This document shows, in pieces, positions 1 through 64,000 of a stretch of 64,000 nt of DNA. The stretch is from NCBI GenBank assembly GCA_030765065.1, contig CM060979.1:106070350-106134349 (forward strand), written 5' to 3'. The position numbers and the translations under genes were made by a program. Each line of letters starts with the position of its first letter. Within the stretch, counting starts at the first letter, position 1. The notes beneath the pieces are model-generated. The model worked only from the letters and a program-made list of their open reading frames with translations. It had not been told where the DNA came from and searched no databases. Source of the stretch: Deroplatys truncata. Its lineage: Eukaryota; Arthropoda; Insecta; Mantodea; Mantidae.

Positions 1-1299
1 TGGAAAAGCATTTTTATTTAGTAGAAATGGCCCTAACAATTTTGAGTAAAATATCATGTCTGATATATTCAATGACGAATAAATCGTATATCGTGAAGAA
101 CCTACAAGTTCTGAAATTTTAATTGCATTTTATACATCTTAAAGAACGTTATATATAGCAAAATACTGCTAAAAATGCAAATTCATTGAAATATACAATT
201 TCGTAGTATTAGCCGTTTTCTAATTATTTTTGACGTCTTTTACGTTTTCTGGGATTAATCCGTTATACCGAATCCATTAAATATTTTTAAAAGTATACGA
301 ACTTTTTCGTGGGATCATTAGTAAAAATTTTGACTTACCATAAAACCGTTGTGTTTTTCCATCGTGCATGTAACCAAGATCGTAATGTCTAGGTTGAGAG
401 CATTTATAGGCATACATTTATCGTGCTTAGTATAGAGTGGATTTAGAAATACCTTTTTATACTCATGGTAGAATATAAAAGGGGCACCGTTAAATCTATT
501 TGGTAGAGATATTCTACAGTATGTTTAAATATCAGAATATTCTTTATTCTAGAATTTTTCGGTTAAAATGGCAAACCACATGCAAGTACATGAGTGAAAA
601 TCTGCAGAATATCAACGACAAACGTAAAAAATAATTAAAGCCACACAGAAACTAGTTTAGTTGAAATACCCTAACTATACAGAAGTTGGAGCGAAATTTA
701 AAATGTTCCACATTTCTCTTGTTATGGAAATTTGGCATTAGTGCCATTATTAAAGGGTTGTTTTCATGTTAAGAAATAGGATCACTATTTCTTAACAGTC
801 TTTGAATGTTGGTGATCATTCTTTCTCAATTAATATGTAATTCTAGTTCAAACCAGCATATGCGGTTAAGCTGCAAAATTGCTATATTTCCCCTTATACC
901 GAAAAGGTGTTTAAGTGACAATGGAGCGTATTTCGAGGCATATTACATTTGTATGACATAATTTTAAAAACTGTTTGATATCATGCCTTGTTGCGGATTG
1001 GCAGAATATAGGCTTCGAATTTTAATACAGTTTTCCATTAACTACAATATCAAAGCATCGGGCCTGAAGGAAAAATATTAATTAGATTTGTTGGGTGTAT
1101 TTCAACGGATGGAATGTTAAGATATTTTTTCGGGTCCTTTTGATGACAGAATTCTCGGAGAAAAGTATTTTGGAAAGACAACTTGTAGCTATAGATTTTG
1201 TATTCGGCTTATGTTTGTTAAGTATCACCAAGGCCGCAGTTGGTTTCGGGTGGACGAACCAAATTATGTTCTTTCGTCCTTGCCATTCTCATCTCTTTA
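1..1299. other. AT-rich sequence, no gene seen
   Basis: Both strands were read. Open frames are short and of low-complexity composition, and no splice-bounded exon, RNA gene or repeat shared with the rest of the window was recognised. Confidence 0.5.
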
Positions 1300-1560
1300 A
1301 GCACCAGGTCAGGCTGTACCAACTGCTCGGCTGAGTCAGAGTACTCGCGCGTACGCAGTAGGTCCTGCTGCACAGGTAGCGTGATAGTCAAGACGTAACT
1401 GGACGAAGGTCATAGTATGATGTTTGCGCTTCATTCAGCCGTGACGACAGCTCGCCCAATGCCGAGCTGCATTGCGTGCTGCAGGTAGACTCCTGCCAGT
1501 CGTGATACTCCGCTGCTCTCTTACGCGCGCTCAAGCTGGAATAGTCTGCACTAGCTCAAT
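1300..1560. other. Locally GC- and CpG-rich stretch, unassigned
   Basis: This stretch is clearly richer in G+C and CpG than its surroundings. A minus-strand frame through it is open for about 50 codons but meets stops and matches no family I recognise. It could be an old retroposed fragment or an exon relic. Confidence 0.25.
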
Positions 1561-2517
1561 TAAGTGCCTTATATGCAGTTTTTCCCCTTCAAACCTTGCT
1601 TTAGAAGTATGAATTTCTAAGCTAGCTGTGTCTTTCGTAACAAATTCGTCCTGATAAATTGTAAATAATGACAATGGTATTGTTAAACGTGGTGTATCAG
1701 TGTACTCAGCTAATGCTGTTTCGTATATAAGAGGTGAATTCATTATTTTCATAAACTAAAACTTTATGAAATAGGTATTGCTTAATAAATTAAGGAAAAA
1801 CTTCTGCTTGTTCGTCTAAAATTACGACTTTTATAAAAAATGGTTGAAATATTTAGAGTTAGAGCAGATATATTCTGGAACATGCACCCTATTAATGGCT
1901 GTGGAAAGAGTGCTTTGGAAATAATAGACAAAGTGTTACGTCTTGGTACTAACTCTTCTGAACGTATTAAGTTTTGAAACATGCTAAATATTTTTTGCAT
2001 TTAAAATAAAATGTTGCGGATTTGTGTGTCACCATTATAGATGTATTGTTTCAAAATTTACTTTCTAAAGATTTTTTTCGACAATCAATACTACGTTGCA
2101 GAATACAAAATAACATAGGTTTAAATAAGCCTTGTATCACTCTTTAGTTTAACCTCATGTTGAACACCTTCAGCTTTCGAGTTGAATAGTTCTAAATAAA
2201 GTTCAAAATAAAATTTTAGTTGAGATACAACATTACAATCTATATCATAATAGTGAAGATTGAGTAGGGAAAGCGGCGGAGGGAGTCCAAATGACTCGCG
2301 AGTCCTGTTTTTGTTGCACCAACCATAGTGTATATATTCCAGCTTTTATTTCGTCGCATTTATCACTTTTGAGAATTGGGTTAGACACTATTAAGTCCAA
2401 AAGTAACCACCGTTTTGTCAAGTTACACATGCTTAGGTTTTACTATGTTGATATAAAATGCAATGTTTGGCCAGAATTGTAACCGTTGAGTTGGACGGTA
2501 TAATCAAAAACTAAACT
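1561..2517. other. AT-rich sequence, no gene seen
   Basis: Only short open frames with no recognisable product. No repeat shared with the rest of the window was noticed. Confidence 0.45.
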
Positions 2518-3267
2518 AAAAAATCTGATGTGTTACACTCACATGACTTTCTCTACTCTTGTACAAACTATTGTTACAAACGCTTATTCTCCATCTACTT
2601 CATGTTAATCGAGATAAACATTTGCAGACTCTATCTTATTGCTAATTTTCTTGTAGATGTAAGGGGAATATATATTTGTAAGGGCAATATAAAAATACAG
2701 TAGTCTTTAAGCACATATATATCTCTTAATAGCTGGTTACTAGGTGCAGCACCATTCTCTTTGCCACAGATTAATATTCTTTGCATATCCAAGACAAAAA
2801 AATGAATAACGAATTCCCATTTGAGAAAATAAATATTGAACATTTTTAAGGGAATAACAAGCAATATCTCGAAAATAGTTCATTCAACAAAAAATGTATA
2901 TGACATAAATTGTGTGTTTTAACGCGATCTACATTTCTTGTGCAGTAAAATTTTGTCTATCTCTTATGGTTTACCAGTTATGCAAAAGTCGTTCACAATG
3001 AAGAATAGTTTGGAGACATTCCCAGAAAATTCGAGATATACATTTCATTTTTCATGAAAATATCTTAAACATATGATATTTTAATCAAAATCGTTTGAGC
3101 CATTTTGAGAAAATTAAAATTTTCGAAAAATCTTCCATGTGAAGGGTAATCTGGGGTGGGGGATTTTCTTGAAAACCTTCGTGTCGCATCTCTAAGATAC
3201 TGAACCTAAATACCAAGTTTGGTGTTTATCCGACTGTTCGTTTCTGAGTTATGCTGTTCACAGACAG

Positions 3268-3301
<34 letters not shown>

Positions 3302-3455
3302 AGACACACACACACACTCAGACATGTTTCTAAAAATGCTTTTTGTGGATTCAGGGTGTCTCAAAACATGTATTTCCGGTGAAATCTCGGTATCGCATTT
3401 TTGGGTGGAATACAATACTTCCCCTACTTACTATACGTAGTAGAGAAAGTAAAAA
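2518..3455 (+). mobile_element. Family A non-autonomous repeat, near full length (copy 1)
   Basis: This is one of about 14 related copies in the window. It opens with AAATCTGATGTGTTACACTC, then ACTTTCTCTACT (2546-2557), and closes with the exact reverse complement AGTAGAGAAAGT (3439-3450). No long open frame is present, so it cannot mobilise itself. A CA microsatellite sits about 200 bp from the right end, the same place as in other copies. Subterminal inverted repeats and lack of coding suggest a MITE-like DNA element. The leading AAAAAATCTG block outside the left repeat has no partner on the right, so exact ends and target duplication are uncertain. Confidence 0.7.
3267..3318. repeat. (CA)n microsatellite inside family A
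   Basis: An almost pure CA/ACAG run within family A copy 1. It produces spurious His-Thr and Cys-Val frames on the two strands. Confidence 0.9.
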
Positions 3456-3479
3456 GAAAAGGAATTTTACTCCCTGCAG

Positions 3480-3942
3480 GTCTAAGTTATACAACGGAGT
3501 GGGACACCTCGCACACTACTAACTACTGGAGATCTGTTGTGGCTAGCACCAGGAAGGGATGAAGTGGAGGAACTACAGGAGGCTACAGTTTGCAGTCAGA
3601 CAGGCGACAGAGACGCGAAGACCCGTTCCACTGCTGGAGATGTCTATAGAGGGCGACGAACTACCAAGCAGCCCTCTAGTGTCCACGGGGAGTACTCTTT
3701 TGTTTCAGCAAGCATCCGTGCCATCTGTCTTGCACCGCCATACATACGCCACGAAACCTAGAAGCGTCCTGAAACATATAAGGAAGCGGAATGAAAGGGA
3801 AATTATGGAAAGGAAATTGTGGTAGATGGGAACCACCCCAGCATTCGCCAACTGATTAGGTAAAGCCACGAAAAACCTAGGTCAGAGTGGGTGGACGACA
3901 GAAATCGAATCCGGACCTCCCGAATGCGACGCGGAGCAATGT
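3480..3942 (-). mobile_element. Long tRNA-type SINE (about 460 bp), minus orientation
   Basis: The reverse complement matches the element at 51866-52345 along its whole length. Shared landmarks are the tRNA-like head with a B-box-like TCGATTTC motif, the CACGGGGAGTACTC block and the end near GTTGTATAAC. The head lies at the high-coordinate end (about 3900-3940). The copy is diverged, and its frames are not protein coding. Confidence 0.65.
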
Positions 3943-5285
3943 ATATAAATAATGGTTTACTGTACAGGGGTATTGATTTGGAAGAACTACGCTTACTTGT
4001 CACAGCTCAGTCCTTTCTGAACAAGCTTGGCCGAACAAACTTCTACATATTCTAGGTTATATGTTCCACCTTTATGAAGTAACACGTTATTCTGACTAAT
4101 TTCCCATGTCATTCACGAATACTGCATTGTCTACTCAGAGCGATAGGAAGGAAGAGTTTGTGTTTTGTTTCGTTACCTTGGGCTAGTTGACGACCGTTCC
4201 TACATCATTGCGCTTATCACGGAAATTAATGTTTGGTTTCAGCGTGAACACACTCTAGAGCATTTAGATGCAATGAAAACTATGGTACTTGGAAATACTA
4301 AGCGATTATATCTCAAAGGAAATTAATCCTGTACTTCAGCGCGCTGTTCAGCTATATCGCAAACGAGTAGGGAATTTGCTGCGACTATTTCTCAAAATAC
4401 TTTCCTGCTGCATCCATAAAGCTGCATGTGCTTACGAATTAAATTTCTTTCAATACTTATTTTTAGTATCACCGGTAATAAAGAAAACTTATCTAAATGA
4501 AATCCCCAATTTACGTGACATTGCTAATACAGACGGCAGTAACTCATGCACTCCAGAATATGAATTTTACTACGAGAAAAATGTTGTTCAATAAAGATAA
4601 GACACGTAAGGTTATAAATTTGCGTGCTGCACTACGGGCAGCCTGGAGTCTATTCTAATTTTGTACCCCCTACTTCCTCAACTGTGCATGCCTCCATGAA
4701 CAGGAATTTTGTCGTTATCTCCCTTCAGTTCTCTTTTCTCCTTTATTTCCTTCCTGTATTGAATTCTATTGCTATCCTTCTCTTACCCAGCTGCAGGATA
4801 ATGATTCCGAGGCGTTTTGGTATTCACGGCCTCCTGTGAATATGCCTGGTTGAGTCCCTTCGATCGTATCGCGCTTGTTATGGAAGGCTCATCGCTTCAG
4901 AAAACACATTCAGTTAAACTCCAACTTCTGCTACAGAATATATTTCCTTTAAAGCCTTTTTCACCTGACTACTTCCTCGTTTTTGTTTCGCTCTGTGTTA
5001 CACACCCAGGTCAGTCCTGTCTCTTACAACTGTTGCTATTCTTTTGCTCATGTTTCCTTTATCACTTTTGGTATTCTTCCGACATGACGATAGGAGTATA
5101 AAGTCTCTTACTTTCTTCTGAGGTACATTTACACGGTTGTAAATTCTGTCCATGATGGCTAATACGGCTCCGTTGCTTAGCAGTGTATCACACGCTTTTT
5201 GTTTGGTCTAATTATACTGTAGTATTATCTAAAGAACACTCATCAGACAAGTCTTGTAATAAATAGCAAAATTTATTAATAAATG
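3943..5285. other. No gene seen
   Basis: Frames of about 100 codons occur at 4289-4594 and 4817-5101 on the plus strand. Their translations show no recognisable domain, and no splice or promoter context supports them. Confidence 0.4.
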
Positions 5286-6062
5286 CCTTTTGTTACATCT
5301 AAATTACTTTCTGAACTCATTCTTCTACAAACTATTCTTACAAAAGTTTGTCCTGTCTACTTCTTCTTAATCAAGATAGACTTTAGTTAAACATTTACAT
5401 ATTTCGTAAGAGGTATAAGAATGCAGTAGTTAAAGCGATAGTCAGATTTTTAAAAAAACGCGTCACTATTGCTTGAAAATATATACTAATACATAACAAA
5501 GAATATCTCAGGATGGTTAACGCCACAAAACATCTATATGGCAAAAATTCTCCACCTAAAGGATATCTACAATGTTTATGTGCTAAGGTTTTGTCTATGT
5601 CATAGTTTATCCGAAAGTCATTTATAATGAAGAGGACATTAGAGGTTATTCCTAGAAAATTGAAGACATACATTTTAATTTGTCATACAAACATTTTAAA
5701 CATGTTGTATTTTAATTAATTTCGTTAGTCATTTTTCAGAAAATAAAAAATAGTGAACATTTTTTCATGTAAAGGGTAGTTTGGGTTGGGAGATTTTCTT
5801 GAAAATCTTCGTGTTGCATCCTTGAAAGAGACAGAACTTAAATACCAAACTTTGTATTTGGCAGACTTGTCGTATGCTGTTCTCTCTCTCTCGTGCGCGC
5901 GCGAACACACACACACACACACGCTGAGTTGTTTTTCAAAATATGTTTTCTTTTTATTTATCCAGCGAGTCTCTCAACGTATATTTCCGGTGAAATCTCG
6001 ATTTCAAATTTTTGGATGGAGTGTAATACTTCTGTATACTGTAGGTAAGACTAGAGAAAGTT
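5286..6062 (+). mobile_element. Family A repeat, diverged (copy 2)
   Basis: It follows the family A order: CTTCTACAAACTATTCTTAC near the left, then the Aaaataccaa-type motif, a CT/CA microsatellite (about 5880-5922) and ACTAGAGAAAGT at the right end. The left inverted repeat is degraded, which suggests an older copy. Confidence 0.55.
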
Positions 6063-7510
6063 GAAATTGAAGCTGTGAAGCCGTTCTCGGTTTGGCAACT
6101 TTGATGCCGCTTCATACTTCAAATTTTTATAACATTTAATGTTACCTCCTCGTTCTGTGTTGTCTCGTGCGCCAGCTGCTCTAGTGGTATAGCTTGGAGG
6201 TCTTTATCTCGGAATATGCGTGAGTATATTTTGAAAGGATGGCACTAGTTTAGTTAGCTGATAAATTTTAATGTTGACTAAAATGTTCAGTTTGAGGACA
6301 TTCGCCGACTGCTGAATTTACGAATTAATTACTTCTATAATAATAATTAAGCAAAGCGTCAGTTGCAATAAGTCACAGAAATGTTGTTCCGAAAGATTTC
6401 TCTCAATAGCTGCTAAATCTCTCAAACCAGGCGCGTTCATGTGCGCTACACAACTTAAAAATTACACACAAGAGTCAAGAATCTCAGGAGAGTCGCGAAT
6501 ATATCACGAATGTATGCACGAATGTGAATGTGTCTCTGGCTGGAATGCATGCTCTTTTCTTAACTACAGTTCGGTCCACCCCTACCGACGTTCCTTCTCG
6601 CGCGGTTCAATCTTAAAATCCTATGTATGTGTTTCTTACATTGTTGCTAAGCCGTACCTCCTCGAAACTAAGAATTTCAGTCCCTTTCTAATTTACAGAA
6701 TTTCTGCCTACGTAACTTTCAAACGTACTGAACTTAATTCTCACTCCTAACCAGGAACTTTTAGACTACTATATTTCATTAACATGACTTGCTAATTACT
6801 TTTTTCTTTCCAGACACATCTTTCAGACTTATTACATTATATTTTGATTTAATATACGGAAATTATTTATTTAAATTATTTCTTTATCTTACTATAATTT
6901 CTTTGTTTAATTATTTAAATCTTCCCGTCAATAATTATGTATCAGATGTCAGATTTATATACTTTCAAATGGTTCTGGGTTGGTTTCATATTACTGTATG
7001 CTTTATATTACATTCTGTTTGGAACATTATGTTCTAAAGCAACATTTACTTTCTACCAAGATGAACTTAACTTTAATTTAAAATATCATAAGTTTTTTCA
7101 TTTAATTTTGCGAAATCAAGCCACTGTAAAATAGATAAGCGAATACACAAAAATATTTTGCGTAAAATAGAGTATCAAGGTGTTATTTACTACAACTCTA
7201 ACTGAGAAAGAATCATGATACACTTTTTATGTTATAAGCCTATTATTAATGTACACCACTTCATGTGTACTTCAAAATATCTGCAGCACTTTAAGAGATA
7301 CTTGAAAACCTTTGTGCACCAATAAAAGTGTTTCCTATGCTTTTGACTTCTTCTGCATTGTTTCATTTAATTCACTAATTACAGCAAATGCATTTAATAA
7401 TAAAGGCCAAGTTCTTTCTTTGGAAAACACGATGTTTCTATAATTACACGTAAGCTTGTAATTTAAATTTTTGTTGGTTAATTCTTGTTTTACTTTAATT
7501 ATTATAGTGA
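6063..7510. other. No gene seen
   Basis: AT-rich. Frames at 6439-6750 and 6789-7037 have Phe/Tyr/Leu-rich translations typical of AT-rich noncoding DNA. Confidence 0.45.
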
Positions 7511-7561
<51 letters not shown>

Positions 7562-7574
7562 TAATAATAATAAT
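7511..7574. repeat. (AAT)n microsatellite
   Basis: About 20 trinucleotide units. A minus-strand frame through it (7335-7853) is inflated by poly-Tyr and is rejected as coding. Confidence 0.95.
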
Positions 7575-9612
7575 TCCGTATATAAAGACATAAAATCCTG
7601 GGTGTATTTTACGAGAGAATGCGTGACAGCTGAAATTCCTGACACAGCTATACAGTAAGTTGTCTCTTCCAGAATCTACTCCAGGAGCCAGTAACTCATT
7701 GCCCCGTGTTACAACCGCTTGCTCAGACCTGTCTGCGAGACAGAATGAGCCGATAAGAAGGGCGAAAATAAGGAATACGGTGGCGTTATGCTGGGCACCT
7801 AAGTGGAGTGGTATTGTGATATTTTTTATTTCAACGGAAAGGATGCAAGACATTAATATTTTTCAGTTTAAACAATGGAAACACAATCTCACAACATTAC
7901 GTTTTCATTGTTAATAAATAGTTTGAACGAAAGAGGTGTTTCTTTAAGTAGTTGTGAACATGAAAACATATTCTGGGACATGAATATGACAGTTGAGCAG
8001 AAACAAATATTGGCTGACCTTATTGATACTATCAATACAAGTCTGAATGTATAAATCGTAAATGTTATGCTTGATACTAAACTAAATCAAACTTCTGGGT
8101 GTATGTTTTCTGCCGCTTTAATTGTTTATAAGATAGAAAATTGTCCCCAGTTTCTATAAAACCAGGTAAAATATCGTATTAAACTGCAGAAAACGTATTG
8201 CAAAATGAAGGCAACAGCTAACTGCAAATAATTGTTTCAGTAACATTTTTGACCGTGAAGCATGCAAAATTTAAACATTATAACACTAATTAATTCAGAA
8301 TGACTCTACGGAGAGAAACATTAGCTTGAACAGAAATGCAGAAATCAAAAATATTGTGAACAAGAATGCAAATTATAAGAAAAACGTTAGGTCCACAAGT
8401 CACAGGTGAACAATACATGCTCAGAAGTAAATATGAAATAAAAATATGTGGAAACATTCACAGAGCATTAGAAAACGAAGGTTAAAACGTTGAAACAAAA
8501 CTAAAGAACTCAAACAGGCTTACAAAACAAATAAGGAATTCTACGAAAATAGAAGTAAAGCACAAGTAGATAATACAAAGTGGATTCATGAAGTAAAAAA
8601 AGTACTTAAAATTGGTAGGAATTGTGCGATAAGATAATAAGCAGAGGTATCTTTAGAACCAAAGTGCATAAATGGCCAGTTGGCCAAGAGTATAAACCGG
8701 AGTAAAAAACTGGAACAACATGGGAGACGGGAGAAAGAAAGTTCACACTAAAAGAATGAGAGAACTATGAATTCAATGGAAAACAAAAGGAATATGTAGT
8801 AGTTGCGCAGTCCTATATGGGCTCATTTGCAAATAAATAAATAAGCAAACAAATAATAATATTATTAATAGTAATACAGGCATTTCCATACTCTTAATTG
8901 TAAGATATCGTTTAAATTAAAAATAACTGTTTGTCACAACCATTCGTGAATTCGCCATGCTTGCGAGTTCATCCTGCCGCTGAGAGGAAATGCTACTCTC
9001 TTACTCAATATTGCAGCCCTGAATACATGCTCAAAACCCAACTACCGGCCAGTTGAAGATGGTATTTGCTCTCTCTTACTCATTCCATTCCTAATGTTCC
9101 TGGATCAGCAATTCCCACCTCCCAGGTGCGCAGAAGTCGTTTTTTGCTACTTTTATTAATAAGATTCCAGAATGTTTCTTTGCAGAAGCTCAGCTGGATT
9201 TAAATAAATCTATTAATGCCTCTCTTAAAGTATACTTATATAATTTATTAAAGGTAAACCACCTGTGGCAGCGTATTAAGCACAAACAAACTATCTAGGA
9301 TACGCTTTTAATCTACGCTTATTCTAAAGAAAAGGAATAATAAAATAAAATGTGCTCTGTAGCTCGGACGATCCTGTTAATGACCAAGAGAGATAAAGCA
9401 TTATAATGTCTGACATTGATTTGATCCTAGAGTGCAATTGCAAAGCAATGGCTAAGTGCCTTAAATGAGGAATGCACTTTACAATGATGATAGATTTAAG
9501 TTAGCTATGTTTACGGCGATATTACTCACTGATTGTTATGATACTATGGTGATTTGAAAGAGACTTTCAACATTCATTTTCACCATTTGTCAACGCGTGC
9601 TTACCAGGGACT
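7575..9612. other. No gene seen; A-rich 8.2-8.9 kb
   Basis: The 8200-8900 stretch is strongly A-rich on the plus strand. It could be a decayed reverse-transcribed sequence, but no conserved motif was found to support that. Confidence 0.35.
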
Positions 9613-10037
9613 ACACTCACTCGCTCACTCGCTCACTCGCTCACTCGCTCACTCACTCACTCACTCACTCACTCACTCACTCACTCACTCACCCACCCAC
9701 TTACTCATTCACCCACTTACTCACTCACCTACCCACAACTCACTCACCCACTTACTCAGTCACCCACCCACTCACTCGCGCATCACAACACATTCAATCG
9801 CTCACTCACTGACCTACTCACCCACCCACTCACTCATCCTCCTACTCCCTCACTCATTCACTATCCACTCACCTACCTACTCATTCACTCACTCACCTGC
9901 CTACCCATTCACCCATCCACCAACTATTTACTCACTCACTCACCCACCTACCCATACACCCACCTACGCACCCACCGACTCACCCACTCACCCACTCATT
10001 ATTACAGCTACACACCCACTCACTCCTAACTCACTCT
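9613..10037. repeat. CTCA-type tetranucleotide array (about 425 bp)
   Basis: A pure CTCA/CTCG core grades into CCCA, CTAC and CATT variants toward the right. The HSLTHS- and THPPT-type translations are consequences of the 4-bp period. Purity decreases from left to right, as expected for an expanding core with an ageing edge. Confidence 0.95.
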
Positions 10038-10642
10038 AATTCATCGTATCCAATGATGTAACTTACAGAAATGTTTATGGGAAATGAAATTCCTGTGCAT
10101 GTATTTAAGACTACATCTTATAGACTCATAATGGTAATAGTTACTAGTATTTCTAATAATTTCTCTAATACTTTCTCTAATAATTTATAATAATTTCTCT
10201 AATAATAGTGAATATACGTATAACTAACGTTGGAAAAGAAAATCAAATTTAGACAATTCACTTACATGGCCGGGAATCGAGCCACCGAACTTCGGCTCTC
10301 CATGCCAACTCTCTATTGCTCAGTTACTGTGACGAGATACGCGTAAACGTTCTTCACTGTCACTTCACTAATGTGATTTAGTTCAGTTTCACTGTACTTC
10401 ACTTTTCTAGTGTGGTTTAGTTCAGTTTTCATCGTCCGTTTGCTTTTCTTCGCTCGTAGCGGCATAACGAAGTACGCGAGAAGCAGCCTCTTTTTCCGTC
10501 CGCATCACTCACTGAGACGTCGTACACAACACGCTCTAATCTCAAGCAATAACTGCACTCACTGTACATCACAACTGTTCATAACCTCTCTCTAGAACCG
10601 CACTTGATGTCGCATCAGAAAACACTCCTCAACTCCCTCACT
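10038..10642. other. Short repeats and possible SINE head beside the Tc1 element
   Basis: On the minus strand, 10262-10340 reads like a tRNA-derived head, with GGCTCGATTCCCGG as a B-box-like motif. At about 10355-10435 a block containing GTGTGGTTTAGTTCAGTTT occurs twice as an imperfect tandem duplication of about 45 bp. No coding region is supported. Confidence 0.35.
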
Positions 10643-11914
10643 CACGGTCTAAGTTATATATCCGGACACCTGGCTGAGAATGACGTACAAGTTCGTGGCG
10701 TCCTCCATCGGTAATGCTTGAAGTCAATAGGGTATTGACCCACCCTTAGCCTTGGTGACAGCGTTCACTCTCGCAGGCATACTTTCAATCAGGTGCTGGA
10801 AGGTTTCTTCGGGAATGGCAGCCCATTCTTCACGGAGTGCGGAACTGAGGAGAGGTATCGCTGTAGGTCGGTGAGGCACGTTCCGTAAGTCGGCGTTCCA
10901 AAACATCCCAAAGGTGTTCTATAGGATTCAAGTCAGGACTCTGTGCAAGCCAGTCCATTACAACGATGTTATTGTCTTGTAACCACTACGCCACAGCCTG
11001 TGCAATATGAACAGGTGCTCGATCGTGTTGAAAGATGCAATCGCCATCCCCGAATTGCTCTTCAACAGTGGGAAGCAAGAAGGTGCTTAAAACATCAATG
11101 TAGGTCTGCGCTATGATCGTGCCACGCAAAACAACAAGGGGTGCAAAACCCTCCAGGAAAAACACGACCACACCATAACACCACCACCTCCGAATGTCAC
11201 TGCTGGCACTACACACGCTGGCAGATGACGTTCCCGGGCATTCGCCATATCCTGCCATCGGATCGTCACATTGTGTACCGTGTTTCGTCACTCCACACAA
11301 CGTTTTGCCATTGTTCAATCGTGTAATGTTGACTCTCCTTACACCAACCGAGGCGTCGTTTGGCATTTTCCTGCGTGATGTGTGGCTTATGAGCAGCCGC
11401 TTGACCATGGAATCCAAAGTTTCTCACCTCACGCCTAACTGCCATATTTCTCACCTCACCTCACGTCTAACTGCCATAATACTTGGAGTGGATCCTGGTG
11501 CAGTTTGGAATTCCTGCGTGATGGTCTGGATAGATGTCTGCCTATTACTCTTTAGGACCCTCTTCAAATGTCGGCGGTCTCTGTCAGTCAACAGACGAGG
11601 TCGACCTGTACGCTTTTGTGCTGTACATGTCCCTTCACGTTTCCACTTCACTATCACATCAGAAACAGTGGACCTAGGGATGTTTAGGAGTGTGGAAATC
11701 TCGCGTACAGACTTCTGACACAAGTGACACCCAATCACCTGACGGCATTCGAAGTCCGTGAGTTCTACGGAGCGTCCCATCCTGATGATTCACGATGTCT
11801 GATGACTACTGAGGTTGCGGATAATGAGTACCAGGCAGTAAGTGGCAGCACAATGCATCTAAGATGAAAAACGTATGTTTGTGGGTGTGTCCGGATACTT
11901 TTGATCACATAGTG
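10643..11914 (-). mobile_element. Tc1-like transposon, degraded
   Basis: The right terminal repeat reads inward CACTATGTGATCAAAAGTAT and abuts a TA (11915-11916). The left end keeps the inner TATCCGGACACC part, but its outermost bases have decayed. The 1.27-kb length and single minus-strand transposase are typical of Tc1 family elements. Confidence 0.9.
10724..11780 (-). pseudogene. Tc1-family DD34E transposase pseudogene
   Basis: In Tc1-family elements this protein binds the terminal repeats and catalyses cut-and-paste at TA. Translation from ATG at 11780 gives a paired-like helix-turn-helix N-terminus (MGRSVELTDF; VREISTLLNI; GRPRLLTDRD). The catalytic motifs WSDE, QHDRAPVH and SPDLNPIEHLW follow. 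Thirty-four residues separate the second Asp from the Glu, the DD34E spacing of Tc1. The frame is broken by a local tandem duplication of the MAVRREVR segment (about 11422-11475) ending in a stop, by a frameshift near 11280, and by a TAG after the second Asp. It is therefore non-functional. Family assignment is firm; finer clade is not. Confidence 0.9.
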
Positions 11915-11920
11915 TAATAC

Positions 11921-11984
11921 ACACACACACACACACATATATATATACATAGCCAGTCTGTGGGCTCTTCCTAGACGATAGTTA

Positions 11985-12033
<49 letters not shown>
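11921..12033. repeat. Compound (CA)n/(TA)n and (TTA)n microsatellites
   Basis: CA then TA dinucleotides (about 11921-11948) lie directly beside the Tc1 right end, followed by a TTA run at about 11980-12033. Confidence 0.9.
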
Positions 12034-12737
12034 GTACGTAAGCTCATGCACTTCGATACTTTTCGACTGATTCACTTACTCAGAAGATATAAGAGAAGAT
12101 TTTTCCTGTATGCGCTCATGTTTGATTCCCTCACAATTGTTTGCAAGCCGGTGTTCTCCGGTTCAAAGAGGGCGGAATGGGAATTATACCTTGTGATTCA
12201 TAGCGACACAGGTTCATTTTCTCAACAGTTAGGGCGTAATTAGCATATAAAGTGACACTTTAAAATTTTCCTGGCGAGACTGATATTTGTGAGAATGCTG
12301 TAGACTGGAAATAATCGTTTTCATTCGGATATTCTGAGAGATACGCGGATATTCTACACCAGCTGGATATTCTTTAAGGCAATGGAAGGCTCTATTTTGG
12401 GGCGCCACCTTTGGGAAGTGAGAACAAGAGAGGGAGAAGCTGCCGGCTATGCATAATGAAGCTGGCCGATACGAGTACCCACCAACCGTGGCAAAGGATC
12501 TCAGCCCCCTAAAACCTACAGGTCTGCAGGAGTGTTATTTAGGGCACTTAGAATACAGCTGTAACTACCGATAGTTGGAGCTAGTATTGCTTTGAGATAA
12601 TATTATCTGCTTGTTAAATGTTACTGCAATTCCAGTCTCGTCTCGGTAGCAGACTGTTTTTTCTCTACGTGCTCTTTATACGCTAAAATCTGAAATGAAT
12701 TGTGTTGTGATTTTTACTTTATCTATCACGTACATAT
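12034..12737. other. No gene seen
   Basis: A short stretch near 12440-12500 loosely resembles the SINE-like pieces at 15.4 and 48.1 kb. This is too weak to call. Confidence 0.35.
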
Positions 12738-13265
12738 AGGTAGAGAATTTACTGCATTCCACCCAAAAGTGCGATACCGAGATTTAACGAAAAATACATG
12801 TTTGAGGCCCCTGAATACAAAAAACGTATTTTTATAACACATCCGTTTGTTTCTGTGTGTCTGTAAACAGCATAACTAAAAAACGAAAAGTAGGATAAAT
12901 ACCAAACTTGGTATTTAGGTTCAGTACCTCCCAAAGACACGAAGATTTTCAAGAAAATCCCACAACCCCAACTACGCGTTACAGTGAAAATTTTTCGAAA
13001 CTTTTGATTTTCTATAAGTATCTCTAACGATTTTGATTAAACTTCTATATTAAGTATATTAAATTTCAAATAAAATGTATATCTTGAATTCTCTGAGAAT
13101 AGCATTTGAAGTCCTATTCATTCGGAAGGAATTTTGTGTAATCTTGTATAACTGATAAATGTTAAGCGGTAGACGAAAACGTACTACACAAAAAAATCTA
13201 GATCTCTTTAAAACGCACAATTTATTTAAAGTAATTTTCATTTGTGGAATAAGCCATTTCATTAT
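12738..13265 (-). mobile_element. Family A repeat, minus orientation, truncated (copy 3)
   Basis: The reverse complement matches the right half of family A, including ACCTAAATACCAAG and TTTTGATTAAA-type landmarks. It starts near 12738 (GGTAGAGAATTTACTGC) and loses similarity before the family's left end. Confidence 0.6.
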
Positions 13266-14046
13266 TAAAGGTTTGAATTTTTAATTTCTTGGTCATTCTT
13301 AAAGTCCTTTCAACATTCAGTTGTTTCTGGTGATTGCATTGAAAGGGTATGGAATTTTAAAGTCAGCATATAGAGTCCAGTTCTTAAACATTTGACTGTT
13401 GCTATTCCCTTTGTATCTATAACGAAATGCATAATGCTGCTATTTCTTCAAATGTTTATTTGGATTAAAATGAAGTGGATAGAAAAATAAGCTTGCATAG
13501 GAATAGTTTGTACGCCCACTAATAAACGATAGAGGGTAGGGAAAGCCACGTGAATGTATCACATCAGATTTTTTTATAATTTCCCTTCCATAAATTTATA
13601 CTTTTGAGCGTTTGCTGGAACAGCACGTAGGGCGTTTCTTTACTTGTTGACACTACTATCCTTTCCCATAATGCAAATCACTGGATACCTAATCCAGTCT
13701 TTGTTGCATTGGATCACTTATGTTTTGTAGTGACCAAATGGTGTAGTTATTATTCGTATTTGCTACGTGTTGTATGACATCGTAGAAAGTAGTAACTAGT
13801 AAATTGTGAAACAAAAATACCTCAGCTGGTAGTCATTTAAACTTTCGTATTTGTACAGATTTTCAAACGGATAGTAAGGCAAACATAAAACATAACACAT
13901 TTTAATCGGAGAGATATGAGGCTTGCGTGAAGATATGAGGCTTTGGAGCTTAAACAAAGCAATTACGTCCAAAAATAAAGCAAATAATTTTTTGCTCAAT
14001 AGAATGAAAATCACTCTTTTCAAATTGGGCTTTCGAATGTTGTAAA
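13266..14046. other. No gene seen
   Basis: AT-rich, with no open frame of interest apart from a poly-Tyr artefact generated by the neighbouring AAT repeat. Confidence 0.45.
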
Positions 14047-14096
<50 letters not shown>

Positions 14097-14104
14097 TAAT
14101 AATG
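14047..14104. repeat. (AAT)n microsatellite
   Basis: About 18 units ending in an AAC interruption. It lies 25 bp before family A copy 4. Confidence 0.95.
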
Positions 14105-14127
14105 CCAATAAGAGGAAAAAAAGTGCA

Positions 14128-14984
14128 TTTAAAAAATCTGATGTGTTACACTTACATGACTTTCTCTACTCTTCTGCAAACTATTTTTTACAAACGCTTA
14201 CTCTCCATCTAATTCTTGTTAATTGAGATACAGAGATGTAAATTTTACTGCTAATTTTCTTGTAGGTACAAGGAGAATATTGTTGGTTTTAAACTATAGT
14301 CAAATCTTTTAAGAGCTTGTTGCTATGTGGAGCATTACATGTTCAGGACATTAAAAAAATAAATAAAAGAACTCATGAATTCCCATTTGAGAAAAAGTTT
14401 AAGTATTGGAAAATTCAAACAAATAATAGGAATATCTGGGAAATAGTTCACTTGATAAAATAAATTGTATATGACATGAACTGTGTGTTTTAACGAGAAG
14501 TTTTTGTACAAAATTTTGTCTATCTTACGGTTTACCAGTTATGGCAGAGCCATTCAGAAAGAGGACTTTTGGAGACATTACCAGAAAATTCAAATATGCA
14601 TTTTATTTGTCATAAAAATATCTTAAATGTATGACATTTTAATCAAAATCGTTAGAGCCATTTTTGAGAAAATCAAAATTTTCGAAAAATATTCCACGTA
14701 AAGGGTAGTCTGAGGTGGAGGGATTTTATTGAAAATCTTTGTGTCGCATCTTTGAGAGATACTGAACCTAAATACCAAGTTTGGTATTTATGGACTTTTC
14801 GTTTTTGAGTTATGCTGTTTACAGACACACATCCACACACACACTCGCACGACCATTTTCTAAAAATGTTTTTTTATTCAGGGGGCCTCAAAACATGTAT
14901 TTCCGATGAAATGTGGGTATAGAATTTTTGGATGGAATGCAATACTTTCCCTACTTAACTATTCGTAGTAGGGAAAGTAAAAAT
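14128..14984 (+). mobile_element. Family A repeat, near full length (copy 4)
   Basis: The left end carries AAATCTGATGTGTTACACTT followed by ACTTTCTCTACT, and the right end reads AGTAGGGAAAGT, one mismatch from perfect inverted symmetry. A short CA run occupies the standard position (about 14822-14850). The flank GCATTTAAAA on the left and AATTGCATTTA on the right hints at a target duplication but is not exact. Confidence 0.7.
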
Positions 14985-16286
14985 TGCATTTACCACTCTA
15001 TTGAAAAAGTGCTACTATTTATTTCCTTGTACAATCTACATTTTTATTTTAGATTAGTATAAAATATATATTCCTTATATGTTGAACTTGTATGAAATAA
15101 TAGTTATTACAACCAATGCCTCGAATTTTGATGATGGAAGCTATGTAATCTCCCGAGGGCTTTGAAATATTTCAAACGTTCCTCTCTTCGGTATCCTATT
15201 GAAATCTCTACGCATTCTTGTTTTGTTTATGCATTTTCAAAGCTTTTGTGCATTTATTACCAAACTTTGCTTTCATTGTAGTAAATAAATACACAAACCA
15301 ATTGCTCTTCTCTTATTAAGTAAACTCCTATTTTAGTAGTTCAAAAATACATTAATAATTAATATAATTAAACAAATTACATTTATGGCACTGCAGCCAT
15401 TGGCCTACCAACCCGACTGCCTACCTCATGCCCAGATGTGCAAGACAGAGGCGAGAAATCATTCAGCCGATATGGAAATATGGTCTGGTTAGCACAGGTA
15501 CCTATTGTGGCTCCTTAAATGCACAATGAAGCTAGTCGTATACATTGGCCGAAAAATCCTTACCTGGATGGGTGGTCTCACATTCTTATCTGAGAACTGG
15601 AATACCACGCTTCGACCCACGGCGCAGGATAATGAATATAACTACACTGTTAAAATATAGTTTGCATGTGTTGAACGTGTTGAATATGTTTTTGCAACTG
15701 GTAGGAAAGTTAAGAGGGAAGTACTTAGAAAATTTTGAAAGTGTTGAGATGCTTAATTGAAGAGGGAGCAGCTTACACTTCCTCTTGTTTAAGCTGATTA
15801 AAACAATTAGCAGTTTGCATAATGAATATTAATGACCTGAATTTCCCTAAACCGAGTGCGTATTAATTTTGCAGAAATCCATGAATCCAAATTACCATTT
15901 AATCATGTATGACTTAAATTAATACCTAATAGTCATAATATCGAGTTTAATTATCAGAAGGAAGCGACCTCTTCCAAGCTGACATTTCTGCCTTCCATAC
16001 AGCCATATACTACACTTTCATTAACTTATATGTATCTAACTTTTTGGTTACTCGTTACACGATAGAAATTATGTTTATCCTTGTCTGATTTTTTTATTTT
16101 GTATCAAGTAACAGTTTAAAATACTGTTCGCTTGTATTAGTTTATGCCGCCAAGCGCTGGGTGTGCTTTGTATTATTTATCCGTGAGAACACTACAGTAG
16201 GCTAGAGGTTCTAAGGAACTGCTCCTAAATGAGCGCTTTCAAGACATTAATCAGTGGTTATCGGACCATTCTTGAGTTGTGTTGAG
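14985..16286. other. No gene seen apart from a SINE-like patch
   Basis: AT-rich except for the patch at 15395-15625 (separate entry). Nothing else was recognised. Confidence 0.4.
15395..15625 (-). mobile_element. Possible tRNA-type SINE fragment
   Basis: It shares the order TATTGTGGCTCCTTAAATG, then GCCGAAAAATCC, with 48004-48252, where a tRNA-like head is clearer. It is GC-richer than its flanks. The alignment is by eye and patchy. Confidence 0.4.
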
Positions 16287-17248
16287 GCAGTATTTTTAAC
16301 ACTTGAATAATTTCAATTAAATTATATAATATATAAATTCAATAACAGCCCGCATTGAAGCAATATGTATGTAATAATTTGTAAAATGTATGTAACAGTC
16401 ATTGCATATGCTTATATTATTGTAAACATGTTTAATAACGTTATGTGAATGCGTTTAATAGTGTAAGAGCTGTGAGAATAATAAGTTTAAAGTTGCTAAC
16501 AATGAGGTAACAATGAGGTAACCTTGAGGCAATAATGAGTTTGAGAGTTAAAATGTTACTAGTCATGATTAGAGCAACGATAATGTAAATTTTGTGACAG
16601 TTTAAAAATAGCCAATCAATAGCCAGAAAAAGCTTTAATGCAGGTATTCTATTGGTATAGGATTAGCCCATCAGAGATTTGAAATACAAACGTTTACGGG
16701 TTTGGACGGTTGAAATATGTTCAGTTGTCTGCAGACCTTGGTAGTGACTGGATGGAAGATGTGTTCTCTAAAGAAATATTACGTATTAGTGTGAAACGAC
16801 AATTATGCATACGCATTAAAAAGTGCAAGTATTAAATAAAAGAATCTCACAGCTATTGATATCTCTGTAGTGCTATTTAATTTGTATCAAGCATCAATAA
16901 AAAGAAGTGAATTTAAACTTAAAATCTGTGTAAGCCTACATTCTTGTCGCACCACGCCCTGATTAAGAGAAACGTGTCTCTAAAGTAATAGTGACGCAGC
17001 CGAGGCAAACATAAACATTATCTAATAGAAGCAGTTTAATAACAAAGTTAAAATATATTTTTTAAACTTGGAGCGTAACAACAAAAATTCAGCCTCATAA
17101 TCGGCTTCTCATACGTAGCAGCATATTACGTAACAAACAATCCACTTCAAATTAACGCCCAAAGCGTGGTGCAGAAACTCAAACAACAAACTCCTAAAGT
17201 TAAATGTAAACAATACTCCTTCTTCAAATTGGCTTCCCAAGCGTGAGG
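16287..17248 (+). mobile_element. LTR-like repeat with iterated PBS-like motifs (family B, copy 1)
   Basis: It matches 57287-58303 in the same orientation, from TGAGGCAGTATTTTTAACAC to CCCAAGCGTGAGG. An inner segment opens with TGTGAGAATAA (about 16468) and closes with AGAATCTCACA (about 16852); these TG..CA ends with inverted repeats look like a solo LTR. AATAAAAAG (about 16897) may be a poly(A) signal. Four degenerate copies of a motif like TGGCNCCCANNCGTGGNGC follow, at about 17066, 17100, 17149 and 17224. The motif recalls a lysine-tRNA primer binding site, an inference from memory. No gag-pol remains. Confidence 0.5.
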
Positions 17249-17970
17249 ATAAATAAATAAATAAATAAACTAAACTCCAACAACAAACAACGTAAAAAAC
17301 AACAACATACTTCAGTGTCAAACCATCAGTGACATGTAGTTCTATAGCTAGATAAATGTTCTGCCGTAGTTTAGTTTTAGTTTCCTTTTGGTCAATGTAA
17401 TCGTGCAATAGTAACTTGGCCTGTTTAAATCTGACCGCTTAACGATTGCCGTACTCGTTATGTGTTATTGGAGCTCTCCGGCTGTGCATTATTATTTTTG
17501 AGCGAGAGTTTTGTATATAAAAGGTTTCGTTACTGAGTGTGGAAGATCTAAATTGGGCGTGGTATGCCGATAATATGCATATTTATAACTTCATCCGCGA
17601 TAGTTAAATTGCCTCGTAAGGTAACGTAAATGTAATCCACATACACAGCAACTGAATGTAATCCACGCAAGAGTAAAATAACTAGTTTTCAAATAAAGTT
17701 TACGAAGGAACTGTACTATTTTAAAGAATTTGTAAAATATATATTCTTAATCAATGGATACAAATTTAATATAATTTATGCACGATTACTGATTCAAGCA
17801 ATTACATGCTCTGAATTGTAGTTGACCGTGTATTGTTTTGTACGGACTCTGAAGCTATATGTTCCACTCCCTTCTATTGTAGTAGTAATTAAGTGAATAC
17901 TGCAATTAATTATACAGGGCGAATGACCTAAAACTTGCAGCCAAATATTTCGGAAATGTAAAGTGCTATT
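17249..17970. other. Left flank of the long-TIR element; isolated TATA box
   Basis: TATATAAAAGG (17514-17524) has the form of a strong TATA box in moderately GC-rich surroundings, but no open frame follows. The rest is AT-rich with nothing recognised. Confidence 0.35.
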
Positions 17971-17997
17971 GATATGAGTAGACATATTAGGAGAGAT

Positions 17998-18057
17998 CCA
18001 GAACAATGGGCTATTGTTCTGGTCAGAACAAAGGAATTAATGACCTATTGTTCTGAC
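17998..18057. promoter_or_regulatory. Twin GTTCTG palindromes at the left terminus
   Basis: CCAGAACAAT GGGCT ATTGTTCTGG (17998-18022) is a perfect 10-bp-arm palindrome. GTCAGAACAA (18022-18031) and TTGTTCTGAC (18048-18057) form a second perfect 10-bp inverted pair. Thus four AGAACAA half-sites occur within 80 bp of the end. The right end repeats this at 27832-27891 with one base change. Possible roles are terminal hairpin formation or binding of an end-recognition protein; both are inference. Confidence 0.75.
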
Positions 18058-18061
18058 TTCA

Positions 18062-18480
18062 AGCCCCGCCCCCCTCTTTGTGTGCTACTATTTGCCGCCC
18101 TGGTCGCGTGCCGCTAGCCCCGCCCCCTCCCTTTGTGGGCTCACCTAATGCCGACTGGGTCTGTGTCGTCAGGTCCTCCCCCCTCCCCCATGTGGTCTAG
18201 TCACGTGCCGGTGGCCCCACCCCCTCCCTCCCTCCCCTTTGTGGTCTGGTTGGTTCCCTGTGGATAGGTGGGAGAGTGTATATTGTGCCTATACGGTGGA
18301 TGCATTCCCGCCCCCCCTCATTGTGACTTTTCTAAATCTCTGCCGTGTGAATGGTTCCCTGCGGATATGTGGGAGAGTGTGTATTGTTAGTATACGCTGG
18401 CGACGTCACTCTGCTCTCATAGCGTCCTGTCTAAATCCCCCGCCCCTGGTAAGGTGTGTGTGTGTGGTAGGGAATGTGAT
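18062..18480. repeat. C-rich subterminal repeat block
   Basis: Blocks such as CCCCGCCCCCTCCCTTTGTG recur about five times in degenerate form. A second motif, GTTCCCTGYGGATANGTGG followed by GAGAGTGT and TATTGT, occurs at about 18249 and 18352, roughly 103 bp apart. The mirror copy lies at about 27409-27828. G+C content is far above the flanks. ORFs across it are repeat artefacts. Confidence 0.75.
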
Positions 18481-18596
18481 TCTCGATGCCTGCCGCACAT
18501 CGGCAAAACGTTTGAGTACATAATTGTGTCAATCAATTAGATAATGTTCGTCCATGTATAAAACATTATTGAAAAAAAAGAATCGCCATCATATTA

Positions 18597-18830
18597 CTAC
18601 TAATGTCCACAAATTACACTTCTAATGAAACGCGGCTAGTCGGTCGATGAAAACAATTAAGTATTTTTGATTGATTAATTGTATATGAATTGACTTGCGC
18701 ACCTGCTTCTAAACCCCATTTTTACATCTACTAATGTCCACAAATTACACTTCTAATGAAACGCGGCTAGTCGGTCGATGAAAACAATTAAGTATTTTTG
18801 ATTGATTAATGTAATTGACTCGCGCGCAAC
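18597..18830. repeat. Iterated AT-rich units (iteron-like), left arm
   Basis: A unit containing CTAATGTCCACAAATTACAC, GGCTAGTCGGTCGATGAAAA and TTGATTGATTAAT, ending near AATTGACTTGCGC, occurs twice about 130 bp apart. A shorter version recurs at about 19460-19515. Mirror copies are at 26350-26410, 27060-27160 and 27186-27300, and an extra copy lies outside the arms at 25347-25475, making seven in all. Origin or binding-site function is inference. Confidence 0.7.
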
Positions 18831-18886
18831 TGTTCGTCATCGTATATGTGTGGTAGCATGTGTATAATTATTACGAGTAATAACAT

Positions 18887-19222
18887 TTATTTAATTCTAC
18901 TTTTGAGGGAAAATATTACAACACTTAGATGAATCCATAGCTGAAAGGACAGAGTTGCCGTGACAGTCGTTATAGCGTGATAATTTCGCTGAAAACCCGC
19001 GCGCAGCCCTTTCCTCCATGGAGCGCCAGACTGGTGTGAACGACTCTCGGCCAGTGTAGTGACAAGTCGACTACGGCACCCCCTCCAGTCGCGTTTCAGT
19101 TCGCAACCTACACCAGCGCGCCAGGTGGTAATATGAGTGAAACTGGTTTTTTCTCTCTGAACCAGCGAGGGTATCCTCACGGCGCCCCTGGTGGTCATAT
19201 CCGAAAGTTGTGAATTCGCCAT
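18887..19222 (-). CDS. TIR-encoded hypothetical ORF, left copy
   Basis: From ATG at 19222 this CpG-rich frame encodes about 111 residues starting MANSQLSDMTTRGAV. The right-arm counterpart (26645-26962) differs by a few substitutions and a shorter C-terminus. A TATA-like TTATATAGAG (about 19258) and a seven-codon upstream frame beginning ATGGCCGCC precede it. Transcription would run outward toward the element's end. I recognise no domain; the product is Arg- and Ser-rich. TIR identity alone explains its conservation, so it may be a promoter region rather than a gene. Confidence 0.25.
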   Translation of the reverse strand: MANSQLSDMTTRGAVRIPSLVQREKTSFTHITTWRAGVGCELKRDWRGCRSRLVTTLAESRSHQSGAPWRKGLRAGFQRNYHAITTVTATLSFQLWIHLSVVIFSLKSRIK

Positions 19223-19639
19223 ATTTAAACTCAAGGCGTGCGCAAGGCGGCCATCTTAACTCTATATAATTCAGCGAAATATGATTCCGGAAAAAAAAAT
19301 AAAGGCGAATTAACATTTTAGTTAAATAATACTCGTTTAACATGCGAGGTGCGTTCATATTGTCTCGTTATAATTCCGGAGGAATTGATTATGAAAAAAA
19401 TAAATACGGTTAACATTATAGTTAAATATTACATACGTTATTAAAAAATAAATAAGGCTCTCGCTGATCGATGAATACAATTAAATATTTTTTATTAATT
19501 AATGTAATTGACTTGCGCACCTAGAGCTATCTCACTCATTTTCAATAGAAATGAATATAGGTAGAGGCATTCGAGGAAAAATACAGAGCAGGGAATATCA
19601 AAAACAGACTTCGTCTCCAACACGTAAACTCTCCCTCTC

Positions 19640-19860
19640 TCCATACAGAACCTTCACTCTCCCTCTCTCCCTCCCTCTCTCTCTCTACCTCTCCTTACAA
19701 GAAATTCGAAACATGCGCGAAGACCTCAAATATAAATTTGATATTCGTTTTTAAATGTTCTCTCTCTCTCCCTCTCTCTCTCTCTCTCCTTACAAGAAAT
19801 TCGAAACATGCACGAGGACCTCAAATATAAATTTGATATTCGTTTTTAAATGTTCTTTCT
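19640..19860. repeat. CT-rich tract with a duplicated block of about 100 bp
   Basis: CTCTCC-type sequence followed by CTTACAAGAAATTCGAAACA through TTTGATATTCGTTTTTAAAT occurs twice in the left arm. The right arm (26100-26230) has it once. The length difference shows that the arms have not been fully homogenised since the duplication. Confidence 0.8.
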
Positions 19861-19969
19861 AAAGACGTAGCGAACTTTGAGAAATTCAACGAATTATTTA
19901 CTTGCGTACCCTGCTTGAAAGAAATATACTGTACAACCCTGAAGAACGCCTGCAGACTTCTCGGAAGAA

Positions 19970-20747
19970 CAGACTAATCACGCTATGTAATAGACTAATC
20001 ACGCTATGTAACAACCTCATCACGCTATGTAACAGACTCATCACCCTATGTAACAACCTGATCACGCTATGTAACAGACTCATCACGCTGTGTAACAGAC
20101 TCATCACGCTGTGTAACTACCTGATCACGCTATGTAACAGACTCATCACGCTATGTAACAGCCTGATCACGCTATGTAACAACCTGATCACGCTATGTAA
20201 CAGTCTCATCACGCTATGTAACAGACTCATCACGCTATGTAACAGACTTATCACGCTATGTAACAGACTCATCACGCTGTGTAATAACCTGATCACGCTA
20301 CGTAACAGACTCATCACGCTATGTAACAACCTGATCACGCTATGTAACAGTCTCATCACGCTATGTAACAGACTCATCACGCTATGTAACAACCTCATCA
20401 CGCTATGTAACAGACTCATCACGCTATGTAACAACCTCATCACGCTATGTAACAGACTCATCACGCTATGTAACAGACTCATCACCTATGTAACAACCTG
20501 ATCACGCTATGTAACAGACTCATCACGCTATGTAACAGACTCATCACGCTATGTAACAGACTCATCACGCTATGTAACAGACTCATCACGCTATGTAACA
20601 ACCTGATCACGCTATGTAACAGTCTCATCACGCTATGTAACAACCTGATCACGCTATGTAACAACCTGATCACGCTATGTAACAGACTCATCACGCTATG
20701 TAACAACCTGATCACGCTATGTAACAACCTGATCACGCTATGTAACG
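19970..20747. repeat. 21-bp minisatellite, about 37 units
   Basis: The unit is close to ACAGACTCATCACGCTATGT plus A. It begins directly at the inner edge of the left arm. Two variants interleave, one with AGACTCAT and one with AACCTGAT. Because 21 is divisible by three and no stop falls in the unit, both strands stay open (NRLITLC and MSLLHSV repeats), broken only where a unit lost two bases near 20486. There are no unique spacers, so it is not a CRISPR array. Confidence 0.97.
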
Positions 20748-21070
20748 ACGCCTGGAAATGATAGGAACAATCCGATGTGCAGATGACGAATGTTTCCAGA
20801 GAGCATCCTTTTTCCATGCTCGCACTCACCATGTTCTGTTTACGCGGCGTTGTAATGTAATGTTCCGCTGTTAGGATGGTTTAGGAGACATGGCAGGCAA
20901 AAGGGGCGGGGCCCGTACCCCTTAAAGATTTGAACCTGAGGTCTGTCCCATTCAACCTGGCGTCTACTGGCTCCGTGAACAATAGTTGTCTAGATGACTA
21001 ATGTTTCAAGAGAGTATCCTTTCCCGCTGCTATGCATAGATCGCGATTCCCTCCGCCGTCCTCACCCTGG
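20748..21070. other. Region between minisatellite and zinc-finger-like gene
   Basis: It contains an imperfect direct repeat. AGATGACGAATGTTT and AGAGAGCATCCTTT (about 20780-20812) are echoed by AGATGACTAATGTTT and AGAGAGTATCCTTT (about 20991-21021). The second copy lies just upstream of the TATA box of the following gene, so it could be a promoter-linked duplication. Confidence 0.5.
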
Positions 21071-21078
21071 ATATATAC
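21071..21078 (+). promoter_or_regulatory. TATA box of the zinc-finger-like gene
   Basis: ATATATAC lies 97 bp before the ATG at 21168, preceded by a GC-rich segment. The spacing fits a core promoter with a short 5' leader. Confidence 0.5.
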
Positions 21079-21167
21079 ATAGTTGCGTGTTAAGAATTCA
21101 TTCATTCGCTTTTAATTCCTTCGAGCGTTAGCATTCACGTATTCATTTAATTTCTTTTAGTTTTAGC

Positions 21168-21668
21168 ATGAGCTACTGCCGGAGAAAATCTGTGCAACTA
21201 ACGAATGAGAAACTTAATTTTTCATACATTACACATGGAGGAAAACGCGTTATTAGATGCTGTATATGCACGCGGACTTTTAAGAATCGTTCTTTGTCAA
21301 GATTTAAGCTTCATAGAGCAACATGTTATACTGGATCGACTCTCTCTCCTGCACTCGAAGATCCGAAGATGTATAGAGGGGGATGTTATACCGGATCAAG
21401 CCTCTGTCCTTCACTGGAGACTACTGTTGGTGAAAAATCTGGATACAGCGGAAGTCGCGAGAATATGAAATCTTCATATGATGATGATTCAGTGATATCT
21501 ACGCTTGAAAATCCGAATAGACTAGTAAATATATTGAGGTTACTAATTGCATCGAGAGACGCTGGTAATAATAGTCACACACAAGAGATTGTACTTACTA
21601 CAAAAACTTGTACTTATAAAATACATCATCCAGACATTGTTGAGACGTTTAGTTTTTTTTATGGATAA
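21168..21668 (+). CDS. Zinc-finger-like protein of the long-TIR element (166 aa)
   Basis: Single-exon frame beginning MSYCRRKSV. Residues about 27-51 read CCICTRTFKNRSLSRFKLHR followed by ATC, a Cys-x2-Cys..His-x3-Cys arrangement like a C2H2-type finger with Cys as last ligand. Residues about 54-85 contain a duplicated CYTGSxLxPxLE motif, matching a tandem duplication of about 80 bp in the DNA. The rest is polar and unrecognised. A TATA box upstream and AATAAA at 21790 support a transcription unit. It is convergent with the spliced minus-strand gene. A DNA-binding role, for example at the TIRs, is plausible but inferred. An overlapping frame (21205-21468) is treated as a shadow. Confidence 0.55.
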   Translation: MSYCRRKSVQLTNEKLNFSYITHGGKRVIRCCICTRTFKNRSLSRFKLHRATCYTGSTLSPALEDPKMYRGGCYTGSSLCPSLETTVGEKSGYSGSRENMKSSYDDDSVISTLENPNRLVNILRLLIASRDAGNNSHTQEIVLTTKTCTYKIHHPDIVETFSFFYG

Positions 21669-21789
21669 TGAAGGTCTCTCTCTGTGTGATGTATATGGTT
21701 ATATAACTGAATGTCTAGACTATCACCTTTGTCTTTAGGAAATATGTATGTTTTTTGTATAGGAATGTAATAGGATAATGTTTATAAAA

Positions 21790-21795
21790 AATAAA
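21790..21795 (+). terminator. Poly(A) signal of the zinc-finger-like gene
   Basis: AATAAA about 120 bp after the stop codon, followed by a T-rich stretch containing TGTTG. This is consistent with a eukaryotic cleavage and polyadenylation site. Confidence 0.5.
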
Positions 21796-22144
21796 TGTTG
21801 TTTATATTACATAGGCATCATTTTTTTATTAATCTTTTTATACACCTCATATCATACAGTCCAATATTAAGATGGTTCTGTCTTCTAGATTCCCATTTAT
21901 TCAAGTCTCTTTCAGTAATAGTTCAATAATTTTTTTTTGTTTAGATTTCATGTAGCATCAATGTATTTTAAGATAGACATTCTCCTTAAACAATTATGAA
22001 ATTATTTATGAAATAAATGGTATAGGCGGGTATAGCAGTAATAATGAGTACATAATTTATATATTATTGCTATCAAGTATTTTTATATTAAAAATCCTTT
22101 ATATTTTTCTTTTTTTTTGAGGGATAAACGTAGACACTTAGAAA
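21796..22144. other. AT-rich spacer between convergent genes
   Basis: Very AT-rich with no open frame. It leads into the 64-67 bp tandem repeat. Confidence 0.5.
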
Positions 22145-22470
22145 CTCTCATACGCAATTTAAATGAATATATACAATAATATCATTAGAGGGAAAAATTA
22201 TTACATAAAAGCCCTCATACACAATTTAAATGAATATATATAACATCATTAGAGGGAAAATTAATATATAAAAAACCCTCATACACAATTTAAATGAATA
22301 TATACAATTACATCATTAGAGGGAAAAATTAATATATAAAAACCCTCACATACTTTAAATGGATATATACAATAACATCATTAGAGGGATAATTTATTAC
22401 ATAAAACCCTCGCATACTTTAAATGAATATTTACAATAACATTATCAGAAGGAAAAGAGGTAAGTGCTGC
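22145..22470. repeat. Tandem repeat, five units of 64-67 bp
   Basis: Units start at about 22145, 22212, 22276, 22343 and 22407. Each runs from CCCTCATACACAATTTAAAT to a CATTAGAGGGAAAAATTA segment, so CCCTC and GAGGG could pair within every unit. The array lies between the 3' ends of two convergent genes. A terminator-like, replication or packaging role is possible but untested. Confidence 0.9.
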
Positions 22471-22563
22471 GTGCTGTCAACTTCTTGGTCTGTTCCCATG
22501 TTCCAACTATTTTTGAAATCAGTGTATTTTCTCACATTCTCTATAAATTTTCCATATACGGCG

Positions 22564-24504
22564 TTATTCATATTTGTCCATAGGTCTTGCGAAATTTGGA
22601 CAATTTTTGACTGCTCTTCTCTGCATTAAGAATGATATAGGTCTTTTACTAAGGATGCGAAACGTTCCATGCGGAGAGTCCGCCTTCTCAATCTTTTCTA
22701 AAATATCCCCCGCAATTGAAGAAAATATCTGATTGAGGTCGCTTGACTGAAATACACGCTTTGTCTTAGAATTAAGGAAGGAGGTGGGAACGATCGTGTC
22801 TCCATCAGGTTTACGGATTGCATATTTAACCTCCATGGAACAAATAATTTTCAATCCCGAATGCTTCTCTGCAAGACGCTTTCCACTTCTTTAATAATAA
22901 GCTCCTTGCACTCATCTAAAAATTCTGGGGTCGAGTATTTCTGATGTATTTTCTATTTTACTATTAAAAATACATCCATTGAATATCGCTCGGCTGGTAT
23001 TGCATTTCAGACCCTGGAACTTACTAGCACTAACCTTGGCTTTCTTAATTGCAAGTTGCTCGCCCCCGTCCGATACCGGTCCTCTCTTCCCATTCACCGG
23101 TGCTACATCATTGGATGATGAGGAGGATGACTGTGCTGCGGCTTCAGCATTTGCAGATGAGGATGTTGATGATGCAGCGGATTCAGTATTTGTGGATGAG
23201 GAGCTTGATGTTGCAGAGGGTACAACTTCCCTCAGAGTGTTGAGTGATGAGGAGGCGGACGGTGCAGCGGTCGAGTCTTCACCAATCTCCGGCGATGCTG
23301 ACCTCTGTGTTGCTAGATCCATAGGCTGGCTTCCAAGGTCACCCAGATCATTTCCTGGAATAATAATAATAGTAATAATAATATTAATAATAATAACAAT
23401 AATATTAATAATATAGAATGTGTAAAAGAAGTTCATAAAATGTTGAAAAAATTATTACCACTCAGTGGTTGCTGCATGTATGGGACAGGGCCCCCCAGTG
23501 CTGATTTGATGCAGGGAAGGCGTATGGTGCAGAGGGCGCGTGATGAACAAACCCGCCTCCGAAATAAAGTCCACTTCCTGAAAATAATAACAATAATAAT
23601 AATAGTAATATAGAATGTGTAAAAGAACTTCATAAAATGTTGAAAAATATTCTTACCGGTCGGTGGTTGCTGCATGTATGGGGGCAAGCCTCAACCATGC
23701 TGATTTGGCCCTTGAAGGCTTGGAAGCCAGGTGGTGCCGGTGCATCGGTCGATGGATGCCCGATCCCAAAATAAAGTCCATTTCCTGAAAAAATAATAAT
23801 AATATTATTATTATTATTAATATAGAATGTGTAAAAGAAGTTCATAAAATATTGAAAAATTCTTACCGTTCGGTGCTTGCTGCATGTATGGGGCAGCGTC
23901 CCACCCCTGCTGATTTGGTACTAGGAAGGTCTGGAAGCCTGGAGGTGGCGGTGCAACGGTCGCGAAGCCTGCTGGTACAACGCTTGCGAAGCCTGGAGGT
24001 ACCGGTGCAGCGGTCGCCTGTTGAGCGATGCCGCCTCCGAAATAAAGTCCATTTCCTGGAAAAAATAAATAATAATAATAATAGTATAGCATGTTTAAGT
24101 ACAGAGTTCTAAAGAATCTACACTCTATACGTGATAAATTACATGTTTTAAACACCTGCGTGAAAAATACATAGATTTCTGGGAGACCGAAAGAGTTATG
24201 TGACTGCATATGGGGTGAGAAACTCCCCTTAAATATATCCTTTTCTCCTTGTACAATCCAGAACTCTATGCTGTCGTAGGTAGGTCTTGTGTGCTAGAAT
24301 CGGCATTGTATGTCTACTATTAAGTAATTTTTATTTACAATTGCTCAAACACCAGTCTGTAAATTCTAACCGTACGAGTGTTGCTGTATGTACGGGGCAG
24401 AGCCACCTCCATGATGATTCGGCCCCATGAAGGCTTGGAAGCCCGGTGGTGCCGGTGCAGCGCTCGAAGGATGGCCGATACCAAAATAAAGTCCACTTCC
24501 TGGA

Positions 24505-24537
<33 letters not shown>

Positions 24538-24667
24538 GAATATGAACAAGAAGTTAATATAAATTGTTACATTACTTATTTAAAAACTCTGAAGAATGCT
24601 TACCATTCGGGTGTTCGGGTGCCTGAATCATTACGGTATTTGATGAGCGATCCTGCAGCCGGCGGCC
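22564..24667 (-). pseudogene. Multi-exon gene with duplicated Gly/Pro exons, PolB-N-like domain
   Basis: Minus-strand exons deduced from splice sites: partial first exon 24604-24665, then 24371-24499 (129 nt), 23867-24055 (189 nt), 23657-23784 (128 nt), 23459-23577 (119 nt) and last exon from 23354. Acceptors are CCAG or TCAG after AAT-rich introns, and donors are mostly GTAAGA-type. All introns are phase 1, splitting a Gly codon. Middle exons repeat GLYFG, PPGF and PYMQQ. The last exon has a Ser/Ala-rich stretch, a basic KRGP..KKAK nuclear-signal-like patch, then (after frameshifts near 22925 and 22880) segments around CSMEVKYAIRKPDGD, FLNSKT and ILEKIEKA. That part resembles, from memory, the domain before DNA polymerase B in Polinton-like proteins. 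Two middle exons have lost frame, and family A sequence replaces the 5' part. Confidence 0.55.
23380..24560 (-). repeat. Tandem exon-plus-intron duplication
   Basis: A module of about 200-270 bp is repeated four times: AAT-rich intron, acceptor, GLYFG exon, donor, then GAATGTGTAAAAGAAGTTCA. The best matching copies start near 23420, 23620 and 23825, with a more distant fourth near 24340. Exons of 129 and 189 nt are multiples of three with matching phase, so duplication keeps the frame; those of 128 and 119 nt do not. Confidence 0.75.
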
Positions 24668-25033
24668 CAGAAAATTCGAGATATACATTTCAATTCTCAT
24701 TACAATATCTTAAACATATAATATTTTATTCAATATCGTTAGTCATTTTTGAGAAAATTAAAATTTTCGAAAAATGTTCCATGTAAAGGGTAGTCTGGTG
24801 CGGGGCATTTTCTTTAAAACCTTCGTGTCGCATCTCTGGAAGATACTGAACCTAAATACCAAGTTTGGTGTTTTATCCGTCTCTTCGTTTCTGAGTTATG
24901 CTTCACAGGCACACTCGCAGACAGCCATGCTTTTTTCGGATTCAGAGGGTCTCAAAACATGTATTTCCGGTGAAATGTCGGTATCGATTTTTTTGGGTGG
25001 AATACAACACTTCCTCTACTTACTCCAAGTAAA
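24666..25033 (+). mobile_element. Family A fragment inside the long-TIR element (copy 5)
   Basis: It begins abruptly mid-consensus at CCCAGAAAATTCGAGATA and runs to the family's right end (CTTACTCCAAGTAAAAA), lacking the left half. It interrupts the 5' part of the spliced minus-strand gene, with loss of sequence at the junction. Confidence 0.75.
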
Positions 25034-25989
25034 AACTCATTCGCAAATACTTAACGTCGCAAAAATATTACTTGAAATGAATTCTTGTGTGTGTATTAAG
25101 TTTATATTTAACATGCTGGAATATTCAAAAAATATCTCTCGAATGGATGAGGTATTTAAAATCGTTCTCGTCCTATGTTTACTAAGAGAATAAGCCAATC
25201 TTTTTAAATGGAATAAATTAAGAGTAACGAGGATTGTTTAGGATAGGCTCCATATTTCATTATTTATTTAGAATTAAACAAATGCTATTAGTCGTAATAG
25301 TTATACACGCGTAATAATCACGCACATACGTCACCAACCAAATGCGCAAGTCAATTCATATACAATTAATTAATAAAAAATATTTAATTGTTTTCATCGA
25401 TCAGCGAGAGCCTTATTTATTTTTAATAGCGTATGTAATATTTAACTATAATGTTAACCGTATTTATTTTATTTTTAATAACATATGTAATATTCACCGT
25501 TCTGAATACTTTTTACTCTCGCCAAATCATATTTCTTTGTTTAACATACCGAAAAAAATCAGTTTAATTTTTGATATCATGCATGCAATTCTTGTATGTG
25601 TGTATTTAAATAATGACAGAGATACAATCGAATGTTTAAGTACTGAACCTATACAGTATACGTTTAATTACGTTTAATTTATATTAATTATCGGGGAAAA
25701 TTTTTTTTGTGGTAAGCTTAAAACATGACTAGACTTGGTTTTCCACGGTTTGTGATGGAATTTCTGCACAGAGGAAGCCATTAACAAATTCTATTGTATC
25801 GCTAATAGTTATTTACCCAGAGGGTCTGTGGTTTTTCAGGGCACTTAGGATGTTTAATGAAGGGGAAACGTCTGCCATTGTCCACTAATGGCTCTATACA
25901 GGACCCTGTTTTGCATTCTTCAAACCCTCTTAAGATGTTTAATGACGTGGAAGCGTCTGCCATTGTCCTCTAATGAGTGTCTACATGTC
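25034..25989. other. AT-rich inner spacer before the right arm
   Basis: At 25347-25475 there is an extra copy of the arm sequence found at 26351-26470 (CAAGTCAATT, TTTTCATCGATCAGCGAGAG, GTTAACCGTATTTATTTT). At about 25846-25890 and 25931-25975, GATGTTTAATGA followed by CGTCTGCCATTGTCC is repeated about 82 bp apart. The AT-rich frame at 25342-25677 starts in repeat sequence and is not convincing as a gene. Confidence 0.5.
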
Positions 25990-27912
25990 TTCTTCCGAGA
26001 AGTCCGCAGGCGTTCTTCAGGGTTGTACAGTATATTTCTTTCAAGCAGGGTACGCAAGTGAATAATTCGTTGAATTTCTCAAAGTTCGCTACGTCTTTAG
26101 AAAGAACATTTAAAAACGAATATCAAATTTATATTTGAGGTCCTCGCGCATGTTTCGAATTTCTTGTAAGGAGAGGTAGAGAGAGAGAGAGAGAGAGAGA
26201 GAGGGAGTGAGTGAAGGTTCTGTATGGAGAGAGGGAGAGTTTACGTGTTCGAGACGAAGTCTGTTTTTGATATTCCCTGCTCTGTATTTTTCCTCGAATG
26301 CCTCTACCTATATACATTTCTATTGAAAATGAGTGAGATAGCTCTAGGTGCGCAAGTCAATTACATTAATTAATAAAAAATATTTAATTGTATTCATCGA
26401 TCAGCGAGAGCCTTATTTATTTTTTAATAACGTATGTAATATTTAACTATAATGTTAACCGTATTTATTTTTTTCATAATCAATTCCACCGGAATTATAA
26501 CGAGACAATATGAACGCACCTCGCATGTTAAACGAGTATTATTTAACTAAAATGTTAATTCGCCTTCATTTTTTTTCCGGAATCATATTTCGCTGAATTA
26601 TATAGAGTTAAGATGGCCGCCTTACGCACGCCTTGAGTTTAAATATGGCGAATTCACAACTTTCGGATATGACCACCAGGGGCGCCGTGAGGAAACCCTC
26701 GCTGGTTCAGAGAGAAAAAACCAGTTTCACTCATATTACCACCTGGCGCGCTGGTGTAGGTTGCGAACTGAAACGGGAGTGGAGGGGGTGCCGTAGTCGA
26801 CTTGTCACTACACTGGCCGAGAGTCGTTCACACCAGTCTGGCGCTCCATGGAGGAAAGGGCTGCGCGCGGGTTTTCAACGAAATTATCACGCTATAACGA
26901 CTGTCACGGCAACTCTGTCCTTTCAGCTATGGATTCATCTAAGTGTTGTAATATTCTTATAAATCCAAAATATATTTCCCCTCAAAAGTAGAATTAAATA
27001 AATGTTATTACTCGTAATAATTATACACATGCTACCACACATATACGATGACGAACAGTTGCGCGCGAGTCAATTACATTAATCAATCAAAAATACTTAA
27101 TTGTTTTCATCGACCGACTAGCCGCGTTTCATTAGAAGTGTAATTTGTGGATATTAGTAGATGTAAAAATGGGGTTTAGAAGCAGGTGCGCAAGTCAATT
27201 CATATACAATTAATCAATCAAAAATACTTAATTGTTTTCATCGACCGACTAGCCGCGTTTCATTAGAAGTGTAATTTGTGGACATTAGTAGTAATATGAT
27301 GGCGATTCTTTTTTTTTCAATAATGTTTTATGCATGGACGAACATTATCTAATTGATTGACACAATTATGTACTCAAACGTTTTGCCGATGTGCGGCAGG
27401 CATCGAGAATCACATTCCCTACCACACACACACACCTTACCAGGGGCGGGGGATTTAGACAGGACGCTATGAGAGCAGAGTGACGTCGCCAGCGTATACT
27501 AACAATACACACTCTCCCACATATCCGCAGGGAACCAATCACACGGCAGAGATTTAGACAAGTCACAATGAGGGGGGGGCGGGAATGTATCCACCGTATA
27601 GGCACAATACACACTCTCCCACCTATCCACAGGGAACCAACCAGACCACAAAGGGGAGGGAAGGAGGGGGCGGGGCCACCGGCACGTGACCAGACCACAT
27701 GGGGGAGGGGGAGGACCTGACGACACAGACCCAGTCGGCATTAGGTGAGCCCACAAAGGGAGGGGGCGGGGCTAGCGGCACGCGACCAGGGCGGCAAATA
27801 GTAGCACACAAAGAGGGGGGCGGGGCTTGAAGTTAGAACAATAGGTCATTAATTCCTTTGTTCTGACCAGAACAATAGCCCATTGTTCTGGATCTCTCCT
27901 AATATGTCTACT
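25990..27912 (-). repeat. Right terminal inverted repeat
   Basis: Mirror of 17977-19969. It contains the palindromes at 27832-27891, the C-rich block at 27409-27828, iterated units at 26350, 27060 and 27186, the CpG-rich ORF at 26645 and a GA tract at 26172-26210. Only single-base differences and short indels are seen by eye. Confidence 0.95.
26645..26962 (+). CDS. TIR-encoded hypothetical ORF, right copy
   Basis: Counterpart of the left-arm frame, from ATG at 26645 with TATA-like TTATATAGAG about 45 bp upstream. About 105 residues, with a few amino-acid differences from the left copy (for example Lys for Ile and Glu for Asp). No domain is recognised, and the reading frame points outward. 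It may be only a promoter-rich CpG segment. Confidence 0.25.
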   Translation: MANSQLSDMTTRGAVRKPSLVQREKTSFTHITTWRAGVGCELKREWRGCRSRLVTTLAESRSHQSGAPWRKGLRAGFQRNYHAITTVTATLSFQLWIHLSVVIFL

Positions 27913-27918
27913 TATATG

Positions 27919-28689
27919 CAGTTTTCACAGCACTGATTGGTAGTTAGAGGATCGTACATTTAGCCTATAAACAGATTTTAATAATACTGAGAAAGTGTAT
28001 TTTTTGAGCAAACATACAATTTATTAAATGGATCAATGCCTAGTTACATCGACAGAATAAAGGTAGGCTAAATTAGAATGTCAATGGTCTTTGATGCAGA
28101 ATTCTAGTGCAAGTGGTTTACGAGAAATCTTAAAATAGGAACGGGGAGCCGTTACCTTTTAGTGACAACTACTTTATCTTCTTTGTCATGTTGTTTCGTA
28201 CAACTACAGTGTAAATTTAAATACACCAAAGTAAAGATGTCAAAGCATAACAATATTTTTAAATTTTTTCTTTAGCTTTCTCCTCAGCGTGTATGGTGGC
28301 CATTCAGAGGATCCTGAGATCGGTAACTGGCCCAAAACTGGAAATTCGTTTTTTATTAGGCTCAGGTGAATTCAGATTCGATATCATTACCGATTTCATT
28401 TTCATCTTCATCCCTGCTGTTCAGGATACTTTATCCTTAGAGGCCCAATCGTAAAACCGGCTGCAAATACCTATAGAACATCAGTTTTCTCATATTTTAT
28501 TCACTCAATAATTATGTATTTTAACCTGAGTACTGAAGCCTTGCCTTGAACGTTTCGAACTACATCATGAACCATTCTTTTACCTCACATAGCTAAATCT
28601 TGGTATCGGAGACGAAACGTTTAGCTTTATAACAACCAATGAACCAGGGCTGCGGTTGAAAATAATTTTATGAAAGCATTCTTGACAGT
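27919..28689. other. Right flank of the long-TIR element, no gene seen
   Basis: AT-rich single-copy-looking sequence. No similarity to the left flank beyond the possible 6-bp duplication. Confidence 0.45.
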
Positions 28690-29018
28690 CATCTTACGCC
28701 TTGCCACAGTGGACTAGAGCGTGGTTTTCCGGTTCCTGGCCGTGCAATGCTCCCGGGTTCGATTCCACCCGTTACGGGTTGCGCATTTCGCATTTTAATC
28801 CTAGGAGCCCGAGCCCACTCAGCATCGTGAGGAAATTGATGGGCGGCTGCGATCCCAGCCAAGAAAGCCAATATTGCGGCTGGGAGATGTGTGATGCTGG
28901 CCACATCACCTGCGCGTATCTTTTGAATGATCGCCTACTTTTACAGTGTATTCGTGGGCGTGAGATTGGCAGTGTGGTTGGTCGACCTAAGCCCCATTCG
29001 AGCTGCAGCTCCACGGGA
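28690..29018 (+). mobile_element. tRNA-derived SINE ending in a TTA tail
   Basis: The head contains an A-box-like AGTGGACTAGAGCGTGG and the B-box-like CCCGGGTTCGATTCC. A GC-rich body runs to CTCCACGGGATTTTATTACTG and merges with a (TTA)n tail. RNA polymerase III promoter boxes plus a simple tail are diagnostic of SINEs. Frames across it are not genes. Confidence 0.7.
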
Positions 29019-29027
29019 TTTTATTAC

Positions 29028-29079
<52 letters not shown>

Positions 29080-29091
29080 GTTGTTGTTGTT
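29019..29091. repeat. (TTA)n/(TTG)n tail of the SINE
   Basis: About 20 TTA units then TTG units, continuous with the SINE body. Confidence 0.95.
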
Positions 29092-29269
29092 CATCGCACT
29101 TGATTACTGTACTTCGATTTTGCACTTCATCAATGAAATTATTACAATAAAAGCAACTGAAAAGTCACATATAAATCAGCCACCCCTCTGCAACTATGCA
29201 ACTTTGTGGCAGTATTTTATATCACAACAATGTAAATGCCAGAGTGATTGTAGTGTAAATAAGCATTAT

Positions 29270-29998
29270 TGTATGACATTCATTTGAGATGTTTGTTAAT
29301 TATAAGCATTGTTAGGAAATAAGTTTACACGGCCTCACTGAAACTGACAATAAGAGCGGACAACAATGAGCGAGGGGGTGAGTTGTTTATTAATTAGAAG
29401 AGACAAACAAATGACGCCAGAGTAGCGTGCCTTTCTTTAGAAATGGAGGGAATTTCTTCCCTAGAGCATATGTGTTCGTAATTTTGATTGGATATAAAAA
29501 TAGACGCTAATGTTGGCGCGTTTTATTAATCAATAGTAGCTCGATTATAATCTGTAGGCATATTGGGTGAGGGAGTATTAAAAGCTAAAGCCAGAGACAG
29601 ATTTCGTTCTGTCCAACAGAAACACTCGCGGGTAATACGTCGTTCAGTTCAATAAAATCATACAAAGGTTATACGTCGCACAGTTTAAGAGAATCGTTCA
29701 CGCGTTATACGTCGCGCAATTCTACAGAATCTCTCGCGTCGTAAAGTTAGTTATAAATGTGAAATACGCGAATTAATAATGTGCAGCAAATAAGTGATTA
29801 TAGTAACATCAGAAAATATAATAGTTTCAGTCGGGCGTGTATCAACAGTCAATATGTGAAATTAATTAATTGTGACGGTAATAGAAGTGTAAAAACAAAT
29901 TCTTTTATAAGTGTTATCTTTCAGTAACAAATCCTTTCCGTTTACACCCCTGTTCAAGAGATATGCTCGACTGAGAAATAATAGCTAGCCGGAGGACA
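29270..29998 (+). mobile_element. LTR-like repeat (family G, copy 1)
   Basis: It matches the reverse complement of 60683-61435 from TGTATGACATTCATTTGAG to GCTAGCCGGAGGACA, so it starts TG and ends CA. A promoter-like region contains GGATATAAAAATAG and AGTATTAAAAGC (mutated TATA). Downstream, ATACGTCG-containing units of about 45 bp are repeated three to four times (29632-29735). No internal region is attached. Solo LTR is the best guess; no target duplication is visible. Confidence 0.5.
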
Positions 29999-30994
29999 AA
30001 GAACCCAAAACTCAAAGTAGTAAACAATAACAGGCGCTCAGAAATAGATAACACGAAGTGACCGCGACAACTTGCAGGTGCGAAAACATTTGCCCTCCCT
30101 TCTAAATTCCTTTGTTTGTTTATTTTTTCCAGTACTTTACCCACATTATTATGTATTGATGCTCCAATGCAAGAAAACTGCAGAAACATTAAAACAGAAC
30201 AGTTTGGCGTTCAACTGAAATTAGGGTGGTACAGAAATGTTTTGTTGTATAATACTGCAGTAAATGTGACATAGTCGAGTGATTTAGGGCTCCGAAGATA
30301 AATAGTTTTAAAATCACCTGAACCAAACAATTTAATCCTATTGTAAATATTGCCGCGTAATTGCTAATGTAGTGATGTGGAATAAATTTTTGTGTTTTGT
30401 ATTTCTCATATTCACTCAGGAGAGTACCAAAAATATTAGTTTTAATTATTTCTGGCCAGTCGACATAATTTATTGGTTAAATATTAAAAAATATGTTGTG
30501 CAGAAATATCAAATCCCATTTCCAGAGTATTAAAGAAAGAAATAAAGAAAGAAAAAACCAACAAACAAACAAAATTAGATGCTATGCAATATTCAAAGTT
30601 GCACTGTCGCTTCGTAATGCTGAGTGCATTTTAAAGTTATGTCAGCTATGTAAATACCTAGATAGTAAAAGACCTTTAAACAGTTCTAACATAGCTTTAT
30701 GCCTGGCAAAATCCTGTTACTACTTCGAGAATTTGCTTGTATATTATTGCCTTTAACCATGACCTTTTATCGGTATTAATCAAACGACACAAGCTATTAT
30801 GTGTGCTACACCGCATTTATGATAAGTAATTCCCACCAGAATTGAACTAAATATTAATGCAATGTCTTCTATTTGATTCTACTTCAGCGGCAATTTTTTA
30901 TTTACTCGTATCTCCTAATTGATTATAGCCTATCGCTTCTCTAGTTCTCTTGTGTAGATCGTTATTTTGTTTTGACCCATTCTGATATTGGATC
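29999..30994. other. No gene seen
   Basis: AT-rich. A frame at 30493-30756 is Lys/Asn-rich at its start (AAAG-type simple sequence) and is not supported. Confidence 0.45.
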
Positions 30995-32284
30995 CGAGAG
31001 CGGATCGAAAAGTAACGCACAATAATTTTTTTTCTGCCTTGGTATTGCAGCTGGAATGTTGTAATTTCACACAGATATAGTTTGAAGTTTTCACTACAGA
31101 GGATATTTTTGTGTTCATATGCAGCTCTAGCGAGAGAAGGTGAACCACGCAACTAAGATGGCGCTCATGCTACTATCGTCCCTGTGTGAAGAGCAGAGAG
31201 GTATGGTTCGATATCTGTGGGCCAAAGGGCATAAACCGAGTGATATTCACAGAGACATGCGTGGCATGTATGTGGATGATTTTATGGACCGTAGCAATAT
31301 CTTTCTAGAGGACTGTGTGTACCTTAGTGATTTGCTACGCTCCGGGAGGACGGTAACAGCTGCAACCCCGCAGTATGTCAGAGGCATTGAGGCGGCGTGT
31401 TCAACTGCGAACCTTATCGCAACAATTCAACATCTCCTATGGTGCAGTGTACGATATTGTTCATGACACGTTGAAATTTCGTAAAGTTAATGCTGGCTGG
31501 GTGCCTAAGAACCTGACAGACAACCACAAGGGCCAGCGAATGATGACGAGCTTGGATCACCTAACGCGGTATACCGCAGAAGGGCATGCCTTTCTGGAAG
31601 GAATCGTCACTGGTGATGAGTCGTGGGCATACCATTACACGCCCGAAACCAAGCAGGCAAGTATGGAGTGGAAACATGCTGGGTCCCCTGAAGAAAAAAT
31701 TCAAAGGGACCCAATCTACTAGGAAAGTGCTTGTGACGGTGTTCTGGGATGTGCATGGTATTGTATAGGTGGATTTTGCTGAACACGGGACCACTGTAAA
31801 TGCTGCAGCCTACATGAAAACTTTGGTGATGCTGCGTCGAGGCCTTCGTGACAAACGCCGCAACGTGAATGCTGACGATGTCATAATTCTTCATGACAAT
31901 TCTCGGCCCCAAGTTGCTGCTGCTGTTCGTCAGAGAATCACCAAATTTGGTTGGGAGGTGCTCAAGCATCCACTATACGTCCGGAACTTTCACCGTCGGA
32001 CTTTCATCTGTTTGGTCCCACGAAGAAATTCCTGGCCGGCCAACGCTTTGCGACAAATGCGGAAGTGAAATCAGTAGTCCGGAGATGGCTATACTCCAAG
32101 GAAACGGACTTCTACGAACAGGGCATATTGAAACTGGTATCACGATTGGAGAAATGTGTTGAGAAACTTGGTGACTATGCCTGAAAGTAGGTAAAAGATG
32201 CAAGTTCATTTATTATTTTTGTTGTTGTTTTAACTATTGAACTTTTTCATAAAAAATTATTGTGCATTACGTTTCAATCCGCCC
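30995..32284 (+). mobile_element. Mariner transposon, degraded (1.29 kb)
   Basis: Terminal inverted repeats read CGAGAGCGGATCGAAAAGTA at the left and CGAGGGCGGATTGAAACGTA inward from the right. Both continue into ACGCACAATAATTTTTT or ATGCACAATAATTTTTT. TA (32285-32286) follows the right end; the left TA has decayed. Size and structure are standard for mariner. Confidence 0.92.
31158..32184 (+). pseudogene. Mariner DD34D transposase pseudogene
   Basis: In this family the protein excises and inserts the element at TA. From ATG at 31158 the N-terminal helix-turn-helix (EEQRGMVRYLWAKGHKPSDI) is recognisable. WVPKNLTD, TGDESWAYHY, ILHDNSRP and SPSDFHLF follow, the last three carrying the catalytic Asp residues. 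Thirty-four residues separate the second and third Asp, as in mariner. The tail GILKLVSRLEKCVEKLGDYA is typical. Reading requires frame changes near 31390, 31695 and 31985, and a TAG interrupts at about 31766, so it is inactive. Confidence 0.92.
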
Positions 32285-34009
32285 TCGTATGTTTTACTTA
32301 TTGTGATACTCCAGAGGTAGGGAGCTGAGTGCACTGTATGGTAAAGGTTTATAGAATTAGATAGAAAACTATCTTTAGTAGAAGGAATTATTTCTTAATG
32401 TGAACCTCATCCTGGAGTAACTTATAGTCATCTCTTAAACCCCTTTTTCGTTGAGTGTGGTGTCTTCGTTTATCTTTCTATCTATATAGGTTAAGGAGCT
32501 GTATAGCTTGTGATGAAGAAAATTGCCTATAGTATATCTGTCACCTAACATGATGCATAACTTATATGAAACTTCATCAATAATATTTCACCCGGACTTC
32601 CATATGGGGCAACGTTACTCGTGTATGGAATAAGGGTATATGCTCGTAAAATTTATTTTGTTTTTAGAAGAAGACGTTGCACAATTCTCATTTCAAATTT
32701 AGGATTCGGATCTCTAAAACTAGTTGGTGAGACGAAGCTTGGCTAATTCTGTAATGATTACGCAGTATTGTGTATAGTCGAGTGCACGGAAACGCGCCAA
32801 TGCTTTTAGTTTTCTATAGTGTTTGTCTTTATTTAATATTGGCAGAATCTCCTTATCGGCTGTCTTACATATCAGTTCTGGGTGAGTCAATCTCTTATTC
32901 ATTTGAATTCATGTCCGACACACACACATTAGCCTATTAGCAAAGGACAGAACTGAGTGAGTGGCGAAAGGGGAGGAGTACAGAAAAACCTAATCTGAGT
33001 GACTGGAAGGCATGCTTCGCAACGACGGTCCACACGACTCCTAGATGAGTCCGCCTCGTATTGGTTTGATGTTAAAAGGTCTCATATTCAGACATTAACC
33101 CATGAACAAAGGTCGGCTTTAGCCTCCGGAGCGGAGAAAAAAGAAAGGGAGGAAGACAAACATTAAGTGGAGAGCTAGAACCAGGAAAGGAATGCGAACT
33201 GGGCCTGGCAGAGGCGGTTTACTATTTTATTACTAGCATAAACAACTACACATTATATCGGCATGATTCCATGCATTCCCCTGTACATACCTTTTCCCTC
33301 ACACTAAGCAATTTTAACTCGTTAAACAGACCACGTAATATATCACTATTAATTTTAGCTTTATTCACTGTTCATTGTTATTTTAAAAGTTTCACTCTAA
33401 TTTCTATAGAAGGGATGTAGTACAATTGTTCATTACTATATATTTTATGTTTAGTAGTATCATAATAGTCGGATAACGATTACTAGCGACACATTAGACA
33501 CGTAGGCAACAAAGGCAGGATATTTTTACCTCGACTTGAAGAGACTGCTTTACTTGTGATGGGCTCTCCTGCCTACACGCAACTTACATTTCCTCGGCAC
33601 GAAATTTTCTTTCAGCTCCTTTCGTTCGGATCTACGGACACGATCTCACTCTTTGCCCACGCAAGACTTAACTCTAACGGGGAGAAAAGTTTACTTCCTT
33701 CTGCTCACAATTACAGTTCCTGGCTATTGTAGGCCAGCAGACGCAGCTCTTCCGTTTCCGAATGGAAGGTCCACTTAAGGATGCCCATTTTGTGAAATTT
33801 GTAAAATACACAATTTGAGTTAAATCCATCAGAATTATTAATATAGCAACCAAAGTTTAATGTATAAATTAATCATCTTTGAATAGGTATATTTATAAAA
33901 ACTGATGTTATTTTTACAACAAAAATGTTTTATTTTAAACTATATAAATTAAAATTTAAGATGACAATGGATTTGAACCACTTGAATAATAAGTTAGCAG
34001 CTTTTATTC
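32285..34009. other. No gene seen
   Basis: AT-rich with a moderately GC-richer part at 33500-33780. No motif, tRNA-like head or long frame was recognised. Confidence 0.4.
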
Positions 34010-34150
34010 GATCATGTACACTGTCGTGTACAAAAAGTGGCCCATTCTCCTAGACCGCCATAGTGTTTTCCTCTCCGTAAGGCTCCTACCATCAGGTAAC
34101 CAACTTTTGACTCCGCCCGGCAGATCTCTTTGTTACTGTCCTGAAAAACA
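34010..34150 (-). repeat. Dispersed repeat family D (copy 1)
   Basis: The reverse complement matches 59640-59785: GGAGTCAAAAGTTGGTTA, then GGAAACACTA-type sequence, then a run ending at a short palindrome TGTACAC TGTC GTGTACA (34015-34032). Type of element unknown. Confidence 0.6.
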
Positions 34151-34280
34151 ATTCAGGGCATTAAAACTAACCAATGTATGATGTTTATAATGTATGTTAA
34201 ACGCAGGAGTGGTTTGGATACCCCTCTATGAAAGATTTTCGCTACGATTGGCATACAAGAAAAGGCGAAACCAATTAAAA

Positions 34281-34509
34281 AAGATCTGATGTGTTACACT
34301 CACATGACTTTCTCTACTCTTGTACAAACTATTTTTACAAACGCTTATTCTCCATATCCTTCATATTAATGAGATATCGAGATGTCAATCTTATTTGTAA
34401 TTTTCTTGTAGATGCAAGGGGAATATGGTAGGCTTTAAGCGATAGTCAAATATTTTAATACTGGCTGCTATGTGGCGCATTCCATTCTCTTTGCATGTCC
34501 AGGACATAA
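34281..34509 (+). mobile_element. Family A left-end fragment (copy 6)
   Basis: It carries the full left end (GATCTGATGTGTTACACTCA, ACTTTCTCTACT) but stops after about 225 bp at an A-run, where copy 7 begins. The missing right part does not resume after copy 7, so this is not a simple nested insertion. Confidence 0.7.
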
Positions 34510-35419
34510 AAAAAAATCTGATGTGTTACACTCACATGATTTTCTCTACTCTTGTACAAACTATTTTTACAAACGCTTATTCTCCGTCTACTTTATGTTA
34601 ATCAAGATAAACATTTGCAGACTCTATCTTATTACTAATTTTCTTGTAGATGTAAGGGGAATATATATTTACAAGGGCAATATAGAAATACAGTAGCCTT
34701 TAAGCACATACATATCTCTTAATAGCTGGTTGCTAGGTGCACCACCATTCCCTTTGCCACAGATTAATACTCTTTGCATATCCAAGACAAAAAAATGAAT
34801 AACGAATTTCCATTTGAGAAAATCAGTATTGAACAATTTAAGGGAATAACAAGAAATATCTCGAAAATGGTTCACTCAACAAAAAAAATGTATATGACAT
34901 AAATTGTGTATTTTAACGCGATCTACATTTTTTGCATAGTAAAAGTTTGTCTATCTCTTATGGTTTACCGGTTATGGAAAAGTCGTTCACAATGAAGAAT
35001 ACTTTTGGAGACATTCCCAGAAAATTCAAGACATACATTTTATTTGTCATGAAAATATCTTAAACATATCATATTTTAATCAAAATCGTTAGAGCCATTT
35101 TTGAGAAAATTAAAATTTTCTTAAAATATTCTATGTAAGGGGTAATCTGGGGTGGGGGGATTTTCTTGAAAACCTTCGTGTCGCATCCTTGGAAGATACT
35201 GAACCTAAATACCAAGTTTGGTGTTTATCCGACTGTTCGTTTCTGAGTTATGCTGTTCACAGACACACAGACAGACACACACACGGACATGTTTCCAAAA
35301 ATGCTTTCTTTGGATTCAGGGGATCTCAAAACATGTATTTCCGGTGAAATCTCGGTATCGAATTTTTGGGTGGAATACAATACTTCCCCTACTTACTATA
35401 CGTAGTAGAGAAAGTAAAA
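34510..35419 (+). mobile_element. Family A repeat, near full length (copy 7)
   Basis: Very close to copy 1. The left end has ATTTTCTCTACT (one mismatch) and the right end AGTAGAGAAAGT. A CA-type microsatellite lies at about 35263-35284. Similarity to copy 1 is high enough to suggest comparatively recent spread. Confidence 0.75.
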
Positions 35420-35640
35420 ATTCGAGCTTCTATAGGAAGGGGTGAAAAATTATTTGCATGTCTGTTAAACTGGACGACAGCTACGACATTTACACGTATG
35501 AGAGCTTTCATCAGCGACATGGAGACGAAGGTTAAGTTGTTGCTGCCACTAAACGGCAATAAGTAAATATATGACTTAAGTTGTAATGTACCCTTCGGCA
35601 GTTCGGCTATACCTACCTACTTTTGCAGAGGTGGCAACAA
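35420..35640 (+). repeat. Dispersed repeat family E (copy 1)
   Basis: The reverse complement of 59390-59560 matches here (ACGACAGCTACGACATTTAC; GAGACGAAGGTTAA). As the second copy lies just upstream of a non-LTR retrotransposon fragment, this may be retrotransposon coding sequence, but no motif is decisive. TACCCTTCGGCAGTTCGG near 35590 recurs on the minus strand near 57070. Confidence 0.45.
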
Positions 35641-35719
35641 TTATCTTCGAAAAACAGAGGTGGTCACTCTGGAGGGGGGTGTGGCTAGATTTTGTCAATA
35701 AGCAAGTAATAAAAAAATA

Positions 35720-36060
35720 GCAAGGTGTTATAAAAGGGTTTATTCACTCATACCCAAAAGTACATCGTGTGAAACAATTTGTAAATAAGAATGTGACGGC
35801 AAATGAAAACGTGATAAAGAATGTTTAAAAATTATAACGCTAAAATAACACTGTTTCTGTCTTTATGTTGTTTAAGAAGCATTTAGTACATATACAGACC
35901 CTCCTTCGTCTTATTATGCTCCTATGTAGATAATTTAGTATTTGAATATTTCTAAATGGTTTGATCACTTTAATATTGGCATAATGTTTATCTTTTACTA
36001 CAATTTTATACGAACCTAGCTTACAGGCAAACATTTATATGAATAGTGTTTAATAAGACT
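35720..36060 (+). repeat. Dispersed repeat family C (copy 1)
   Basis: It matches 43045-43400 in the same orientation, with the best blocks ACATATACAGACCCTCCTTC and TTTACTACAATTTTATAC. No ORF and no recognisable ends. Confidence 0.55.
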
Positions 36061-36509
36061 AAAATACATATTTATGAACTTTGGAATTTTTGTCATTTTT
36101 CTCACAAATGAGTTATCCCTAGTATATGACTATTCTTTATCCTAGCGAAATCAAGTTCGGTTCAGCGGGTGCTTGCTAAGCACCCATTACCTTATGAACC
36201 CTTGTTATATGCGACATTATGTATTTGCACTTTTTATTTTTGTCTTCTGTTTATTATACTGTATATGCTGTATATTACAATAACCTCTACATATACCGAT
36301 TATAATGTTTGCATACGGACTTCCAGATAAAAATGTAATAAATCCAGTGCTTAAAACAGAAAGCGTAAAATTGCCAAATATCTGTGCTAAACTAAGCTAA
36401 AATGAAATTTCAGGCACCTTCCCTTTGTGTTTCCAAATGTAAAAGGAAATATATAAACGTTTATTCCATAATTATTAAAAATAAAGACAAAGACTTTTAA
36501 ATCAAAGAT
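36061..36509. other. No gene seen
   Basis: AT-rich sequence with nothing recognised. Confidence 0.45.
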
Positions 36510-36765
36510 TACCATTATAATTTACATATTTGTGCAATATATTTTTACCTATCTCTTATGGTTTACCAGTGATGCAAAATTATACAAAATTAATTCCGGA
36601 TGAAGGGACGTTACCGAAAATTTAAAATATGCATCTTATATGTTATGTAAATGTATTAAATATACGGTATTTCAATCAAAATCTTTGAGAAAATATTTCT
36701 AAATTTTAAGTCGAATGCTATATTTTCTCTACCTTAGATAAGTATAGGTAAAGTAAAAAGTACGC
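36510..36765 (+). mobile_element. Family A fragment, strongly diverged (copy 8)
   Basis: It retains CTATCTCTTATGGTTTACCA and a AATCAAAATC-type block in family A order. The section with the CA repeat is missing, and the end reads GTATAGGTAAAGTAAAAAG. Old and internally deleted. Confidence 0.5.
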
Positions 36766-39181
36766 CGCTGGATATGCTATTTCTTTAATATTTATACCGG
36801 CATTTTAAGTGGTTTCTGTCTTGGGAAAGCCTTTTTCACCACCTTGACACTAGGATAGGGGTGCAGATATACATTCCCTCTTAAGGGTGACTTTAGCAGG
36901 CTTTTTCTATAAAAGCGATATTATGCATGTGGCGAAAAAATGGCTGTTAATATCAATAAATTCTTACTCAAGACTTTAGAAGCGGAACGGCCGTTATGTT
37001 TCCACAAATATAAAGAGGTCGCGATTTGAACGTGCGTATTCGAAGACTGCACACACACATATTACGTTATGAGACTAAAGCAGCGTGAAAGTGGATAGAA
37101 CCTGGCAGCCAGGAGATGAACATGTTTATGCAGAATAATGTAATAAATAAACAGATCACCGAGGAAAGATTCTTCAGGAATGTGAATTATGTCATGCCTA
37201 AACTTGGCCTGCTAATTATCAAGCAAACAATAAGCCATCGAATATGCCTTACAGTTGCATCATCGCCGAACAGCCAAAACAAATTTAGGCCTTCACCGAA
37301 TTCACTGTAAGTTTTTCTGTTCAAAAATTACCGACTCCGTCAGAAATATTGGAGTTGTGTTTTGGATGGAGGGAATGCCTTCTTCAGATCAAGAAAAGGC
37401 GTACAATCGCCTTACCAGACTCCCAGTTCCGGCCGATTATTCTGTAATTCTGGGATGAACAAGTAAATCTGGTATTGAAGAGCTGGTGGAAATATCACCT
37501 AACATGAATGCAGAGGAGCACGTGTATATAGAGGAAGATGCTTCTTATTTTTGCGTCGGAATTGTTGCCTGTTGAAGTTCATCTCTGGCACACAGTCCTT
37601 CGATTTCTTTTAAGGACATCCTAAGATTAATTATCTTGATTTGTTGTAACTCTCCCGATTTGAAAATATTCGGCCATGTTTAAAGTAGAATTACAAAACA
37701 CAGCAGCTGTTCGGACATTATCGGCGAGTCTGGGAAGTTTTGAGGCTTGAATCCGTCCAAAGTTTTTCATGAGCATCGTATTAACAAAAGAACCTGTAAT
37801 TTGTTCAAGTAATACCAGTTTTGTGCTAATATCTCACTTTGAAGTTTTGTCCATGAGCAGATGTTGCTTTCCTTTTCTTTAAACTATCTAAATTCAATGT
37901 GGTGGTTGTTGCACTGTGGAATGGTGAAACGGCTGAATTATGTCTGCAATAACTTGCGGAGGGAATATTCAGAGCCGCTTAAGAGTTGGATAGTTAGACA
38001 GCTTTTTACTACAGAATTTCTTTTAAAATCAAGTAATTATGCAAGAGTATTGTGAAACAGTAAATTCAGATTCTGAAGGAATAAAATATAAGATCGTTTG
38101 AATGCCCTGCGTACATGTGTTTGCTAAAATTATGGCTTCTGAAGTTCAATAAAACCCTAGGCTCTTAGGTCGAGAGACAATGGTCCGCTAGTAATAGTTT
38201 ACTATCGGAGGTAAATATTTTATTGTTTCGTACTGTGCTTTACTTGTTGCTTAAATGGAATGATTCATTCATTTTTAAACCTATATTTACCTTCTGAGAA
38301 AGCAATGGTTATTAATACAGTCAATTGGAAAAAACTACGGCGCGTAATGTCAAACGCTGAAGCTCATCCTTTTTTAGGCTAAACGACTCTCTGAGCTTCG
38401 CTTTAGCAATATAAAGCTAGATAACGTCTAGACTCTTTTTAATTGAATACTGTTTAAAGCCTTAGTCAAAATATCGTTTTTGCAAGTTACCCCTAGCTTT
38501 TTCATTATCCAGTCATCAAGTTGTTTAGCAATATACGTATCATTGTGATGTAGAAAATAACTTTAAAAGTAAGAAGCATCGATAACTTATTCAATTGGTC
38601 TATTCAAGTTTTTAAAGCGCTCTTTGCGGTTTCGTAACTGTAATTATAGCCGGAATGAACTTCTGAATTTAGGAATTATAGAGAATAAGAATCCAGAAAC
38701 AATAATATTTGTATCGCATAAAATGAAATTTAAGGTGACAAGAAAAGATACATTATGTCATTAAAAGTTCTCTGGGAGACGCCATTTCACCCTCTAGTGT
38801 TCTATTGAGTTTTGCTAAATTATGCATGACTTAGGCGTCGAGAGGACATTATCTTCCCATTAGTGTACAGCCCTCACCTGCTGCAAAGGTTTTCACTGCT
38901 TATTAAAAATGAAAGAATTACACTTAATGTTCTTTGACTCTAACTGTTCTATAATTAAGTACTTGATGAAATTATTTGCATGAAAACAGAAAATGCATGG
39001 ACATGTTTAAGGGTGGAAAACATGATCAGACGTTGACTAACCTCAGATAAAATGAGAAATACAATGAGGCTTGGTTTGCAAACATGCACATCCGCATTAG
39101 TTTATAGCATATACATTTAAACAGAGCTTTTTGACAGCTTTTGTAATGAATTTTTAATTTGTGTGTAATTCACAACACCAC
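36766..39181. other. No gene seen
   Basis: The 37.1-37.5 kb part is less AT-rich and has two overlapping 64-67 codon frames, without recognisable domains or splice context. The remainder is AT-rich and apparently unique. Confidence 0.4.
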
Positions 39182-39268
39182 TGAAAAAATCTCGTGCTAT
39201 ATTCGCATGACTTTTACTCCTACTGTCGTTTATTATTACATAGATTCCACATACTATTCTTACGGAAT

Positions 39269-39815
39269 CAAATACGGGACCGGGTCCGCCAACGCAGAGA
39301 CCACACCCTCGCATACCCAGGAGTAAACTCGTGGGGCTTTCCATTAGGAGCGGTGCCTATTTTATATACCGCCCCCCCTGCCTGGTCGAAATCGGGCCAG
39401 AAAGCTCTAGCACCGACCCTTCCAAGCAGGGACGGAAGTGGATACGCCACTTACGCGCGTCAGGCCAGCAGGGCGAACCCTAACTGGGGGAGACTACCGA
39501 ACAACCTCGGTGGGGCCGACAGTTTCTAGCTACCGTCTACCAGCTATCCCTCATGGTTGGTGCCGGAGATTCTCGAGGCGTCTCACAACCCCGCCTGGGT
39601 AGAATTAACATAGCCAAGCGTACCCAATAACCCATGGGTATCGGGAACCACTGCCCCGCCGAGTCCAACCCAATCCGAACAACTCCCATTCGGGAGGGGC
39701 TCAGATGTTCGGCCCAGCGTACTTCTCGTAACGTCAGAAGTACCACGAGTGCTAAGGGTCCGCAGCGCCCGCACCACGGCAGCTGAAGGGGTCGCAACCC
39801 CCCCCCCTTACGGGG
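39269..39815. mobile_element. GC-rich retroposed insert with 16-bp target duplication
   Basis: ACTATTCTTACGGAAT occurs exactly at 39253-39268 and 39816-39831, flanking 547 bp that are far more GC-rich than the host sequence. A perfect, long duplication indicates recent insertion by target-primed reverse transcription. A run of C's ends at about 39807, so read from the right it starts with a G-run. I could not identify the parent: a 5'-truncated LINE, a SINE or a retrocopy are all possible. The frames inside (39194-39529 plus; 39537-39797 minus) show no known domain. Confidence 0.75.
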
Positions 39816-40214
39816 ACTATTCTTACGGAATATTATTTATCTACCTACTTCATATTAATCGAGATAAGCTTTTGTAGAAATAGCTTCATGAAAAATTTCT
39901 TGTAGGCACAAAGTTAGCCGAATCGTTAGTCAGTTTAAAAGTCGCTCACTAAATTACATAATGCATTCATGGGAAGAAATAGCTGAATAGCAACATCACT
40001 TTAAAAACCATCAATAGTATTGAAAACTTCAAATCAACAATAACGCCTATCTGGAAATGGCGATGTCACAAAAAAGTTATTTGAAATAAATTGTGTCTCT
40101 TAGAGACATCAACGTTTGTTGTGTTGTATGTGTTTGTGTAGCTCTTATGGTTAATCCGTTATACAAAATTAAATTCACAGTTTATTCCTAGAAAATTTAA
40201 TATATGCATAATTT

Positions 40215-40540
40215 TGTGACGTGGGGGCCCAAGATTATCGGGAGGTTTCGTCGGGCGATCGAGTAAACAGCGATAACTGCCGCTCGACACCGGGCGCGCT
40301 ATCGGCATATAATAGAACCTTCAGGAAGGTTCCCCCTCCTCCTGAAAATGTGTCAAAATAGTTCTAGACTTTTCGGGAACCTTGTGGAAAGATTTCACTG
40401 ACTATATAAGCGAGCGCTCTCGCAGAAGTGAGTCAGCACGAGTCAGAGTTAGTAGAGTCGAGTTGAATCAGTCAGTGAGCGGGCGGGTTAGCGACTACGT
40501 TTCTGGCACGACATCAAGAGCGATTCTCCGAGCGAGTTGG
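40215..40540 (+). mobile_element. Partial LTR-like insertion
   Basis: It begins TGTGACGTGGGGGCCCAAG, is GC-rich, and contains a TATA box (ACTATATAAGCGAGCGC, about 40397) followed by repeated GAGTC/GAGTTGA motifs. Family A resumes at about 40541 after a gap of roughly 25 bp relative to the consensus. The TG start and internal promoter suggest a solo LTR truncated at its 3' end. Confidence 0.5.
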
Positions 40541-40720
40541 TGTATTTTAATAAAAATCGTTAGAGGCCAATTTTGAGAAAATAAAAATATAAAAAATGCC
40601 CCATGTAGACGATATAATATAAAATGAAGGTTTCATAGAGAGGAATCTTTCGTATTCAAAGGGCCGCAAAGGATGTGTTTGTGGCAAAATCCGCACATCG
40701 AATTTTTGCATCAAATTCAA

Positions 40721-41571
40721 TATAGCCTCTCCTTTAGGTGCAGAAAACAAACCTCATTGGCCAAAAGTATACGTAGGTGTGGGTGTGCCTGTTAGTACCT
40801 GTCAATATTTTACAGCTCTCTTTGAAGTTTACTGATGTATTGGAGATATGGAGGTAGAGCGAAGAGACTGACACATAAAAACTGATATCCCATTTCATCA
40901 ATGTAACATATCAGCGTGTAGCTTTCGTTTTGATGGAACCATATATCAGCTCAAGCTGGTAATGAGTTCGGTGATAACTCAAAATTCACATCACTGTTTT
41001 GCATACAGAGTAGCCTGAATATTGAATATTGAAACATGATAGAATTCTAGTACTTAGAAAAAATGTTTGTATCCATAAAGGTGTTTATAAATGGTATTTA
41101 TTGGAACTCCATACGTGGAGTCATTGGCAATAATGAGAAATCATATGTTCACTAACTTGTTATGAGATAATACAGATTAGTTTTATTACCGAATCATTCG
41201 GGAAAATAAAATTTATTGAGTAAAACCATTTCGTCGGTTTAAATTTACTATAAATGACATTAACGCATATGCGCATGCCATAAAATTTACAGGAAGTTAA
41301 GCGTATCTTCGCAGAACCACGAACTAGGTTGTATTATGACGCATCCGTGAGAGTAGGAGCTTATAAAGTAAGCTTCAGGCTTGCCACGAGAAGTAGAAAA
41401 TGAAAAATGGAGAGAAAAGGAGTAGCTGAACAACAGTTGAGTTTCCAAACTATATTTATACTTGGTTATATCTGCGAGGCATAATGCCGACCGTGTTCCT
41501 TTAAGACCCTGGTATCAGCATCAAATTAAAATGCCATTATCAATTAGAACATAAAGGTTCGTACAAAGTAC
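40721..41571. other. No gene seen
   Basis: AT-rich, without recognised repeats or coding. Confidence 0.45.
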
Positions 41572-42352
41572 AAAAAATCTCGTGTTACATTCACATCCCT
41601 TTCTCTACCCCTACCATTTATTGGTGGGTATACAGATTATTCTTACGAGAGTAAATTTTTTTATCTAGTTCATTTTAATCGAGATAAACCTCCGCATAAA
41701 TAGTTACGTTACACATTTCGTTACATCACAAAGGGGCGCTATAAACTGACCTTAAAATCCCTAATGTTTCCATGACATTACGAGAAACAGCTGAAAATAG
41801 ATGGGCCTTAAAAAGATTGACAATGTGTTGAACAAATCGAACCATTAATAATAGATATCTCGGAAATGATTAATGTCACAAAAAGTTATTTGAAATAAAT
41901 TGTGTGTTTTAACTGATTTATACTACTTGTTCAGTACGTTTTCATCTATCACTTGACGTTTAACAGTTATACAAGATTATACAAAATTCCTTCCGAATGA
42001 AGAGAACTATATGACATTTTAATCAAAATCATTTAAGCCATTTCTTTTAGAAAAGAAAAAATTTAAAAACATGTCCGTATAAAGGGTAATCTCGGGTGGG
42101 GAGATTTTGTTGAAAAATTTCAGCATCTTTAGAAGCCGCTGAAACTAAATACCAAGTTTGCTTACAAATACCATTTCGTTTTTGAATTATGCTGTTCACA
42201 GAAACACACACACACACTCAGACCTTTTACTCAGAATGCTTATTTTTGGATTCAGGTGGCCTCAAACATGCATTTCCGGTGAAGTGTAGATATCAAATTT
42301 TTGTATAGAATGCATACCTATCTACTTATTGTGTACTTGGTAGAGAAAGTTA
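41572..42352 (+). mobile_element. Family A repeat, diverged full length (copy 10)
   Basis: Left AAAAAATCTCGTGTTACATT and CTTTCTCTACC; right GGTAGAGAAAGT. A CA run sits at about 42204-42218. It forms a subgroup with copy 9 on the basis of the shared CTCGTG start. Confidence 0.65.
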
Positions 42353-43044
42353 ATCGGATTTGGATACGCCAACAAACAGTAACGTTATTGTTAAAGTGAA
42401 AGGTGTGCTGTGCTTTCTATCCCCATAGAAGCATACATGCTGGAAGTACTGTATTTGATACTGCACTTTTTAGAAGCTAAGGGTGTAAAAGACAGAGCAT
42501 ATTTAAATAATAATAAAAACAACAACAGCAACAAATGGTTTCTGTAGAGTTGTAGTTAACAAGGAGGTATATGTCATTGTCTAGTTTACCGATTGTGGAA
42601 AGTCTAAAATTAATTGTTTATAAAACGTGGAAAAACAAGATCTAAAATTCTTATGTAATGCTCTGCCACAGGCAAAGAATTTTTAAAGACATTTCTAAAA
42701 TCTGTAATTTAATTTTGGTTCATTTGAAACGTTAATACAGCAATACGGGTTTATGTGCACCAAATTTATTGCATATTTTAAAATTAGTTTCTGAGATATT
42801 AGTTTTAATTTTTGTAATGTCTTGAAAAATTACTTCACACCATTCATTTATTTTTGGAAAAAATAATATAATTAAATGCTTTAATAGTGTGTTAATAAAT
42901 ATTACAGAGGAGTTTTAATTACCTAATAACTTTGGAAAAATAAATGTTAAATATGAGACACATTTTTTGCTTAAAAATTCACAGAATGTGGGTATTATTA
43001 TTTAATAACATCGCAACTATACATGTAAACAAAAATCCATTCAT
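42353..43044. other. No gene seen
   Basis: AT-rich sequence with nothing recognised. Confidence 0.45.
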
Positions 43045-43400
43045 CTTTTTATCCTCTTATTTATAAAGAGGTATACAGGATTTTATTTATTTATAGCGAA
43101 AGGTACATCTTGTGGAACAATTTTAAAGTGAGATGTTCGGACAAACAAAATCCAGAAAAACAGAATTTAAAAATTATAATGTTAAAATAACGTTATTTCT
43201 GATATTATTTAAAAAAGCAATTAGTGCATATACAGATCCTCCTTCGTCCTTTACTGGTTCTCTGCAGCTAATTTAGTATTTGAAGATTCCTGAGACCTCT
43301 CTTGAATGATTTGTTCACTTTAATGCAGGCAAAACTTATTGCTTTTACTACAATTTTATACCTAAAATCGCTATATAAAATGCTTCAAAAAGTTCTACAG
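43045..43400 (+). repeat. Dispersed repeat family C (copy 2)
   Basis: Counterpart of 35720-36060. Matching blocks are ATATACAGATCCTCCTTCGT and CTACAATTTTATAC, separated by small indels. Confidence 0.55.
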
Positions 43401-43707
43401 ATATAAATGTTACACATAAATAAAAAAGATGATTTGTGTTGTTTAATAAAACTAAACTATTTATTTATAAATTTTGGAAATCTTTTGCCCTTTAAACAGA
43501 TGGTTGCCCTTAAGCCGGTGGTTTTTAATATTTTATTCAAAACTTAAGTTCTACATATGGGTATACTGTTAACACTGGTGGAAAACATAAAAGTGTAATT
43601 AAGAGTGCTAAACTTAATATAAGTTCTGCAATGAGAGCACTTTTAAACTGGTACAGTTACAGCACCGTCATCCACTCATTTGATCACTTTGCTTGTTTAT
43701 TTCTGTG

Positions 43708-43754
<47 letters not shown>
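43708..43754. repeat. (TA)n microsatellite
   Basis: About 22 TA units. Confidence 0.95.
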
Positions 43755-43757
<3 letters not shown>

Positions 43758-44439
43758 TGCCTTAAAATTCCGTACTGTTTCCATGAAAGCAGCGCAAGAA
43801 ATAGTTGACCATCAACAGCACTTAATTTTAAGTTATTTTATGTAACTTATCGTGTGTTTTATAAGCTCTACGAGGTAAAGATAAATCCCTACCTCCCTAC
43901 TCACCTACCAACCATCACATAATATTTGTCGTACTCCCTCCCCTGGCTTCATTCGTTTCTGAGCCGGAAATCGACCGGTTAGGCTTTAGTGCCAGACTTT
44001 TGTTCATCGAACTAATAACAGACGGACAGATTTGGCAAATGTCTGGCGAGTACCTTGCAGCCATTCAGGTAAAATGCTTCCGTTTCCCATCCCTTTCACC
44101 ACTCACTTTGTTCAAACCAACAACAGATTAGCACATCCGGGTGGTGTGAAACACAACTGATAAGGAGATTCAGCCAATATTAAATAAAGAAAAAACACTA
44201 TAGGAAACAGAAAACATCGGCACTTTTTTTTGCACCGGACTGTACATGAAAAAGGGAAGTAGCATTTCACCTATAACCCTCCCGGCCTTCCTACTCCAAC
44301 CTATTTTCAAGTGCCAATTTGCTCTCAATACAGCGGACCACGACTCTATGTCCCGTTGCTTACTCATAGTACATGTGAGAAAATCGTGTCACTTCCAGGG
44401 TGTTAAGAGTTAAATACAGCAATGTCTAAATATCTTCGT
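43755..44439. other. No gene seen
   Basis: A part at 43880-44370 is less AT-rich with short frames (minus 44170-44367). No domain or SINE head is clear. Confidence 0.35.
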
Positions 44440-44745
44440 GGCATTTTAATCAAAATAGGTAGAGCCTTTTTTAGGGAAAATAAAAAGAAATGTTGAATAC
44501 TTCTCGAAGTTTTCCAAGTAAAGGGTAGTTTGGATGGGGAAATTTAATGAAATGTTTGTCACATCTTTGGAAAATACCGAACTAAATGCGCTATATATAT
44601 CCGACATACACGGATCTTTTTTAAATATTACCTTTTTTTAATTCAGAGGGTATCCCAACATGTGTTTCCGTGAAATTTCGGTATCAAAATTTTGGGAGGA
44701 ATGCAATACTTCCTCTGCTTACTAGCACTTGATAGATAAACCAAT
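44440..44745 (+). mobile_element. Family A right-end fragment (copy 11)
   Basis: It matches the right third of family A, from ATTTTAATCAAAATAGGTAG to CTTGATAGATAAACC, without the CA run. Diverged. Confidence 0.55.
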
Positions 44746-45269
44746 AACAGTTTATTCGTTCTTATATTTATAACAGACAAAGAAAGAAGAGTCTCCAGAT
44801 CACTAAATCGAAAATGTTTTAAAATCTAACATTTTAACTTAAAATAGGACTTCTGCTTCTTTTTATTATTTATATAAATGATTTTTCTTTATCCATCGGA
44901 TGTATAGCAATACTGCAGTGTTTAACTGACACAAGCGTAGTGATTAGGTTATACCTTAAATAACTAGGGATTACAATTTAGTTCGTCTTGGTTCGAAACA
45001 AATAAACTCTTAAAATAGAGATAAAAGGAATGCCATGAAATATTATCAACAGATCTCGAAGTCCCTAATTGCATATTATACGGAATACTAGCATATTCCT
45101 AAAATAAACATACGTAATTAAATTTCTTGGTCTACAAATAGATAATTACTTTAACTGGATGGTTCATTATGCTTAAACTTAACCCTCTATGTTAGCCATT
45201 TCGTTCATTTTTGATGTTGGAGTCAGCGGGTATTTTAAGTCAGTTTATTATGCTTACTTTAACTCAATA
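44746..45269. other. No gene seen
   Basis: AT-rich sequence with nothing recognised. Confidence 0.45.
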
Positions 45270-46155
45270 AGGAAATACAGTCTCACCGTGACCGAGGTTT
45301 TTAAGACATGAACTCGCGAGCGGGAGGACTGCGGTTGAAAACCCCCAGGACCGTCATTCCTGACTCAGATTGTTTCCAGGTTTTGCTCGGTCTTCATAAC
45401 TGGTAAATGCCAGGGAGGTACCCTTAACTTGGGCCTGAAACGTTTGCTTCCCAAATTTTCTTTCCTAGTTACTAGGCGTGTTTTTAAAGTATGCACCGAA
45501 ACTTTTTAAAAAAATAACACAACAATATTTTCCAAATACTTTGTTATCATGCATTACCTTACACTTTACACTACTTCTCCACATAGTCACTGCCGTTATT
45601 TAGGCTTTTGTCGTAAGGAGAAGCCAGTTTTTGCACCCCTTCTTGCTCTAGCTTCACAGTCATCGTCGTTGAAATGTTTTCCAACAAGGAATTTCTTCAG
45701 ATAAAGAAACAGATGAAAATAGCTGAATCCCGACTGTAGGGAGGGTGGTCGAATTGTTCCTGACCAAATGATGGGATCAGATCTTGAGTTCATTTGGCTG
45801 TGTGTGGCCGGGCATTGTCACTCGTTATTGTTTCCCCATAAACCTCTCACAATTGGCGATGAAGTTTGTTGGCGTAACATTTCTCGCATTCAAAACATGA
45901 ATCACTGATCTGACTACCCAGTCGGCGGGTCGATTATTTTGAATACTTCTACATGCGCTAACAACAGGAAAACACCAAGTGTGATCGTTCACAGTTGCGC
46001 TTGCTCAAAATTGCGACTGCAGCGCTGTAGCGGCAAAATATTAAAACGGTATGTACTTTAAAAACACGTATCGTATTCCTTCATTTTATGTATCATCCGA
46101 GTTCATCGCTTTGGCGCCGAATGTAGTATGACCAGGCATTAAACACTACCAAACA
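45270..46155 (+). mobile_element. tRNA-type SINE split by a mini-mariner
   Basis: The left part (45270-45474) matches 63661-63850 (TTTCCAGGTTTT..TCATAA, then AAATNCCNGNGAGNTACCCT). The right part (46069-46155) matches 63850-63918 (TTATGTATCATCCGAGTTCAT against the copy there, ending TTAAACAC). The 594-bp mini-mariner lies exactly between. The head resembles a tRNA gene (GTGACCGAGG; GCGGTTGAAAACCC). Confidence 0.65.
45475..46068 (-). mobile_element. Internally deleted mariner-type element (594 bp)
   Basis: Terminal repeats GGCGTGTTTTTAAAGTATGC (left) and CGTGTTTTTAAAGTACATAC (inward from the right) are flanked by TA at 45473-45474 and 46069-46070. On the minus strand near 45690, YFHLFLYLKKFLVGKHFNDDD matches the mariner C-terminal SDFHLF region with the catalytic Asp replaced by Tyr. 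Most of the transposase is gone, so it depended on another copy for movement. It differs from the mariner at 31 kb in its terminal repeats. Confidence 0.8.
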
Positions 46156-46156
46156 T

Positions 46157-47020
46157 TAAAAAATCTGCTGTGTTATACTCGCATGGCTTTCTCTACTCTT
46201 GTACAAACTATTTTTACAAACACTTATTCTCCATCTACTTCATGTTAATCGAGATATCGAGATGTTAATTTTATTGTTAATTTTCTTGTAGATGCAAGGC
46301 GAATTGGTAGGCTTTAAGCTATCGTCAAATATTTTAAGAGCTGGTTGCTATGTGGAGTATTCCATTCTCTTTGCATTACCAGGACAAAAAAAATGAATAA
46401 CTAATTTGAGAAAAAGTATAAGTATTGGAAAATTTAAGGGAATGACCAACAATATCTCGAAATGGTTCACTAAAAAAATGTATATGACATAAGTTGTGTA
46501 TTTTAACGCGATCTACATTTTTTGTGCAGTAAAATTTTGTCTATCTCCTATGGTTTACCAGTTATGCAAAAGTCGTTAACAATGAAGAATACTTTTGGAG
46601 ACATTCCCAGAAAATTCGAGATATACAGTTCATTTGTCATGAAAATATCTTAAACATATGATATTTTAATCAAAATCGTTAGAGCCGTTTTTGAGAAAAT
46701 TAAAATTTTCAAAAAATGTTCAATGTAAAGGGTAATTTGGGGTGAGGAGATTTTCTTGAAAACCTTTGTGTCGCATCTCTGGAAGATACTGAACCTAAAT
46801 ACCAAGTTTGGTGTTTATCAGACTGTTCGTTTCTGAGTTATGCTGTTCACAGGCAGACACACAGACACGCACAGACACACACACACGGACATGTTTCCAA
46901 AAATGCTGTTTCTTATTCACGGGGCCTCAAAACATGTATTTCCGGTGAAATATCGGTATCGAGTTTTTGGATGGAATACAGTACTTCCCCTACTTACTAT
47001 ACGTAGTAGAGAAAGTAAAA
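46157..47020 (+). mobile_element. Family A repeat, near full length (copy 12)
   Basis: Left AAATCTGCTGTGTTATACTC then GCTTTCTCTACT; right AGTAGAGAAAGT. CA-type microsatellite at about 46854-46886. It starts immediately after the split SINE. Confidence 0.7.
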
Positions 47021-48003
47021 ATACCGTCTCATTTTTGGGAGAAACTTGGTTGAAAGTAACTGATCTTTATATTACAGAAAATGTGAAAAGAATAATTTCT
47101 AGTACATAAAAATATATTAATGCAGAAATCTGTTTAAGAACCTAGAAATGCTTGCTATTCTATGTGAATGTGTACCATTTACAACGACGTTTATAAATCT
47201 GTGCTGAACCAAAATATACATGACAAAAGCGTTGCACAAAAATATAATTGCAGCACTATAACGTTATCAAAAATTGGTTTATTATGAATGCGTTTTAAAA
47301 ATAATTCTCTTCCCTTTAGCTTAAAGACTTTTTACTCGTAATAGTTTAAAGAGATCTACTAGCCTTCAGCAAAGGATTCGTCATCATTACATCGTGTTGT
47401 TGATACAACTCAGCATCTTTTCTCTTAGCTTTAAAATTAATTTCTCAGCCAGATGATAATGAATGTTTCTGACATGGCTCCATCACCTTTAAAGCGGAGA
47501 GCAAGCATTTCAAACATACGTCCTTCAGAGTTACTATACAAGTGGGGCTTGCATATTGCAATGTATGGCAGAATTCCACAGAGAGCTCTCGACGCTAAGT
47601 GCAAGTTTCCCTGTCCAGTTAATGTCCACGGTCCTTTCACCAGCAGACTGCGGTTACGCTCCGACCTCCTTCATATTGTCCTTCTAGTTAACGAGAACCG
47701 CTGGCCTTTGTTCGGAACAGGGGAGCAGGAGGGCTCTGTAGCACATTACATTTTCAACCAACTACTTTTTAGACAAGATTATACAGTGAATAAATAGTTC
47801 AGAGTTTTCAACAGTGGTAGTTAATGCTACCTTTGGCAGTTTTATCTCTTCTTGTTCTTCACAACGCAGCTGGCATTTATTTGGTCCTGTTAAAAATGAC
47901 GAATTAGGATTTATAGGCTGTTTTAAAAGTGACTTTAAAGATTAATAATAACAATAATAATCATAGTAATAATAATAGTATGTGAAACGACAGCCTTTGT
48001 GGG
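47021..48003. other. Unassigned; contains a 114-codon open frame
   Basis: Plus-strand 47453-47797 is open and compositionally more protein-like than its neighbours (starts MIMNVSDMAPSPLKRRAS). However, no domain, signal peptide or splice context is recognised, and the opposite strand is also partly open. It could be a relic of a retroposed gene or chance. Confidence 0.25.
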
Positions 48004-48252
48004 CCTAGGCGACGAGTGGACGATTATGCAGCGATACGGGGAAATTATATTACAGTATCAAGCTTCCCCCATCCAGAATGTTGGTTTTCGTTTTCTACAG
48101 ACCGCTACTTATCGTGGCTCCTCAAATGTAACACGATGTGAATGGGCACAGTCTTTATAATGGGCTGAAAAATCCACGTCTCTTCCTAGAATGGGCTCGA
48201 ATCCACGCGCATTAATTTGCTGTGAACCGGAACACTATGCCACGGCTCTAGA
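48004..48252 (-). mobile_element. tRNA-type SINE, minus orientation
   Basis: Read on the minus strand from about 48252, GAGCCGTGGCATAGTGTTCC and GTGGATTCGAGCCC resemble A and B boxes. The body shares TATCGTGGCTCCTCAAATG-type sequence with 15395-15625. Confidence 0.5.
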
Positions 48253-49278
48253 CTAATGTATAATAAATCTAATAATATTCCTTTAGGAGAAACATATATA
48301 CACAACTAATGGCACTTTTTTAAGCTTCGTTTTTGCATGTAGTATATTTAAGATTTTAATGAAAACATACCTTAGTATTTCAATACGAACATTTAAAATT
48401 AAATCCATTGTTCTAGCTTTAAACATTAGAAAATAAGGCGAAGGTAAAAATCATTTTTTTCAATACTGAAGCTTAAAAGAAATCTGGCATTACAATTGTA
48501 AACCTAAGTCTTGAAGTACAATTGGAATAAATATAAGTGAGTATATTCCGTTAATCTGATTACAAGCTATGGCTCTTCATCTGTCTAGTTTGCGGTTACT
48601 AGATGAAATTAAAGAAACGATTTTATTAGCTCACCCTATAACTCTAGCAATCGAATACTTCCTCCGGCAAGCAACTGTGAAAATGTCAAGAAATCGACTG
48701 AAGACTGCATTGCACAGTGTCATGGTATGAATGGTGCGCTATATACAGAAGGAATTCTGTAAAAATATTTATAAATGTTTTGTAAAAATTAAATTACAAT
48801 ATTTGACCCAGAAAATGTGCGTTTATTTATTCCCTTCCCAAATATAGATTGCTTAGTCGAAAAGCATTATTAGAAAAAATAGTTAAAATGTTTAATCTCC
48901 TATAAAAGTATCTTATTGGAGTGCACTTTTCTGGAAATAAGACTTTAGTTAGGTTTCAACGTCTATTTAAATGCTTCCCATGTAACCTCAATATGTAGGT
49001 ACTACTAATGAATTGAGAAGTGTGCTATTTGCTTGAAATGCATTGCCACATTATGGCTGTATAATGATTAGCAGTAAGCACAATAATTATCTGGAAACGT
49101 TACTGAAAACTAGATGCTTCCGTCATAGTAACTCAAAAACGATATTTTTGTTTTAGGTATTGCAATACTGAACGGAGTTGTCGGTGTTGCATTTAGAAAG
49201 CTTTAAGGTTTGAAAGACTTTTCATAATTAAGTGGTAACAATAACTATTTAAAAGAAGCGAAGCACTTTTAATGCGTT
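48253..49278. other. No gene seen
   Basis: AT-rich sequence with nothing recognised. Confidence 0.45.
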
Positions 49279-49291
49279 ATTTTTAGCATGC

Positions 49292-49666
49292 GGCGGCGCC
49301 GTGGCCGAGTGGTTAGACCGCTCGCCTCCCACCGAGGCGGCCCGGGTTCAATCCCAGGGACCTGCATGTGGGATTTGTGGTGGACGAAGCGGCGTCTGGG
49401 CGGGTTTTCTCCGGGTTCTCCGGTTTCCCCCGCCATTCATTCCACCAACTGCTCCATCATCACCTTTCCTTTCATCCATTTCACCAACATTTCGTTTCAT
49501 CTACTTCCTTCATCCCATACCAGGCATCGGGCTGATCACCCATCCTGGATGCTCTGTCTGATCCATGAGTGTCTGCTCCTCGACGGGCCTCTGACCCCAG
49601 GCACCCGCTTGTAAGTCCTGGGGGGTGTAATTCCTACATAAGAGGAGGGTAAACAGATAATGAATG
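49292..49666 (+). mobile_element. tRNA-derived SINE with 13-bp target duplication
   Basis: ATTTTTAGCATGC is repeated exactly at 49279-49291 and 49667-49679. The head has GTGGCCGAGTGGTTAGACCG (A box) and CCCGGGTTCAATCCC (B box), similar to a serine or leucine tRNA. The 3' part ends GGTAAACAGATAATGAATG. The GC-rich body and intact duplication indicate a fairly young insertion. The plus-strand frames at 49288-49614 are SINE artefacts. Confidence 0.9.
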
Positions 49667-49679
49667 AATTTTTAGCATG

Positions 49680-51865
49680 CAATCAATTTAATGCTACCAG
49701 AGATATACAAGGCTTAGGAAGAGAAACAAGACGAAAATATTATTATACCCGAAATTTATTGTAAATGTTATGCATATTTGTTGAAGGTTCAGTTTGTAAT
49801 GAAACAATCTATTGCAATGGGAAAAAGTTGATCTTAAACTTTATCTAGGAAATTCATCAAATATGTAGTTAATTAAAGCCGGTTATCGAGACCCAGGAGA
49901 GAAATTAATAATAATAATTAATAATAACATACGATCGAAATCAAACATAACGACAAAAACATGCTGAAAATAGATAAAGGGTATAAAGAGAATCAATTTA
50001 TAAAATAAAAAGACGCCCGCTCTGTAAATTCATACTAGGAATGGGTTTTGTTGGAAAGGCAGAAAAACAATTTTTGTTTTCCTCGAAAGAAAAGCAGATG
50101 TACCTACCTGCTATCGGCGACAAGAAGTCTACCGGAAGTTTCGCTGTACTTTGGCTCGGACGTGAAGTTAACAATGGTTTCAAAGCTTAGCATGGTCAGA
50201 AAGCATACGTGTCTTATCTCCGATCTAGGAATATTCGTGGGAAGATTTTAAACTCAAAATAAGTTGTAAGAAGCAGACGCGAAAGTTGTCAAAATGGGGG
50301 AGCCAATAATAAAATCATGAAACAAAAATGATAGCTAATAAAAGATCGCGAATACATCACATGATACGTTTGAACTTAAAACGGAACGAAACATAAGGAA
50401 GATGGGGGAAAATTCTAAGTTTGGCGAAAGGCGTGAGAAAGGAAAAAGAAACGCCATGCCCACAGTCGGGTAAAAACTAATGACGAGGACGGTTGAAGAA
50501 ACAAAATAAGAAGAAAATAATCAGAAAGTTTGAAGTCTGAAATGAAGTTGTGAAATCTAGGCAATTCAAGGGGTAGTCGGAGGAACACATAAGTAGCGAA
50601 TTCGAAAGTGATGACAATAATAACAGTGGATTTGAGGACGATGGTGGTGGGTCGACCAGATAGAAATATTCGTAACAAAATAAAGAAATAATAACTCAAT
50701 CTTCGCCGGCAGCATTATTAATAGCATCACCGCAGTGTCACCACCCCTGAAAACCGAACCTCAGCTCTACCAGAACAAAATCCTAATCCCTGCCATCCAA
50801 CAATCGAACCCGGGACTCTGAGTCTCCTAAAGTGACAGCAAGGAACAACACGGATGTGTCAAAGGTCAGCGTCATAATGTTTGCAAATGAAGATGAGTCG
50901 TTACTATTTTGCGGGGATCTGCCGCGTAAAATTAGCTGAAATAATTCCTGTAATAACAAATAATTAGAACATTTGCAGACTGATCTGCTTGCATAACGTT
51001 TCTACACTTAATTAGTTACTAAATTAGAGAAAACACTGCCAGGAAATCACTGGCCAGATTTATGATGGCTGTGTAGATAATCGCAACCACGTACGGTTAT
51101 GCCATTCCCTCTATCATAAGAGAGGTGAGCCTATAATTGCATGCAAAGCGATGATTTCACCGAGAGACATAAATGACTTTGTGTGTGTTCATTGGGTTAT
51201 AGTATAGCGCTATATGCTCTAATATATAGACCTTCCGAGAATTATAATGGGGTACATTCAGATCTTAAATGTTCACGGGCATGTAGTGAAACATGGGATT
51301 GCTGCTAAACTATTCATCCTTTTCATATAAGTCAATGGTAGCGAAAATGGGACTCGCGAGGCAGTATGACTCGCAGCCGCCACTGCTTTTCTAGCTGTCT
51401 ATTCGTTTGTTGCTGAGTGGTGTAGTGCGTGTTGCATATTTGATGACTCGAGGGAGAAAGGCATTTTCGCCACCCTTGATATAAGCCAACACTTTTGAAG
51501 TATTCCCGTTATTGCTCGTGCTCATCCAATTATAATCTTCATCAGGCATAGGGCGGCTCTTCAGAGCATTTCTTCTTAAAGGGTACGTAATCCCCATACA
51601 CTGATCATTTCATCGTATACATTCGCTTCAATAGTGTTGGCTATACATCCATCTTAGACACATTCATCAAACACCGAAGGATTTTTTTAACTTATAAAAA
51701 TAGTGTTCTGTTATGTGTGGAATATGCGAAAGCTAGTGCAATAGTACTATAAATAGCTTTTGTCACGTATTAATGGTTATATTAATTTTTGAGAAATAGA
51801 AACTGCGTACAGCTCAAATTAATATTATTACCTAGGAAAATAAATGCTTTAGCATTTATATTAAC
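49680..51865. other. No gene seen; possible tRNA-like relic near 50.8 kb
   Basis: At 50788-50830 the minus strand contains CCCGGGTTCGATTGTTGG, a B-box-like motif, possibly an old SINE head. The 50.2-50.7 kb stretch is purine-rich on the plus strand. No coding region is supported. Confidence 0.35.
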
Positions 51866-52345
51866 TAAGCGAGATAGTTCCGCGGTAACGTGTGAGGCTC
51901 GCATTCGTGAGGTCACGGGTTCGATTTCCGTCGACCGTCATTTTCGTGGCTTTCACTGGTCGATAGGCGAATGCTGGGTAGTTTCTCATTTACTACGATT
52001 TCCTTTCCATAATTTACCTTTAATTCCGCTTCCATCTCATATTTCAGGTGTCCTAGGTTTCGTAGCATATGGCAGTGCCGGACAGATAGCGCGAATGCTT
52101 GCTCAAAGGAAAGGGTACTCCCCGTGGTCATTAGAGGGCTGTTTGGTCGACCCGTCGTTCATTGCCTTCTCTCTGGGCAGGTCCAGCAGTGGGACGAGCC
52201 TAGAACTGTTTACGGACTTCCGCGCGTCTCTGTGACCCGCCTGTCTTTCTGCGGCCGTAGCCTCCTGTAGTTCCTTCAGCCCTTATGAAGGGTGGTAGCC
52301 ACAATTAATCTATGTAGCTCTCAGTGCGCGACTTGTCCCCCTCCG
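51866..52345 (+). mobile_element. Long tRNA-type SINE (about 470 bp), plus orientation
   Basis: The head contains GATAGTTCCGCGGTAACG and TCACGGGTTCGATTTCCGTC. The body carries CACTGGTCGATAGGCGAATG and AAAGGGTACTCCCCGTGG, and ends near GTTGTATAACC. It matches the minus-oriented copy at 3480-3942. The 148-codon frame across it reflects SINE sequence. Confidence 0.7.
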
Positions 52346-54839
52346 TTGTATAACCTGTACCTATTATTAAGATCTCTTGATTTTTCATATGATAATTAAC
52401 GCTAGTCTAACCTTTCATAACATCAAATAATTTACATTATGCCATAAACATATGTACTTCATACAATAAACTAAATCTGTAATATATCATCTGTTTGCCG
52501 AATCCGGGACGTATACTCCAAATTCATTGTCTATTAACTAATATCTACTTACATAATATGTTTCCATGCGTAATTGTACAGGTGTGTTATTAACCTAATT
52601 AGCTAAAGTGGAATAATAAAATAAAATAAGAATTTAATAAAGATAATTAATTCAAATAATGTTTCCTACTACTTCTGTTTTACTGAAAGCTAGTAAAACT
52701 TGTTGCCAGTTGGATTTACTTTTTGATTTATTCTTCTAACTAATACCCCTCTTAATCTAAGCGTGCATTTTATAAACTTATTTAATCTTTTACTTCATCT
52801 TTGGTTAATTAATATTTTCTAGATATTACCAGTTTAATTGTTGCATTTAATTATTTATTACTTCTTATTTAACTAATTATCCATTCCTTTTGCTTCTACT
52901 CTCAAGCTTATTTAGCTAAATTCTTTATTGCCGTTGTTCCTGCTCTAAACTTGTTTGTTTTGTTTAAAGTTTAAACCTCGGTAAACTCCACATTACAATT
53001 TAACATAAAAACATTATTTAAATAATAATTACGTTATAATTAATCATGTTAACTAGTTTTTAAACCTTAGAATTCCTTTATAATTAAAATAACTACTTCT
53101 GTAATAAATCCATTTACAACATTTTTACATCGTTTACTAAATATTCCTCAATTTCACCTGAAGCTTCATAAATATTTATTTGTATCATTATTGTTGATAA
53201 ATGTAATTATTTAAATGCTGCAGTAAAATTATATTACTTATTTAATCTAAAATTCAACCTAAACGTTTTTTATTCTATGTTTTACCTTTATCTTTAACCA
53301 CTATACCTATAATGTTTATATCTGCAATATGTAATAATGTATAATCACTTCTTTACTTATTTCTTGTTCATATAAATTAACTACTTTTTCCTTAACTTCA
53401 TCTATTCTACTCTCACTGTTGGGTATTTTATACCATTCTTCCTTAATTCATTCTTTCACTCACCTTCTCCTTCTCAGCTCCAGTAATCAGCTCCATCCTC
53501 TCTTCCAATCCTCCCTTGGCTCCTGATTCCTTCTCTGTTATCGGCAACTATTCCATGTACTTCATACACAAAAAATTGAAAATTTTGGAAAAAATAAATA
53601 ATAGCAAACTCACAACTGTACTTTACTACCTAGAAAAACGGATACAGGCTTCACCTTATTGTCACAGTGTGCCTCCCTATTATTGTTGTGTTCTGCATTG
53701 TTTTAAAGCATGACCTGCAACTACACCAAAGTAAAGTTTTTAGATATATCAAATGGTGAATTTACCGCATTTCTTTCCCTGTCGTGCAGAACTTCAAGCC
53801 TGAAATGTCAACTAAGCCAATAAGGAACTACATGGTAAAGAGGTAGAAAGAGAAAGAAAAGAAAAGCAACAAACTAATCTTCAGTGTTTAGCCGGGAGTA
53901 GGTATAAGCAGCAGGTTTGTAAGTGACTAATGCGAGAGTGCGATGGAATATGAAGTTTTTTAATGAATAGCCTTTCAAATTGTAAAATAAGAACTAATAC
54001 ATGTATAAAATAGTACGTTAATTCAGTTTTTTCGTAGAATATAACTCTAAAGAGTTGGTATGTGAAATCATGAATTTTCTGTGTTTTTGGAGAACATATT
54101 GATATTTATAGTGTGTTATAGAGCCTAAAATTTCTCATTATACATATCTTAATTGTTTCTTTGATATGTTCAAGTTTTGTTATAGTTGCAATCGCCTTGC
54201 GAGAGTGTGTAAAAAGAGAACTATCCACAGGAAACCTGTTTTTTTTTGAATGAGCATACCAAATTCAGGAACACCTATACGTTTTCAGAGAGCGGTATAA
54301 TAACTGTTATGAAGTTAGGTAGGATATTGCCGAGAACATAAAAGCAGCTACACGAAAATTACTACAAAAGAGATGTATCCCGATATCTTACAAAAGCTCA
54401 GCTTGAAAGCTCGCTTTTCATTGTACTATCACAGAGAATGTAAGCCAAAGTTGTGGGGCTCGTGTTGATATGAGCTACGAGATTTCTTTGCTGGAGCAGA
54501 ATTAGCTGCCGCAGAGTGGGGCCATAAATCTTCTCCTGCAGCCAAATGTTCGCCTCCTCCTAAGACTCTACATTCCGGCCATTAAATACCTAGAGCAAAG
54601 GAAGGACTAAGTCAACCTTTGGACATTCCCATTCATTAACTCCCCAGTTGCTCTCTGGCAGGGATACACACTCAAACAGCAATAGACTAGGAAGCTTAGC
54701 CTGGAATAGGCAGCCTCTATCATCACCGTCCCGAAACCTAATATACCTCGCTGAAACATCAACTTGATAGGTATACGTTTAATTAAAAGAGTCTTTTTTC
54801 TTCACTGAAATACATTCCTTCGTGGAAGTATTGCGATTA
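52346..54839. other. AT-rich, pyrimidine-biased sequence, no gene seen
   Basis: 52.4-53.5 kb is T- and C-rich on the plus strand with many TTTAATT-type words. No open frame, repeat relation or RNA gene was recognised. Confidence 0.45.
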
Positions 54840-55686
54840 TTAAAAATCGGATGTGATTGATGCATTCACACAATTTTTCTATAAATGATAAATTCACCCA
54901 TGTTCGTTATATATGAGTATCATATGTTTCATATAAAACGTGAATATTCCCTACGATACATTTTTGCTCAGGAATTATTTCAAAATAAAATGAAGGTTTA
55001 AACACTGAAACACCATTTAAATGTGTTAGCTCTTGCAACGGAAAGACAAAAAAGAGGAAAAAAAGGGGGGAGGAAGGACTAGCAGACTTTTAAGCATTAG
55101 TTAAGGTTATGTTAGGATGATTCTAAACTTACAACATGAATAGTTCGAAAATGGATACGGCTACAAAAAATTGACACAAATTGTGTATTTTAATGAGCTC
55201 TAAATTTTTTCTCTTATTCTTAAGATTTCCTTTATGTACAAAATTCAGTTAAATAAAGGGAAGTTAACAGATTATTCAAGATATAAATTTTATTTCCAAT
55301 CTCAATATATTAAACATATGACATTTTAATATAAACTGTTACAGCTTTTTTGAGGAAATAAACAATAATGAAAATATTTCCGTTTAAAGAGTAGTTTGAG
55401 TTGGACGTTTTTCTTGAAAATTATGTCGCACCCTTGGAAGATACCCAGTTTGACATTTAACCGACTTGATTTTGAGTTATACATGTACACATGTATACAC
55501 AAACACACACGCGCACACACACAGCACACGCCCACATGCTCCCTACATACACACAAGGACCTTTCTTCTAAAAATGCTTTATTGGATTGGGAAATCCCAA
55601 ATTAACAAAATCTCCATATCGGATTTGTGGTTGGAATACAATACTTCCCCTTACCTACTATTGATAGGTGGATGAGAAAATAAAAA
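54840..55686 (+). mobile_element. Family A repeat, diverged (copy 13)
   Basis: Family A order is kept, with a GATGTGATTGATGCATTCAC left end and a CA-rich microsatellite at about 55498-55555. The right end GGTGGATGAGAAAATAAAAA is degraded. Old copy. Confidence 0.5.
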
Positions 55687-56043
55687 GCGGTTTATATCAG
55701 AATAATATCAGGGTTTATATCAGTGAGGGAGAAACATTAATATTTTAATACTCCCAATAACGTAATGTATCATGATCATCGTGATGTATACAATCCTCAT
55801 CAACTTCAGGGATTAATCCATTACGCCTGAAGTTGTAGCGGTCTCATTAGCAATTGAGGACCTCAATCGTAAAACACCATAACCGATATTTTGGGTATAA
55901 TGCACTTCATGGTGTTCTTAAGTTTTTAATTTCCAAACCTCTTTGTAGACTTCGATTTATAGTTCAAATTTGGTTATGCAATATAACATCCTTCCCCTGT
56001 GCTTGTTCCTTCCGGTAACATTTTCTGTATTGGGATGATTTTC
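55687..56043. other. No gene seen
   Basis: Nothing recognised between two family A copies of opposite orientation. Confidence 0.45.
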
Positions 56044-56560
56044 CTTTCTCTACCACCTATCTAACAGGTAGAAGAGGATTTATATTCCAAGCAAAAGCCA
56101 ATGTCGAAAGTTCACCGGAAATACATGATTTGAGGCCCCTGTATCCAATAGAAAGCATGCTTTGCGCACGCGAGTATGTGTATCTATGAACAGCACAACT
56201 CAATACGAAAAGTATGTTAAATACCAAACCTGGTATGTAAATTAATTATCTTTAAAGGTACAACACGAAGATTATAAAGAAAATCTATTTCAAGAAATGA
56301 AAAAAGAATTCGTTAGTTTTGATTTTCTCAAAAATGCCTCTATCGATTTTGATTAAAACATCTCGTGTTTAAGATATTTGCAAGATGAATAAAATGTATA
56401 CCTTAACTGGAAAGAGCGTATGAAGTCCTCTTCATTCTGAATGAATTTTATTAAATAGTGAACCGTAAGAAATAGATAAAAGCGAACTAACAAAAAATGT
56501 AGATCTCGTTAAAACAATTTATGTCACACTTTTTGTGGCATTAACCATTTCTGTGATGCT
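56044..56560 (-). mobile_element. Family A repeat, minus orientation, truncated (copy 14)
   Basis: It begins CTTTCTCTACCACCTATC and proceeds through the reverse complement of the family A right half (CACCGGAAATACATGATTTGA; TTTTGATTAAAACATCTCG). It fades near 56560. Confidence 0.6.
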
Positions 56561-57286
56561 TCTATTGTTTATAATTGGTTTGTATTTCGATGTTCTTATT
56601 CTTTACTATACTGCTAAGTCGTTCTTGTTTTCTTTGTGCGCTTTGTTTTCATTTCTTTTTCGTAGTCGTACAAAGAGAACGGAATCTCAAAACTATCACA
56701 TAGCGACCTCCTTTTAAAAGATTTCACTATCACTTAAGCCTAATATATTCCCCTTGTAACTACAACGAAATGTGTAATGGATATATTTTCTAGCTTCCGT
56801 AACAAGCTTCTAGCTTCTAGCTTCCTTCTAGTTTTTAAAAGGCGTATAAAAGTAAGCAATGGGGATAGAGAATGTAATGTGAATGCAGCATATGAGATTT
56901 TTGGTATACATCTTAAAATGTCGATTTATTTTCGAGTATCTAATTTACTGTCCTATCCAAGAGATTAAGTTATAAAGATATCATTTTTTTACCTCAATTT
57001 TACCATCTCTTGTTTTTCAAGCATAATTGTAGTCACTCGATTGGCAGGGTACTTTACCTCCCCAAAATATGGCCGAACTGCCGAAGGGTAACATTACAAC
57101 TTAAACCTAATGTTTTTATGCTACGCAACCGTTTTCGTAATGCCGATTTTCCTTTTGTCTTTTAATTTATTAATTGTCGCTTAACTGCTAGCGGTTATAT
57201 TGCCACATACAAATTGTGGAATAATTCTATAATACATAAAAATGTGAATAAAGTTATACATTGCAACAAGTCATTACAGTGCAGAC
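56561..57286. other. No gene seen
   Basis: AT-rich. A short family E-related piece (GGCCGAACTGCCGAAGGGTA) lies at about 57072-57091 on the minus strand. Confidence 0.4.
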
Positions 57287-58303
57287 TGAGGCAGTATTTT
57301 TAACACTTGAATAATTTCAATTAAATTATTATAATATGTAAACAGCCCGCCTTGAAACAGTATGTATGTAATAATTTGTAAAAATGTATGTAACAGTCGT
57401 TTAATATGCTTATATTACTGTAAAAATATTATGTGAATACATTGCATACTTTAATAATGCAAGAGCTGTGAGAATAATAAGTTTAACGTTACTAACAATG
57501 AGGTAACAATGATGTAACCTTGAGGCAATAATGAGTTTGAGAGTTTGAATGTTACTAGTCATGATTAGGGCAGCAATAATGTGAATTTTGTGACAGTTTA
57601 AAATTAGCCATCAACAGCCAGAAAAAAGCTTTAGTAAAATGCAGGCATTCTATTGGACTAGGATTAGCCAATCAGAGACTTGAAATACAGAAGCTTACGG
57701 GTTTTGACGGTTGAAGTATGTTCAGTTGCCTGCAGACCTTGGTAGTGACCGGATGGAAGATGTGATCTCTAAAGAAGTATTACGTGTTCGTGTGAATCGT
57801 AAAATATGCATACGCGTTAACAAAGTGCAAGTATTAAATTAAAAGAATCTCACAGCTCTTAATCTCAGTGTAGTGCTATTTAATTTGTGTCAAGGATTAA
57901 TAAAAAGAAGCGAATTTAAACTTAAAATCTCTAAGCCTACATTCTTGTCGCACCACGCCCTGCCTAAGAGAAACGTGTCTCTAGAAACATTACTGACGCA
58001 GCCGAGGCAAACATAAACATAAAATAATATCTATAGAACCAGTTTAATAACAAAGTTAATATAATATTTTTAAACTTGGAGCGTAACAACAAAAATACAT
58101 CTTCAAAAATCAGCTTTACATACGTAGCAGCATATCACGTAACAAGCAATCTTCTTCAAACTAACGCCCAAAGCGTGGTGCAAATACTGCAAACTACTCC
58201 AACAACAACAATAAAAAAAATCCAACGTAAAGACACCACGTACTTTAAGTTGGCACCCATACGTGGGGCACATATCTTCAAGTTGGCTTCCCAAGCGTGA
58301 GGC
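57287..58303 (+). mobile_element. LTR-like repeat with iterated PBS-like motifs (family B, copy 2)
   Basis: Direct-orientation match to 16287-17248. The inner TGTGAGAATAA..AGAATCTCACA segment spans about 57469-57857, bordered by GAGC and GCTC. After the LTR-like part come five degenerate PBS-like units near 58073, 58109, 58156, 58245 and 58276; the fourth, TTGGCACCCATACGTGGGGC, is closest to a retroviral-type primer binding site. One more unit is present than in copy 1. The two copies lie 41 kb apart and are not taken as LTRs of one element. Confidence 0.5.
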
Positions 58304-58439
58304 TGATAAATTACGTAACAATAAATTATGTAAATAAATTACGTAAACAAAACACATTCTCAAGGCATGAATAATAACTAATTAATTCAAAATAATACAA
58401 CATTCATCATTTTAGAAAATAAATCCTTTACAGTTGTAC

Positions 58440-59300
58440 AGTCACAGGAGGTTATGCAATGATGTGGATGACTTGGATAATTTTCGGGTTATTGAATACT
58501 ATTGAAAGATGAGCTTTATATTATACTGCTGTTTCTCTCGCAAGCTGGGCATTTTTGTGAAGGTGTGTTTGATGGTTAAAGTTTGTTGACAATTTTGGCA
58601 TTCAGGCAGCATGTGAGAGTCTTGTGTGGCCAATGCGAAGTGTTGTTATTTTTATTTGATCACGGCGTCTTAAATTCATTATTATTATAGTGGGAGATGC
58701 AAGCTTAAGAGATACTATGTCATGTAATTTGGTTTGGCCACTACTAAGCCATCTGTTGGTCCATTTACGTTTTATTTTATTTTTCACGTGAGATATGACA
58801 TCCTGGTAGGGGGTAGGTATGCTAGGGTCATTTTGGGGATGTTTGGTGGCTTCTAGCTCTGCGAAGTCTACCTACATGAAAAGGTATCCATGCAATTGTG
58901 ATTTTTTTTCCTCTACTCTTAATATGGTGGAATAGCTGTTGTATTTCCTGAACTATATCGCTGCGTGAATATCTTTCTTTTAAGGCATGCATCGTGCTCA
59001 TACAGTTATGAAAATTATAAAGTAGTTGCATTTATATTCTTGCTGGATCTGAAGACAAATAATTCTCATGATAATATCCTATAGAAGTCTGGTAGTCTGT
59101 AGTGTATATCAGGGTTTACAATTGCAACTCCCTTGTGTTCTCAATAACAGAACCGTCCATGTAAATTCATATGTGATTAGTATAGTTTGCTTTTAGTTCG
59201 TTGAAATATGACTGGTGAATTTGGTAACGAATTGGGTTTTTAGTTGTTAGTTTCATATTCATATTAAAGACAGGCAGATATACGCTCCATGGAGCAACAG
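58440..59300 (-). pseudogene. Non-LTR retrotransposon fragment: RNase H and C-terminal tail
   Basis: In such elements the C-terminal RNase H removes the RNA strand during reverse transcription. Minus-strand translation shows YMDGSV (about 59160, first RNase H Asp), then SRSDIVQEIQQLFHHIKSRG with WIPFHVG (58870-59031). After a frame change come LRRRDQIKITTLRIGHTRL (58602-58787) and a Cys/His-containing CQNCQ..IKHTF segment. This order is characteristic of the I/Jockey-type arthropod LINEs. Stops and frameshifts abound, and upstream reverse transcriptase is not preserved here. The clade is not determined. Confidence 0.75.
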
Positions 59301-59389
59301 AAGAGTTAGAGTTTATATGAGTCTTAATACCTAGTCCTTCTTCCCTTAAATATTGCGTAATTCTTATATGAAAACATCTACAGCAACGA

Positions 59390-59560
59390 CGATATTTTCT
59401 GGATTGTAGTGTTTTAGGTGTAGTAGCGGCAATAATTTAACCTTCGTTTCCAAGTCGCTGATGAAAATTCTCATATGCAAATGTCGTAGCTGTCGTTTAG
59501 TTTAACCTCACATGCAAACAATTCTTCACTCCTTCCTCTAAAAGGCCGAATTATACATAA
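59390..59560 (-). repeat. Dispersed repeat family E (copy 2)
   Basis: Inverted match to 35420-35640 (GCAAATGTCGTAGCTGTCGT; TTAACCTTCGTTTCCAAG). It adjoins the non-LTR fragment upstream in its reading direction, so it may be part of the same old element. Confidence 0.45.
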
Positions 59561-59639
59561 TTTCTTATGTACCAATCGTAGCGACATAGCGACGAATCAC
59601 CCTTTCAAACCACATAGATTATAAACATTGTTCATTAGT

Positions 59640-59785
59640 TAGTTAGATTGTTACTGAATTGTTGTTCAGGCTAGTCACACAGAGAACTGATACCGACTGG
59701 ATGGAGTCAAAAGTTGGTTAGCTAAAGTAGGAAACTTTATGGAGGGAAACACTAATGCGATCTAGGGGTATGTGTCAGTTTTTAT
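59640..59785 (+). repeat. Dispersed repeat family D (copy 2)
   Basis: Inverted match to 34010-34150, including GGAGTCAAAAGTTGGTTA and TTTTATGTACGACAGTGTAC. The terminal palindrome is imperfect here. Confidence 0.6.
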
Positions 59786-60682
59786 GTACGACAGTGTACT
59801 TCTTAGACTGTGAAGGATTTTCTAAGTGCATTGTAAATAATTGTATACATTAAAATATTTCTGTAATTCTCATGCACTTTTTGCTCCAGTTTATATTACA
59901 GTATGGGCCATTATTGCACATATTTCAATATTCAAATTATTTGTAAAACAACAAATATGATTTTGTACTGGTTATACACATCCTTTCCAGACTGCTAACT
60001 TACTCATACTCTTCTTGCATTTCAGATAAAATATCTATAGAATGCTTTTATATTTCAGCTATTCACAACACACTATATGCCAAAACATATGGCTCATTTG
60101 TGACCTTAGGTGGATAACACCTAAGGTATGATGTTACGTTAACCTTTAGTGTTGTGAATGTTAAAACCCTTCTACTTACATACCTACTTTCTGTGCATTT
60201 GGATGGCTTGCACCATGTAATAGTACTTTCTTGCTTTATTACTCCATGTAAGGTACAATATCCTCGGATACAATATTTAAAGGAGAGTCTGATTAGCTTT
60301 TTGTAAAAAAAGACAATGTAAGTCATTCTGCACCATATGCATGAATTAAAATTTAAAAATCTCACTATTTGGTTTTGGTTTAAGTTTCCAAAAGAAAGTT
60401 TATACCGAGCAAAGTTTGAGAAGATGAGATCTGCATCTCGCTAAACGTACAAAATTATGAGCAAGAGTCCAAGGATTTATCAGCTAAATACTGCGGCGGT
60501 ATTACTTATAATGTTTGTGTATTTGTGATGTTTGTGTATTTGTGTTTACTCCACGTGGTGAAGCCATTTTGTGACGTGATTCTTTGTTAGGTTTGTTAGC
60601 TCCATCTGGTATGAGCAATTTGCGGCAGTATTAGTGTTTGTTTGAAAGAATGCTACTGTTATTTTATTTAATTTTGGTTCAC
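59786..60682. other. No gene seen
   Basis: AT-rich. A 100-codon minus frame at 60063-60365 has no recognisable domain. Confidence 0.4.
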
Positions 60683-61435
60683 TGTCCTCCGGCTAGCTAT
60701 GATATTTTTGGTCGAGCACTTCTCTTTATACAGGTTGTGTAAACGGAAAGGAGTCTTTTATCCAAAGATAACACTGATGAAAGAATTTGTTTTACACGTT
60801 TTATTGTCGAACACATTCACTATCACATTTACACATTGATCTTGACACTCGCCAAACTGAAACTGTTATAATAACTTCATTACTGATCATTCTTAATTCG
60901 CGTACTTCAGCTTTTTGTATAATTAACTTCACAACACTTTAGATTTTTCATAACTCTGCTACGCGTAACTTGCAAATCGATAGCCGACGTGTACTGTACA
61001 AATATTTCTGCTGGACTGAAGGCGACGTGTAACGTACAAATGTTTTCGACGAACTGACGGCGACGTGTAGCATCCAAATATTTTCGGTGAACTGACGGGG
61101 TCTACCTCTAATCTAGCCCTTTTTATACTCCTACACCCCGATATGCCTAAATATTATAACTGAGTTGCTATTGGCTAATAAAACGCGCCAACATTAGCGT
61201 CTATTTTTATATCCAATGAAAATTATGAATACATATGCTCTAGGGAAAAATGTTCCAGCAAATTCTAAAGAAAAACGCGGCAATATTACGTAACTTCCTC
61301 GTCTCTAATAATGATAAACAGCTCACCCCCTCGCTGCATTATTGCATGCTATTATTGTCAGTTTCAGTAAGGCAGTATAAACCCACTTCTCAACAATAAT
61401 TACAATCAACAAACATCTCAAATCAATGTCACACA
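60683..61435 (-). mobile_element. LTR-like repeat (family G, copy 2)
   Basis: Minus-strand counterpart of 29270-29998, from TGTGTGACATTGATTTGAG to GCCGGAGGACA. Its promoter is better preserved: TTAGCCAATAGC (CCAAT box) is followed by GGAGTATAAAAAGGGC (TATA box, about 61115-61130 on the minus strand). GCGACGTGTA-containing units of about 44 bp follow (60970-61100). No internal coding region is attached. Confidence 0.55.
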
Positions 61436-62094
61436 AAAATGCATATTCATATTATAATCATTCTTTACATTTAAGTAATTTGTGATACAAATTACTGCAT
61501 CAATACAGTAACTCATGAATATTCGTTCACTATGGTCCTGCAACTGTAGTAAAATGTTCATAAACACGAAAAGCAAGGCTTAGTTGTTGACTTCTTGGGA
61601 AAAAAATAAACATTTAGTCATCAAAAATGTTTTGTGTGACAGAGTATTAAAGTTAACTACAGCAATTCTTGGAGAGTAATTTAGATTAAGACTGGTCCAC
61701 AGTAGACAGGGAATCGTAACTAGAATAATGACAGTATACGTGAGGGATTCCATTCTATAATAAGCTGGGATAGAGAATGACCATGCATATGCATACTTAT
61801 ATTAAAACAATATAAAAATTCGATTTTACGCATTTAAAGTCATACAGTTACAATTTAATCTAGGGTATGTTTTATCTGTGTCAAATTCAGCCATCGTAAA
61901 GAAGATTAACCACATTCTACATTTATTTTAGAAACGACGGCAGTGTATTTGATGTGTACAAAGCACAACAAAACGATTTTAATTTCTAGTTTACAGTTCT
62001 GCGTTTCTGAATTAAAGAGAGATGAAGTATAGGTAATGTACTAAAATAGAGGCGTTTTTTCATTCTTTCGTGTTTGTGAGTTTCACACTCTAAT
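61436..62094. other. No gene seen
   Basis: AT-rich sequence with nothing recognised. Confidence 0.45.
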
Positions 62095-62350
62095 AACAAT
62101 AATAATAATAAAAGTAATAATAAAATTAATTAGTTACCTGGTTTATAGCAACATCGCCGGTATGCCGTTATCTTGTCCCGCTGGTTTCTTTAATATGCCA
62201 GTTAACCTATCGAAAAGGAGTTGCCACATTAACGCATACTTGAATGACGTCGTTCTAAGTCAGGATCGAGCTCACAACCATGTGCACATCCTTTCCAGAA
62301 TGTGCACAGAAAGCCAATGCTCGACCAACTATGCGATTCAGAATGATTCC
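62095..62350 (-). mobile_element. tRNA-type SINE, minus orientation, with AAT tail
   Basis: Read on the minus strand, CATAGTTGGTCGAGCATTGG and GTTGTGAGCTCGATCC resemble A and B boxes. The body runs to about 62140 and meets an (AAT)n-type tail at 62095-62125. The plus-strand 111-codon frame (62162-62497) covers this SINE and is not accepted as a gene. Confidence 0.5.
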
Positions 62351-62865
62351 TGTGGCACAGATGTTCAAATATCAAAAAAGTTTAAAAATATTAGTCGGTT
62401 TCAAATGGGACATTCTGTCTTTCTAATTGTCCGTGATGTTGGAAAGGCGTGGCACGGCCTCCTTATAGGAAAACGATTATCCACAATAAGTACATAGTAG
62501 GCCATGATCAAGAACGAAATGACTGAGTTGAAACTTCGCCGATTATCCTGTTCACGATCTTTTGTAAGTCTTCCGTTAATCGCGGAACCTTCTATTTTGA
62601 ATTTTTTCCATATCTCGTTTTTTTAGAACAATTCCTGCGGTAATTGTGCTCATTACAGTAACTGAGCGAGTCTAATTGTTGTACTCATATTCGGATACCA
62701 TTAATAGACTCCATAAATTTGACTGTCCTTACACTCAGAAGGGTCTGAGTGCAGAATTTTGGGTCTGTACCTGTTGTATAGGCAGCTGCAGTGACAAGAA
62801 AAATGTCGTAGAATAGCAAATTGAAATAAGGTGCTCGAGCGGGATAATACTAATAATAATATTAA
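62351..62865. other. No gene seen
   Basis: Nothing recognised; a short AAT run lies near 62850-62870. Confidence 0.4.
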
Positions 62866-63230
62866 TAATAATTCATTTTCTTTCGGTAGTCTTGTATCTG
62901 GCATTCTTTCTATGTGGTCCTTCCAATCTCGCTTAAGGCCTTTCAGCTTGTCATTCACATTAAACTCTATTGTCTTCATTTTAATGTGATATAGTTTTGT
63001 GCAACTATAAACTTCTCTTATAGGTTTCATTTCTGAAATCCGTATTTAAATTCTTCTTTCTTTTTTAATATCCAGAATTCACTTCCTTAGAACGGTACAG
63101 GTGCTGCTATAACTCTGTAAAATTTTAGTTTCATCTCACTGCGTACTTTGTTTCCCAAAAGTTCTATTAATTGTTCAACAGATTTTCTGGAACTTCCATA
63201 ATTTATTTTCCTCATAATCTCTGTAATAAG
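62866..63230 (-). pseudogene. Non-LTR retrotransposon fragment, C-terminal tail
   Basis: Minus-strand segments KLKFYRVIAAPVPF, GSEFWILKKKEE and LKRDWKDHIERMPDTRLPKE, in several frames, follow the order of the conserved C-terminal tail of many arthropod LINE reverse-transcriptase proteins (KLKFYKV, YGSETW, WKDHIERM). Stops and frameshifts separate them. Only about 120 codons remain. Clade uncertain, and distinct from the RNase H fragment at 58.4-59.3 kb. Confidence 0.75.
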
Positions 63231-63660
63231 TAATATAATTTTATAAATGACTGAAATGGCTGAGTTGCTCTATTGTTTAATTATTTTGGCTCTAACAGCT
63301 TATTCTCCTTTAAATGGCATTACTTTTGTTTCTACAGCGAAGATTTTGATATTCTGTTGTCCACAGACCGAGTTTTCTATGGTGGATTCATTGTTTGGAG
63401 CAATAATCAAATCGTAGGCCTTTGTGGAACATTTTTATTGTATATATGTATATTTTTCTTAGAAATCTTAGAACTTATTTTTAATGACCACTTTTATTTT
63501 GCAGTAGAAGAATCTTATTGTTTTAATGGCTTGTTGTGGACAGCTTCGGTATAATATTTACCATACTATATTTTTATGGATCTGTCAAATGCTTTCTCAA
63601 AGTGGACGAAAACTGTATGATTTCGCTATTAAGCTCTCTGTGGCTTTCAGAAAACCTGCT
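63231..63660. other. No gene seen
   Basis: Phe/Tyr/Leu-rich frames (63273-63554, 63536-63730) reflect AT-rich sequence; no domain seen. Confidence 0.45.
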
Positions 63661-63918
63661 TTACCGAGCGAGGTGTTCCACGACAACGTGTGATACTTGG
63701 CGGTCCAGATCCCGCTACTATCCTCCCTGACTGAGGGTTTTTCCAGGTTTTCTTCAGTCCTCATAATTGACAAATACCGGAGAGATACCCTAGATTAAGC
63801 CTGGAAGTTTCCTTCCCAAAGTTGCTTTCCCAAATATCATTTTATTTCATGTATAATCAGCGTCCATCGTCTGTGTACCGTATGCATTAAGAACCAGCGT
63901 TAAACACTTTAAAAAACC
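63661..63918 (+). mobile_element. tRNA-type SINE, uninterrupted copy
   Basis: Same family as the split SINE at 45270-46155. The head contains CCGAGCGAGGTGTTCCACG and GGTCCAGATCCCGC, the body TTTTTCCAGGTTTTCTTCAG, and the end AGCGTTAAACACTTTAAAAA. It serves as the unbroken reference that shows where the mini-mariner landed in the other copy. Confidence 0.65.
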
Positions 63919-64000
63919 TGTTTGACAATAATGCTATTGTTGGAACACGATATACCTCTTCAAAATCCAGTGTAATTTTCTAAAATGTGTGACACTTTTC

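What the first reader, a model, noticed from the sequence alone, without database searches (positions are those of the whole stretch)
17971..27918. A 9.94-kb element with 2-kb TIRs and Polinton-type ends but almost none of the Polinton gene set
The two arms are near-identical inverted copies of about 1.95 kb. They begin AG, end CT, and are flanked by hexamers that differ at one base (GATATG/TATATG). Known Polintons are 15-20 kb with many genes. Here only a zinc-finger-like gene and a decayed spliced gene are visible. This could be a new non-autonomous Polinton lineage or a different long-TIR virus-like element.
Basis: partly seen in the sequence, partly recalled or inferred. Interest (0 to 1): 0.9.

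Follow-up and report, generated by a model that had tools for sequence, protein, structure and literature searches.

The report
Mirror-image defective Polinton (virus-like transposon)
This is a shrunken, mirror-ended relative of a virus-like jumping element called a Polinton; the same genome holds full-length copies with polymerase, integrase and capsid genes, and mirror-image relatives whose marker gene occurs hundreds of times.

Summary
The element is 17977-27912, with inverted arms of about 1.99 and 1.93 kb (98.3% identical over 1905 aligned bases) and AGTAGAC...GTCTACT ends. The flanking hexamers are GATATG/TATATG. Seventeen of 17 relatives with both ends read in the same 4.29-Gb genome have perfect 6-bp target duplications. 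Eight of the first 16 are asymmetric, 20.4-23.8 kb, with 0.6-0.8 kb TIRs. One (C1:8.8) carries rve integrase, A32-type ATPase, PLA2-like and double-jelly-roll capsid domains by Pfam; another (C6:167) has the PolB domain. The family is a Polinton. The window's 'decayed spliced gene' is the 5' part of the PolB gene.

The surprise is symmetry. In the window and 8 of 16 relatives the capsid-side end is replaced by an inverted copy of the PolB-side end. C4:111 is mirrored over about 8.2 kb per half. Six of the nine carry a 21-bp tandem array, mostly near the centre; the zinc-finger genes beside it come in divergent pairs. That gene has 634 exact 30-mer places, the integrase 180. Arms match each other better than any other element's in 8 of 9. 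I read these as defective-interfering-like mirror genomes made during Polinton replication and integrated in trans; formation is inferred, not shown.

The parts
17971..17976 (.). left target-site hexamer GATATG
   Evidence: 17 of 17 relatives have perfect 6-bp duplications
17977..19974 (+). left arm: inverted copy of the PolB-side end of the full-length Polinton
   Evidence: 98.3% to right arm; beyond the shared TIR it matches only the PolB-side end of asymmetric copies
17998..18055 (+). two adjacent hairpins near the terminus (CCAGAACAAT/ATTGTTCTGG and a second)
   Evidence: DNA fold z = -5.6; a 30-mer holding the first has 27 exact places in the genome, control 0
19968..20746 (+). 21-bp tandem array (about 37 copies)
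   Evidence: in 6 of 9 symmetric elements, in 0 of 5 asymmetric elements read end to end
20755..22073 (+). zinc-finger module
   Evidence: 94.7-98.6% to the left half of C4:111; no match of 150 bases or more in the 5 asymmetric copies compared
21168..21665 (+). zinc-finger gene, frame differs after about residue 141 from the other copies
   Evidence: marker 30-mer at 634 exact places
22076..22456 (-). 64-bp repeats that lie between PolB and integrase in full-length copies
22458..22645 (-). PolB fragment (about residues 949-981 of the 1218-aa frame of C1:8.8)
22690..23355 (-). PolB gene, N-terminal part of the large exon (about residues 1-201), with a frame break near 22900
23357..24665 (-). 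upstream exons of the PolB gene: repeated GLYFG..PPGFQ..APYMQQ exons with AG/GT borders
   Evidence: borders by eye; splicing not shown; main alignments 82-91% to the stretch before the PolB frame in full-length copies
24666..25984 (-). PolB-side accessory region; 24666-25024 also occurs as a dispersed repeat in the window's flanks
25985..27912 (-). right arm = PolB-side end in its original position relative to PolB
27913..27918 (.). right target-site hexamer TATATG

Best explanation
A non-autonomous, mirror-ended deletion derivative of a Polinton. Shown: it shares termini, 6-bp integration duplications and PolB-side sequence with full-length Polintons in the same genome; it lacks the integrase, ATPase and capsid half and most of PolB; its capsid-side end is replaced by an inverted copy of its PolB-side end. 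Inferred: protein-primed, strand-displacing replication lets a nascent or displaced strand snap back or switch template, copying the PolB-side half onto itself. The product has two identical ends, both recognised by PolB/terminal protein and integrase, so full-length copies can replicate and integrate it in trans, like the symmetric defective genomes of linear viruses. Pairing of the two arms in the single-stranded hairpin then lets mismatch repair keep the arms alike. The 21-bp array forms the loop at the axis and may act as stuffer DNA. The window copy is a further-deleted member: the left half between arm and array is gone, and its PolB fragments show a history shared or recombined with full-length copies.
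For: Ends and duplications: 16 of 16 pairs plus C1:61 Mb. Domains in C1:8.8: rve 3e-9, Pox_A32 7.3e-7, PLA2-like 1.2e-12, double jelly roll 1.1e-110; DNA_pol_B_2 1.6e-23 in C6:167; YMDTDS in the PolB frames. Window PolB remnant: residues 1-201 and 949-981. Mirror ends in 9 of 17 elements (the 5.0-kb C4:203 is the weakest case, its mirrored arms being 965 bases). Arms inverted over about 8.2 kb in C4:111 and 4.4 kb at 98% in C8:48.8; samples at 5-6 kb from each end of C7:201 inverted at 98.7%. Array in 6 of 9 symmetric, 0 of 5 asymmetric read end to end. Arms closer to each other than to any other element's arm in 8 of 9 symmetric elements; of the asymmetric ones, as a control, the two TIRs are so in 1 of 8. 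L/R sister pairs starred in 7 of 9; symmetric arms not one clade, AU p 0.00055. Divergent zinc-finger gene pairs: 38 of 39 and 43 of 43. Ends of one amplified copy found where symmetry put them: 19,202 bp, centre within 6 bp of the gene-pair centre.
Against: No replication intermediate, transcript or virion was looked at, so the mechanism is inference. Matching target duplications exclude a join of two insertions but not conversion of one end by the other after insertion. A second prediction of ends (C3:49.8 Mb) found no Polinton sequence at the expected places. C8:35.5 arms are no closer to each other (96.3%) than to C1:286 (96.5%), and in the tree C8:35.5 and C4:111 arms are not resolved as sisters. 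C1:163 has mirrored ends but unlike sequence on the two sides of its array. C16:325, C8:48.8 and C4:203 show no array (C16:325 read only at ends and centre). The window's own hexamers differ at one base.
Confidence: 0.65

Rival explanations
1. Origin after integration: an asymmetric Polinton inserted, and gene conversion running inward from the short TIR copied one end over the other in the chromosome (or two copies recombined).
For: Matching target duplications are also expected if one insertion was converted in place; the window's arms are only 2 kb; C8:35.5 and C1:163 are imperfect mirrors.
Against: Recombination of two insertions would not leave one shared duplication, seen in 8 of 8 symmetric relatives and C1:61. 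Conversion would have to reach 4-8 kb in some copies and does not explain an array absent from 5 of 5 asymmetric copies or the multiplication of divergent gene pairs.
Confidence: 0.15
2. One old palindromic Polinton lineage, inherited as such, whose ends were later exchanged with co-resident full-length elements; mirrors are not made repeatedly.
For: A 1-kb inner sample is alike in C4:111, C7:201 and C8:48.8 at 95-98% while their ends fall in different places of the tree.
Against: C16:325 is mirrored about PolB, without array or zinc-finger gene in the stretches read, so at least one mirror looks independent.
Confidence: 0.35
3. Assembly artefact: hairpin reads or collapsed repeats made false inverted arms.
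For: Palindromes are hard to assemble; no reads were available here.
Against: Arms differ (32 mismatches, 6 indels in the window); the target duplication is shared by both sides in 17 of 17 relatives; many loci behave alike.
Confidence: 0.03
4. A plain internally deleted Polinton of a lineage that always had 2-kb TIRs; symmetry has no special meaning.
For: TIR length varies in Polintons: vertebrate Mavericks have 46 to 1,447 bp (PMC8097293, section 7).
Against: Eight of 8 asymmetric copies have TIRs of about 0.6-0.8 kb, and some mirrors reach 4-8 kb.
Confidence: 0.08

Closest known systems
Polinton/Maverick elements (including adintoviruses)
   Same: AGT-type ends, 6-bp target duplications; PolB, rve integrase, A32-like ATPase and double-jelly-roll capsid in full-length relatives; hexon 41% identical to that of Megastigmus wasp adintovirus
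   Different: the window copy has no capsid, ATPase or integrase gene and only parts of PolB; its long TIRs are mirror duplications of one end; some relatives are near-palindromes
Symmetric defective-interfering genomes of protein-primed linear viruses such as adenovirus (recalled; no paper on them was found)
   Same: one genome end copied inverted onto the other, loss of the other half, dependence on a helper
   Different: here seen as integrated copies in a host genome; helper dependence not tested
Galileo / Foldback elements of Drosophila (abstract start seen in the listing, PMC3573991)
   Same: long, internally repetitive inverted arms
   Different: classed with P elements in that abstract; Polinton-type ends and genes are not mentioned in the part seen

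Membership tests
Polinton/Maverick | AGT-type terminal motif | tested here: met
   AGTAGAC/GTCTACT in the window; AGTAG- at both ends of 16 of 16 paired relatives
Polinton/Maverick | 6-bp target-site duplication | tested here: met
   17 of 17 relatives perfect; the window itself 5 of 6 bases
Polinton/Maverick | family-B DNA polymerase | tested here: inconclusive
   remnant only in the window; DNA_pol_B_2 1.6e-23 in C6:167; the C1 and C12 frames gave no such Pfam hit, although C1 is 94% identical to C6
Polinton/Maverick | rve integrase | tested here: not met
   no integrase frame or homology in the window element; present in C1:8.8; integrase 30-mer at 180 exact places in the genome
Polinton/Maverick | packaging ATPase and double-jelly-roll capsid | tested here: not met
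   the window does not align to the ATPase-capsid part of full-length copies beyond the TIR; Pox_A32 and DJR domains in C1:8.8
Polinton/Maverick | adenovirus-like protease | tested here: inconclusive
   no Pfam match among nine frames of C1:8.8; frames under 150 aa not scanned
Polinton/Maverick (descent) | homology to full-length copies | tested here: met
   all parts but the array and the zinc-finger module. Filed as a non-autonomous derivative, not as a complete Polinton
Defective-interfering-like satellite | replicated and integrated by a helper | not testable with these tools
   inferred from shared ends and from full-length copies in the genome

The most novel reading that the evidence does not exclude
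The genome carries a thriving class of palindromic Polinton satellites. Mirror genomes with two PolB-side ends, a 21-bp array at the axis and divergent copies of one zinc-finger gene have outgrown their helpers (634 against 180 exact marker places). They are kept symmetric by hairpin replication and, in their long form, kept near helper length (17.6-21.1 kb against 20.4-23.8 kb), which would fit packaging in helper capsids.
Probability: 0.4. Interest if true: 0.85.

Novelty: new variant of a known kind. Interest (0 to 1): 0.68.

Why it matters
How Polintons replicate is hard to observe directly. Integrated mirror genomes would be a fossil record of it: one end copied onto the other is what snap-back or template switching by a strand-displacing, protein-primed polymerase would leave. 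Length conservation in copies without capsid genes would be indirect evidence of packaging. It would also give Polintons a satellite class comparable to defective-interfering genomes.

Tried and rejected
Searches that found nothing or little: Rfam at gathering scores and tRNA scans of the window; Pfam on ten window pieces, weak hits only, none above a cut-off; the 22567-22890 PolB piece against proteins, phage records and viral contigs; PHROGs on ten proteins, among them a transposase match of the integrase at 2.7e-5; solved structures for capsid and PolB, no convincing match; the 143-aa frame in solved structures and viral contigs; NCBIfam, integrase to IS481 below its cut-off only; capsid in phage records. 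The idea that the zinc-finger/array palindrome is an unrelated element nested in Polintons was considered after and set aside when one amplified copy proved to lie in Polinton arms with AGTAGA ends and a perfect duplication; one copy does not settle it for all. Purifying selection on the zinc-finger gene is not visible in four copies (pN/pS near 1, very few differences). A relation of array length to element length was not tested. Papers: no mirror or palindromic Polinton was recognised in the listings and abstract starts of searches, nor in the passages read; subscription papers are mostly not held, so this is weak evidence. One search returned no paper. Papers seen: PMC8097293 passages and section 7; PMC12721341 and PMC12220804 passages; all others as listings only. 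On checking, confidence in the best explanation was lowered from 0.72 to 0.65, because matching duplications do not exclude conversion after insertion.
Full report
What is there. The element runs from 17977 to 27912 (9,936 bases) between hexamers GATATG and TATATG. Its arms are about 1,998 and 1,928 bases, 98.3% identical over 1,905 aligned columns, with 32 mismatches and 6 indel events. The ends are AGTAGAC and GTCTACT. Bases 17998-18055 fold as two adjacent hairpins (z -5.6).

Relatives in the same genome. The window lies in a 4.29-Gb assembly of 818 contigs. An insect host is my inference from insect names among the capsid homologues. The first 120 bases gave 40 scored matches of 280 candidates: two are the window, 32 form 16 head-to-head pairs and 6 are single ends. 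All 16 pairs begin AGTAG- and have perfect 6-bp duplications. Lengths are 20.4-23.8 kb for eight asymmetric copies, 17.6-21.1 kb for seven long symmetric ones (counting C1:61, below) and 5.0, 9.9 and 12.0 kb for three short symmetric ones including the window.

Gene content of full-length copies. In C1:8.77-8.79 Mb, read in pieces, Pfam finds rve integrase (3e-9), Pox_A32 ATPase (7.3e-7), PLA2-like and Adeno_PX domains and a double-jelly-roll domain (1.1e-110). Frames with the same beginnings are seen in C12:60 and C6:167 (by eye). DNA_pol_B_2 is found in C6:167 at 1.6e-23. The C1 frame is 94% identical to it and holds YMDTDS, although Pfam returned no PolB hit for C1 or C12. Among the named capsid homologues are insect proteins and the hexon of Megastigmus wasp adintovirus at 41%. 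This family is a Polinton.

What the window kept. Reading from its right end, the order follows the PolB side of the full-length copies: terminal region, accessory region (to 24666), the stretch before PolB and its N-terminus (24665-22690), a PolB scrap (22645-22458) and the repeats between PolB and integrase (22456-22076). Full-length copies have about 1.8 kb more at 24665/24666, which the window, C8:48.8 and C4:203 lack. PolB residues 1-201 and 949-981 of 1,218 are represented. The integrase, ATPase and capsid part is gone. Between 22073 and 19968 lie a zinc-finger gene and a 21-bp tandem array, neither found in the five asymmetric copies read end to end. The left arm is an inverted copy of the PolB-side end: asymmetric copies have this sequence at one end only, beyond a shared TIR of about 0.6-0.8 kb.

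The mirror class. By the same test 8 of 16 relatives and the window have the PolB-side end at both termini; C4:203, with 965-base arms, is the weakest case. The mirror extends about 8.2 kb in C4:111 (17.6 kb in all) and 4.4 kb in C8:48.8 (12.0 kb in all). It is present at the sampled 5-6 kb positions of C7:201 (98.7%), at the centre of C1:286 (98.8% over 509 bases) and about PolB in C16:325. C1:163 has mirrored ends but unlike sequence on the two sides of its array. The array occurs in 6 of 9 symmetric elements: near the centre in five, beside the left arm in the window, which would fit later loss of the left interior.

How common. The zinc-finger protein gave 8,507 loose candidates, of which 150 were scored; I count 8 listed rows with internal stops. 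Among the 150 transcribed, 38 of 39 close pairs are divergent. A 30-mer of the gene has 634 exact places, its reversed control none; in the first 100 listed, 43 of 43 pairs under 12 kb are divergent and 14 places are unpaired. An integrase 30-mer has 180. The terminal 30-mer of the window type has 27. Termini differ between subfamilies: one amplified copy at C1:61.16-61.18 Mb, read in snippets, has another terminal stretch (AGTAGAATAAG...), a perfect GGCAGG duplication, a length of 19,202 bases and a centre within 6 bases of its gene-pair centre. That terminus has 23 exact places. A second prediction, at C3:49.8 Mb, failed, so I cannot say that all gene pairs lie in complete elements.

History of the arms. 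In 8 of 9 symmetric elements the two arms are closer to each other than to any other arm compared; in C8:35.5 they are not (96.3% against 96.5%). Among the asymmetric copies this holds for the TIRs of 1 of 8. In a maximum-likelihood tree of 27 arms the two arms are starred sisters in 7 of 9 symmetric elements (window 99/100), unresolved in C8:35.5 and C4:111. The starred branches force at least four changes of label, and one clade of symmetric arms is rejected (AU p 0.00055). A 1-kb inner sample of C4:111, C7:201 and C8:48.8 is nevertheless 95-98% alike. Either mirrors form repeatedly, or an array-bearing mirror lineage exchanges ends with full-length copies; perhaps both, because C16:325 has another axis and no array in what was read.

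Mechanism. Shared duplications exclude a join of two insertions. They do not exclude conversion of one end by the other after insertion, but arms of 4-8 kb, the array and the many divergent gene pairs argue that the mirror form itself integrates. Mavericks are expected to replicate by protein priming (PMC8097293 passages). Such replication displaces single strands; a strand that folds back or switches template copies one half onto itself and gives a genome with two identical ends. The folded form pairs the two arms and lets mismatch repair keep them alike. These steps are inferred. Length near that of full-length copies despite lost capsid genes would fit a size limit such as packaging, but the 5-12 kb copies show that it is not absolute, or that deletion followed integration.

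The zinc-finger protein. An alignment of three copies found three homologues, two of which have weak zf-BED matches below the cut-off. Its C-terminal tail (LRLLIASRDAGNNSH...) also ends the 273-aa protein encoded next to the integrase of full-length copies. I take it for a Polinton accessory gene. The window copy has lost the frame of the last residues.

Comparison. Vertebrate Mavericks have TIRs of 46-1,447 bp (mean 402), lengths of 12.7-24.6 kb and AGT-type or AG-type ends (PMC8097293 section 7), with 6-bp duplications (passages). The asymmetric copies fit this; mirror copies with arms of 2-8 kb do not. No description of mirror Polintons was recognised in the searches named under Tried and rejected.

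Noticed in passing
window 23357-24665 and full-length relatives: The PolB gene seems to have several alike upstream exons of one phase (GLYFG..PPGFQ..APYMQQ); the window stretch aligns to several offset places in the copies.
   Followed up: partly
G000 C1:61163119 versus window 17977: The outermost stretch of the element (by eye about 70-90 bases) differs in another subfamily while the next stretch looks homologous, as if terminal cassettes are exchanged.
   Followed up: partly
G000 C9:40756147-40759116: Two convergent integrase matches 2.9 kb apart, possibly a mirror element with its axis near the integrase.
   Followed up: no
L059:5933-6361: 143-aa frame in the inner part of a mirror element, also in C7:201; no relative found in solved structures or viral contigs.
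   Followed up: partly
window 2518-3455, 14130-14983, 34511-35420, 46158-47022 and 24666-25024: A dispersed repeat of about 0.9 kb in the window; the Polinton accessory region carries about 360 bases of it, and the matching stretch is also in full-length copies.
   Followed up: no
window 10986-11789 and 31131-31722: Decayed frames that look like Tc1/mariner-type transposases (by eye, not searched).
   Followed up: no
window 9614-10036: CACT tetranucleotide array of about 420 bases.
   Followed up: no
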